DNA of 45,400 nucleotides, taken from NCBI GenBank assembly GCA_014379585.1, contig JACMLN010000064.1, positions 1 through 45,400 on the forward strand. The letters are read 5' to 3'. Below are positions 1 through 45,400 of the stretch, in pieces (position 1 is the first letter of the stretch; every line of letters starts with the position of its first letter). This DNA is from Gloeobacterales cyanobacterium ES-bin-313 (GTDB taxonomy: Bacteria > Cyanobacteriota > Cyanobacteriia > Gloeobacterales > Gloeobacteraceae). Position numbers and translations under genes: made by a program. The notes beneath the pieces were generated by a model. It was given only the letters and a program-made list of their open reading frames with translations, made no database searches and was not told the DNA's origin.

Positions 1-13
1 TCCTGAAAATCAT

Positions 14-150
14 CCATGCTTGTCTAATCATAGTGCGGCGATTACTTCAGCGAATTGCTCTAGGCTCTATATCTACCTTCCATGCTAACTTTCTGCATTT
101 TCTTCATGCAGAAATCGGCGATTATTTCAGCGATCTTGAAGCCAAAATTT
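14..150. repeat. Imperfect tandem duplication, non-coding
   Basis: Two related units stand in line. CCATGCT occurs at 14-20 and 80-86, and the 18-mer CGGCGATTACTTCAGCGA at 36-53 recurs at 116-133 with one mismatch. The second unit carries about 14 extra bases between the two shared blocks. No convincing gene covers 1-340, so this appears to be duplicated intergenic DNA that may extend left of the window. Confidence 0.5.
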
Positions 151-340
151 ATATTTCCTTTCCAAGCCTGGCTGTTGTCTAATTACGCTCAGAAAAGTCT
201 GTATTTGCCAGATTCATACAAACAAAAAGACTACTTCTTGATTGGGAGTACAACCAGTGTGGCAGTCGCACAAGCAATTTTCCCGCACTCTTGAAGGAAA
301 TTTTCACACTGCTGTTGGTACTCTGAGTCAGTTCGCGGAA

Positions 341-412
341 TGCCCCCACCAAGACTTGAACTTGGGCACAAGGTTTAGGAAACCTCTGCTCTATCCCCTG
401 AGCTATGGAGGC
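341..412 (-). tRNA. tRNA-Arg (anticodon CCT)
   Basis: The minus strand folds into a full cloverleaf. The acceptor stem GCCTCCA pairs with TGGGGGC (one G-T pair), the D arm is GCTC/GAGC, and the anticodon stem GAGGT/ACCTT encloses the loop TTCCTAA. The T arm is CCAAG/CTTGG around TTCAAGT. Bases 34-36 of the loop are CCT, which decodes AGG arginine codons. The discriminator base is A at 341, and CCA is not encoded after it. The 72-nt length fits a short variable loop. It points away from apt. Confidence 0.93.
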
Positions 413-560
413 ATGTTTTTGCAGCTTTACCAGTGTACTGAGGATCACAGCCCAGCGAGAAGAGGAAGTCCAGGATCGCTGAGGGGAAGTGGATCCGAAG
501 AAATTTTCGCACTGGGATGCGATACCATTGCCCTAACCTAAACACAACATACGCCTCCAG

Positions 561-1079
561 ATGGATCTCAAAGACTACATCCGCGACATTCCCGATTTTC
601 CTGAACCCGGTATTCTCTTTCGAGATATTACAACCCTCCTCAGGGAGCCAAAAGCCTTTCAGCATGTTCTCGATTGTTTGGTTGAGGAATACAAAGATCA
701 GCAGATTGACTATGTGGCTGGAATCGAGTCACGGGGCTTTATTTTTGGAACACCCCTGGCTTTGCAACTCGGGTGTGGATTTGTGCCGATTCGTAAACCA
801 GGAAAGTTGCCTGCCGCAACTTTCTCAGAATCCTACACCCTAGAGTATGGTAAAAACACACTTGAGATTCATCAAGATGCTTTTGGAATCCCAGGAAGCC
901 GTGTCTTAATTATTGATGATTTGCTGGCCACCGGTGGAACAGCCGTAGCTGCGGGCAAACTGGTTCAAAAGGCAGGCGGGACACTGGCGGGATTCGGATT
1001 TATCATAGAGTTAACCTTTCTCAATGGTCGAGCTAAGCTGCTGGAGGATGTCCCCGCAGTGGCTCTTGTGTCCTATTAG
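561..1079 (+). CDS. apt: Adenine phosphoribosyltransferase
   Basis: This purine-salvage enzyme makes AMP and pyrophosphate from adenine and PRPP in the cytoplasm. The 172-residue product has the family's usual length and opening ([20 protein letters not shown]). It contains the adenine-specific [10 protein letters not shown] stretch and the PRPP-binding loop [14 protein letters not shown] near residues 114-127. The stop codon TAG (1077-1079) directly precedes the reading frame of the rel gene, so the two are probably co-transcribed. That pairing of purine salvage with (p)ppGpp metabolism also occurs in many other bacteria. Identification is secure. Confidence 0.97.
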
Positions 1080-1094
1080 ATGGGGAAGAGCGGT

Positions 1095-3326
1095 ATGGAA
1101 CTAGCTACTGCTGAATGGCGAACTTTAGACCTTCCCGAATGGCTGCTTGACTGCCTGGAGAATCCCACGGGTTTTCAGGAATACGCTAATCCCGCTGGTG
1201 CCGAGAGCCGCACGGTGAGTCTGGATCGCGGTTTAATCGCCCGTGCCTTTTTGTTTGCCTTTGAACTTCACGCAGAGCAAAGCCGCGCCTCTGGAGAACC
1301 CTACATCATTCATCCGGTGCAAGTGGCTGGGATGCTCCGCGAACTCGGTAGCGATAGCGCCATGGTCGCCGCTGGTTTCCTCCATGACATCATCGAAGAC
1401 ACGAAAACTACTCCTGAAGATCTCGAAAAGCGCTTCGGTGCCCCAGTCCGTTTGCTTGTCGAAGGGGTCACAAAACTTTCCAAATTCAAGTACGACAGCA
1501 AAGAAGAGCGCCAAGCCGAGAATTTCCGACGAATGTTCCTGGCCATGGCCCAAGATATTCGGGTCATCGTGGTGAAGTTGGCGGATCGCCTCCATAATAT
1601 GCGCACCCTCGAACACCTCGCCCCCGCCAAGCAGCAGCGCATCGCCCAAGAGACCATGGACATCTTCGCTCCCCTCGCCAACCGCTTGGGGATTTGGCGT
1701 TTTAAGTGGGAACTCGAAGATCTTTCGTTCAAATATCTCGACCCTGAGGCTTACCGCAATATGCAAAGTCTCGTCTCCCAGAAGCGGGCAGAGCGGGAAG
1801 AATCGATCAATCTTGTCGTTGAAACGGTGCGCCAAGAACTCAAGCGCCAAAGTATCAAAGGCGAAATCACTGGGCGACCCAAGCATCTCTGGGGTATCTA
1901 TCAGAAGATGCAGCGCCAGCAAAAAGAATTCCACGAAATCTTCGACGTTTCAGCCCTACGCATTATCGTCGGCCAAAATGACGAATGTTACCGTGCCCTC
2001 TCGATTGTGCATAGCAATTTCCGACCAATTCCGGGTCGTTTCAAAGATTACATTGGCCTACCAAAGCCGAACCGCTACCAGTCCTTGCATACGGCAGTGA
2101 TCGGGCCCGGTGGAAAACCTTTAGAAGTGCAGATTCGCACCCAAGAAATGCACCGAATCGCCGAGTATGGGATCGCCGCCCACTGGAAGTACAAAGAAGC
2201 AGGTTCCGTTGCAGTTTCTAGCCAAGAAGAGAAATTCACTTGGCTGCGCCAACTTCTCGACTGGCAAAGTGACCTTGAAGATGCCAGTGAATATCTTGAA
2301 TCGGTCAAAGAAGAGCTTTTCCACTCAGAAGTCTATGTCTTTACCCCGAAAGGCGATGTAATTGAGCTGCCACGGGGTGCAACTCCAGTGGATTTTGCTT
2401 ACCGCATCCACACAGAAGTGGGCAATCGCTGTGTAGGTGCGCGGGTGAGTGACCGCATGGTTCCCTTGGATTCCAATCTCAAGAATGGCGATATTGTTGA
2501 AATCCTAACCGCCAAAAATGCCCATCCTTCCTTGGACTGGATCAATTTCGCTGTTACCTCTTCGGCCAAAAACCGCATTCGGCAATGGTTCAAGCGGGCA
2601 CACCGCGACCAGAATATTGACCAAGGCCGCGAATCCTTGGCCCGCGAACTTGGCAAGAACAATATTGAAAATGTGTTGCGTTCTGACCGAATGCTGAAAG
2701 TAGCACTGAAGTTGAATTACACAACTGTGGATGATTTGCTCGCTGCTCTAGGCTACGGCGAAACAACGGTCATGAGCGTCCTGAACAAACTTCAGGAGAG
2801 TGCTCCACGGACTGAACTTGAACTTCCCTTACCCCAACAGCAACGCACTACACCTGCACCCGCTCCAAGTGACAAACCGATCCTTGGAATTGAAGGGATG
2901 CCCTATCAAATTGCTGGGTGTTGTAACCCCCTACCTGGGGAACCAATTATCGGGGTCGTGACCCGTTTCAATAGAAATATCAGCGTCCACCACAACAGTT
3001 GTCCAAATACCACCAAAGTAGACCCAGATCAACTGATTCCCATCGCCTGGAATAGCAATTATAACCAGGCACGTCCCCACACTTACTCAGTCAATATCCA
3101 AGTAGAAGCCATCGACCGCATTGGCATTCTTAAAGATGTCCTCGATCGCCTCTCTGGAGACCGCATCAATGTCCGTGGTGCAAAAGTTGGCACCTTCCCA
3201 AATCAAACTGCAATGATCGATCTATGCATTGATATCACAGGCAAACAACAACTCGATCAAGTAACAGCGCAGATGAGCAAGATGGCGGATGTTCTGTCGA
3301 TTCGATGTCGTCAGCGGCATCGTTAA
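1095..3326 (+). CDS. Bifunctional (p)ppGpp synthetase/hydrolase (RelA/SpoT family)
   Basis: It makes and degrades the alarmone (p)ppGpp in the stringent response. Counting from an ATG at 1080, there is an HD hydrolase domain with H78, H102-D103 and E106-D107, all key residues present. A synthetase domain follows (about residues 270-375) with the RFKD motif near residue 320. In this family RxKD marks bifunctional enzymes, whereas RelA-type synthetases have ExDD. Then come a TGS domain (about 418-478) and a C-terminal ACT domain (about 667-748). The ATG at 1080 abuts the apt stop but has no Shine-Dalgarno sequence. The ATG at 1095 follows GGGGAAGAG and is preferred, giving 743 residues. No frameshift is seen. 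Confidence 0.95.
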   Translation: MELATAEWRTLDLPEWLLDCLENPTGFQEYANPAGAESRTVSLDRGLIARAFLFAFELHAEQSRASGEPYIIHPVQVAGMLRELGSDSAMVAAGFLHDIIEDTKTTPEDLEKRFGAPVRLLVEGVTKLSKFKYDSKEERQAENFRRMFLAMAQDIRVIVVKLADRLHNMRTLEHLAPAKQQRIAQETMDIFAPLANRLGIWRFKWELEDLSFKYLDPEAYRNMQSLVSQKRAEREESINLVVETVRQELKRQSIKGEITGRPKHLWGIYQKMQRQQKEFHEIFDVSALRIIVGQNDECYRALSIVHSNFRPIPGRFKDYIGLPKPNRYQSLHTAVIGPGGKPLEVQIRTQEMHRIAEYGIAAHWKYKEAGSVAVSSQEEKFTWLRQLLDWQSDLEDASEYLESVKEELFHSEVYVFTPKGDVIELPRGATPVDFAYRIHTEVGNRCVGARVSDRMVPLDSNLKNGDIVEILTAKNAHPSLDWINFAVTSSAKNRIRQWFKRAHRDQNIDQGRESLARELGKNNIENVLRSDRMLKVALKLNYTTVDDLLAALGYGETTVMSVLNKLQESAPRTELELPLPQQQRTTPAPAPSDKPILGIEGMPYQIAGCCNPLPGEPIIGVVTRFNRNISVHHNSCPNTTKVDPDQLIPIAWNSNYNQARPHTYSVNIQVEAIDRIGILKDVLDRLSGDRINVRGAKVGTFPNQTAMIDLCIDITGKQQLDQVTAQMSKMADVLSIRCRQRHR

Positions 3327-3346
3327 CTCGCATTATAAAATAGAAA

Positions 3347-3763
3347 TTATTGGCTCCTTTTCTTTTCGATGTACCGAACGTTGCTGGCGATTTTGAGGAT
3401 TGGATCGTAGTAGGCGGTTGCTGAGAGGTTGTTGTTGGTAAGGATTTGGGCGTTGGGATTGAGAGGACGAGCAGTAGCCCAGATACGTACGACATTATAG
3501 GATTGGCCTGTAATCGTTTCTGGCTTGGTGAGGGCGTAGATCCGAAGGTTGAGATCGGGGATATCTCGTTGCATTTCTTGGGCAGCTCCCTCGGTAGCCA
3601 AGTCGGCATAAACAATTTGAATCGTTTCGTATAAAGCAAAGCGTTCTGATTCTTGATTGGCAAAACCTTGGGTTTCTTGAACGTTATTTTGGGTGGAGAT
3701 TAGGGTGCCAGTCAGAATTGGTAGGGCAAGAACTAAGAGCAGAAAACACGTTGCTATTTGCAC
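3347..3763 (-). CDS. Small secreted or membrane-anchored protein, pseudopilin partner
   Basis: I do not recognise a named family. The 138-residue product starts with a hydrophobic segment (about residues 2-22, IATCFLLLVLALPILTGTL) followed by a soluble region rich in Asn, Ala and Thr. This layout fits an inner-membrane-anchored minor pilin or an exported protein. The start is GTG (3761-3763) and overlaps the end of the upstream prepilin-like gene by 10 bp, which implies translational coupling and joint function. It converges on rel, with only about 20 bp between the two stops. No cleavage motif of the GFTLIE type is visible, so a pilin role is inferred from the partner only. Confidence 0.6.
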   Translation of the reverse strand: MQIATCFLLLVLALPILTGTLISTQNNVQETQGFANQESERFALYETIQIVYADLATEGAAQEMQRDIPDLNLRIYALTKPETITGQSYNVVRIWATARPLNPNAQILTNNNLSATAYYDPILKIASNVRYIEKKRSQ

Positions 3764-4299
3764 TGGGATGCCTCCCCGACAATATAGCTTGTGTGGGGTT
3801 GAGTCCCGGTGGGACCAGTGATTAAGTAAGCAAAAATTGTCGTATCTGCTCCGAGAGTACGGTTATAAAACTCGTTGATCATCACTCCTCCGGTTTTGCC
3901 TGTACCGTTGGAAATTGCTTCGGCTGGGGTTTGGGCGGTACTTTCGGTGGTTAGGGCATTGAGATCGGCAGTGGCGAGGGTGTTGAATTGCAGGAGGCTA
4001 CTTGAAGCGATACAGCCTTGGAAACTTACTGAGACGATCAAAGAACTCTCTGGGTTAAGCGGATAGTCTTGGGCGAGGCTAGAGGCTGAAAAGGCTAAAT
4101 TGCCAAAATTTTTGGCGGTTGCACGATTGGCGGAGTTGTCGAATCCAGTGATGAAAATGGCGTACTGGCGCTGGATTTTGGCGAGGCTTGGGGCTTGGAG
4201 AGCATTGATCACCAGAGATGTCAGGCCACCAATAGAAGCAAGAATGGCCACTGCGACCATGGTTTCGATCAATGACAGCCCGCGACGGTTTCTTGCCAT
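3754..4299 (-). CDS. Type IV pilin-like protein with prepilin N-terminal methylation motif
   Basis: The N-terminus MARNRRGLSLIETMVAVAIL is a classic class III signal. A short basic leader is cleaved after Gly by a prepilin peptidase (PilD family), the new N-terminus contains the conserved Glu at +5, and a hydrophobic helix follows. The reading frame extends upstream to 4395, but the leader makes the ATG at 4297-4299 the sensible start, giving 181 residues. The C-terminal part is Thr/Ser/Asn-rich without other recognised motifs. It overlaps the downstream small gene. No pilus assembly ATPase, PilC or PilQ lies nearby, so it may be a minor pilin of type IV pili or a competence pseudopilus encoded elsewhere. 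Confidence 0.8.
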   Translation of the reverse strand: MARNRRGLSLIETMVAVAILASIGGLTSLVINALQAPSLAKIQRQYAIFITGFDNSANRATAKNFGNLAFSASSLAQDYPLNPESSLIVSVSFQGCIASSSLLQFNTLATADLNALTTESTAQTPAEAISNGTGKTGGVMINEFYNRTLGADTTIFAYLITGPTGTQPHTSYIVGEASQCK

Positions 4300-4380
4300 G
4301 ACTGGGAGATGCGATTGCAAATCATGATATCCCAATGTCGGGAAATGTGCAAGTGGAGAGTTTTTGGCCCGTGGGAGAGA

Positions 4381-4515
4381 GATGGCGAACGGCATTCAGG
4401 AAAAGATTTTTGGCTGATCCGATAAAGATGGCGAACGGCACCAAAGGGAAGGGGCTCGCCCCTCCCTTTGGACTCCCTCCCCGTGGGGGACAAACTGCCT
4501 GTCCCCCGTACCCCT
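4381..4515. repeat. Palindrome-rich intergenic repeat (REP/MITE-like)
   Basis: Non-coding DNA upstream of the pilin pair. The 14-mer GATGGCGAACGGCA occurs at 4381-4394 and again at 4427-4440. It is followed by an almost perfect hairpin (CCAAAGGGAAGGGGC against GCCCCTCCCTTTGG, about 4442-4472) and then a second one (GGGGGACA, loop AACTGCC, TGTCCCCC, about 4484-4506). The strongly C/G-skewed composition differs from its surroundings. This architecture resembles repetitive extragenic palindromes; the copy number elsewhere cannot be judged from this window. Confidence 0.6.
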
Positions 4516-4607
4516 GCACCCCTTGGCAACTTTTACGGATTCATACTTGGAAAAGCATATTGCGCTACGCGTGGTGATGCGGAATTGCAGGGGGATCGGG
4601 AGAGGTC

Positions 4608-4654
4608 TGAGTGCCGATGGGAGACGCATTGGGTTTTGATACCTCAGGCACTCA
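4608..4654. repeat. Inverted repeat downstream of the MlaD-like gene
   Basis: TGAGTGCC at 4608-4615 is complementary to GGCACTCA at 4647-4654, with a 31-nt loop. It sits just after the stop codon of the minus-strand MlaD-like gene. There is no T-tract, so it is at best a weak mRNA 3'-end structure. The rest of 4516-4673 holds nothing recognisable. Confidence 0.35.
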
Positions 4655-4673
4655 TTTCGATAACAAATCGGTA

Positions 4674-5834
4674 TTAGGGAGCGTTTTTGGTTTCTTGGGC
4701 TTGCGGAAGCGGCACTGAAAATGTGTCGGGATTGTAGGTGAAGAGCGCTGGAATCGCTTGTTGCGGGTTTCCAAGCTCATTGTTTGAAACCAGTCCACCC
4801 AAGCCATCGATCAGTTTGCGCAAGTTGGTGCGGAATTTCGGATCTCCTGTCAGTTCATCAAGATCCGTCGTGATCTTGCGGACGTTGGCCAGGGTGTCGC
4901 GGGCCGAATCGAGGGTCTCCCGTAAGGATGAGATAGTACCAGGATCAGAAAAAGATTTGGTGAGGGTTTGAAGATTGGTAACGGTAGCGTCGGTGTTGGC
5001 GACGATCTTTTTGATGCTGTCCTGATTGATGCTGACTTGCAACTCTTCAGAAACCTTCTTGAAGTTCTTAGAGGTCGCAGCGACATTGTTAAGGGCATCT
5101 TTGACTGCACCTCGATCTTCGGCAATGACGACATCCAAATCGGTGACCGTTTTTTGGAGGGAGCGGGCTGCGCTGCCGATGGAATCGACTTCATCGCCAG
5201 CACCTTTGACTGTGGCTGTCAGGGTATCTGCTGTCACGGCCACTTTGCGCGCCAAGAAGCCGACATCGTCCGCTGTCTTGCCAAATTTGACCAAGGTGCG
5301 CTGCAACTCATTGAAGAACTTTTCGTCGAGTCGATTGGATAGCTCATCTAGGGAGCGGACAAGTTCCTGGAAACGGGTCGGGCTATAACCAACCACGAGT
5401 GAACCAGGACACACGAGGGATTGGCCGGTCGGGTTGTCTTTGCAGGCAGCTTCGAGGGTTTTGAGATCGCCATTCTCAGGCACACTGGCGTTGGAAGGTG
5501 GAAAAATTTCAATAAAGGTTTCGCCGATCAGACCACTTTGGGACACGATAAACCGCGAGTTTTTGGGAATGACGACATCGGTACGGTCGATGACCACTTC
5601 TGTCTCGACGTTGGCAATTTTGGGCAAGGTTTTGGTGATCTGGCCAATACGCACGCCCCGCAGGCGCACAGGCGCACCGATATTCAAACCGTTGGCATCT
5701 GCGAGGGAAATCGTAAAGCGATAATCGCTCTGGCGCAGTCCTCCCGAAATCCAGATAAATAAACCAATAAAGATACCGATCCCGACCAGGATCAATAGTC
5801 CGACTAAACCTTCGCGCGCTCCCCGAATCGTCAT
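4674..5834 (-). CDS. MCE/MlaD-family lipid-transport substrate-binding protein
   Basis: It is the substrate-binding component of an MCE-type ABC system that moves phospholipids between membranes (Mla in proteobacteria, TGD in chloroplasts). The 386-residue product has an N-terminal transmembrane helix (about residues 9-30, GLVGLLILVGIGIFIGLFIW). The MlaD domain follows directly (about 40-120), including GAPVRLRGVRIGQI and the GETFIEIFPP segment. A long helical region (about 150-330), rich in heptad-like patterns, probably forms the tube or coiled coil. The start has a good GAGGAAGG Shine-Dalgarno sequence. The gene lies 18 bp downstream of the matching ATPase. The MlaE-type permease is not in this window, as is common in cyanobacteria, where the subunits are dispersed. 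Confidence 0.9.
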   Translation of the reverse strand: MTIRGAREGLVGLLILVGIGIFIGLFIWISGGLRQSDYRFTISLADANGLNIGAPVRLRGVRIGQITKTLPKIANVETEVVIDRTDVVIPKNSRFIVSQSGLIGETFIEIFPPSNASVPENGDLKTLEAACKDNPTGQSLVCPGSLVVGYSPTRFQELVRSLDELSNRLDEKFFNELQRTLVKFGKTADDVGFLARKVAVTADTLTATVKGAGDEVDSIGSAARSLQKTVTDLDVVIAEDRGAVKDALNNVAATSKNFKKVSEELQVSINQDSIKKIVANTDATVTNLQTLTKSFSDPGTISSLRETLDSARDTLANVRKITTDLDELTGDPKFRTNLRKLIDGLGGLVSNNELGNPQQAIPALFTYNPDTFSVPLPQAQETKNAP

Positions 5835-5852
5835 ATAGCCTTCCTCAGTGGT

Positions 5853-6671
5853 TTATTTGATGGGACCAGTCGTTTTGCCTTCAAAAAATTGGCGGACGTA
5901 GGGATTATCGCAGGTGTCGATTTGGGGAACCGTTCCCTGCCAGCGTACTTTTCCTTGGGAGAGCATCACAACGCGATCCGCTGTATTGCGAATCGTGCTT
6001 TCTTGGTGGGTGATCACGACAAAGCTGTCGCAACTGCCCTGATCCTTGAGTTGACGAATCAACTGCTCAGTCACTGTCGAAGCAATCGGGTCGAGACCCG
6101 CAGTTGGCTCATCGTACAAGATCACCTGGGGATCGTCGTCGGGATTGGCGGGATCTTCCATGATCGCCCGTGCAAAACTGACCCGCTTGCGCTGTCCCCC
6201 CGAAAGCTCAGCCGGCATCTGGCGGGCAATGGCTGGATCAAGTCCAACGAGTTTGAGTTTTTCCTGAACCAATTCTTGGATGCGTTTACGGGGTAACTTG
6301 GAATGCTCGTAGAGCATAAAGCCAACATTCTGTTCGACTGTCAAAGAGTCAAACAGAGCTGCCTGCTGAAAGACCATGGCAATCTGTAATGACAAATTGC
6401 CTGCGTCGCCCGCGCTAACTTTCTGGCCGCCAACAAAGACTTCCCCTTCATCGGGTTCCGTCAGGCCACACATAATCCGGAGGATCGTCGATTTGCCTGT
6501 ACCACTCGGCCCGACGATCACGAGTGCTTCATCATGAAATAGCTGAAGATCGACGTGATCGAGAACGGCTTTGCCATTGTAAGATTTACAAATCCCGCGC
6601 AATTCGATCAAAGGCTCGCGCACAGCAGAGTCAGTCACGGGAGAGTCCGTAGCACAGGTCATAGTCAGCAT
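5853..6671 (-). CDS. ABC transporter ATP-binding protein, MlaF-like
   Basis: It is the cytoplasmic ATPase that would power the MCE lipid transporter. The 272-residue product has Walker A GPSGTGKST (about residues 54-62), Q-loop VFQQAALFDSLT, ABC signature LSGGQRKR, Walker B VILYDEPTAGLDP and a switch histidine in VITHQES. The Q-loop and signature region match the MlaF/TGD3 branch rather than amino-acid or drug importers. It is immediately upstream of, and on the same strand as, the MlaD-like gene, which supports the assignment. Two ATGs (6671 and 6662) are possible and neither has a clear ribosome-binding site. Confidence 0.92.
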   Translation of the reverse strand: MLTMTCATDSPVTDSAVREPLIELRGICKSYNGKAVLDHVDLQLFHDEALVIVGPSGTGKSTILRIMCGLTEPDEGEVFVGGQKVSAGDAGNLSLQIAMVFQQAALFDSLTVEQNVGFMLYEHSKLPRKRIQELVQEKLKLVGLDPAIARQMPAELSGGQRKRVSFARAIMEDPANPDDDPQVILYDEPTAGLDPIASTVTEQLIRQLKDQGSCDSFVVITHQESTIRNTADRVVMLSQGKVRWQGTVPQIDTCDNPYVRQFFEGKTTGPIK

Positions 6672-6726
6672 CTTAACTTGTTTGCAACCTCGATTTGCGC
6701 TGGTTCATAGGGAATGTGCAGGAGCC

Positions 6727-6759
6727 AAAAAAAGAAGGGAAGCTTTCGCCCCCTTCTTT
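6727..6759 (-). terminator. Rho-independent terminator of the aldolase gene
   Basis: On the minus strand AAAGAAGGG and CCCTTCTTT (6731-6739 with 6751-6759) form a 9-bp stem around an 11-nt loop. The stem runs into a T-tract, read as seven A's at 6727-6733 on the plus strand. It lies about 67 bp past the aldolase stop. Confidence 0.8.
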
Positions 6760-6773
6760 CGTTACTTATACGT

Positions 6774-6811
6774 GGTAGGGCACACGGTGGTTTGCCCCCA
6801 TAAGCCCTACC
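6774..6811. repeat. Hairpin between the aldolase stop and its terminator
   Basis: GGTAGGGC (6774-6781) pairs perfectly with GCCCTACC (6804-6811) across a 22-nt loop. It sits in the 3' untranslated region of the aldolase mRNA, ahead of the terminator. It could stabilise the transcript; no further evidence. Confidence 0.45.
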
Positions 6812-6825
6812 GCCGCGAAACCGGA

Positions 6826-7896
6826 TTAGACCGTGACCGCTTTTTTCACGCTGCTCGCTGCAATGTAGCGCTTGGCCATTTCTTCGAGGGTGATCTGCTT
6901 GATTTTGCTTGCTTGACCGGCAGAACCGAATTCAACGTAGCGCTCGGCGCAAACTTTCTGCATGGCCTTCATGGAAGGAATCAGGAATTTGCGGGGATCG
7001 AATTCGTTGGGTTCCGCAGCTAGTGCCTTGCGGACTGCGCCAGTGATCGCCAGACGGTTGTCGGTATCGACATTGATCTTGCGAACGCCGTTCTTGATCC
7101 CTTCTTGGATTTCAGATACCGGAACGCCCCAAGTCTGAGGAATCGCTCCACCGTAAGCGTTGATGATGTCCTGAAGCTCTTGAGGAACGCTGGAGGAACC
7201 ATGCATGACCAAGTGGGTGTTGGGGATCTTGCGATGGATGTCGCGGATGCGGTCAATGGCCAAGATCGCACCGTCGGGCTTGCGGGTGAACTTGTAAGCA
7301 CCGTGGCTGGTACCGATGGCGATGGCGAGGGCATCGACACCTGTACGTTCGACGAAATCAGCCGCCTGGTCGGGGTCGGTGAGCAGTTGGTCGTGGGAGA
7401 GCACACCTTCTGCGCCGTGGCCGTCTTCGGCTTCGCCCATGCCGGATTCGAGGGAGCCGAGGCAGCCGAGTTCGCCTTCAACGCTCACACCGAGAGAGTG
7501 GGCGACTTCGGTCACTTTGGCGGTCACTTCGACGTTGTACTCGTAGCTGGCTGGAGTCTTCGCATCTTCCATCAGCGAGCCATCCATCATCACGCTCGTG
7601 AAGCCATTCTTGATCGCCGAGTAGCAGGTTGCTGGGCTATTGCCATGGTCTTGGTGCATGACAATCGGCAGATCTGGATACTCTTCAGCTGCTGCAAGCA
7701 CCATGTTGCGGAGGAAAGCTTCGCCAGCATACTTACGGGCACCACGGGAAGCCTGCAGGATGACGGGGCTGTTCACTTCTTTCGCCGCATCCATGATCGA
7801 GCGAATTTGTTCAAGATTGTTGACGTTAAACGCCGGAATGCCATAGTTGTGCTCTGCGGCGTGGTCCAGCAGAACCCTCAAGGGTACGATTGCCAT
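6826..7896 (-). CDS. fba: Class II fructose-1,6-bisphosphate aldolase
   Basis: This zinc-dependent aldolase joins dihydroxyacetone phosphate with glyceraldehyde 3-phosphate. In cyanobacteria the class II enzyme also makes sedoheptulose 1,7-bisphosphate in the Calvin cycle. The 356-residue product shows the metal and catalytic sites: VMHQDHGNS (Asp and His), VEGELGCLG (Glu), GTSHGAYKF (His) and VMHGSSSVP (His). NVDTDNR follows as part of the phosphate-binding C-terminal half. A strong AGGAGG Shine-Dalgarno sequence stands 7 nt before the ATG, as expected of a highly expressed gene. It is monocistronic: divergent from murE and closed by its own terminator. Confidence 0.97.
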
Positions 7897-7982
7897 AAAA
7901 TCCTCCTAGAGATGAGCCGCTCGATCCGTCAAGATCGCGGCGTAACCGTCCGTATCGAGTTAATCTTAAGACAAATTTCAGA

Positions 7983-7998
7983 ATCTGACGAGTCAGAT
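7983..7998. promoter_or_regulatory. Dyad-symmetric site between the aldolase gene and murE
   Basis: ATCTGAC at 7983-7989 and GTCAGAT at 7992-7998 form a perfect 7+2+7 dyad in the 219-bp divergent promoter region. It is about 90 bp upstream of the aldolase start, a plausible operator position. The regulator is unknown. Nothing else clear was seen in the spacer. Confidence 0.35.
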
Positions 7999-8115
7999 AG
8001 TCGATCCACCGAATTGCATTTAATGTGCAAACGGATGAGCTGCACTTCCCACACTGCGCCTTAATGCGTGAGCGTGGCTCCCGGTATCATAGGCGAAGAC
8101 ATTGCCGAGAACCCG

Positions 8116-9579
8116 ATGCAACTGCGCGAACTACTGGCCTTAACCGGTTTAGACCCCCAACACATCCCAGAGCAAGAAATCACCGATCTGGCCACCGATT
8201 CCCGCCAGGTCAAACCAGGAAGCCTGTTTATCGGTTTACCAGGAACACGGGTCGATGGCAGCGAATTTTGGCCTCAAGCCGTAGCCCAAGGTGCTGTCGG
8301 TTTGGTGCTCTCAGAACAGGCGCAAGGGGTGACGACGGCAGTTCCGGTGATTCGGGTCGCTGATGTCACAGGCACCTGCGCCCGACTTGCCGCCGCTTTT
8401 TACGATTTTCCGGCTCGTAAATTACAACTCGTCGGCGTTACAGGCACCAACGGCAAAACGACGACGACCCACCTTATCGAACATCTGCTCTGTACCCAAG
8501 TGCCCACAGGCATGATCGGTACGCTGTATAGTCGCTGGCCGGGTCAATCGGTGGAAGCCCGTCACACCACCCCATTTGCCCTTGAAATTCAAGGATTGCT
8601 CGCCCAGATGGTGGCAGCAGGGTGCCAGGATGCTGTGCTCGAAGTCAGTTCCCATGCCCTCGCCCAACGCCGAGTGGCTGGGTGCCAGTTCGCCGCGACG
8701 GTTTTTACAAATCTGACCCAAGATCACCTGGACTTTCATCCAGATATGGAGAGTTACTATCAAGCAAAAGCAACACTGTTTCGCGATGAGTACCGCACAG
8801 GACGAGGGATCATCAATCAGGATGACCCTTGGGGACAGCGGCTAGCCAGCGAAAATGCCCAGATCTGGACCTACAGTGTGAAGGGCGATGCCGATATTTA
8901 CGCCACCGATGTCACTTTCACGCCGGAAGGCATCCGTGGCACGCTGCAAACTCCAGTTGGTAGTCACCCTTTTGCTAGTCCCCTCGTTGGCCAGTTCAAT
9001 CTCTCAAACTTGCTGGCCGCCGTCGGTGCAGCCCTCGCCGTCGAGATGCCATTAGCAGCGATCTGTGCCAATCTCGGTGGATTTAGTGGGGTTCCTGGTC
9101 GGATGGAACGGGTGAGTACAGGGGACGACGACATTGCGGTGATCGTCGATTATGCCCACACCCCCGATGGTCTGCATAAACTCCTAGAAGCCACCCGTCC
9201 TTTTGTGCACCATCGCCTGATCTGCGTCTTCGGCTGTGGTGGAGACCGTGACCGTACCAAGCGTCCCCAAATGGGTCGGATCGTTGCCCAACTTGCCGAT
9301 TGGCCCGTCGTTACTTCCGACAATCCCCGCACGGAAGATCCGGCAGGTATTCTCAGCGACATTCTGGCTGGCATTCCGGCAACGGCATCCCCTACTGTAG
9401 AAGTGGATCGGCGCACCGCTATTCGTCAGGCCATCCTCGAAGCAAAAGCGGGGGACTGCGTTGTGCTCGCTGGCAAAGGCCACGAGGACTATCAAATCCT
9501 CGGCACCACGAAGATCCACTTCGACGACCGAGAGGAAGCCCGCGAAGCCCTGAATCTACGCCGTTCTCGTCCTTCTTAG
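8116..9579 (+). CDS. murE: UDP-MurNAc-tripeptide synthetase (meso-diaminopimelate-adding)
   Basis: This cytoplasmic ligase adds meso-diaminopimelate to UDP-MurNAc-L-Ala-D-Glu in peptidoglycan synthesis. Visible motifs are the ATP loop GVTGTNGKTTTTH, EVSSHAL, TNLTQDHLDFH, VDYAHTPDGL, FGCGGDRDRTKRP and GKGHEDYQ. The DNPR motif (in TSDNPRTEDP) is known to select diaminopimelate over lysine. The frame can be read from a GTG at 8068, but homologues begin like the ATG at 8116 (MQLRELLALTGL), giving 487 residues. The nitroreductase gene follows 13 bp later, so the two may be co-transcribed, though no functional link is obvious. Confidence 0.95.
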   Translation: MQLRELLALTGLDPQHIPEQEITDLATDSRQVKPGSLFIGLPGTRVDGSEFWPQAVAQGAVGLVLSEQAQGVTTAVPVIRVADVTGTCARLAAAFYDFPARKLQLVGVTGTNGKTTTTHLIEHLLCTQVPTGMIGTLYSRWPGQSVEARHTTPFALEIQGLLAQMVAAGCQDAVLEVSSHALAQRRVAGCQFAATVFTNLTQDHLDFHPDMESYYQAKATLFRDEYRTGRGIINQDDPWGQRLASENAQIWTYSVKGDADIYATDVTFTPEGIRGTLQTPVGSHPFASPLVGQFNLSNLLAAVGAALAVEMPLAAICANLGGFSGVPGRMERVSTGDDDIAVIVDYAHTPDGLHKLLEATRPFVHHRLICVFGCGGDRDRTKRPQMGRIVAQLADWPVVTSDNPRTEDPAGILSDILAGIPATASPTVEVDRRTAIRQAILEAKAGDCVVLAGKGHEDYQILGTTKIHFDDREEAREALNLRRSRPS

Positions 9580-9592
9580 AGGAAACATCGCA

Positions 9593-10249
9593 ATGACTGC
9601 TCTCAATGTTCCCGCTGCCATTCTTCAGCGCCGCTCCATCAAGACTTTTAAGCCCGACCCGATTGCACCCGAACTGCTTCAACAACTGGTTGAACTGACC
9701 GTAGCTGCACCCAGTAGTTACAACATTCAAGATTGGCGGATTGTGCTTGTCCAGAGCGAGGCCCAAAAAGCAGCTCTCTGTGCAGCCTCCTTCAATCAAC
9801 AGATGATTATGCAAGCGCCTGTCACTTTTGTTTTTGCTGCCGATAGTCGGGCTTGGGCGAAGTACACCATGGAAAAAGTCTATGAACAAGCCCTGGCCAA
9901 TGGTGCATGGCCTGAGGGAACCGTTGGTTACTTCAAAAAAGCGATTCCCCAATTTCAAGCATCTCTCGGTGCCCAAGCCCGCGAGTACGCCCTCAAAGAT
10001 GCCATGATCGCCGCTACCCATCTCGTGCTCGCCGCCGAAAGCCTAGGTCTGTCTACTTGCTTTATGAACGGTTGGGTAGAGCCTCAGGTCAAACAGGTCA
10101 TTGGCGCTGGAGAAGACCCCGACATTGGGATCGCTGTGCTTGTGCCAGTCGGATACGCTGCTGATCCGCGCCTTAATCCTGGACGCTTACCCTTGTCTGC
10201 CAATGTCTTTGTCGATCAATTCAGCCATCCTTACGAATCGCTTAGTTAA
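9593..10249 (+). CDS. Nitroreductase-family FMN oxidoreductase
   Basis: It is an NAD(P)H-dependent flavoprotein family reducing nitroaromatics, quinones or flavins; the physiological substrate cannot be told from sequence. The 218 residues fit the family (about 200-220). The FMN phosphate-binding RRSIKTF is at residues 13-19, APSSYNIQDWRIVLV follows, and VPVGY near the C-terminus is the second conserved block. The start ATG follows a GAGG ribosome-binding site right after murE. The 163 bp after the stop (10250-10412) hold no clear gene or terminator before the convergent RecJ-like gene. Confidence 0.9.
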   Translation: MTALNVPAAILQRRSIKTFKPDPIAPELLQQLVELTVAAPSSYNIQDWRIVLVQSEAQKAALCAASFNQQMIMQAPVTFVFAADSRAWAKYTMEKVYEQALANGAWPEGTVGYFKKAIPQFQASLGAQAREYALKDAMIAATHLVLAAESLGLSTCFMNGWVEPQVKQVIGAGEDPDIGIAVLVPVGYAADPRLNPGRLPLSANVFVDQFSHPYESLS

Positions 10250-10412
10250 ACCAGGCTTTGGTTCGCTCCGTCTTTCCCTTCACACCCTATAGGTGTACTT
10301 TTCGTGCAAACAATCGCTGAAAAAGTGCAGCGTTTTCGGCTTCTTTGGCGATCATTCTCACAAAAAACGTAGACGGTGGGGAGTCGTCATCGAGAAGATT
10401 GGTGAAATGGCA

Positions 10413-12233
10413 TCAAACCATCAAACGTTGGCAAAGTTCCAAGATTGCTTGGGCGGAAGCATCGTTGAGCCATCGGTGAAACGCGCGGGCTTCGCGAAGG
10501 AAGGTTTTGCGTTCCAAGAGTGAGGGCGGCGCACTGAAAAACGCGGACAGCATGTCCGACTCTGGGGTTGCGCCAAGAATTTGCTGTTCTAAGCTTGCCC
10601 ACTCCTTAGAACAGCGGACAAGGGCAACAATGCGCGGTTTTTTGAGGCGCAACAAAGCAGCCAGGGCATCGGGGATCAAAGGCCAATCGCGAATGACGAG
10701 ATCAGGGATAGTTTCAGTCTCGACCTTGCGCCAATCTAAAAATGTTAATTCGAACGGTTTGGTCAAGGAGCGCTTTTGACGGCTCGGACGGAGGTCGTGG
10801 ATCCTGCCCCACCAAAGCACTTTGCCCTGCACCCAATATTCCATCTCAAAGACAATATCGAGGGCTGGATGGGCTTCCAATTCTTCCCTTCGATCTGCTT
10901 GATTGCGCAGGCGCAGGGTGCGACCCCCGATCTTGCAGTCGAGGTGGCGACCATCGCGGGAAATCTGGTGGTTGGGTGTACAGTTCAATAGAGCGATGCA
11001 TGGACGCGGGTGCCCAGGGCCAAAGGGTTCTTGGGGAGCCAGTTCTTCATAAACTCGGTCACATTCCCTGGCGGCATCCAGAACCAGACTGCTATCCACT
11101 ACTTTTGAGATCGTTAATTCTTGGGCAGGAGTGGGAGTGTGCTGGGCAAGTTCCCGACTCAAGGCCACTTGGAGGGCAGGAAGATTTTTGTTCTCCACTG
11201 CGAAGCAAATTGCCTGAGCATGACCACTGGAACGCTCTAAAAGCGGAGTAACGGCTTTTAGTGCTTCCCAAAGATCGACCCCAGGAATAGACACCCCCCA
11301 ACCCCAAGCAGTCGTTTTGCCGACAACAATCAGCACGACAGGACGGTGAAAGCGCTCGACCAATCGAGCGGTAGCGATGGGCAATCCCTCCGCCTGCCAA
11401 TGAGAACTCGCCAGAACAATCGGCTTTTGAATTTCTAAGCGACTTTCGATCTGTTGGGCAGATTCGAGCATGATCGGCTCGGCGTACTCGCGGTTGGTTT
11501 TGTTTCGTTGCAAAAAAGTTTCGCAAAGCATACCCGGATCGTCAGCAATCAGCAGTTCAACGACCAAAGAAGCATCTTCGAGCCGCCCGATGGCACTCAG
11601 TTTCGGCACAATTTGATTGGCCAAGGCTCTGATAGTCGGTTGCTTTTCGCCAAATTGGTTGAGCAGGGCTTGCAGACTGGGACGGCAAGTTTGGGCCAGA
11701 GCAGTCAATCCTTGTTGTGCAAGGAGATGCGCTTCTCCTGCCAAAGAAACCGGATCGCTCAGGAGCCCAATGGCCACAAGATCCAAAAATGTCTCGACTC
11801 CTGGCTGATCCATACGGCGATAAAGTTCGCTGACGAGTCTGTAGGCTTGACCCGTGGCATTCAAGATCCCTCCTGGTCTTAGGGCTAAGACTTCTAGATC
11901 CAAAACCGAAATCGGCGCACTCGGACAGACACTAAGAATCAGACGAATGCCTTGCTGACGATAGGTTTCAAGTATGTCGGTTTGAAACCCGTAGCCGTGC
12001 AGCCGTCGTTGGGGCAGAAAATAGGTCGTTTCCCAAGCGACCAATGCCTTGATCAGAAGCGCTGTAGCAACAATGCCGTCGCAGTCGAAACTTCCCCAAA
12101 TCAAGAGCGGTTCTGCTTGCGCCCTTGCCCTTAGAAGGCGGTCGACGATTGCTTGATCCACTTGATATGTGGGTTCTGGAAGACGCAACTGCTCCGATGA
12201 AGCGGCTTGTGGAAAGTGCCAACGGTGCGCCAT
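10413..12233 (-). CDS. RecJ/DHH-family protein with eroded active site
   Basis: The 606-residue product aligns by eye over the whole RecJ core: motif I region (LLIWGSFDCDGIVATALL, about residues 43-60), IGLLSDPVSLAGE, the second domain (FHRPVVLIV, SGHAQAICF) and an OB-like domain (EPFGPGHPRP). RecJ normally is a Mn-dependent 5'-3' single-strand DNA exonuclease. Key residues are missing here. Motif I reads SFDCDG instead of DxDxDG. The VDNG segment reads SVCPS. The DHH stretch is absent, with the loop about 20 residues shorter. WHxGV reads HWQAEG and GSGRS reads GWGVS. The frame is open and conserved throughout, so it looks like an expressed non-catalytic relative rather than a pseudogene. It lies 8 bp behind the ABC exporter gene and has an AGGGTGG ribosome-binding site. 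Confidence 0.8.
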   Translation of the reverse strand: MAHRWHFPQAASSEQLRLPEPTYQVDQAIVDRLLRARAQAEPLLIWGSFDCDGIVATALLIKALVAWETTYFLPQRRLHGYGFQTDILETYRQQGIRLILSVCPSAPISVLDLEVLALRPGGILNATGQAYRLVSELYRRMDQPGVETFLDLVAIGLLSDPVSLAGEAHLLAQQGLTALAQTCRPSLQALLNQFGEKQPTIRALANQIVPKLSAIGRLEDASLVVELLIADDPGMLCETFLQRNKTNREYAEPIMLESAQQIESRLEIQKPIVLASSHWQAEGLPIATARLVERFHRPVVLIVVGKTTAWGWGVSIPGVDLWEALKAVTPLLERSSGHAQAICFAVENKNLPALQVALSRELAQHTPTPAQELTISKVVDSSLVLDAARECDRVYEELAPQEPFGPGHPRPCIALLNCTPNHQISRDGRHLDCKIGGRTLRLRNQADRREELEAHPALDIVFEMEYWVQGKVLWWGRIHDLRPSRQKRSLTKPFELTFLDWRKVETETIPDLVIRDWPLIPDALAALLRLKKPRIVALVRCSKEWASLEQQILGATPESDMLSAFFSAPPSLLERKTFLREARAFHRWLNDASAQAILELCQRLMV

Positions 12234-12241
12234 AAACCACC

Positions 12242-14002
12242 CTAACTGGCGAGAATTTGCAAGCTGTACAACGTTGCGTAGAGACCTTTTTTATTGAGCA
12301 ATTGCTGATGTGCGCCATCTTCGATCAGTTCACCTTGGCGCAAGACAAGAATCCGGTCTACGTTGCGAATGGTACTCAGACGGTGAGCAATAATCATGCA
12401 GGTACGGTTCACCAACAACTTATTTAACGCCTCCTGCACCAAGACTTCAGTGCCGACATCGAGAGAGGCTGTCGCTTCGTCGAGCACCAGAATTCTTGGA
12501 TCCCGGACGGCGGCACGGGCAAAGGCAAGCAACTGCTTTTGTCCACCCGAAAGGTTATTGCCACGCTCGCGGACTTCCGTCTGGTAGCCCTGGGGCAAGT
12601 CTCGGATGAAACTATCGACATTCATTGCCACAGAAGCGGCCTGCACCTGCTCCAAACTATACTCTTCGCCGAGGGCAATATTCGACTTGATGTCTCCAGA
12701 GAACAAGAAACCCTCCTGGAGAATCACGCCGATATAGCGGCGCAACTCTTCCTGGGTCAAATTGCGAATATCGACACCGTCGATGGTGATCCGTCCCCGT
12801 GTTGGTTCGTAGAGGCGGCAGAGCAGACGAATGATTGTACTTTTGCCAGAACCGGTAGGGCCGACGAGGGCAACAGTCTGTCCAGGTGGGATCGTGAAAT
12901 CGACATCTTTAAGTACGTACTCGTCCGCTTTGTAGCCAAACCAGACATGTTCAAAGCGGATTTCGCCTTTGCCAGCGGGGTCAAGATGTTCCGGGTTGAC
13001 AGGATCTTTGACCTCGATGGGGGTATCGAGAATATCCGTAATCCGCTCCAGTGCAGTGAAGCCCGACTGAATCGAGGTAAAGCGCTCACCCAGTTGGCGG
13101 ATCGGATCGAAGAGGCGTTGGGCGTACTGAATAAAGGCGACCAACGTTCCAAAGGTAATTGCCTGTTCGAGGACTTTGCCACCGCCGTACCAGAGCACCC
13201 CAGCGATGGCTACAAGGGAAATCCATTCCATCACCGCCGAGAGCGCACTGTCATAAAAAATCGTTTCGTCTACAGCTTGAATATAGGTGCGGTTGACGGT
13301 ACTGAACTGCTCTGTGTTTTGATCTTCGCGGCGAAACAGTTGAACGACATTTACACCCAGAAGATTTTCTTGCAGAATGCCGTTGAGTACCGATAGCTGT
13401 TCGCGCACCCGATAGTTGGCTTCTCGATAGATCTTTTGAAACCAGATCACGAGAGCCGTGATCGGAAAAATCAAGATTGTGACCACGAGGGCAAGATCTG
13501 CCCTCAGGTAGAACATAAATCCAGCCACGATCACAATGGAAGCCGCATCGCTGACGATGCCCACGCCCCCGGTCGAGAACACTTCTCCCAGGGCTTCCAC
13601 ATCGCTGGTCAGTCGGGTGATCAGTTTGCCGACAGGTGTACGGCTAAAGTAACTGGCTGAGAGCGCTGTAACGTGGCGAAAGAGAGCAGAACGAATCTCC
13701 GTCGTCATGCGCTGCCCCGCCTGCTGGAGAAGATACCCCTGCCATGCCTGCACCCCAAGCCGGACGATCACAGTTAAACCCAGCAAAAAAGCGAGCCAGT
13801 GCAGTCCGGCAATGTCGCCCTGTCTGCCGGGGCCGTCGATCGCTTTTTGGATCAGGATCGGCCCAACTGCCGAAGAGACTGCCAACACAGGTAGCAAGGC
13901 AAGCGCAATAAAAAAGAGTCGGGTTTGTTGCTTGGCGTAGGGCAACATGCGTTGGAGCAGTTGCCAATTTCGCTTTTCGCCGACAGAAGTCTGGTCAATC
14001 AT
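12242..14002 (-). CDS. ABC exporter, MsbA/multidrug type (fused TM and ATPase)
   Basis: It is a homodimer-forming half-transporter in the inner membrane exporting lipids or hydrophobic compounds. The 586 residues comprise a six-helix domain (about 25-320) with GKLITRLTSDVEALGEVFS coupling segments. The ATPase domain has Walker A VGPTGSGKST (about residues 379-388), the Q-loop ILQEGFLFSGDI, signature LSGGQKQL, Walker B ILVLDEATASLD and the H-loop IIAHRLSTIRN. All catalytic residues are present. Its stop is 8 bp ahead of the RecJ-like start, so the two probably share an mRNA. The substrate cannot be assigned. Confidence 0.93.
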   Translation of the reverse strand: MIDQTSVGEKRNWQLLQRMLPYAKQQTRLFFIALALLPVLAVSSAVGPILIQKAIDGPGRQGDIAGLHWLAFLLGLTVIVRLGVQAWQGYLLQQAGQRMTTEIRSALFRHVTALSASYFSRTPVGKLITRLTSDVEALGEVFSTGGVGIVSDAASIVIVAGFMFYLRADLALVVTILIFPITALVIWFQKIYREANYRVREQLSVLNGILQENLLGVNVVQLFRREDQNTEQFSTVNRTYIQAVDETIFYDSALSAVMEWISLVAIAGVLWYGGGKVLEQAITFGTLVAFIQYAQRLFDPIRQLGERFTSIQSGFTALERITDILDTPIEVKDPVNPEHLDPAGKGEIRFEHVWFGYKADEYVLKDVDFTIPPGQTVALVGPTGSGKSTIIRLLCRLYEPTRGRITIDGVDIRNLTQEELRRYIGVILQEGFLFSGDIKSNIALGEEYSLEQVQAASVAMNVDSFIRDLPQGYQTEVRERGNNLSGGQKQLLAFARAAVRDPRILVLDEATASLDVGTEVLVQEALNKLLVNRTCMIIAHRLSTIRNVDRILVLRQGELIEDGAHQQLLNKKGLYATLYSLQILAS

Positions 14003-14048
14003 GCACTAATTGTGGCATCGAACCGCTAAGAAGACCTAGGCCAAAGTT

Positions 14049-14882
14049 TCAGTTCCGGCGGGCGCGGGGATGCACTTGGTTGTAGGCACGCATTACAGGC
14101 AGATGTTCTGGTGCACTGTGAACTTGGGTGGTTGCCAGGGAGCCGTGATGGAGGAGAGCTTGGACAATGCGTGAGTCTGCACCAGTCCCCAAGAGGTGAG
14201 CAATGTAGCTATTGCGCAGCAACCTTGGAGTGACAGCGAAGCCAAGACGCGCTTTCGACAGGGTGGTGAGCCGTTGCTGGAGTTGGGTGGCGCTGAGACC
14301 AAAAAGCCGTCCAGACGGCAACTGCTGCTGGGGTAAAAGTTTCCAAGTTGGGCTATCGAGGAGAATGCGCCCCTTCGCCAAGCAGAGTTCGCCAGAGGCA
14401 AAATCGATGTCTTCAACTGTGAGCGAAAGCAGTGCATCAACAGAAATGCCAGTTCCATAGAGCAATCGCCATGCTAAATGTGTGGCAGGATCGGGGGCTG
14501 CGTTCAAAAGGCTCTCGACCTGCGCTACCGTTAAAAGCTCCCGATTGCCTGTTGTGGAAGCGAAAGTGGGCAAATTTAAGGTCGGATCCCTCGGTAGTTC
14601 GCCTGTCTCAGCCAGAAAGCGGTAAAAAGCCCGCAACGCTGAACATTTGCGGCCTAAAGTGCTTTGGCGCAGTTGCAGTTGGAGTAAGAATTCTTGAAGT
14701 TTCGTGCTGCTGACTTGCCTCGGATCTTGATCGCCTATTGCCTCAAGATACTGAGAAATGTCCTGGGTATAGACCGTACAGGTGCGCGGAGCCAGCCCCT
14801 GCAATTTTAGAAAAGTCCTGAACCCAGCGAGATCCACGGAGCTAGACGAGTGTTTGGTGGGTGTGGGAATGTTGCTTGACAT
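14049..14882 (-). CDS. Xer-like tyrosine recombinase fold lacking catalytic residues
   Basis: The product (277 residues from the ATG at 14880-14882) has the SAM-like N-terminal domain of phage-type integrases (VDLAGFRTFLKLQGL onward) and the C-terminal catalytic fold. Compared with XerC/XerD, YGTGLRVSEL reads YGTGISVDAL, losing Arg-I. HxLRH reads RLLRNS, so the His is lost and the Arg kept. The nucleophile in TTQ-x-Y reads TTQVHS, so Tyr is replaced by His. The conserved tail AYNQVHPRARRN confirms the register. It is therefore unlikely to cleave DNA in the usual way. The frame could start upstream at 15056 or at a GTG at 14837, which would avoid the 41-bp overlap with the next gene. Confidence 0.78.
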   Translation of the reverse strand: MSSNIPTPTKHSSSSVDLAGFRTFLKLQGLAPRTCTVYTQDISQYLEAIGDQDPRQVSSTKLQEFLLQLQLRQSTLGRKCSALRAFYRFLAETGELPRDPTLNLPTFASTTGNRELLTVAQVESLLNAAPDPATHLAWRLLYGTGISVDALLSLTVEDIDFASGELCLAKGRILLDSPTWKLLPQQQLPSGRLFGLSATQLQQRLTTLSKARLGFAVTPRLLRNSYIAHLLGTGADSRIVQALLHHGSLATTQVHSAPEHLPVMRAYNQVHPRARRN

Positions 14883-15327
14883 TATCGCTGTCGCTGACAA
14901 TGCGATCCCCACCGAGTACCCGCCGAAAGGCAGGATCGTAAACCAGTTTGAAAGGGCCTTCTTCGGGGGTCGCCGTTGAACCGATGGGCAGCAAGCGCAG
15001 TTCTGGTTTGGCCTTATAGGTTCTGGTTGCCGCTTGGGTGCGATCGACGAAAGCATTGCAGGCGTAAAGATCCTCCCCCAAAATATCCGTGGGGATCGCC
15101 GGATTATCGTTTTGGATCACGTCGGCGTAGGTCGTGGCATAGATCTTGATAAATGAGGTGCGATTGCCTCGGCTCATCGATTCAAGGGCGGTGGAGGGAA
15201 TCGGCTCGACAATATGGACGGGATCGGTCTTGCCTTCGGCATTTTTTTGGTAGCACACAGCCACCCCGATCACTACGTAGTCCATTCCTTTAATGTCGGC
15301 TAGTTGCTGGGTGTAGGTCACGGTCAT
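14842..15327 (-). CDS. Conserved cyanobacterial-type protein of unknown function
   Basis: The 161-residue soluble product starts MTVTYTQQLADIKGMDYVVI. It has no signal peptide, membrane segment or motif I can name. A repeatedly acidic, Thr/Asp-rich C-terminal half ends in a His-rich tail (KQHSHTHQTLV). Its 3' end overlaps the possible start of the Xer-like gene, which suggests coupling. I have an impression that similar short proteins occur across cyanobacteria, but no function can be given. Confidence 0.7.
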   Translation of the reverse strand: MTVTYTQQLADIKGMDYVVIGVAVCYQKNAEGKTDPVHIVEPIPSTALESMSRGNRTSFIKIYATTYADVIQNDNPAIPTDILGEDLYACNAFVDRTQAATRTYKAKPELRLLPIGSTATPEEGPFKLVYDPAFRRVLGGDRIVSDSDNVKQHSHTHQTLV

Positions 15328-15564
15328 CTCGCCAATGCAATGGTAAGTAGTCTAGCAGGCTCCGGCAAGAAGCAGTTTTGCAAGCAGTGGGTTGCGCTTT
15401 CTCAAATTACCTTTACTTATCGCATGCAGTGCTAAAGGTGTTACATATCTCCATGCCAAGAGCCGATTGTGCTTGCTTGAAAATCGTGCGGAGGAGAGTT
15501 TCTAACTACTCAGTAAGCAAATCTACGGAATACCATAAATTGTTCTGACCCGTAAATATCCTTT

Positions 15565-15960
15565 CTAAAAAACCTGCGGACTGCGGCTCATCCGTTGTGT
15601 AAATTCACTGACGGAAGGGTTAGAAGAATCTGGATTTGGTGTGCCTGTCGATCGTTTCCAGTCGTGGGCTGTTGCAGTTGTCGTTGCAATTTTCCCGGAT
15701 TCAAGATTTCGGACAAGTAACCACATCTTCCCATGTTCTCCACAAAAGAATTCCTCGATCCAGCTGTGGCGGTCAAGACGATACCCTTGAGCCATAGACA
15801 TGGCTGCCTGTCTGCGCGACATGCCCATGTAATGGACGAAGTCGGAAGCTTCGCTGCAATAAATTAAGTACTTTTCACTGCCGATTCGCCATAGACGGTT
15901 TTCGCAATCAGGACAGGCGAATCGTTCTGTATCACTGCGTTTGCTGCGTTTTCCAGGCAT
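15565..15960 (-). CDS. Small zinc-ribbon protein, function unknown
   Basis: The 131-residue product begins with a basic stretch (MPGKRSKRSDTERF) followed by CPDC (about residues 16-19). A third Cys lies in IYCSEASDF and a CGEHG further on, together a plausible set of zinc ligands. The C-terminal 40 residues are Ser/Thr/Pro-rich and probably disordered. It could bind nucleic acid or protein; no family is recognised. It stands alone, with 237 bp of featureless DNA downstream (15328-15564). Confidence 0.65.
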   Translation of the reverse strand: MPGKRSKRSDTERFACPDCENRLWRIGSEKYLIYCSEASDFVHYMGMSRRQAAMSMAQGYRLDRHSWIEEFFCGEHGKMWLLVRNLESGKIATTTATAHDWKRSTGTPNPDSSNPSVSEFTQRMSRSPQVF

Positions 15961-16452
15961 AGGTCTACTCCCTTAAGGCTAGTGGCTCGCAGGACTGGGG
16001 GGAATGTCAAGTCCTGCAAAGTACCATACAAATGAACATTCTCAAAAGTGTTGCTTTGACTACTGAATTAGTCGATTCCGAAGGTAATTATACTCAAAAT
16101 AGCTCATTCACTAGATAGCTAACACAATCCCCAGGGCTTGCATTCCGTGCATTCACGCAAATACTATCGAGACAATAAAAAATCCTTTCAACATCTATCT
16201 TTGGGTAGATATTGCTAACAGTTTTGCGCTCACATACCAATTTTGGTAATATGTGTTGACTGATACGGTCGAACTCATTTTTTGCCGCTAGGTTAGTTGC
16301 AGATTGTGAAGTTGTAATAAAAGTTTTGTGAAATTTCACTAAAGCTGACAACCCACAAAAGCTTGAGAAGACACCTCTGAGTGCACTTGAGCAGACCTGC
16401 AGGAATACTTTTCCCTGCTTAGGCTGCTTTTTGGCTTGCTGGAGAATACTAA
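15961..16452. other. Non-coding upstream region of the exopolysaccharide locus
   Basis: About 490 bp, AT-rich compared with both sides, separating the zinc-ribbon gene from the divergent polysaccharide genes. It probably carries the main promoter of the locus. A minus-strand frame at 16094-16477 exists but runs into the sugar-transferase start and has no recognisable features, so it was not called. A GGAG (16441-16444) serves as ribosome-binding site for the first gene. Confidence 0.4.
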
Positions 16453-17109
16453 ATGACTCAGACACCTCTGTCTTCACCAGAAATTCTGGTGGGGGATGTT
16501 CACCTTTCTGTTTATGCCCCAGCGAAACGCTTGGTCGATATTGCGGGAGCCTGTGTTGGGTTGCTGCTTACGGCAGCCCTCTTCCCGTTCATAGCGATGA
16601 TGATCCTTCTCGATTCTCCTGGCCCCATACTTTATGCCCAAGAACGTGTCGGTCTTTCTGGTCGCAGATTTCGGATGTTCAAGTTCCGCTCGATGGTTAC
16701 GAATGCCGATGCCAAGCAGCATTTGGTGGCCAACGCTTCCCCCGATGGTCTGCTCTTCAAGAGTCCTACCGATCCGCGAGTGACGCGGGTTGGCAGATTT
16801 TTGAGGCGCACCAGTCTCGATGAACTTCCCCAGTTTTGGCACGTTTTGAAAGGAGAGATGAGTTTGGTGGGTACCCGCCCACCTCGTCCCCAAGAAGTGG
16901 AGCGCTATGCGCCGACCCACTGGACTAGGCTAGCCGTCAAGCCAGGGATCACTGGTCTTTGGCAAGTGTCTGGTCGCTCAGAAATTCTCGATTTTGAGCA
17001 AGTCGTTGCCTTGGATCGGCGCTACCAAGCGCAGTGGTCCTTGGCCCTCGATCTGCGAATTATTTGGCAAACCGTCGTGACAATATTCACTGGCAGAGGA
17101 GCTTGCTAA
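16453..17109 (+). CDS. Initiating sugar-phosphate transferase (bacterial sugar transferase family)
   Basis: It transfers a sugar 1-phosphate from a nucleotide sugar to undecaprenyl phosphate, starting the polysaccharide repeat unit at the inner membrane. The 218-residue product has KRLVDIAGACVGLLL with a hydrophobic re-entrant helix (about residues 22-50). The family's catalytic core follows: YAQERVGLSGRRFRMFKFRSM, the RRTSLDELPQ segment, MSLVGTRPPRP and the C-terminal PGITGLWQVSGR. It lacks the large multi-spanning N-terminal half of WbaP, so it is the short PglC/WcaJ-C-type form. As the first gene of the cluster it fits the initiation role. Confidence 0.95.
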   Translation: MTQTPLSSPEILVGDVHLSVYAPAKRLVDIAGACVGLLLTAALFPFIAMMILLDSPGPILYAQERVGLSGRRFRMFKFRSMVTNADAKQHLVANASPDGLLFKSPTDPRVTRVGRFLRRTSLDELPQFWHVLKGEMSLVGTRPPRPQEVERYAPTHWTRLAVKPGITGLWQVSGRSEILDFEQVVALDRRYQAQWSLALDLRIIWQTVVTIFTGRGAC

Positions 17110-17111
17110 TC

Positions 17112-18014
17112 ATGAAAGCCTATATTTTAGCTTCAGGAGTGGGGAGCCGTCTCAGACCCCTCACCGAACGCCTTCCTAAACCAATGGTTCCTTTTATGAA
17201 CCGACCCTTGGTGTCTTATCTGCTCGATCACGTTGCCCCACACGTGAGTGAAACGCGCCTAAACGTGTCATACAACCGTCATCCTTTAATTTCCTATCTC
17301 CATGGCCGCAAGCGCGTCTCCCACTTCGAAGAGGGGCCGATGCCGATCGGCTCTGCCAAAACCCTCTACCAAGAACGCAACTACTGCGGCACTGACCTCA
17401 CTTTGGTGCTCTGCGGTGACTTGCTCTGCAACTGGGATATTGCCGCCATGGTGCATTTCCACCAGCAGAAAAAAGCTTTAGTCAGCGTGGCTGTGCGGCG
17501 CGTCCCCAATCCCCAACAGTTTGGGGTGGTTGTCACCGATCCCCTCCAGCGCATCGTCAGCTTTCACGAAAAACCCCAAGTGCCGCCCAGTTCGCTGATC
17601 AGTTGCGGCATCTATCTGTTTTCGCCAGAAGTCTTTCACAACTGGAATGTCAACTGGAAGGACATTGGCAGCGATGTGTTGCCTGCCCTAGCAGCCAGTA
17701 AACAGGCTATCTACGCATGGCCCATGGATCGGGCTGCCCACTGGAACGACATCGGCACAATCCAGAGTTACTTAGATGCCCACCTGCACTTCGCAGGGGA
17801 CAAAAATGCAATTGCAAGTGCAACCCAGGTGCCCGCAACCGCCCATTTGCATCGGACTGTGGTCGGTGCTGGCGCGCAAATTTCTCCCCATGCCCACTTG
17901 GAAGAATGTGTTGTCTGGCCTGGTGCAACGGTGAGTGCCCAAGCCCGTCTACGCCGCGCAATTGTTCTCCCTGACCGGATCGTCGAAGTCGCACCACTCC
18001 AACTTTCTGCATAA
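17112..18014 (+). CDS. NDP-sugar nucleotidyltransferase (mannose-1-phosphate guanylyltransferase-like)
   Basis: It makes an activated sugar (NDP-hexose) for polysaccharide assembly. The 300-residue product begins MKAYILASGVGSRLRPLTER, the nucleotide-binding signature of the family, followed by PKPMVPFMNRPL. The Mg-binding region is VLCGDLL, and a left-handed beta-helix-like C-terminal part carries spaced small and hydrophobic residues (from about residue 235). The consensus GxGTRLxPLT appears here as GVGSRLRPLT. The true start is the ATG at 17112 after AGAGGAG; the upstream extension overlaps the previous gene. Sugar specificity is uncertain. Confidence 0.9.
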   Translation: MKAYILASGVGSRLRPLTERLPKPMVPFMNRPLVSYLLDHVAPHVSETRLNVSYNRHPLISYLHGRKRVSHFEEGPMPIGSAKTLYQERNYCGTDLTLVLCGDLLCNWDIAAMVHFHQQKKALVSVAVRRVPNPQQFGVVVTDPLQRIVSFHEKPQVPPSSLISCGIYLFSPEVFHNWNVNWKDIGSDVLPALAASKQAIYAWPMDRAAHWNDIGTIQSYLDAHLHFAGDKNAIASATQVPATAHLHRTVVGAGAQISPHAHLEECVVWPGATVSAQARLRRAIVLPDRIVEVAPLQLSA

Positions 18015-18028
18015 GCGAGGCATTTTTT

Positions 18029-18979
18029 ATGAAGCGCAAAGCTTTTTTGATAGTTGCTCTACTGCTCTTTCCAGGCGCAGCCCAGGCCAATGTGCTTAGT
18101 CCGGCGGATCGCGTGCAGATCACCGTCACCAACGGTGAAGAATTTTCGGGGGAGCAGATCGTGCGCAGCGATGGCACGATTCAACTGCCGATGATCGGCA
18201 GTATTCAAGCCGCTGGACTCGAAGAAAGTGCAGTCCAGCAGAAGATCAGCGGAGCCTTGCGCAAATACATCAAAGATCCCCAGGTCAATCTTCGCCTTAG
18301 TGCAGCTGGAGCGATCACGGTCAACGTCAACGGTGCTGTCTACAGTCCCGGCCCTGTAGTGCTGACGACGCAAGCCATTACCCTTGCGGATAAAACCTCG
18401 ACCTCCTCCCAAGATGTCAGTCCGGCTCGTACGTTAGCGGCGGCGATCCGCACCGCTGGTGGATTACGGCCTCAAGCGAGCAAAATGCTTACCCTTACAC
18501 GCAACGGCACGACGCGAAGCATCGATGTCAGCGGTGCCTTCGACAATCGGGGCTTCGAAAACGTCGCGCTTGTCTCTGGGGATGTCATCGACGTTCCAAG
18601 CACCGACCAAATCGATGAAACCCTCCTGCGACCTAGCCAACTCACCCCAGTAAACCTGACGATCAATGTCGCTGGAAAATTGCCCAATCCCGGTCAACTG
18701 ATCCTGCCGATTGGCGCCCGACTCGTCGATGGCCTCGCAGCGGCGGGTGCCGGTGGTGGTGGGATCACCGAATCCAACCGTGAAGCGGTTCTCGTTCGTC
18801 GAGATCTCCAGACTGGCAAACTGAGTTCCAAAGTGTTTGCAGTCGATGCCCTTACCGATGGCCCGCCCTTGATGCAGGGGGATACGGTCGTCGTTCGCGA
18901 GGGTGCCACTTCGAACGCGATGGATTTTTTGAAAGGCTTCTTTTCTCCACTCGCCCCCTTGTTGTACTTGTTTCGCTGA
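18029..18979 (+). CDS. Polysaccharide export protein (Wza-like OPX) with SLBB domains
   Basis: It is the outer-membrane or periplasmic conduit of a Wzx/Wzy pathway. The 316 residues start with a Sec signal peptide (MKRKAFLIVALLLFPGAAQA) that ends in AQA without a lipobox Cys, so the protein is probably not a lipoprotein. A Poly_export domain follows (about 23-100, LSPADRVQITV). Two SLBB-type domains are next (about 95-200, with VNVNGAVYSPGPV, and about 210-295, with INVAGKLPNPGQL), then a hydrophobic C-terminus (FFSPLAPLLYLF). It precedes the chain-length protein by 10 bp. Confidence 0.93.
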   Translation: MKRKAFLIVALLLFPGAAQANVLSPADRVQITVTNGEEFSGEQIVRSDGTIQLPMIGSIQAAGLEESAVQQKISGALRKYIKDPQVNLRLSAAGAITVNVNGAVYSPGPVVLTTQAITLADKTSTSSQDVSPARTLAAAIRTAGGLRPQASKMLTLTRNGTTRSIDVSGAFDNRGFENVALVSGDVIDVPSTDQIDETLLRPSQLTPVNLTINVAGKLPNPGQLILPIGARLVDGLAAAGAGGGGITESNREAVLVRRDLQTGKLSSKVFAVDALTDGPPLMQGDTVVVREGATSNAMDFLKGFFSPLAPLLYLFR

Positions 18980-18989
18980 GGATTGCCCA

Positions 18990-20900
18990 ATGATCAGCAA
19001 ACCGACTCTCCTTGGTCTGCTTTTGCTCAATGGCCTTCTGGCCGCCATTGCCACTACCGCCTGGATTATGCTGCCCCGTTCCTACGAATCGAATTTCGTC
19101 TTGGCAGTCCCCCAGGCCAGTGGTGCCCTGAATACAAGTTTTGGTAACGTCAACCAAGATCAAGAGCAGTCCGGTTTCACCCCCCAGGTGGATCCGCGCA
19201 TGTTGCAAAAGCAAATTCTGCTCTCAGACGCAGTCCTCGCCAAACTCAAAGCCCCCGTCAGCACCGACCAATTGCGCAGTGCGATCAAAGTCAAGCCCGA
19301 AGAGATGTCCAATATTCTCTTGGTCAAAGTCACAGATCGCACTGCTGAAGGTGTACATGGCCGCGCTGAAAAGTTGATCGCCGCCTACCGCAGCCGCATC
19401 GGTGAATTGCGCCAAAGCGACTACCAAGAGCGCCAAGGACTTTTCGGTAAGTTACTGGGCAATGCTGCGACTGAGCTTGAACAAGCGGAAGTAAATCTTG
19501 CCCGCTTCAAGAGCCAGTCCGGACTAGTGGCCAACGACGAGCAGACCAAGACGACCCTGGAGGCGATTGGGGCACTGATCAAAGTCCAAGAGGAAACCCA
19601 CGCTTCAGCTCGCGAAGCCCAAGCCCGTGCCCAGACCCTCGGCACCCGCATCGGCATGACCCCGGCTCAAGCCGTCAGTTCTTTGCGGCTTACCAATTAT
19701 CCCCCCTACGTGACAGCCCGCAGTCAACTCGACGAGATCGAGCGCAGTCTCAGTGAAGCCCGTGCCCTCTACACCGACGAAAATCCTCGAGTTAAAGACT
19801 TGCTCAACCGCCGCCTTCAGTTGCAATCGCTTGTTCAGGGGCGGATCAACGAAGCTGCGGCCCAAGGTGCTGACGGCAGCCTTGATGCCACCCGCATGGA
19901 TCTGATCGGCAAAATGATCGCAGCCGAGGCGGAAGGCGAAGCGATGGATGAAGGGGCAGCGAATATTCAGTCCCGCATCGATGCCCTGGAAACGAAAATG
20001 CGCGATCTCGGTCCTGCCCAGGTTGAGTTGGTTCGTTATCAGCGCCGCTTCTTAGTTGCAGAAGTGACTTTCAATGCCCTCACTTCTCAGGCCCAACAAG
20101 CTCGCCTCGACATGTTTGTGCGCTACCCGAATGTCCAAGTCATCGACGGACCGAGTACTCCAAGCGAACCGAGTTTCCCGCGCTTGCCCTTGATCGCTGG
20201 TGGCGCAATTGGCGCTGGACTGCTGGCTTCACTGGCCTTGCTCTTGCGAGCACGCAGCCTCGATCCGCCGCTATTCGAAACCGATCTACCCAGCCTCGAT
20301 GCTCAGATCTTGGCTCAGATCCCCGAACTACAGCCACCACCACCGGTGCACTTCTTTATGCTTGCTGCCCTGTTGCGGCCAGAGCTGAAAGTGCTGCTGG
20401 TGACATCTTCCACGGCTGGTGAGGGCAAAAGTTTGATCACGGCCCACCTTGCCTCTGCCCTTGGCCAGTGGGGAAGACGGATCTTGGTGATCGACGCAGA
20501 CTTCTCCAAGGAATTTACAATTCCAGTGGTGCCTTTGTTCGATCTGCCCGACCACATGGAACGCCCTGAAGTGCCTGTCGAGCAGGTGCGTGCTCGCAAT
20601 CTGAGTGAACTGAGAAATCTGGTCAAGCAGAATCGCAACCTCTACGACTTGATTTTGGTGGATACAGGCCCCCTGCAACTGACTGCCGACGCTGTCTCGA
20701 TCTTGAAAGTCGTCCCCGATGTGCTGTTTGTGATGCGCAGGGGTTATGTCTCCAAGCCCCTCGCCCAAAGTTCCCTACGATTCTTGCGCCAGGTGAATGC
20801 CAACTTGGTGGGCTGCGTCCTCAACGGTGCCCGCGACCTGACAGCCAATGGCCGCGAAAGCTATCGCCGCTACCAGACCCGCAGCAAACTGCCTGTTTAA
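18990..20900 (+). CDS. Chain-length determinant / BY-kinase-like protein (Wzc-like)
   Basis: This inner-membrane co-polymerase pairs with the export protein and controls polymer length. The 636 residues include TM1 (about 7-27), a Wzz-type periplasmic domain with long helices (about 120-390), TM2 (about 398-420) and a cytoplasmic P-loop domain. That domain has Walker A SSTAGEGKS (about 473-481), Walker A' VIDADFSK (about 500) and Walker B LILVDTGP (about 554). The gap between A' and B (about 55 residues) is much shorter than in active tyrosine kinases. The C-terminus carries only two nearby Tyr (SYRRYQ) rather than a Tyr cluster. ATP binding is likely; kinase activity is doubtful. Confidence 0.92.
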   Translation: MISKPTLLGLLLLNGLLAAIATTAWIMLPRSYESNFVLAVPQASGALNTSFGNVNQDQEQSGFTPQVDPRMLQKQILLSDAVLAKLKAPVSTDQLRSAIKVKPEEMSNILLVKVTDRTAEGVHGRAEKLIAAYRSRIGELRQSDYQERQGLFGKLLGNAATELEQAEVNLARFKSQSGLVANDEQTKTTLEAIGALIKVQEETHASAREAQARAQTLGTRIGMTPAQAVSSLRLTNYPPYVTARSQLDEIERSLSEARALYTDENPRVKDLLNRRLQLQSLVQGRINEAAAQGADGSLDATRMDLIGKMIAAEAEGEAMDEGAANIQSRIDALETKMRDLGPAQVELVRYQRRFLVAEVTFNALTSQAQQARLDMFVRYPNVQVIDGPSTPSEPSFPRLPLIAGGAIGAGLLASLALLLRARSLDPPLFETDLPSLDAQILAQIPELQPPPPVHFFMLAALLRPELKVLLVTSSTAGEGKSLITAHLASALGQWGRRILVIDADFSKEFTIPVVPLFDLPDHMERPEVPVEQVRARNLSELRNLVKQNRNLYDLILVDTGPLQLTADAVSILKVVPDVLFVMRRGYVSKPLAQSSLRFLRQVNANLVGCVLNGARDLTANGRESYRRYQTRSKLPV

Positions 20901-20932
20901 CCGCTTTCCCATCGCGTACTACGGAAAAATCG

Positions 20933-21478
20933 ATGAAAGAACAGCTTGTCAATCTCTACTTCGAAATCAAGCGCCATTATTTTCAATGGCGCTACCCGAC
21001 TATCTCCATTGCCCCCGGAGTGAAAATTGCCGGAAAGTTTCGGGTAGAGGGGGGAACACGACTGATCATCGGTTCTGGCTGTCGCCTGCGCAAGCGGGTG
21101 GTGTTCTGTGGTTCAGGAGAAATGATCATTGGCAACAATACGCTGTTGAATGGCCCATGGATCGGTTGTTACAGCCGAATCACGATTGGCGACGACTGTT
21201 TGATCTCCGACTGTTATATCGTCGATACCGATTATCACAATCTCGAACCTGAACTGCGACACCAGCCACCGGGGCCAAAAGTGACAGCACCGATTGCCAT
21301 TGGCCGCAATGTCTGGATTGGGGCGAGGGCGACAGTGATGAAAGGGGTCGAGATCGGTTCAGACAGTGTGATCGGCTTGGGATCGGTGGTGCGCAAATCG
21401 GTTCCCCCTGGAGTGGTCGTCATTGGTAACCCGCAACAGATTGTCAAGACTTTGAACGTTCCCTCTCAAGTTTCCTAA
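20933..21478 (+). CDS. Hexapeptide-repeat acyltransferase (left-handed beta-helix)
   Basis: It probably acetylates the polysaccharide or a sugar precursor using acetyl-CoA. The 181-residue product shows the hexapeptide rhythm from about residue 30 to 170: IIGSGCRLRK, IIGNNTLLNG, ITIGDDCLIS, then IGRNVWIGARATVMKGVEIG and IGLGSVVRKSVPPGVVVIGNP. The DTDYHN segment carries the catalytic His typical of the Maa/WcaF type. It lies between the Wzc-like gene and the polymerase, and is consistent with decoration of the repeat unit. Confidence 0.92.
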   Translation: MKEQLVNLYFEIKRHYFQWRYPTISIAPGVKIAGKFRVEGGTRLIIGSGCRLRKRVVFCGSGEMIIGNNTLLNGPWIGCYSRITIGDDCLISDCYIVDTDYHNLEPELRHQPPGPKVTAPIAIGRNVWIGARATVMKGVEIGSDSVIGLGSVVRKSVPPGVVVIGNPQQIVKTLNVPSQVS

Positions 21479-21491
21479 GAAGACTGAAACG

Positions 21492-22769
21492 ATGACCATT
21501 TCCCTCAAAAAAAGCTTTAGAGAAGGATTTACGCTTTCTCAGCCGGAGATGCTTTTCACGATCTTGCTTCTGCTCACGCCTGTCTGGTGGCTGCTTGGGG
21601 TTCAAGTGGTTCTCTACCCTGTTGTGGTTGTGGGAGCGATGGCTTTTGGCGTGATTAAGTTCCCCAACGTGAAGTTCCCTGCGCCTGGATGGAGTTGGCT
21701 GGCCATGGCTCTAGTCATGGCTTTCACAGCTTTTATCGGCCTTGGAAGTGTCGGTTTTGAGCCGATGAAAGTGCTGGCTCAAGTTCTCGCTTTTATCAAA
21801 GGCTACTTCTTGATCTTTTCCTGCCTGGTATTACCTTGTCTTTGGCAGTTGCGTACTGTCCATATCCGAAGAGCAGTCGTTGGTCTCGCCATTCTCTACT
21901 TGATCACGATCGTGATCTCTTTGTTCGCCTTTTTGGTTGGTTTCAAGGTTCACTACTACGATCCAATTCTTTCTCAGTTGACCCCTGGAGAGGTTCTTAG
22001 TCTTCGGGTGTTTATTGGTATGGGATTGCAGCCATTTTTTGGCGTGATGTTTCCAAGAACTGCGCTATTTACGGCAGATCCTCCAATACTGGGGATCTGT
22101 GCCCTTGTGGTTATCTGCATTTGCTGCCAGGAGCAAGATCAGCGGTTACGGGCGCTCGCCCTTACTGGTGCATCTCTCGCTCTGTTGTTTAGTTTTAGCC
22201 GTACTTCATGGCTTTGTTTGCCTGTGATCTTTACCGTCTACTTTTGCCTGCGCAGTGGCACGGCGATGCGCATCAGCCTCTGGTTGGGTGCGCTTGGGTC
22301 AATGATTTGTGGGCTAGTCAGTCTCGCACCCAATGAACTGATCGATACCATTTTGGGTGTAGTCAATCAAGCACGCGCTTCCTCTTCTACAGATCGCAAT
22401 CGCGTGATTACTAAAACCCTCGAAGCCTGGGAAGAATCACCCTGGCTAGGTTGGGGAATTATTCAAGGCTCGGTACGTTGGCATACCTACGACATTGCCC
22501 TTGGTTCCTTTTCAACCTACAGTGCGGTGCTCTATCTCCACGGTGTTCTCGGCCTGTGCTTCTTAATCGCTGCGATGGGGATCACTTTATGGCATTTTAC
22601 GGCTCTCGCGTTTAAAGGAAATGTGGATGCGGCTTGGGCAACAGCTTCACTCGTCGCACTCTACATTTGCTGCGCTTCAACTCCACTCACCTGGATGGCT
22701 CCAGTGCTCTGGTTCTACTTCTTGTGGTTGGGTACTGTGCTCCAAGACGCTCAATGGGAGGCAGTGTAA
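21492..22769 (+). CDS. O-antigen polymerase/ligase-like membrane protein (Wzy)
   Basis: It is predicted to join lipid-linked repeat units on the periplasmic face. The 425 residues hold about ten hydrophobic segments and the O-antigen-ligase-type core: ALLFSFSRTSWL (conserved Ser-Arg-Thr region near residue 236) and later a large loop with SSTDRNRVITKTLEAWEESPWLGWG. Wzy proteins are poorly conserved, so assignment rests on topology, the WxxSPxxGxG-like loop and position between polysaccharide genes. Its stop overlaps the start of the flippase gene by one base (TAATG). Confidence 0.85.
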   Translation: MTISLKKSFREGFTLSQPEMLFTILLLLTPVWWLLGVQVVLYPVVVVGAMAFGVIKFPNVKFPAPGWSWLAMALVMAFTAFIGLGSVGFEPMKVLAQVLAFIKGYFLIFSCLVLPCLWQLRTVHIRRAVVGLAILYLITIVISLFAFLVGFKVHYYDPILSQLTPGEVLSLRVFIGMGLQPFFGVMFPRTALFTADPPILGICALVVICICCQEQDQRLRALALTGASLALLFSFSRTSWLCLPVIFTVYFCLRSGTAMRISLWLGALGSMICGLVSLAPNELIDTILGVVNQARASSSTDRNRVITKTLEAWEESPWLGWGIIQGSVRWHTYDIALGSFSTYSAVLYLHGVLGLCFLIAAMGITLWHFTALAFKGNVDAAWATASLVALYICCASTPLTWMAPVLWFYFLWLGTVLQDAQWEAV

Positions 22770-24169
22770 TGGGTCTACGCAATCGTGCCCTTCAGGGTGG
22801 GGCGATCATGGTAATCCGCCAAGGTGTGGGTACTTTACTCAGTTTGGTCGGGGTGCTCGTGATCACTCGCCTTGTTGGTCCTACCCAGTACGGACTCTAC
22901 GCCAGTGCCTTTGGGATCGTCTGTTTCTGCTGCGCCCTCGGAAACTGGGGGATCGATGTCTATCTGCTGCGCAAGGCCACTGAGCCAGAAATAGAAGAAT
23001 ACCAACAAGGATTTACCCTTCTCTTCGCATTTAGCAGCCTACTTACCTTAGGACTACTTTTCGGCCATAACCTGATCGCCGAAGCATTGCACCTAAAGGC
23101 AATGGCACCAATCTTAACTTTTCTGGCTCTCGGTTTGCCATTTAGCTTGATGAATTTGCCGAGCGTCGTCCGATTGGATCGCGATCTCAACTTCAAACAG
23201 GTTGCTTTCAATGAATTAACGAGTCAACTGCTCTACTACGTGGTTGCCCTCCCCCTCGCCTTCGCAGATATGGGTGCTTGGGCACCAGCAGCTGGCTGGG
23301 TCACTCAGCAGTTTGTACTCTTTGCTCTCAGTGCTTGGAGCGCCAAAATGCCCTTCGGTTTGCATTGGGACAAGAAACTGATCCAAAAGATGCTCACCTA
23401 CGGTTTTGCTTACTCTGGTTCGCTCTGGGTATGGCAAATACGCACCTTGATCAACCCAGTACTGGTTGGGCGTTTCGCTGGAGCAGAAGCCGTCGCTTAT
23501 GTTGCCCTTGCCATAAGGATCACGGAGGTGTTGGCCTTCGCCAAAAATGCAACTTGGCGCATTGCCCTCGCGGCGCTTGCCAAGCTGCAGTCAGAACCCC
23601 ATCGCCTCCGTCGCGCCATCGAAGAGGGCATGGGTTTGCAAGCAATGGCCGTTGGCCTTCCCCTCTCCCTATTTGCACTGGCCGCCCCTATTCTCCTCCC
23701 CCTCGTTTTTGGCGAACGTTGGATGCCCATGCTCGCCGTCTTTCCATGGATAGCCTTGGGCTACCTCACCAATGCGATGTTCAACCTCCACTGCTCAGTG
23801 CTCTATCTACTGCAAAAGAACAAACTCGTCACCCAATTTCATCTCCTCCACGTCGCTTTATTCGTGGCAGGAGCCTGTTTCTTTGTCCCCCAATTTGGCC
23901 TTGTCGGCTATGGCTATGGAGAACTACTCGCTCTGCTTAGCTATCCACTCATTCACTATTTCCTTAAGAATGCAATTGGTGCCCCTGAGTACACATCAGC
24001 TTTGGTTTGGTACAGCATTTCGGTCGCAATGCTCATCGCCACAGCTTTACCAGAACCTTTACAGGTCTTAGCGCTGTTTCTTCCCCTGTTACCTTTTGGC
24101 TTTCCTGCCCAACGCGAACTTTTGGGTGAATACGCCCGCATCTTAAGACCCCAGAGAGGTACTTCATGA
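22769..24169 (+). CDS. Polysaccharide flippase (Wzx, MATE/MVF-like)
   Basis: It flips undecaprenyl-linked repeat units across the inner membrane. From the ATG at 22769 the product has 466 residues with about 12-14 transmembrane segments. It begins MGLRNRALQGGAIMVIRQGV and continues VITRLVGPTQYGLYA, a segment typical of Wzx/RfbX (TRxLGPxxYG). The upstream frame extension to 22634 lies inside the polymerase gene and is rejected. The start overlaps the polymerase stop and the stop overlaps the next gene (ATGA), so the proteins are probably made together. Confidence 0.93.
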   Translation: MGLRNRALQGGAIMVIRQGVGTLLSLVGVLVITRLVGPTQYGLYASAFGIVCFCCALGNWGIDVYLLRKATEPEIEEYQQGFTLLFAFSSLLTLGLLFGHNLIAEALHLKAMAPILTFLALGLPFSLMNLPSVVRLDRDLNFKQVAFNELTSQLLYYVVALPLAFADMGAWAPAAGWVTQQFVLFALSAWSAKMPFGLHWDKKLIQKMLTYGFAYSGSLWVWQIRTLINPVLVGRFAGAEAVAYVALAIRITEVLAFAKNATWRIALAALAKLQSEPHRLRRAIEEGMGLQAMAVGLPLSLFALAAPILLPLVFGERWMPMLAVFPWIALGYLTNAMFNLHCSVLYLLQKNKLVTQFHLLHVALFVAGACFFVPQFGLVGYGYGELLALLSYPLIHYFLKNAIGAPEYTSALVWYSISVAMLIATALPEPLQVLALFLPLLPFGFPAQRELLGEYARILRPQRGTS

Positions 24170-25089
24170 AATCCACACCCTTAGTCAGTGTCCTAATCAA
24201 TAACTACAATTACGCGGCCTTTCTAAAATGTGCGATCAATAGCGCTCTCACTCAGACCTATAAAAATCTCGAAGTGATCGTCGTCGATGATGGTTCAGCA
24301 GATTCCTCTCGCGAAATTTTAGAAAGCTACGCAGGCCAAATCCGCACCATTCTCAAGCCAAATGGTGGCCAAGCTTCTGCGTTTAATGTCGGTATTCAGG
24401 CTTGTCGAGGCGAATGGATTTGCATGCTTGATTCTGACGACTATTGGCTGCAGAACAAAGTGGATTGGGTCGTTCAAACAGCCAACGCCCACCCAAAAGC
24501 CAACTTGATCTATCACCGTGTCCAAAATGTTGATCGCGACGGTGTTCCTTTAGGGATTCCCTGGCCTAAAAGGGTTTATGGTGGCGATCTTGCACCAGTT
24601 GTCCAACGTTCGGGAGGCTGGTGGCCGTATCCACCGACCACGGCACTGAGTTTTAGACGCAGCTTCCTTAAATCCATTCCAGAAGTTCCGGAAATTGACT
24701 TTCGGACTTGTGCTGACGCTTACCTTGCGGATCTTGCTCCTTTCTTGGGTGAAGTGATTGGTATTCCAAAGGTTTTGAGTGACTACCGTCAACACAGCAA
24801 TAACCTCTATTCCGGGCGCAGTGAACGAATGGTGATTGAGCGCTATCTCTTGCGTCACGGGGCACTCAACCGTGCCCTCGAAACCCTCGGTTCCACAACC
24901 AGAGTTTCACTAGAAGATCACTTTCCTTATCAATATGCTCGCTATCGCTTGGGAGAAGGCGACCGCTACAAGATGAGTGTGGTGGCTCTTAAATTTCCTT
25001 GGAACTCCGTCATCCAGAAAAGTCGTGGTCTCGCCGGACTTTGGCTGCGCGCCCGTCCAACTACCCCGCTGCAGGAGGCTCGCCCATGA
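24166..25089 (+). CDS. Glycosyltransferase family 2
   Basis: It is an inverting GT-A transferase adding one sugar to the lipid-linked repeat unit at the cytoplasmic membrane face. The 307-residue product shows VSVLINNYNYAAFL at the start, IVVDDGSADSS (nucleotide-binding Asp), NGGQASAFNVGI and the metal-binding LDSDDYW (about residues 87-93). The donor sugar cannot be inferred. It overlaps the flippase stop and the next gene's start, each by ATGA. Confidence 0.93.
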   Translation: MKSTPLVSVLINNYNYAAFLKCAINSALTQTYKNLEVIVVDDGSADSSREILESYAGQIRTILKPNGGQASAFNVGIQACRGEWICMLDSDDYWLQNKVDWVVQTANAHPKANLIYHRVQNVDRDGVPLGIPWPKRVYGGDLAPVVQRSGGWWPYPPTTALSFRRSFLKSIPEVPEIDFRTCADAYLADLAPFLGEVIGIPKVLSDYRQHSNNLYSGRSERMVIERYLLRHGALNRALETLGSTTRVSLEDHFPYQYARYRLGEGDRYKMSVVALKFPWNSVIQKSRGLAGLWLRARPTTPLQEARP

Positions 25090-26201
25090 AAATTGGCTTT
25101 TTACACAAGGTCAATACGACACCGCCCCGGAGTGGTGGTTCGGTACACACCTATCAAGTGTCCACTTACCTCGCTCGCCAGGGGCACAAACTCTTTGCCC
25201 TCGAAAATGAACTCGGTTCCCACTTCGCCAGACGTTTCCCCCGTTCTATTTCCGGTCTGCTCGGACTGATCAAAGAATCGGATCTACTCTACGTGCGCAT
25301 CGACGGGCGGCTTGGCTGGGAAGTCTCCCAACTCCTTGATGTACACAAACCCGTTGTCTGGGAAGTAAACGCCAGCCTCGAAGAATTTGGTGCACAGTCG
25401 GGCTCAGTCCGTTGGCGAGATCGCTTAGGTGCACCCCTGCGTCATCTCGGCGCAAAGCATGTCTCTGCCGCGCTCTGTGTTTCCCAGCCCTTGATGGAAT
25501 ACGCCCAAGATCTTGGTGTGGAGCGTACCCTACTCGTTCCTAACGGATCTGATCCCCAGCTTTTCCATCCCAACACCAAAGATCCAGCTTGCTATCCAGG
25601 TCTCGAAAACCAATTTCGAGTGCTCTGGGCAGGTTCTACCGAATACAGTTGGCACGACTTCGGGATTGTCCTACGGTGTGCAGAGCGTTTGCTCCTTGAA
25701 GATCCAGGCGTCAGCTTTGTCATCCTCGGCAACTGCCCTGAATGGATCACCTACCCCCTACCCAGCAACATCCACTTTATTCCACCCGTCCCCTATCAAG
25801 AAGTTCCTGCTTACTTTGCCTCCGCCCACGTTGGCCTGTGCCTCTACCACCCAATTTCCTGGTCAAAATACGGTTTCTTCTTTTCCCCCCTCAAACTGTT
25901 CGATTACGCAGCCAGTGGAGTTCCTGTCTTATACAGCAACGTACCCGAGTTAGCTCGCGTAGCCGAGGATTTCGGTCTACCGATCGGCATTGGTGACGGA
26001 GACGACCTAGCCGAAAAAATCTTGCACTTAAAGCGAAACTCTGCCCTCAAAGAGCAGTTAGGCAAGCAAGGAAGACAAGCCGTTACCAACTATTACAACT
26101 GGGAGCGCGTCGGCCAACAGACCGAGGAAATATTGTCTGCATTAGTAGGCAATACCCCCATTCCAACGCCCCAACAAAAAGCACGATCTGGAATTGTTTG
26201 A
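25086..26201 (+). CDS. Glycosyltransferase, GT-B fold (family 4-like)
   Basis: It is predicted to act on a polysaccharide repeat unit. The start is the ATG at 25086 overlapping the preceding stop (371 residues); the longer frame to 24999 is inside that gene. The N-terminal domain has MKIGFLHKVNTTPPRSGGSV, a Gly-rich acceptor loop. The C-terminal domain has VLWAGSTEYSW, VSFVILGNCP and SPLKLFDYAASGVPVLYSNVPEL, which corresponds to the donor-binding E/D-x7-region of GT4 enzymes with KLFDYAA. It is the last gene of the tightly overlapped first half of the locus. Confidence 0.9.
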   Translation: MKIGFLHKVNTTPPRSGGSVHTYQVSTYLARQGHKLFALENELGSHFARRFPRSISGLLGLIKESDLLYVRIDGRLGWEVSQLLDVHKPVVWEVNASLEEFGAQSGSVRWRDRLGAPLRHLGAKHVSAALCVSQPLMEYAQDLGVERTLLVPNGSDPQLFHPNTKDPACYPGLENQFRVLWAGSTEYSWHDFGIVLRCAERLLLEDPGVSFVILGNCPEWITYPLPSNIHFIPPVPYQEVPAYFASAHVGLCLYHPISWSKYGFFFSPLKLFDYAASGVPVLYSNVPELARVAEDFGLPIGIGDGDDLAEKILHLKRNSALKEQLGKQGRQAVTNYYNWERVGQQTEEILSALVGNTPIPTPQQKARSGIV

Positions 26202-26250
26202 ATCACGAGCCTAGCTCACAACTACGATGAAACCGTTTCCATGACCTAAC

Positions 26251-26271
26251 CCGCTGCAACCTAAGCAGCGG
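26251..26271 (+). terminator. Hairpin after the first half of the polysaccharide locus
   Basis: CCGCTGC and GCAGCGG pair perfectly around the loop AACCTAA, 50 bp after a stop codon, in the 187-bp gap that divides the locus. No T-tract follows, so it may be a processing or weak termination site rather than a true terminator. Confidence 0.4.
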
Positions 26272-26388
26272 TGCAGTCTATGGGTGGGTGCACCATGGTT
26301 TTCCCCCTTCTCCTGATGCAGTTCGCCATATTTCTTGCACTCACGAAAATTCACTCATTGGATTCTTAGGTATTCAGAAGGATCGAAA

Positions 26389-27333
26389 ATGTTGCCAACA
26401 ATCAGCGTAATTATCCCTGCGTACAATGTCGATGATTACATCGAAACAACACTCAATTCCCTCAAATGTCAAACATTCCAAAACTTTGAAGCTTTGGTTG
26501 TCGATGATGGTTCCACAGACTTAACTTGTACAAAAGTTCTACCATTCATCAATGCTGACAATCGCTTCCGTCTACTATCAAAAAAGAATGGTGGTCTTTC
26601 TTCAGCGCGCAACTACGGTATCCAACATGCTAGAGGCAAATATATTGCTCTGCTCGACGGTGACGATGCCTATGCCCCAGAAAAATTAGCTACCCACATT
26701 GAAATCCTGGAAAGCCAATCAAATGTCGGCGTTGTCTACAGTGGTTCGCGGATCATGCGCAACGACGACAAATTGACTGGTTTCACCCTCAGTGGCCGCC
26801 CCATTCACAAAGATCTTCTCGTTGCCCTACTTTACAAAAACTTCCTGGGCCACGGTTCCAACGGCATCTTCCGCCGTTCACTGATTGACCAGGTTGGAAG
26901 CTTCGACGAAGCCCTACGCAGCGCAGAAGATGTCGATTTTTGGCTGCGAATTGCTGCAACGACCGGCCAATTCTGGCGTGTTCGCAAACCATTGGCCTAC
27001 TACCGAGTCCGCCCTTCCGGGTTGTCTTTCAACGTTTCCCAGATGGAGCGCTCAGGCGAACAGGTACTCGAAAGTGCTTACCAGCGTTCCCCTCAACGCT
27101 TAGAAAAAGCCATGCCCACTGCTCGGGCTTACTTGTATCGCTATTTAGCGCGTCTTGCTTTAACTGCTAACGATAGCGAATCCGCTCGTATCTACTTAGA
27201 TCGCGCCCTCGCATCCGATCCAAAGATCTTCTGGCAAGACCCACGTTCATTGCTTACTTTGGCAGCTGTTCGTCTTTCACCCTTCGCTCAACTTGGAATC
27301 CGTCAAATTCTTGGCACTAGCCAACGCTCGTAA
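26389..27333 (+). CDS. Glycosyltransferase family 2
   Basis: This GT-A transferase has 314 residues from the ATG at 26389, preceded by AAGGA; the longer frame would need a TTG. It contains ISVIIPAYNVDDYIE, LVVDDGSTD, KNGGLSSARNYGI and the DxD-type LLDGDDAY (about residues 88-95). A C-terminal part carries SAEDVDFWLR, the catalytic-base region of family 2. It opens the second, more AT-rich half of the locus, and its sugar specificity is unknown. Confidence 0.92.
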   Translation: MLPTISVIIPAYNVDDYIETTLNSLKCQTFQNFEALVVDDGSTDLTCTKVLPFINADNRFRLLSKKNGGLSSARNYGIQHARGKYIALLDGDDAYAPEKLATHIEILESQSNVGVVYSGSRIMRNDDKLTGFTLSGRPIHKDLLVALLYKNFLGHGSNGIFRRSLIDQVGSFDEALRSAEDVDFWLRIAATTGQFWRVRKPLAYYRVRPSGLSFNVSQMERSGEQVLESAYQRSPQRLEKAMPTARAYLYRYLARLALTANDSESARIYLDRALASDPKIFWQDPRSLLTLAAVRLSPFAQLGIRQILGTSQRS

Positions 27334-27349
27334 TTTCTTAGGGGGTTCT

Positions 27350-28183
27350 ATGCTTGAACAATCATCCATTCTCCGGAGCAATCCGACTGAGGAATACCCA
27401 AGCTTTGAAGTCCATCTGCTTGGTCGCCGTATTTCTTGCATGACCGTGGACGCGGTTATTAAATCAGTACATCGATCCTGCATGGAGCGCGATAAGGTTA
27501 CCATTGCAAACTACAATGTCCACAGTTTTAATCTCTCGATGCAGTTGCCCTGGTTTTATAATTTTCTGCAAGAATCAGAGTTTGCAATCTGCGATAGTGT
27601 TGGCATCCTTAAGGCAATTCGCTACATGGGTTTAGATGTGCCCTCAGCTTACCGTGCCTCTTTCACTCTGCTAATGCCAAAACTCTTGGAACACTGCAAT
27701 GCCAACAAACTCTCCCTATTCTTATTGGGTACAAAACCAGAGATCTTGGCTCTCGCCCTACAGAATGTGCGCCAACGCTACCCGAACATTCGCTTAGCTG
27801 GTCATCATGGCTACTTCGGCGATAGTCGTGAGATTGTTAAAAAAATTAACGCATCTGGCACCCAGGTTTTGATGGTTGGCATGGGAATGCCTCGCCAAGA
27901 GCGCTGGATTCTTGAAAATCGTGCAGCCCTCGAAGTCAATGCCATTTTGCCCGGTGGAGCTGCCATTGACAGACTGGCGGGCATCGTGCCGGACTGCCCC
28001 AATTTTCTCTCGAATCTTGGCATGGAATGGTTTTATCGCCTCTGTCAAGAACCCAAGCGACTTTCGGCTCGCTATCTGCTTGGCAATCCTGCTTTTGCAC
28101 TCCAAATCGCCCTTGCCCGCGTCTCCTCCCATCCCTCCGAGCGTCTAGAAATCCAACCGATTTCAGTTCTTCAGAAGTCATGA
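27350..28183 (+). CDS. WecG/TagA/CpsF-family glycosyltransferase (GT26)
   Basis: This family transfers amino-sugars such as ManNAc to polyprenyl-linked acceptors. The 277-residue product (ATG at 27350 after AGGGGG) shows NYNVHSFNLSM, AICDSVGILKAIRYMG (GT26 donor region), LFLLGTKPEIL, LMVGMGMPRQERWI (the GxPxQExW motif), PGGAAIDRLAG and EWFYRLCQEPKRL. The family commonly contributes the second sugar, so it may act early in repeat-unit assembly even though it lies far from the first gene. Its stop overlaps the next ATG. Confidence 0.93.
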   Translation: MLEQSSILRSNPTEEYPSFEVHLLGRRISCMTVDAVIKSVHRSCMERDKVTIANYNVHSFNLSMQLPWFYNFLQESEFAICDSVGILKAIRYMGLDVPSAYRASFTLLMPKLLEHCNANKLSLFLLGTKPEILALALQNVRQRYPNIRLAGHHGYFGDSREIVKKINASGTQVLMVGMGMPRQERWILENRAALEVNAILPGGAAIDRLAGIVPDCPNFLSNLGMEWFYRLCQEPKRLSARYLLGNPAFALQIALARVSSHPSERLEIQPISVLQKS

Positions 28184-29283
28184 ACCATGTCGGCATTTTT
28201 CGACTTGACTTTCCATCCCCCTCAGAAACGTTTATTCGGGAACAAGCGGCGCATCTTAGGCACTTTCAGCCAATTTTTGTTGTGCGTACTCCGATGGAAG
28301 CATTTGCTGGGATCAGCGTTGGAGAAGAGTGGCAACGCAAGTGGTTTACTCTATCGCGTTCGCCAGCCTGTTTTCAAGACCAGCACGCATTAAAATCCCT
28401 ACAGATCCTCCATGCCCACTTTGGGCCGGATGCTGTCTACGCCCTTCCCCTCGCTGAAAGACTGAACATACCCTTAGTAACAACCTTTCATGGCTACGAT
28501 GCCACCACAAAAGATAGCGTTTTTTTGCGTTCCCGCAGCGTTAAAAATTGGCATTATCTGCTGGGTCGAAAAACGTTAAGTTGCAAAGGTTCACTTTTCA
28601 TCGCTGTCTCAAAACACATCAAAAATCAGCTTTTAAGTAAAGGTTTTCCCGAATCAAAAATTGTCGTTCATCACATTGGGATCGACGTCGAAAAATTCAA
28701 CCCCAAAACACTTCCCTCTCAAGAACGCTATATCTTGAGTGTTGGTCGCCATACTGCCAAAAAAGGAATGGCTACCCTGCTACAAGCCTTTGCTCGGATC
28801 ACCTGGCAGTTTCCGAATGTAAAATTGATTCAGATCGGCACGGGGGGACTGACAGAAAGTCTTGTTGCCCTGACAAAAGAATTAGGAATCACAAAACAAG
28901 TCCGCTTTCTGGGAGCACAACCCCACAGTGAGGTCCAGAAGTGGATGCGTGGAGCCGAAATTTTCGTACTGCCTAGCGAAACGGCTCCCGATGGAGATAG
29001 CGAAGGACTGCCGATGGTTCTTGGCGAAGCATCAGCTTCCGGTATACCTGTTGTTTCTACTTGGCACAGTGGTATTCCCGAAATTGTTCTCCACGGAGAA
29101 ACTGGATTGCTTAGTGCTGAAAAAGATTCGGTACGTTTAGCGGATCATTTGGCTCTGCTGCTAAGCGATCCTGGCCTAGGTAAAGAGTTAGGCAGAAGAG
29201 GAAGAGAACACATCTTGGACTGTTTCGATATTCGTAAGCAAACAGCAAAATTGGAAGTCATTTACCGTCAGCTCGCGGGGTAA
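28180..29283 (+). CDS. Glycosyltransferase family 4
   Basis: This retaining GT-B enzyme has 367 residues, starting at the ATG that overlaps the previous stop (ATGA). It has FPSPSETFIREQAAHL at the N-terminus and HAHFGPDAVYALPLA (acceptor side). The donor side is ILSVGRHTAKKGMATLLQAF, LIQIGTGGL and the E-x7-E site EGLPMVLGEA, followed by SGIPVVSTWHSGIPE. The pattern resembles the WcaL/AmsK branch used in exopolysaccharide synthesis. The upstream frame extension to 28027 is inside the GT26 gene and was rejected. Confidence 0.93.
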   Translation: MNHVGIFRLDFPSPSETFIREQAAHLRHFQPIFVVRTPMEAFAGISVGEEWQRKWFTLSRSPACFQDQHALKSLQILHAHFGPDAVYALPLAERLNIPLVTTFHGYDATTKDSVFLRSRSVKNWHYLLGRKTLSCKGSLFIAVSKHIKNQLLSKGFPESKIVVHHIGIDVEKFNPKTLPSQERYILSVGRHTAKKGMATLLQAFARITWQFPNVKLIQIGTGGLTESLVALTKELGITKQVRFLGAQPHSEVQKWMRGAEIFVLPSETAPDGDSEGLPMVLGEASASGIPVVSTWHSGIPEIVLHGETGLLSAEKDSVRLADHLALLLSDPGLGKELGRRGREHILDCFDIRKQTAKLEVIYRQLAG

Positions 29284-29287
29284 GGCG

Positions 29288-30394
29288 ATGAAAAGAATTT
29301 TTGGTTTAGATCTTTTACGCGCTTCTGCGATATCGCTTGTTTTGATCGATCACGCCGCACCTCTCTACGAGCCAAGGCCACAATTTTTGGATGTGTTTGG
29401 CTTTCTCGGGGTAGAGATGTTTTTTGTCCTCAGTGGTTTTCTGATTGGGGGTATTTTAATTGCCCAATTTGAAGAACGTTTTACTCCAAATGATATTTGG
29501 AACTTCTGGATTCGGCGCTGGTTTCGGACGATTCCAAACTACCTGCTCTTTCTAGGGATCGCTATGTTTATTTCCTATAAGCATGGCAATCTGTTCAATG
29601 GCGTCAACGACATATGGAAATACTTCCTATTCTTACAAAACTTTAGCTGGAAGCAGTCTGACTTTTTTACAATTTCTTGGACGTTGGCGGTAGAAGAATG
29701 GTTTTATCTTTTGCTACCGCTTCTGCTTTTTCTGCGAAGCCGCCTGACTAAAGAGAGCAAACAGGCTACTTTGTTGATGACGATTTTATCGGTTGTTGTT
29801 GCCGTTACTGCTGTGCGCTGTGCTTATGTTTATTGGTTAGATCCGGCTTGGGATAATGAAGTGCGGCGCATCGTCGTGCTGCGTCTTGACGCTTTGATCT
29901 ACGGAGTTTTCGGGGCATACCTGGTTCGGTATCATGAACAATTCTGGCATAGAGAGCGGTACACTTCATTTATAGTTGGAACTGGTTTGCTCGTTAGTTG
30001 TATTTATGCTTACTTCGAGCTTTCCCTAGATCACTCCTACTTTGGACGCACTCTGTTGTTTAGTGCAGTTTCTTTGGCAATTTTCTGCTTCTTGCCCCTG
30101 CTGAATACCTGGAGTTCATCTTCTAAGTCACCGATTGCCGAAACAGTTACCTGTGTCAGCCTCTGGTCATATTCTCTGTACCTCAGTCATCGGGAGATCC
30201 TCGGCTTAGTGATGAGTATTCGAGAGCGATTTTTGCACAATAGCGGTGTAAACACCCTGCTTTTCTCTATGTTGTATATTGCCCTCTCTTTGATTCTTTC
30301 ATGGTTATGCTTTAACTATTTTGAGAAGCCGACAACTAGACTTCGGGAACAATTTCGACTAAGAAAGGTTCAGGTAGAGAAGCCTGTTGCTTAA
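29288..30394 (+). CDS. Acyltransferase family 3 membrane protein (OafA-like)
   Basis: This polytopic membrane enzyme probably adds O-acetyl (or another acyl) groups to the polysaccharide. The 368 residues begin MKRIFGLDLLRASAISLVL, with the catalytic-site His in LIDHAA, then FGFLGVEMFFVLSGFLIGGIL and WTLAVEEWFYLLLPLLL, both hallmarks of the family. About ten membrane helices follow, ending with FEKPTTRLREQ. It is the second decorating enzyme of the locus after the hexapeptide transferase. The start follows the preceding stop by 4 bp. The 3' end contains one copy of the 16-bp repeat described separately. Confidence 0.94.
   Translation: MKRIFGLDLLRASAISLVLIDHAAPLYEPRPQFLDVFGFLGVEMFFVLSGFLIGGILIAQFEERFTPNDIWNFWIRRWFRTIPNYLLFLGIAMFISYKHGNLFNGVNDIWKYFLFLQNFSWKQSDFFTISWTLAVEEWFYLLLPLLLFLRSRLTKESKQATLLMTILSVVVAVTAVRCAYVYWLDPAWDNEVRRIVVLRLDALIYGVFGAYLVRYHEQFWHRERYTSFIVGTGLLVSCIYAYFELSLDHSYFGRTLLFSAVSLAIFCFLPLLNTWSSSSKSPIAETVTCVSLWSYSLYLSHREILGLVMSIRERFLHNSGVNTLLFSMLYIALSLILSWLCFNYFEKPTTRLREQFRLRKVQVEKPVA
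30337..30352 (+). repeat. 16-bp direct repeat, left copy
   Basis: TAGACTTCGGGAACAA lies in the last codons of the acyltransferase gene and recurs exactly at 33367-33382. Flanking blocks also agree at the same offsets (ATTTTGAGA before, TCAG..AGAGAA after). The two copies bracket two AT-rich glycosyltransferase genes. Confidence 0.6.
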
Positions 30395-30502
30395 GAAAAT
30401 AGAGTTTTGATCCAATTCATATAACCCTAATGACTAAGATTTGATTCTTTTACTATGCCTTGAATTCAAGCTCAATTAAAATTGCGGTACAGGAGAGAAG
30501 TT

Positions 30503-31750
30503 ATGATTCATACATCGATACGTGTGTTAGTTGTTGCACACTACGCTTCTGCTAAACGTGGTGGAGAAGCACTGCTTCCTCTGCAGTATTTTCGGATTCT
30601 TCGTTCGCGGCATCTAGATGCCTATTTAGTTACCCATGAAGATGCGAGAGACGAGCTAGAAAAGCTATTCCCAGATGACTCTAACTACATTTACTATGTG
30701 AAAGGGAACTGGATTCATTCATTGCTGAGGGCTGGGGGAAATCGACTTCAGGGGGTAGCAGAGAGAATCCTGTGGTTCTTTAATCAATTGCAAACAGAAT
30801 TTCTGCTTGCCCAGCTTTCCCGACAACTAGCAAAAGATCTTGAGATCGATATTGTCCACCAACCGATTTCTGTTTCTCCTAAAATGCCTTCATTGATGTT
30901 TGCTCTTGGTGTACCAGTTGTTATTGGGCCGATGAACGGCAATATTAACTATCCACCGGGAATGCAATTGCGCCAGAGCTTACTCTCCAAATTGCTTTTG
31001 CAATTAGGTCGTTTGTTCTCATCAAATTTCTTGAATTTCCTTTTCCCAGGCAAACGGAGAGCACAGATCCTCTTGGTTGCTAACGATCGAACTAGACAGG
31101 CACTTCCAAGGGGAGCAGAAGGAGAAGTGCTTACACTCGTTGAAAATGGTGTTGATCTATCTATTTGGAAGCATCATCATTCGGTCATAGACACATCCAG
31201 ACTTGCAATTCGATTTATTTATATTGGAAGATTAGTCGGATGGAAAGGATTAGATCTATTGCTTGAATCGTTCCAAGAAGTTGTATCGAAAGTAGAAGCT
31301 AGTTTAGAAATTGTCGGTGACGGTGAACTTCGACAACAGCTTGAAAATCAAGTGGCTGAAATGGGGTTGTCTACAAAAGTTCGCTTCTTAGGTTGGCTAT
31401 CTCACGAAGAGTGCGCCGAAAAACTTAGTGATGCTGACGTTTTTGTCCTTCCAAGCTTACTCGAGTGCGGTGGTGCAGTTGTCTTAGAGGCAATGGCAAT
31501 GGGTTTACCTGTTATTGCTTCTAACTGGGGCGGGCCCGCAGACTATGTCGATTCATCCTGCGGGATTCTTGTTGACCCTGTTTCAAGAGATGTGTTTGTT
31601 CGCGATTTCACTCAAGCGATGCTTAAATTAGCCCAATTTCCAGACTTGCGCTTAGAGATGGGTCGCGCCGGTAAGGAGCGCGTTCATAAACATTTCGATT
31701 GGGAGAAAAAAGTTGATCAGATCCTTGATATCTATCAGAAGAAGTGTTGA
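30503..31750 (+). CDS. Glycosyltransferase family 4
   Basis: The 415-residue product starts at the ATG at 30503 behind AGGAGAG; the frame to 30482 would need TTG. It has the N-terminal VVAHYASAKRGGEALLPLQ and the C-terminal donor domain FIYIGRLVGWKGLDLLLESF, LEIVGDGELR, RFLGWLSHEE. The site ECGGAVVLEAMAMGLPVIAS carries the E-x7-E pair. Base composition is clearly more AT-rich than the first half of the locus, with looser spacing (109 bp before it, 166 bp after), which suggests separate acquisition. The sugar is unknown. Confidence 0.92.
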   Translation: MIHTSIRVLVVAHYASAKRGGEALLPLQYFRILRSRHLDAYLVTHEDARDELEKLFPDDSNYIYYVKGNWIHSLLRAGGNRLQGVAERILWFFNQLQTEFLLAQLSRQLAKDLEIDIVHQPISVSPKMPSLMFALGVPVVIGPMNGNINYPPGMQLRQSLLSKLLLQLGRLFSSNFLNFLFPGKRRAQILLVANDRTRQALPRGAEGEVLTLVENGVDLSIWKHHHSVIDTSRLAIRFIYIGRLVGWKGLDLLLESFQEVVSKVEASLEIVGDGELRQQLENQVAEMGLSTKVRFLGWLSHEECAEKLSDADVFVLPSLLECGGAVVLEAMAMGLPVIASNWGGPADYVDSSCGILVDPVSRDVFVRDFTQAMLKLAQFPDLRLEMGRAGKERVHKHFDWEKKVDQILDIYQKKC

Positions 31751-31916
31751 TCTGGTGCAAGGAACAGGTTAGCTTATCTTTGAGGCTTTCTTGGGATGGG
31801 AGAGTGAGTAGTTTTGCAAACTTTAGCTTGAATGCTTCTTCAAAAGTCAGAAAATTACTTGCACTATATTTTAAAAATCTCTCCTCATATCGAAATTAAC
31901 TCGTGATAGGTGAAAA

Positions 31917-33197
31917 ATGAAAGTACAAATTTTTGAACAGTTGACAGGTGGACACTATACAGAATATATCCACTATCTGCTGCCTACCCTTGTAAGGCTT
32001 ATTGATGAAAAGCTCATCAATGAAGTTGTAGTTACTATTACTCCTAAGCACCTTAAATCGGACTCCTTTCAACATCAGTTATCCAAGTTTTCTTCGTCGG
32101 TTCACTTCGATCCTTGCTTGCAAGAGGTAAATCCTTGCCTAAGTCTGGATCCTAGACTTCTTGTTAAGAGCCCCACGTCATTTATTTCCGCATTACAGCG
32201 ACGTACACAGATTGAAACTAACTTAATTAATTCAGTTCACCGGATCAAACCAGATTACCTGATTTCAACCACAGCAGAAACCCAAAGTAGTATTACTGGA
32301 AGTCTAAAGTCTTTGCTAGGAAGACAATTTCTGCCGAAGCATATCCGCTCACAAGGCATTTTTCACTACGGATCTGGAGGTACAGCCACCAGCATAGTAG
32401 ATACGATAAAAGACCTCTGTTATCGCTCCATGTGGAAGCATTCACCTTGGTCCCGTTTACTTTTCGTGAATCCTTTAATTTATGAGCACCTAAAACAGCA
32501 AGGAACCTCTTTTGCGAAGCGATTCGATTTAGTACCAAACCCTGTTCCGACATTTACTTCAGTTGATAAAACGTCTGCTCGTAAGGCACTCAAAATCCCA
32601 ATGGAAGGACGCTATATTGGATTTATTGGCAGTATTGATGCCCGTGTGGCAATTCCTGAACTCATTGCAGCTTTCCGCGCTGCAACATCCAATCCAACCG
32701 ATCGTCTGCTTTTAGCTGGAAGAATCCTTCCCCGATACAAGAAACTCCTTGAAGAAGAATTCAAAGCGCTCATCGAACATAAGCGCCTAATTCTTATCGA
32801 CCGATATTTAGATTTAGAGGAAATCAATTTGGGATATAGTGCTTTGGATGCCGTTTCCTTGTTGTACTACAAGCGTGCCAATCTCTCCGCTAATTTACTG
32901 AAGGCAGTTTCTGCCCAAAGACCGGCGATTGCGAATGATTATGGCTATACAGGCATGATGGTAAAGCGGTTTGATATCGGATGGTCTTGTGATGTGTCAG
33001 ATCATCAAGCATTAGTCGCAACGCTTAGGAAAAGCTTGGAAGCGTGCGAGGCTTACCATGTGAATGAAAGGACATCTCGCTTAATTCAATTTCACCACCC
33101 TGACAATTATGCAGCAACGGTGCTGAAGGATCTTCATAGTCTCGTGATGCCAGATCATCACAATCAGCCCAAAACCTGGGAATGGGTCATTGGCTAG
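31917..33197 (+). CDS. Putative GT-B glycosyltransferase
   Basis: The 426-residue product begins MKVQIFEQLTGGHYTEYIHY, an acceptor-side loop with GGH. It contains GFIGSIDARVAIPELIAAF, RLLLAGRILPRY and a late region SANLLKAVSAQRPAIANDYG in place of the usual E-x7-E site. The domain order fits family 4, but conservation is weak, so the exact family is uncertain. It shares the AT-rich composition of the previous gene and is bracketed with it by the 16-bp repeat. Confidence 0.8.
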   Translation: MKVQIFEQLTGGHYTEYIHYLLPTLVRLIDEKLINEVVVTITPKHLKSDSFQHQLSKFSSSVHFDPCLQEVNPCLSLDPRLLVKSPTSFISALQRRTQIETNLINSVHRIKPDYLISTTAETQSSITGSLKSLLGRQFLPKHIRSQGIFHYGSGGTATSIVDTIKDLCYRSMWKHSPWSRLLFVNPLIYEHLKQQGTSFAKRFDLVPNPVPTFTSVDKTSARKALKIPMEGRYIGFIGSIDARVAIPELIAAFRAATSNPTDRLLLAGRILPRYKKLLEEEFKALIEHKRLILIDRYLDLEEINLGYSALDAVSLLYYKRANLSANLLKAVSAQRPAIANDYGYTGMMVKRFDIGWSCDVSDHQALVATLRKSLEACEAYHVNERTSRLIQFHHPDNYAATVLKDLHSLVMPDHHNQPKTWEWVIG

Positions 33198-33328
33198 GAA
33201 GTAAAAAAAGACAGGTTGCTGACAGAAGTATTTTTTGCTATCGAAAATATTTTACGTGGTGTTCGATGAGCTACTTTGCGGCCATTGAATAAGCAAATGC
33301 AACGCCATATTGCCATGGGTAAAAATGA

Positions 33329-33418
33329 TGAAAACCCAACGTTTGGGATTTTGAGATCTTCATAAGTAGACTTCGGGAACAAAAGAGAGTATCGGATTAT
33401 CAGTGAGAGAAACGGATG
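33329..33418 (+). pseudogene. Possible remnant of an acyltransferase-3 3' end, with repeat copy
   Basis: After an in-frame TGA the plus strand reads NVWDFEIFISRLREQ and stops soon after. This is similar in position to FNYFEKPTTRLREQ at the end of the acyltransferase at 29288-30394. The exact 16-bp identity is at 33367-33382. It could be the scar of a second acyltransferase or of the event that inserted the two glycosyltransferases. The similarity is short, so chance is not excluded. The rest of 33198-33422 holds nothing clear. Confidence 0.35.
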
Positions 33419-33422
33419 GGTA

Positions 33423-35249
33423 ATGCTCTCAATGCATAGTTATTTAAAGCTTGTTTTTAGTTATAGTTTTCTTCTTTGTCTCAGTACGGCTGCTTGGGCA
33501 CAAACACCAAATTTGATCGAGGCCGAAGCAGATCCAAAAGGGACAGTTGTCAGTGACTCCAATGCATCTGGTGGTAAATATGTAACGAGTGATCGTTCTT
33601 ACCAGCCACTACTGATCACCCCTCTACCTGCAGACGGTAATATTTTCACTATCTGGGTTCGTTATCGAGGTACTGGTGTTCAGTTAAAGGGAGTGGCTGG
33701 CGATGGGAGCCAAAAACCGCTGAACTGGATCTACGATCAACCTAGTAGTTTTCGGTGGGCATCCTTTGGAAAACATACCCGCAGCGAATTGGGCAATCAG
33801 ATTTTAATTATGCGTGGTAGTAGTGCCACTGCAGGATCTGGTGTCGATGCCGTTGTCATCACCAGTAACAGCAGCCTAGATCCTGTTACGGCCTTCCCCA
33901 ATTTAATCGAAACACCCATTCAGAAAGGGCCGACACCATCGAATACAGCTCCTCTTGCTGCAAATATTCGGATCGATTGGAAAACCAAGATTGCCCGCAG
34001 TACTCCACTTACTTTTGGCTCAAACGACTTTCAGATTATCTATCCTCAGGCGAACGCAGATACTCAGTATCATGCTTTACTCGGCAAGATTGGACTTCGT
34101 TTTCTACGCTTTCACCACGGCAATTTAAGCAATGCTTGGAGCGATTCAAGCACCCGCAGCTGGAAAAGCGATGTGATTGCTGCTGCTTACGATTCTTACG
34201 GCCCACACCCACCCGTGATCATCCAAAATATTCCTGGTTGGCCACGTTGGATGAAGCAAGACAAGGGGATGCTTGACCCCAGTGAAGTGGATAACTATGC
34301 ACAATTCGCTGCCGATCTTGTTCGGATTATCAATCGGGATCAACATCGTGGCATTCGTTACTGGGAGCCACTTAATGAGCAGGACACTGCTTACAAGCGG
34401 GCTGGGAAAATCGATCAGCTTTGGAATATTTACAATAAGACAGCGAAAGCGATGAAAGCTGTCGATCCCAGTATTCAAGTTGGAGGACCCGCCCTCACTT
34501 ATGACGATACCAATGCCTTGATTTCTTTTCTCAAAGCCTGCGGTGGAAATGCGGATTTCATTTCTTGGCATCGCTACGCTAGTGGCAACAGTAAAGATTC
34601 TACCGATCAAATTATGGCCTACACTCCCAAGTATGCTGAACAGATCAACAATTTCCGCAGCCTCACTCAGCGCACTCAACCGAACCGCAAGATTGGCCTG
34701 CTCCTTGGCGAATACAACATAGATTACGATTACCGTTCCGGCGAAAATCGTCAGAATACCCAGGAAGGGGCAGCTTGGTTTGCCTCTGTGCTGAAATACT
34801 TAGCCGAATCAGGCATCGACATGGCGACTTCCTGGAATGCCAAGGACGGCTTTTATGGTCTGATCGACAATGCCCGTAACCCCAATCTGCGCCCCTCTGC
34901 CCAGGTTTTCCTCTGGGCGAATCGTAACTTGGTGGGGGACGTGATCCGTACTACAAGCGATCAACTCAATATTGAAGCTTTCGCAGTACGCCAAAAAAAT
35001 GGCCTGCGTTCCTTGTTGCTAATTAACAAGTCTGGCGGTTCTGCAAACATCCAGATCCAGGGCGAACGCGGAATAGTTGCTACCGAGCGCCTCGAAACCA
35101 GTACCTTGACCACTCAACTATCTAAACTTAGCAATCCAATTGTGATTTCTCCCTACGGAGTCGTGCTTCTCAAATTGCCCAAGGAGAAAAACTCACCACC
35201 ATTGCCACTTGGATTTGTTTCTACTGGGGGTCTGCTTTTAAAGCGCTGA
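33423..35249 (+). CDS. Secreted glycoside hydrolase, clan GH-A (GH39/GH51-like), with N-terminal carbohydrate-binding domain
   Basis: The 608-residue product has a signal peptide (about residues 1-26, ending AAWA before QTPN). A beta-rich carbohydrate-binding-like domain follows (about 28-155). A TIM-barrel catalytic domain (about 180-505) has the acid/base Glu319 in WEPLNEQD and a candidate nucleophile Glu430 in LLGEYNIDY, the strand-4/strand-7 spacing of clan GH-A. A C-terminal beta-sandwich (about 510-595) completes the GH39/GH51-type layout. Located at the end of the polysaccharide locus, it probably trims or turns over the exported polymer, or releases it. Substrate is unknown. Confidence 0.87.
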   Translation: MLSMHSYLKLVFSYSFLLCLSTAAWAQTPNLIEAEADPKGTVVSDSNASGGKYVTSDRSYQPLLITPLPADGNIFTIWVRYRGTGVQLKGVAGDGSQKPLNWIYDQPSSFRWASFGKHTRSELGNQILIMRGSSATAGSGVDAVVITSNSSLDPVTAFPNLIETPIQKGPTPSNTAPLAANIRIDWKTKIARSTPLTFGSNDFQIIYPQANADTQYHALLGKIGLRFLRFHHGNLSNAWSDSSTRSWKSDVIAAAYDSYGPHPPVIIQNIPGWPRWMKQDKGMLDPSEVDNYAQFAADLVRIINRDQHRGIRYWEPLNEQDTAYKRAGKIDQLWNIYNKTAKAMKAVDPSIQVGGPALTYDDTNALISFLKACGGNADFISWHRYASGNSKDSTDQIMAYTPKYAEQINNFRSLTQRTQPNRKIGLLLGEYNIDYDYRSGENRQNTQEGAAWFASVLKYLAESGIDMATSWNAKDGFYGLIDNARNPNLRPSAQVFLWANRNLVGDVIRTTSDQLNIEAFAVRQKNGLRSLLLINKSGGSANIQIQGERGIVATERLETSTLTTQLSKLSNPIVISPYGVVLLKLPKEKNSPPLPLGFVSTGGLLLKR

Positions 35250-35584
35250 AATGCGTGAATCTTTCTAGCAACGATATCTATGTTCCTATCACTTTGCAAC
35301 TGGACTAACGACTGCCAGTTGAGTTAAAAAAATAAAGGCATTACTTAGTCTGCAGACTAAACGTGGAAATTAGAAGCATGTCCGATTGCAGGGTGGCTCC
35401 CGAAACCTTTGGTTCGCCCGATGCAATACAGAAACAATCCAGTATTTCTCAATAAAATCATTACTGTTGCACAAGCGACTAAGAATACAACAGTCGAAAT
35501 CTTTGGTTCAATACATACTTGGGGAGTAACCATTTAACTTTGGGAGGCGTATGTTTGAGAGATATTTTGAAACAGGAGTCCGGT
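35250..35584. other. Intergenic region with palindromes and a short repeat
   Basis: This region of about 335 bp separates the polysaccharide locus from the GTPase gene. CAACTGG (35297-35303) pairs with CCAGTTG (35315-35321) but is followed by an A-tract, not T's. A perfect 16-bp palindrome lies at 35345-35360. The block CGAAA-CTTTGGTTC appears near 35401-35415 and again near 35496-35510. It probably carries the promoter of the GTPase/WD40 pair. Confidence 0.5.
35345..35360. promoter_or_regulatory. Perfect 16-bp palindrome, candidate operator
   Basis: TTAGTCTGCAGACTAA is fully self-complementary, with no spacer. It lies about 225 bp upstream of the GTPase start. Its length and symmetry fit a dimeric regulator site; the regulator is unknown. 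Confidence 0.35.
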
Positions 35585-36490
35585 GTGGGAAACATCGAAA
35601 AGACGTTAAGCCTGTTGAGCCTTGGGCCAAGGGGAGTCGGCAAGACGGTCTTTCTGGCTGCAAGCTTTAGAGAACTAGAGGAGATCTCTTCTCAGGCAAA
35701 GGCGCTCAAGGGATGGCTGGGATTCAATTTTGACGACGAGCGCTCGCGAGGCAATATAAGTTCACTGATCGCGTCAATTGAGCGTACAGGCGCCTATCCA
35801 CCACCGACCCCAGCCGTAAGCGATTTTGCACTACGATTGCATCTGGGCTCACCACCCCTCGAACTCGGAACATTGTGTCGCTTTCGCTGGCAGGATGTAC
35901 CGGGCGAATTATGTGCAGAGTGGAACCCGCAGTTTAGAAGCATGGTCATGGCAGCTCACGGTTGCTGTTTGTTTGTAGAGGCGCCTGCCCTTGCAGATAC
36001 GCAAAAACTTGAGGCTTACTCCAACATTGTCGATCAGGCAATGGCAATTGCGATGCTGGCAGCAAATAACCGCTTGGTCATGCCCTTTGTAGTGGTGTTG
36101 ACTAAGTGCGACTTACTTGAGGGAAATGCTGGGGAGGAGTCGCGTCTGCACGAACAGTTGAACGACCTCATAGGTTCAATTGTTTCGCTTGTACCTGATT
36201 GCCGGATCGTCTGCTGCCAGGCACCGATTGCATTCTTGGGAGATCAATATCGATTGCGGCCAAGTGGCTGTTCAGAAGCACTTCTATGGCTCATGCAGCA
36301 GACCTGGCAAGCCCATGTCGGAACCTGGCCACGACAATGGATGGGTGTCCTACGTGCCTTAGGCCAACGAAGCAATCAGGAAGCTGGCTCCCTTGCGCCG
36401 GGCTTGATTGAGCGGTTGCTGGGTGGTCAGAAACTCCCTCACAGTCCTGAGGGAGTGGTTCGATCTGGTCTAGACAGGAACGAACCATGA
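35585..36490 (+). CDS. P-loop GTPase, partner of the WD40 membrane protein
   Basis: The product (301 residues) is a single GTPase domain. G1/Walker A is GPRGVGKT at residues 14-21, a switch/G3 motif is WQDVPGEL near 103-108, and G4 TKCD near 172-175 specifies guanine. It differs from Ras/Era in the DVPGE form, which is closer to YcjX and conflict-system 'double GTPase' families (my impression only). No transmembrane segment. The GTG at 35585 follows AGGAG by 6 nt and is the best start; the frame also opens from TTG at 35519. The stop overlaps the WD40 start by ATGA, so the pair is translationally coupled. Function unknown. Confidence 0.85.
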   Translation: MGNIEKTLSLLSLGPRGVGKTVFLAASFRELEEISSQAKALKGWLGFNFDDERSRGNISSLIASIERTGAYPPPTPAVSDFALRLHLGSPPLELGTLCRFRWQDVPGELCAEWNPQFRSMVMAAHGCCLFVEAPALADTQKLEAYSNIVDQAMAIAMLAANNRLVMPFVVVLTKCDLLEGNAGEESRLHEQLNDLIGSIVSLVPDCRIVCCQAPIAFLGDQYRLRPSGCSEALLWLMQQTWQAHVGTWPRQWMGVLRALGQRSNQEAGSLAPGLIERLLGGQKLPHSPEGVVRSGLDRNEP

Positions 36491-38193
36491 CAGAAGGAGA
36501 GCGGCTCATTGCAGCAGGGGCACCTGATTCCCCTGATCTTGATCCACTGGTGGTTGCCGGGCAGTTGGTCTACACAAGCTTTATTGACAAGGGATTTCAG
36601 CTACTTACAAGTGAAGGATTTGAGCCAGACCTTGGGCAGGTCTTTCTCGAACGCATTTTCATACCTTTGTGGAATGTCTACGAGCCTCCCCCATTGGATT
36701 TTAAGGCAGTTTTTGTACTTACAATCTCAGAAGATTCAGTGCTTTTCGGCTGGATCTACAATGATGGGCCAGATGATCTCGGTCGTGCCCACGTACCCTA
36801 CTGCGTTTGTTATCTCGCGTACGGCCCGCTTACCCCTTTGCAATTCGAACAACTCTTGACTTGTTTGGAACGTGGACCGACTGCACCCCTCGTAAACCGC
36901 TGGAGTGCGCCGGCGATGCCGCTACCGGTGGTCTTGCACGAGCCAGCATTCCGTTTAGGCGTGCCCCTCAATGAAGCGAGACGTTCTGAGGCTAGAGCTA
37001 CCTATCTAACCTCTGGGGTTCTGTGGAGCCCTGGGCGATCAAACACGTACCAAGCAGAATCAGTCATCTCCACACCTCCAAATACCAAGCGGCGTCGGGT
37101 GATGCCCATCCTTGCGAGTGTCATGGTTCTCCTCGTATTCGTTTCTGGATTGAGTTGGGTCAGCCAAGCATTCCATCGCGATCCTCCAAAGTCCGAACAG
37201 CCTTCTGTACGTTATTCAGTCTTATCCGGTGAGCAAGACTGCTTCGTCGGTAACCAACCCGCCTCGAATCCCAGTCAGATTGCCTGCACTGCTTTGGAGT
37301 GGCGCAATGCAGTCGGGCAGGTTGTTTCGGACAACGCAGGTTCAGTCTGGGCAATAGCAGTGGATCCGCAGGGCAAACTGCTCGCGAGCACAGGAAACGA
37401 TGGACGGATTTATCTACGTAGGCTTTCCGATGGCAGTCTGCTTTCGACGCTGGCTACACCTGGACGCAAACGGGTGCAAGCACTCAGTTTCCGGCCCGAC
37501 GACCCGGAAGAACTCGTAGCAGGGGGCGTAGGTTCCATACGCATCTGGCGACTGGATGGGCGCACCTCCCGCCAGTTCGCTGGAATAACGCCCACGGCCT
37601 GGAAGCTGGTCTGGGGGAAGCATTCTATGCTCTATAGCACTGGTAGCGATGGCGCAGTGCACCTCTGGGATATTGACAAAGGCCGTCAGATTGCTCGCAC
37701 AAGCGCTGGGAAGCAGCCACTGTTTGCTGGAGCCTTAAGTCTCGACGGACAATCTTTCATCGCTGGTAGCAGCGATGGTAGGATTCGTTTCTGGGATGCG
37801 AGACTCCAGCGCATCACACTTCAATTTAAAGCCCACACTGGCGGGGTTCGTACCCTTGCTGTTGATCCAAAGGGACGTTGGCTGGTAAGCGGCAGTTGGG
37901 ATCGCACCGTCAAAGTCTGGCGAATGACGGACGGACACCTGGTTCGGGTGCTTGGTGGTCATACTGACCGAGTTATTTGTGCAGCCATTTCCCCAGACGG
38001 CGCAGTTTTAGCCACAGCCGGGCGAGACCGCAATGTCAAACTTTGGGATCTGCAATCGGGAAAACTCCTGAACACGCTCACAGGCCACCGCGACTGGGTA
38101 CTTGATCTGACTTTTTCGCCTAATGGTCAAACCCTGATCAGCTCTAGCAAAGACCAAACCATCCATCTCTGGAGAAAAAAACACGATAAATAG
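36487..38193 (+). CDS. Bitopic membrane protein with seven-bladed WD40 propeller
   Basis: The 568-residue product has three parts. An N-terminal domain (about 1-160) begins with GQLVYTSFIDKGFQLLTSEG and includes FGWIYNDGPDDLGRAHVPY. A basic linker (KRRR) precedes one transmembrane helix (about 204-226, IL..VMVLLVFVSGLSW). Then exactly seven WD40 blades (about 278-566) run from GSVWAIAVDPQGK to DQTIHLWRK, enough for one closed propeller. By the positive-inside rule the N-terminal domain faces the cytoplasm, where it could meet the GTPase encoded by the overlapping upstream gene, and the propeller faces the periplasm. The N-terminal domain looks like a cyanobacterial WD40-associated domain and perhaps a GTPase-associated (GAP1-N-like) domain; this is unverified. 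Confidence 0.88.
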   Translation: MTEGERLIAAGAPDSPDLDPLVVAGQLVYTSFIDKGFQLLTSEGFEPDLGQVFLERIFIPLWNVYEPPPLDFKAVFVLTISEDSVLFGWIYNDGPDDLGRAHVPYCVCYLAYGPLTPLQFEQLLTCLERGPTAPLVNRWSAPAMPLPVVLHEPAFRLGVPLNEARRSEARATYLTSGVLWSPGRSNTYQAESVISTPPNTKRRRVMPILASVMVLLVFVSGLSWVSQAFHRDPPKSEQPSVRYSVLSGEQDCFVGNQPASNPSQIACTALEWRNAVGQVVSDNAGSVWAIAVDPQGKLLASTGNDGRIYLRRLSDGSLLSTLATPGRKRVQALSFRPDDPEELVAGGVGSIRIWRLDGRTSRQFAGITPTAWKLVWGKHSMLYSTGSDGAVHLWDIDKGRQIARTSAGKQPLFAGALSLDGQSFIAGSSDGRIRFWDARLQRITLQFKAHTGGVRTLAVDPKGRWLVSGSWDRTVKVWRMTDGHLVRVLGGHTDRVICAAISPDGAVLATAGRDRNVKLWDLQSGKLLNTLTGHRDWVLDLTFSPNGQTLISSSKDQTIHLWRKKHDK

Positions 38194-38298
38194 TTTAATC
38201 ATTCCGATTTATGTCTGAAACTTGCTCATTTCACTGCCAAGATTCAGGTGCTGCCTCAGGATCGCTGCACAACTTGGCTATTCAGGCAATCAAATAGA

Positions 38299-39618
38299 CT
38301 ACGCCTGATGATCAGCCAAAAAGTATTCCCCACGAATCGCGGCATCGAGCAGTTCCATCGGATGAAGTACAGGTACTTGCTTGCTCTGCAAACCCAAGTG
38401 TTTCTGAATCTGGAGGGCACAGCCGGGATTTGGGGAAGCGATCACTGTCGCACCTGTGGCCAGAAGATTGTCAACTTTTTGGCGCCCTAGTTCTTCGGCA
38501 ATTTCAGGTTGCAATAGGTTGTATACCCCCGCACTCCCGCAGCACAGCGCTGCATCAATCGGTTCGCTCAACTTGAGATTGGGGATTAACGCGAGCAATT
38601 GCCGAGGCTGGAGACTAATGCGTTGACCGTGTAGAAGATGACAAGCATCTTGATAGACGACATTCAGGGGTGTCTCACTGATCGGTTTCAAGGGTGTAAC
38701 CACACCAACAGCCCACAGAAATTCCTGTACATCTCGCACCTTGCTGGCAAAAGCTTCCGCTTTCGCGCGGTAGTTGGGATCCTTCGCCAGGATGTGACCG
38801 TATTCTTTGAGGGTGTGGCCGCAGCCAGCCGCATTGATGATCACGTAATCGACCTGACTCTGCGCAAAACTATCGATCATCTGGCGGGCCATTTCCTGGG
38901 CTTGTTCCTCTTGGCCCTGGTGTTGGGGAAGGGCGGCACAACAACCTTGAGATTTCGGAATCACGACCTCGCAGCCATTGGCACTGAGGACATTGACGGT
39001 GGCTTGATTGACGCGGTCAAAAAAGAGTCGTTGGACGCACCCTAAGATCATGCCGACGCGAAAGCGCCGCGTGCCTTGGGCTGGGATCACATCGGCAAAA
39101 CCATGATGAAAGGCTGTCGCTGGTACATCGGGCAGAATCGCTTCCATGGCCGCCAAGCTTGGCGAGAGTTTATCCAAAACTTTGCTAGCCCTGATAAGCT
39201 TACGCACACCCAATTTTTGATAGACCGCCAAAGGATAGAGCAAAGGTCGCAAACGTCCAGGATAGGGAAGCAAATTGAAGATCAGGGCACGGAAAAGCCG
39301 ATCCGACACACTCCGAGGGACATTGCGCTCGACTTGGGGACGGGTAGCGGTGATCAGTTGGTCATACTTGACCCCCGAAGGGCATGTACTCACACAAGCC
39401 AGACAACCCAAGCAGGAGTCGAAGTGCGTGGCTGTGGTGGCCGAGAGGGGAATCTTTCCCTCATTCACGCCATCCATTAAATAAATGCGCCCCCGAGGCG
39501 AATCCATTTCTGAACCGAGCACCCGGTAACTCGGACAGGTGGCCAAACAAAAACCACAGTGGACGCAGGTATCAATTAACTGGGGGTCAGGAGGTGATTG
39601 ACTATCGAAGGAATCCAT
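38299..39618 (-). CDS. glcF: Glycolate oxidase iron-sulfur subunit
   Basis: This electron-transfer subunit of glycolate dehydrogenase oxidises photorespiratory glycolate to glyoxylate. The 439 residues have two 4Fe-4S sites: CVHCGFCLATCP (about residues 18-29) and CLGCLACVSTCP (about 69-80). Two cysteine-rich CCG-type domains follow, with GCCAALPQHQG and DAALCCGSAGVYN. No FAD subunit gene (glcD/glcE) is next to it in this window. It is convergent with the WD40 gene and divergent from the response regulator. Confidence 0.93.
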   Translation of the reverse strand: MDSFDSQSPPDPQLIDTCVHCGFCLATCPSYRVLGSEMDSPRGRIYLMDGVNEGKIPLSATTATHFDSCLGCLACVSTCPSGVKYDQLITATRPQVERNVPRSVSDRLFRALIFNLLPYPGRLRPLLYPLAVYQKLGVRKLIRASKVLDKLSPSLAAMEAILPDVPATAFHHGFADVIPAQGTRRFRVGMILGCVQRLFFDRVNQATVNVLSANGCEVVIPKSQGCCAALPQHQGQEEQAQEMARQMIDSFAQSQVDYVIINAAGCGHTLKEYGHILAKDPNYRAKAEAFASKVRDVQEFLWAVGVVTPLKPISETPLNVVYQDACHLLHGQRISLQPRQLLALIPNLKLSEPIDAALCCGSAGVYNLLQPEIAEELGRQKVDNLLATGATVIASPNPGCALQIQKHLGLQSKQVPVLHPMELLDAAIRGEYFLADHQA

Positions 39619-39718
39619 CGCTACACACGGCTATTTCTGTCTGCAAGGTACCTCTATTTCAAGAGTTTTGCCCCGAATTTCCAGTGTTGGGGAAAAATTT
39701 GCGCTGAGTAGTTGAACA

Positions 39719-39761
39719 TATTCTGAAAATAATTATCTTTATCTACATTATTTTCAGAATA
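39719..39761. promoter_or_regulatory. Perfect 15-bp inverted repeat upstream of the response regulator
   Basis: TATTCTGAAAATAAT (39719-39733) is exactly complementary to ATTATTTTCAGAATA (39747-39761), with a 13-nt spacer. It sits in the AT-rich divergent region between glcF and the response regulator, about 90 bp before the latter's start. It may be a large operator, an mRNA leader hairpin or the ends of a tiny element. Confidence 0.5.
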
Positions 39762-39849
39762 ACAAGTAAACTTTGTAAATCTGGACTTATAAAATCCTCC
39801 TAAGTGGGTACAGTGATTCCAAGTAAATATGTCGGAGTAGATTTGCGCA

Positions 39850-40482
39850 ATGAAACGATTATTGTTGGTTGACGACGAGCCGAGCTTCCTTTTGCTAGCA
39901 GGGGATCTGCTTGAAGGACAAGGGTATTCCGTAGATCGCGCCCACAATGGTCGTGAAGCGCTCACTGTTCTCGAAAAATCTGTGCCTGATTTGATCGTCT
40001 GCGACATCATGATGCCGGGTCTCGACGGCTATCGGTTCGTCCAAGAAGTGCGCGCTAATCCCCAACTCTCTTGGCTACCCGTCGTCTTTCTCTCCGCCAA
40101 GGGCGAAGTCAACGACCGGATCAAAGGTCTAAAGGGCGGTGCTGACGCTTACTTGGTCAAACCTTTCGAACCAGAAGAACTCGTCGCCATGGTTGAAGCG
40201 TTACTCAGCCGTACTGATCGGATCATCAGCAACGGTGGCGGTAACGGCAATAACGGCGAAATCGAGAAGACGATGCTCGTCAACTTCGATGTTGCGCTCA
40301 CACCGACAGAACAAAAAGTGCTCCAGCATGTTGCCCGTGGTCAATCCAACAAAGAAATTGCCAAGGAACTGATGGTCAGCCAACGCACCATCGAATCCCA
40401 CGTTTCCAATATGTTGATCAAGACCAATTTGTCCAACCGGACTGAACTGACCCGCTGGGCCATGGAAAACCGCTTGTCTTAA
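39850..40482 (+). CDS. Response regulator with LuxR-type DNA-binding domain (Ycf29-like)
   Basis: It is a two-component transcription regulator. The receiver domain (about 1-120) has the acidic pair DDE, phospho-acceptor Asp in VCDIMMPGLDGYRF, the Thr/Ser switch in FLSAKGE and the Lys in LVKPF. A Gly/Asn-rich linker (about 127-140) leads to a helix-turn-helix (LTPTEQKVLQHVARGQSNKEIAKEL..TIESHVSNM). The wording of both domains, including NDRIKGLKGGADAYLVKPFEPEEL and NLSNRTELTRWAMEN, resembles Ycf29, a regulator found in cyanobacteria and red-algal plastids. No histidine kinase is adjacent, so the partner is elsewhere. Confidence 0.92.
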   Translation: MKRLLLVDDEPSFLLLAGDLLEGQGYSVDRAHNGREALTVLEKSVPDLIVCDIMMPGLDGYRFVQEVRANPQLSWLPVVFLSAKGEVNDRIKGLKGGADAYLVKPFEPEELVAMVEALLSRTDRIISNGGGNGNNGEIEKTMLVNFDVALTPTEQKVLQHVARGQSNKEIAKELMVSQRTIESHVSNMLIKTNLSNRTELTRWAMENRLS

Positions 40483-40486
40483 CGGT

Positions 40487-41308
40487 TCATTCTTCAGTAT
40501 CCAGTTTGGAGATCGTGGCTAGCCCTTCACGACCTCGATCCTGCAAACTGATTTTCCAGGCTTCGACGTGGGGCTTAAAGTGTTCTACCAGGACACTAGC
40601 AACTGCAAGATTGCGATACCATTTTCGGTTGGCCGGAACAATGTACCAAGGCGCTTCTTTGCTATTGCATTTGCAGAGTACGTCCCAATAAGCTTCTTGA
40701 TATTCGTCCCAAAGTTTGCGATCTTCCCAGTCCGAAGCGGCTACTTTCCAGGCTTTTTCCATATCTTCTGTGCGGGCTTTCAGGCGTTCGTACTGCTCAT
40801 GCTTGCTGATATGTAGGAAAAATTTCAAGACCAGGGTGCCACTATCGGTTAATAGTTTTTCAAATGCATTGATGTGATTGAAGCGCTTCCCCCACACTGA
40901 CTTGGGCGCTAATTTGCGCACTCTGACGGCCAAAACGTCTTCGTAGTGAGAGCGGTTAAAAATAGAAACAATACCCTTCGGTGGAACGACTTTGTGGACG
41001 CGCCAGAGAAAATCGTGATCCCGTTCTTCCTCTGAGGGTGCCTTGAATGCCTGGACATTGCAGCCGAGGGCGTTGAAATAGCCAAAAACATCGCGGATCG
41101 TGCCATCTTTTCCGGCTGTATCCATGCCTTGAAGGACGACGAGCACACTGTGCTGTTTAGAAGCGTAGAGATAGTCCTGCATATCGTCTAGTTGGGCACC
41201 CAATTCTGCCAATTTCGCTTTGCCCTCTGCCTTGTCAAGTTCGCCATGGTAGTCAGGATCGTAGTCGGTCAGGGATTTTTGCGGATCAGGAAGAAAAATA
41301 TAGGACAT
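40487..41308 (-). CDS. Polyphosphate kinase 2 family protein
   Basis: It catalyses phosphate transfer between polyphosphate and nucleotides (NMP, NDP or NTP depending on class). The 273 residues contain Walker A GMDTAGKDGT (about residues 61-70), Walker B-like FNRSHYEDVL, the SKHEQYERLKAR lid region and a C-terminal PWYIVPANRKWYRN motif conserved in PPK2. The ATG at 41308 follows GGAG and is preferred to a GTG at 41347. It is convergent with the response regulator (stops 4 bp apart) and divergent from purH. Class assignment (AMP versus ADP) cannot be settled. Confidence 0.93.
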   Translation of the reverse strand: MSYIFLPDPQKSLTDYDPDYHGELDKAEGKAKLAELGAQLDDMQDYLYASKQHSVLVVLQGMDTAGKDGTIRDVFGYFNALGCNVQAFKAPSEEERDHDFLWRVHKVVPPKGIVSIFNRSHYEDVLAVRVRKLAPKSVWGKRFNHINAFEKLLTDSGTLVLKFFLHISKHEQYERLKARTEDMEKAWKVAASDWEDRKLWDEYQEAYWDVLCKCNSKEAPWYIVPANRKWYRNLAVASVLVEHFKPHVEAWKISLQDRGREGLATISKLDTEE

Positions 41309-41422
41309 TGGGGGTGCTCCACAAGCAGTTTTGGGATTGGTTCTCACCTTAAAGGGTAATCGTTTCTACCAAATCAACCTGTTGCAGGATTTAATGGATT
41401 TCGTCTGTTTGTGAGTTTGAAG

Positions 41423-42928
41423 ATGCCGACTGCCCTGATCAGTGTGTCCGATAAGACGGGTCTGGTGGAATTTGCCAGAGCACTCGTAACTGTGTATAAC
41501 TTTACGATTATCAGCAGTGGTGGTACGGCGAGTGCCCTCAGCGAGGCGGGAATTCCTGTTCAGGAGGTGGGTGCTTACACAGGCGCACCTGAGATGCTCG
41601 GTGGACGGGTAAAGACTTTACACCCGAAGATTCATGGAGGGATCCTTGCCCGCCGCAATCTGCCGGAAGATCTTGCGGATCTGGAGACGCGGGGAATCGC
41701 TGCCATCGATTTGGTCGTCGTCAATCTCTATCCTTTCGAGCAAGATCCCCGCATTGAGCAGATCGATGTTGGCGGACCAACCATGGTGCGGGCCGCCGCC
41801 AAGAACCATGCTTTTGTCACGATCTTGATCAGCCCCGATCAATACACCGCCTACCTCGATGAAATCAACTGCAATCAGGGTGTAACGACCCTCGAATTTC
41901 GTTGCCAATGTGCAGGAAGAGCCTTTGCCAGAACTGCTGCCTACGACCAAGCCATTGCCCAGTGGTTTGCAGCACATTCTGAAACCAGTGCACTTCCCGA
42001 AGTCTTGAACCTCAAACTTACCCAGGTCAGTGCCCTGCGCTACGGCGAGAATCCCCATCAAAAGGCCGCTTGGTACCAAGTCGATCAACCATTGGGCTGG
42101 ACAACGAGCACGATCATTCAGGGCAAAGCACTCAGCTTCAACAACTTGATCGACCTCGAAGCGAGCCGCCGCCTCGTCGCCGAATTTCCAGAGACACCTG
42201 CTGCTGTGATAGTCAAACACACCAATCCCTGCGGCGTTGCCATCGCTGACACTCTGAGCGAAGCCTACGAACGCGCCTACGCTGCTGACAGTGTCTCAGC
42301 CTTCGGAGGGATTGTTGCCCTGAACCGTGCCTGTGATGCCCCCACAGCCCTACTGCTTTCCCAAACTTTTCTTGAGTGCATCGTTGCCCCGGAGTTTACC
42401 CACGAAGCTTTGGATATTTTGAGCAAGAAGAAAAACCTACGCCTTCTCCAACTATTGGATCTTGGCGTTGGTCCTGCCTTGGATATCAAGCCAATCAGCG
42501 GTGGTTTCCTCGTCCAGCAACCCGATGGACCTGTCACCAGTGCTGGCTGGAAAGTTGTCACTGCCTCTCAGCCGGGTCCCGCCGAACTTGCCGAACTCGC
42601 CTTCGCCTGGAAAGTCTGCAAACACGTCAAATCCAACGCGATTGTGGTCACCAAAGATCAGGCCACCCTCGGTGTCGGTGCAGGTCAGATGAACCGTGTC
42701 GGCTCCGCCCAACTTGCCCTCGCCCAAGCCGGATTAAATGCGGTGGGTGCTGTCCTGGCAAGCGATGGCTTCTTTCCTTTCGATGACACGGTACGGCTCG
42801 CTGCTGCTGCTGGGATTCGTGCCTTTGTCCAGCCGGGGGGGAGCCTTCGGGATGAAGACTCGATCAAAGCCTGTGACGAACTGGGTCTTGCCATGGTCTT
42901 CACGGGTATTCGACATTTCTTGCACTAG
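41423..42928 (+). CDS. purH: Bifunctional AICAR formyltransferase / IMP cyclohydrolase
   Basis: It performs the last two steps of IMP synthesis. The N-terminal cyclohydrolase (about 1-190) begins TALISVSDKTGLVEFARAL and includes GGRVKTLHPKIHGG. The C-terminal transformylase (about 200-501) has LRYGENPHQKAAWY, VKHTNPCGVA, SAFGGIVALN, KSNAIVVTKD and GAGQMNRVGSA, all expected blocks. The frame can start at GTG 41411, but the ATG at 41423 matches the family start better, giving 501 residues. Confidence 0.97.
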   Translation: MPTALISVSDKTGLVEFARALVTVYNFTIISSGGTASALSEAGIPVQEVGAYTGAPEMLGGRVKTLHPKIHGGILARRNLPEDLADLETRGIAAIDLVVVNLYPFEQDPRIEQIDVGGPTMVRAAAKNHAFVTILISPDQYTAYLDEINCNQGVTTLEFRCQCAGRAFARTAAYDQAIAQWFAAHSETSALPEVLNLKLTQVSALRYGENPHQKAAWYQVDQPLGWTTSTIIQGKALSFNNLIDLEASRRLVAEFPETPAAVIVKHTNPCGVAIADTLSEAYERAYAADSVSAFGGIVALNRACDAPTALLLSQTFLECIVAPEFTHEALDILSKKKNLRLLQLLDLGVGPALDIKPISGGFLVQQPDGPVTSAGWKVVTASQPGPAELAELAFAWKVCKHVKSNAIVVTKDQATLGVGAGQMNRVGSAQLALAQAGLNAVGAVLASDGFFPFDDTVRLAAAAGIRAFVQPGGSLRDEDSIKACDELGLAMVFTGIRHFLH

Positions 42929-42963
42929 GTTGAACCTTTTTGGGAACCTGGGAGTCCAAAAGA

Positions 42964-43725
42964 ATGTCCTATCCACTGCAGATGATCATGAACAAGCTTT
43001 TAGCCCTGAGCAGCACTTTTGTTCTTTGCCTTACCCTAGCTACCCCTTCCTTCGCCCGTGGGCGCAATTTTAATGCCACCGGCAGTGGTGGTCGTAATCT
43101 CAGTGTCAACAACTACACCAACCGCACTGGCTCTGGAACCTACAGTCGCTACGGCAACTACACAGGCACAGGTGTCAACGGAGGCACCCGCTCCGGTACT
43201 TACACAGGTACGGGCACCTACGGTCGTACTTCTTCAGGTCGCTACAGTACCTACACAGGCACCATAAATGCCAACAATGGCAACACCTACAACGTTGGCC
43301 AACAGAGCCAGACCACCAATCTTGGCAATGGCAGTTACGGGCGCGTTGGCGGGACAACCATCACCGATAGCAACGGCAATCTTGTGCGCAACCGCAGCAC
43401 CGATGCCACCTACAACAGTGCGACAGGCCTGAACAGAACTTCGACCACGACCAACAAGAGTGGCGAGATCTACACCACCAATGCAACGGTAGTCAAAGAT
43501 CCGACCGGGGGTTACGACAAGACAACGACCAGAACCAACAGTGCTGGACAAGTCGTCGGTGGCAGTACCCAGGATATTGGCTATAGCTACACCCCTGGCC
43601 AAGGCTGGACGAAGACGATCACAGGCACCCGCAACAATGGTCAGCCGATCAACCGAACATTCACCAGCACCCCGATTCCCAGTGTCCCAACCCCTGATCC
43701 TGTGCCTGTGCTCGAAACGCGATGA
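42964..43725 (+). CDS. Secreted Gly/Thr/Asn-rich repetitive protein
   Basis: I do not recognise a family. From the ATG at 42964 (behind GGGAG) the product has 253 residues; internal ATGs at 42982 and 42988 are also possible. A signal peptide ends at PSFA (MNKLLALSSTFVLCLTLATP). The mature part is almost all Gly, Thr, Ser, Asn, Tyr and Arg, with imperfect short repeats such as GTYTGTG and YGNYTGTG (about residues 50-105). The later half carries longer Asn/Thr repeats, and the protein ends in a Pro-rich tail (PIPSVPTPDPVPV). It is probably an extracellular or cell-wall-associated, perhaps adhesive, protein. Cysteine is absent from the mature part. Confidence 0.75.
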   Translation: MSYPLQMIMNKLLALSSTFVLCLTLATPSFARGRNFNATGSGGRNLSVNNYTNRTGSGTYSRYGNYTGTGVNGGTRSGTYTGTGTYGRTSSGRYSTYTGTINANNGNTYNVGQQSQTTNLGNGSYGRVGGTTITDSNGNLVRNRSTDATYNSATGLNRTSTTTNKSGEIYTTNATVVKDPTGGYDKTTTRTNSAGQVVGGSTQDIGYSYTPGQGWTKTITGTRNNGQPINRTFTSTPIPSVPTPDPVPVLETR

Positions 43726-43902
43726 GGGGTTGCAGGAATTAGCTAAAACGAAACTTTAATGGCCATCTTCATCAGACTTCTTCGCTATCACAAGGCGATC
43801 ATTGAACTTCATTGGCCGGGACTGTTTTGGGTCGAGTCGATCCATCGTTCCGGCTTTTTCGGTGACAATTGGATTGCAATATACAAAAAATTGACAAGCA
43901 GT
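43726..43902. other. Short intergenic stretch, nothing recognised
   Basis: About 177 bp between the secreted repetitive protein and the convergent DUF2809 gene. A frame at 43759-44001 crosses the latter gene antisense and was not called. No terminator is evident. Confidence 0.3.
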
Positions 43903-44280
43903 TTAGCTTTTGTTTTTTGTTTTTATATTTTCCAAGCAGATGACCGAAATGATACCGATTGTGTAAGCAAAGATATCTTTCCAATCAAACACACTTCCTA
44001 GAGCAAGCGTGAAGGCTTTATTATTTTGCATTCCCAATTTGCTGAGGAAATTAAAATATTGGAGAATCTCGGCAGTGTAGGCCAATGCTAATACGGCTGA
44101 GGCGACAATCAACGGAGGTACATTCCAGAAAGCTCTGACAAAGCAGTAAATGAGGATGACGACTAAAACATCACCGACAAAAGGGCGGATGAAGTTATCA
44201 TTTGTAAAAACAGCAATGCCGACCTCTATTAGAAATAATAAAAGCGCGAAATAGAAATAGGTTTTGTTGAAAGCAAACAT
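43903..44280 (-). CDS. DUF2809 family membrane protein
   Basis: The 125-residue product has about four membrane segments. Its conserved sequence FIRPFVGDVLVVILIYCFVRAF (about residues 28-50, shown in part) and the following EILQYFNFLSKLG are typical of DUF2809, whose function is unknown. The ATG at 44280 is preferred to a GTG two codons upstream. The gene is much more AT-rich than purH and its other neighbours and stands alone, which suggests horizontal acquisition. Confidence 0.85.
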   Translation of the reverse strand: MFAFNKTYFYFALLLFLIEVGIAVFTNDNFIRPFVGDVLVVILIYCFVRAFWNVPPLIVASAVLALAYTAEILQYFNFLSKLGMQNNKAFTLALGSVFDWKDIFAYTIGIISVICLENIKTKNKS

Positions 44281-44419
44281 AACCACGATGAAACAGCTAT
44301 GTGCAGTGTAAAGTCATCGGGCTAGATTTCTGTGTGATTCAACTGGAGTGTCTCCTGCAGGTGAGACAGTCTTCGTCGGGGTGCTCAGTAATGAACTCTG
44401 CCTCGCTTATTCCGAGAGA

Positions 44420-44647
44420 TCAAAGGCTCTGAAGAAAGGTTTGCAGGTCGGGGGTATCGATCAGGGCTTCAGCTAACTGTTCAAGCTTCTCAATATCAGT
44501 GATGGCTTGAATCTGGGACACAACTTGGGCGCTTAGAGAGCTGAATTTCCGGGTCATCTGTTTGAGGAGCATTTCACGCCGTCCTCTGAGTTCGCCCTCT
44601 TGCAGGGTTTGCTGTTTCCATTCAGCGTATGCAGATGAGACGTTCAT
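44420..44647 (-). CDS. DUF4351-type C-terminal fragment of an Rpn-family protein
   Basis: The 75 residues (WKQQTLQEGELRGRREMLLK..QALTD-type pattern, ending in LIDTPDLQTFLQSL) match the small helical domain found at the C-terminus of cyanobacterial Rpn/PD-(D/E)XK 'transposase' proteins. Here it is a separate frame that overlaps by ATGA the gene encoding the preceding part. Either it is a true separate small protein or the two frames derive from one gene split by a frameshift. Confidence 0.6.
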   Translation of the reverse strand: MNVSSAYAEWKQQTLQEGELRGRREMLLKQMTRKFSSLSAQVVSQIQAITDIEKLEQLAEALIDTPDLQTFLQSL

Positions 44648-44964
44648 GAGTTGCTCCTGGTCTTCTGGTGAAAGGTCTGATCGTTGCTCTGTTCTGATTG
44701 TCCACGAGCGACGAGTTCTAGAGCCAAGTTGCGCAGGGGATCATCTTTGGGAAGGGCAAGTACTTCGTCGATGGCCTTCTTCTGGATCTTACCTCTACCC
44801 AAGACGCGTAGCCATAAGGTATCGCGTGTTGGCTTGAGCTGGTGAACTGCGACGAGGGCGGTATGCTCTCCAACTCCCAGGAAGTACACCCCCTTTCCCC
44901 AATCCTCGCAAGGGTCGGCTTTGAAATCGGCCAAGATCGCTTTGGAAATGGTTGGGCTAACCAC
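44644..44964 (-). pseudogene. Truncated Rpn-family (PD-(D/E)XK nuclease-like) protein
   Basis: The 106-residue frame carries the middle part of Rpn-type proteins: TALVAVHQLKPTRDTLWLRVLGRGKIQKKAIDEV and LALPKDDPLRNLALEL, shown here only as landmarks of known family blocks. The N-terminal nuclease core (usually over 120 residues) is missing: the frame starts with GTG (44962-44964), 3 bp after the comF stop. The loss of the core and the split from the DUF4351 part suggest decay of a mobile nuclease gene. A functional short protein cannot be excluded. Confidence 0.55.
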
Positions 44965-44967
44965 GCA

Positions 44968-45400
44968 TCACCTTTGTAGAGCAGCAGATTTCAAGAATTT
45001 TGGGTGGGCAACAACTAGCCCTTCAACTTGAAGACATCCAGCTGCTTTCAGGGTTTGCGCACACAACTGCAACGTCGTGCCTGTGGTCAAAATATCGTCG
45101 ATCAACAAGATCCGGCGATTTTTCAAAGATCGGGTGGTACGAAAGGCATTTTGTAAGATTTCGGAACGCTCCTCAGGGGTAAAACCGTGGAGTGCCACGG
45201 TTGAGCGGGTGCGCACTAAACCATCCCAAAAGTGCAGACCTGTCCGTAGGCAAAAAGCACGAGCAACCCGCTCCGCTTGGTTGTAACCCCGTTTCTTGAA
45301 GCGCTCTTGGGAAAGGGGCACGGCGCTCACCCACCAATCGGAGGCGCGGATCTGGGTGGTGAGCCACCATCGACCCAGTTGTTCCCCTAGCCAGTCGCCA
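44968..45400 (-). CDS. comF: ComF family protein (phosphoribosyltransferase-like), partial
   Basis: It is a DNA-uptake (competence) associated protein needed for natural transformation in several bacteria, including cyanobacteria. The visible C-terminal part shows VPLSQERFKKRGYNQAERVAR and the PRPP-binding-like loop ILLIDDILTTGTTLQ. The frame stays open to the window edge (GDWLGEQLGRWW and on), so the first methionine frame at 45330 is internal and the true 5' end lies beyond 45400. Confidence 0.9.
   Translation of the reverse strand, partial: GDWLGEQLGRWWLTTQIRASDWWVSAVPLSQERFKKRGYNQAERVARAFCLRTGLHFWDGLVRTRSTVALHGFTPEERSEILQNAFRTTRSLKNRRILLIDDILTTGTTLQLCAQTLKAAGCLQVEGLVVAHPKFLKSAALQR

Follow-up and report, generated by a model that had tools for sequence, protein, structure and literature searches.

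DO-GTPases with GAP1 partners were defined by Kaur et al. (2020), and these systems have been reported as nearly absent from cyanobacteria (PMC7159879). In the GAP1-N2 systems the GTPase gene lies directly upstream of the partner gene, and the partners carry a C-terminal transmembrane (TM) segment together with variable domains (PMC7159879). YcjX has been described along with the DO-GTPase family (PMC11237479), and in MglA/MglB of Myxococcus and the conservons of Streptomyces a bacterial Ras-like GTPase has a Roadblock-fold regulator encoded nearby (PMC4316618). A further point of comparison is the Rag/Gtr GTPases with Ragulator, FLCN-FNIP and GATOR1, where a small GTPase at a membrane has partners of the longin and roadblock folds. 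Roadblock is a GTPase-regulator fold and a sister fold of longin. The known signalling routes of bacterial one-pass receptors involve kinases, cyclases and chemotaxis proteins.

The window, the whole stretch of 45,400 nucleotides that was analysed, contains a small GTPase gene followed by the gene of a partner protein, the features of which are collected in Table 1. A sequence-only reading had described the GTPase by its GPRGVGKT, DVPGE and TKCD motifs and its coupling through ATGA to a second open reading frame, and all of these are present as described. The longest open reading frame of the GTPase gene opens at TTG 35519; however, GTG 35585 appears to be the best start, being preceded by AGGAG, yielding MGNIEKTLSLLSLGPRGVGKT and agreeing with the starts of the relatives.

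Table 1. Features of the GTPase gene and the partner gene in the window (aa, residues of the partner protein; E, strand; H, helix).
Feature	Position	Strand	Basis
Probable ribosome-binding site (AGGAG) for the GTPase gene	35574..35578	+	sequence
DO-GTPase2-family small GTPase, 301 aa	35585..36490	+	Pfam PF19993, 29.1 bits against a cut-off of 27
G1/P-loop of the GTPase, GPRGVGKT	35624..35647	+	sequence; core invariant in 21 relatives
G3 of the GTPase, DVPGE	35894..35908	+	D, P, G and E invariant in 21 relatives
G4 of the GTPase, TKCD	36101..36112	+	C and D invariant, T almost invariant (21 relatives)
ATGA stop/start overlap of GTPase and partner genes	36487..36490	+	sequence
Partner protein, 568 aa: N-domain, one TM helix, WD40 propeller	36487..38193	+	sequence, Pfam, hydropathy
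N-domain, aa 22-152 (about), longin-like	36550..36942	+	conserved family, AF2 topology, structural neighbours
N-domain elements in the AF2 model	E23-32 E36-41 H47-61 E73-81 E84-92 E104-112 H117-129		AF2 model
KRRR basic cluster ahead of the helix, aa 201-204	37087..37098	+	sequence
Single transmembrane helix, aa 205-223	37099..37155	+	mean hydropathy 2.35
Seven-blade WD40 propeller, predicted extracytoplasmic	37327..38190	+	Pfam WD40 2.3e-49; charges; PstS-like replacement

PF19993 (DO-GTPase2) was matched by 21/21 of the related GTPases at E values up to 1, several of them under the cut-off, and DxPGE, with the G3 glutamate that is conserved in DO-GTPases, was invariant in the 21. The locus holds a single GTPase gene and its sequence no N-terminal zinc ribbon; since GTPase pairs and such ribbons are frequent rather than universal in DO-GTPase2 proteins (38% and 60%, respectively; Kaur et al., 2020; PMC7159879), their absence is compatible with membership. 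The AF2 model of the GTPase (pLDDT 79) is Ras-like, and the structure search that had been suggested for both proteins returned Ras-like GTPases at Z of about 15 for this one, with Rab28 (Z 15.1), Rab32 (15.0) and LokiRagO (15.0) tied as its best solved neighbours and MglA also among the matches. YcjX, which differs in being stress-linked and in occurring in Proteobacteria, and for which we know of no N-domain partner, matched at Z 14.3 over 235 residues. Gtr1_RagA was matched weakly by 4/21 GTPases (best 3e-4); neither these matches nor the tied LokiRagO score establishes a Rag affiliation. Most of the related GTPases have a C-terminal membrane helix, which the window GTPase lacks, and in five (L067, L070, L086, L093 and L098) TPR repeats follow this helix or a hydrophobic segment.

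The view of the partner protein as bitopic was supported, basic residues standing ahead of its single helix. Lys and Arg residues within the 15 positions before and after the helix number 4 and 2 in the window protein, 76 and 42 when summed over 27 partner proteins, and 68 and 22 when summed over the GTPases that carry a helix. In two relatives (L055:3628-5460 and L081:792-2684, with no close GTPase detected in the genome of either), the N-domain is followed by a helix and a PstS-like PBP_like_2 domain, a kind of domain that in known proteins lies outside the cytoplasm. Because the charges follow the positive-inside pattern and a PstS-like domain takes the place of the propeller in these relatives, the N-domain is probably cytosolic and the propeller outside the cytoplasmic membrane, the orientation that had first been proposed. 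The claim that the propeller is complete also stood: seven WD-like blades can be counted by eye at residues 281-568, five of the repeats passing Pfam singly.

Whether the two genes belong together was addressed in 292 cyanobacterial genomes, where a close GTPase was defined by a score of at least 148 bits, well separated from the next matches at less than 60 bits. Such a GTPase is encoded in nine genomes, and all nine also encode the N-domain, usually in the adjacent gene, so that the survey across cyanobacteria which had been proposed for these genes came out in favor of the pairing; the N-domain profile itself matches 12/292. The hypergeometric probability of this overlap (5.9e-15) overstates the evidence, since the genomes, which span several families, are not independent samples. 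Three of the 12 N-domain genomes are without a close GTPase: in G095 and G097 the N-domain gene is immediately preceded by what is left of a GTPase gene, interrupted by stops, and G005, a genome with a PstS-like fusion, has no such remnant. As G005, G292 (also with a PstS-like fusion) and G293 all lack a close GTPase, the N-domain can exist without it.

A peptide pattern of the N-domain was also scanned against the genomes of 84,980 species, in which the family proved to be restricted to cyanobacteria: all 25 loci found are titled as such. In 18/25 the N-domain gene is immediately preceded by a GTPase gene on the same strand. Among the others, a gene for a SBP lies between the two in L093, the genes are convergent in L098, and L099 has a broken GTPase copy; no GTPase was present within the stretch around the N-domain gene in L081, L089, L096 and L101, the genomes of L096 and L101 encoding GTPases elsewhere and those of L081 and L089 having none that was detected. 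Distances between GTPases and between N-domains were correlated over 22 pairs (r 0.91, Mantel P 1e-4, a value that includes shared species history), and for the two paralogous pairs of Desmonostoc vinosum the nearest relative is the same by either gene (L079-L083 and L091-L088). The window's own genome contains a second GTPase gene followed by an N-domain gene without helix or propeller (L007:8644-10106), one orphan GTPase and one orphan gene for an N-domain plus helix. The GTPase and N-domain genes thus form one co-inherited module, and the functional tie between the bitopic protein and the GTPase that the sequence-only reading had put forward is supported alike by co-occurrence, adjacency and co-inheritance. 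Spread of the pair by plasmids was considered and rejected, as neither the N-domain nor the close GTPase had a match on plasmids.

What follows the N-domain varies. Helix plus propeller is the commonest arrangement; a Roadblock/LC7 region without a helix is found in L058, L063, L065, L084, L093, L096, L099 and L100, the fusion lying beside a GTPase in L084, L093 and L100. In two of these, L065 and L093, the Roadblock match exceeded the cut-off, and a profile made from the region retrieves Roadblock proteins of known structure at 2.9e-7. Pfam detects no Robl_LC7 domain in the window partner protein. In L101:6983-9073 the N-domain is followed by a caspase-type peptidase (PF00656, 48 bits) and a C-terminal helix, and the genome concerned encodes five close GTPases; in L098 and L009 there is a helix and little else, and in L007 nothing. 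Because the appended domain varies and the N-domain stays, the N-domain, not the propeller, is the constant partner of the GTPase among the relatives.

This organization invites comparison with the DO-GTPase/GAP1 systems (PMC7159879), which share with the present pair the Pfam DO-GTPase2 match, the G3 glutamate, a partner gene directly downstream, membrane helices in the partner and variable C-terminal domains. The locus could on that account be a divergent conflict system of the GAP1 type (Kaur et al., 2020), in which the N-domain would be a highly diverged GAP1-N, the invader would be sensed, or the effect exerted, by the propeller or caspase, and activation would end in cell suicide. We consider this unlikely, even though the GTPase belongs to the DO-GTPase2 family, the gene order and partner layout are those of GAP1-N2 (PMC7159879) and a caspase fusion exists for one of the N-domains. 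GAP1-N2 (PF20013) was not found above the cut-off in the 292 cyanobacterial genomes, and no GAP1 match was obtained in 27 N-domains or in the full window partner protein, by which GAP1-N2 was rejected, at the level of sequence, as the identity of the N-domain, although the two may be related too distantly for profiles to show it. GAP1-M and GAP1-C were likewise not seen, the Pfam families listed for the full window protein being of the WD40 type only, with none in the region before the TM helix, and the FNIII or GASH components that have been described differ from the propeller and Roadblock partners. The flanking genes of the pair that were scanned by Pfam include no FNIII or GASH protein, tubulin or HSP70. 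There was no match in PADLOC and no plasmid homologue, and an effector domain was seen only once, most variants ending in a propeller or Roadblock domain.

The N-domain has no family in Pfam, NCBIfam or PADLOC. An earlier impression that it resembles GTPase-associated domains found no confirmation by sequence, no GAP1-N being matched; what the predicted fold offers instead is a likeness to longins. The AF2 model built from 27 relatives (pLDDT about 87-92, residues 21-130) places the elements in the order b-b-a-b-b-b-a, which is that of longins. VIA-align 2 ranked TagF first (Z 7.4), followed by an Asgard longin (8yqg, Z 7.0), with FLCN, C9orf72, NPRL2, Lst4 and TRAPP at Z 5.5-6.2; longin or roadblock folds account for 20 of the best 26 rows. 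Since values below 8 are common with this program and may reflect only a common arrangement, we call the domain longin-like rather than a longin. Foldseek gave no match below E 0.001 for the N-domain model, the best being TagF at 0.004 and the FNIP2/FLCN complex at 0.008. At the sequence level, no match to PDB chains was found at E up to 10, and none to longins. TagF, a soluble regulator of another system (type VI secretion), has no sequence similarity to the N-domain, though it is the top structural neighbour; TagF and the NTPase domain of TssM might form a pair comparable to the N-domain and its GTPase. Three independent observations, namely the fold neighbours, the genetic tie to a GTPase and the fusion to Roadblock, agree on a longin-like reading, and the best structural neighbours of the modelled domain are mostly GTPase-regulating longins.

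No description of the pair was found in the literature on DO-GTPases or bacterial longins that was searched, most subscription journals lying outside the search. Of the earlier view that the pair is undescribed, the part concerning the GTPase itself does not hold, as it passes the cut-off of a known family; the architecture, with its partner domain and the pairing, is described neither in that literature nor in Pfam, NCBIfam or PADLOC.

We favour as the probable explanation that the longin-like domain sets the nucleotide state of the GTPase and that the outer domain modulates this. The 301-residue DO-GTPase2-family protein and the 568-residue protein would form a membrane-attached GTPase switch, in which the longin-like domain, in the cytosol and joined through one helix to the propeller outside the cytoplasmic membrane, would dock on the GTPase and act as an exchange factor, a GAP or a GTP-dependent platform. 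An external ligand or protein bound by the propeller would alter this setting, and the longin-like platform would carry exchangeable sensor or output modules. The direct contact, the nucleotide effect, the signal and the output are what we infer here, and the explanation is weakened by longin Z scores of at most 7.0, by the lack of a longin sequence match, by the occurrence of the N-domain in some genomes that have no close GTPase and by the window GTPase having no helix of its own.

The propeller might instead be a constitutive periplasmic anchor and the GTPase an organizer of proteins in the envelope or thylakoids that responds to no external signal, much as MglA/MglB act in polarity. WD40 propellers are usually protein-binding scaffolds, the fusions of GTPase, TM helix and TPR repeats resemble assembly platforms, MglA is among the fold matches of the GTPase and Roadblock occurs in partners; however, a phosphate-binding-type domain in the place of the propeller suggests that some members of the family sense ligands, and we regard a purely scaffolding role as improbable. 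From MglA/MglB and the conservons the present system differs in that its regulator is longin-like, mostly membrane-bound and provided with an external domain, Roadblock being found only in some relatives.

A switch of the kind we favour resembles the Rag/Gtr system in pairing a membrane-located small GTPase with proteins of the longin and roadblock folds, and the GTPase model matches LokiRagO as well as it does Rab28 and Rab32. It differs in being bacterial, in having one GTPase rather than a heterodimer, in a regulator that spans the membrane and in an N-domain without sequence relation to longins. It is conceivable but doubtful that the pair corresponds, in bacteria, to the nutrient-sensing platform of Rag-Ragulator/FLCN; a Rag-like GTPase at the membrane would then be controlled by longin-like and Roadblock domains that share descent with those of eukaryotes and Asgard archaea, and the external sensors (propeller or phosphate-binding domain) would be exchangeable. 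In the literature searched, longins are discussed for eukaryotes and Asgard archaea and no bacterial longin was found; a longin-like domain locked genetically to a GTPase, and fused to Roadblock in relatives, would bear on the age of the GTPase-platform arrangement. A receptor speaking to a Ras-like GTPase would also add a route beyond kinases, cyclases and chemotaxis proteins, and the pair occurs in organisms that are open to culture and editing.

The pair in the window adjoins an exopolysaccharide locus (Wzy, flippase and glycosyltransferases), to which the sequence-only reading had given possible relevance. This did not find support, and the context was rejected as a functional clue: related pairs have different genes around them, none of the exopolysaccharide locus being found at L090, one of the closest pairs as judged by the GTPase, and the polysaccharide neighbour therefore looks incidental. 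In five loci (L079:1707-5475, L083:1757-5569 and similarly in L078, L080 and L091) the pair has a C39-peptidase ABC exporter, or a fragment of one, immediately upstream, and four of these loci have an HlyD gene as well.

Among the GTPases, IcmF-related_N was weakly matched by 2/21 (4e-4). An orphan GTPase paralogue (L008:7448-8227), which adjoins a geranylgeranyl-reductase-like gene, is without the PGE of G3 and is possibly a non-hydrolysing form. Distant cyanobacterial DO-GTPases (L034, L035, L036, L039, L044 and L045) adjoin small uncharacterised partner genes, with an HSP70-type gene near that of L035; the products of these small genes were unrelated to the N-domain in a profile comparison, a weak one as the alignments held two and three sequences. 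Such distant DO-GTPases with small partners may qualify the published near-absence of such systems from cyanobacteria.
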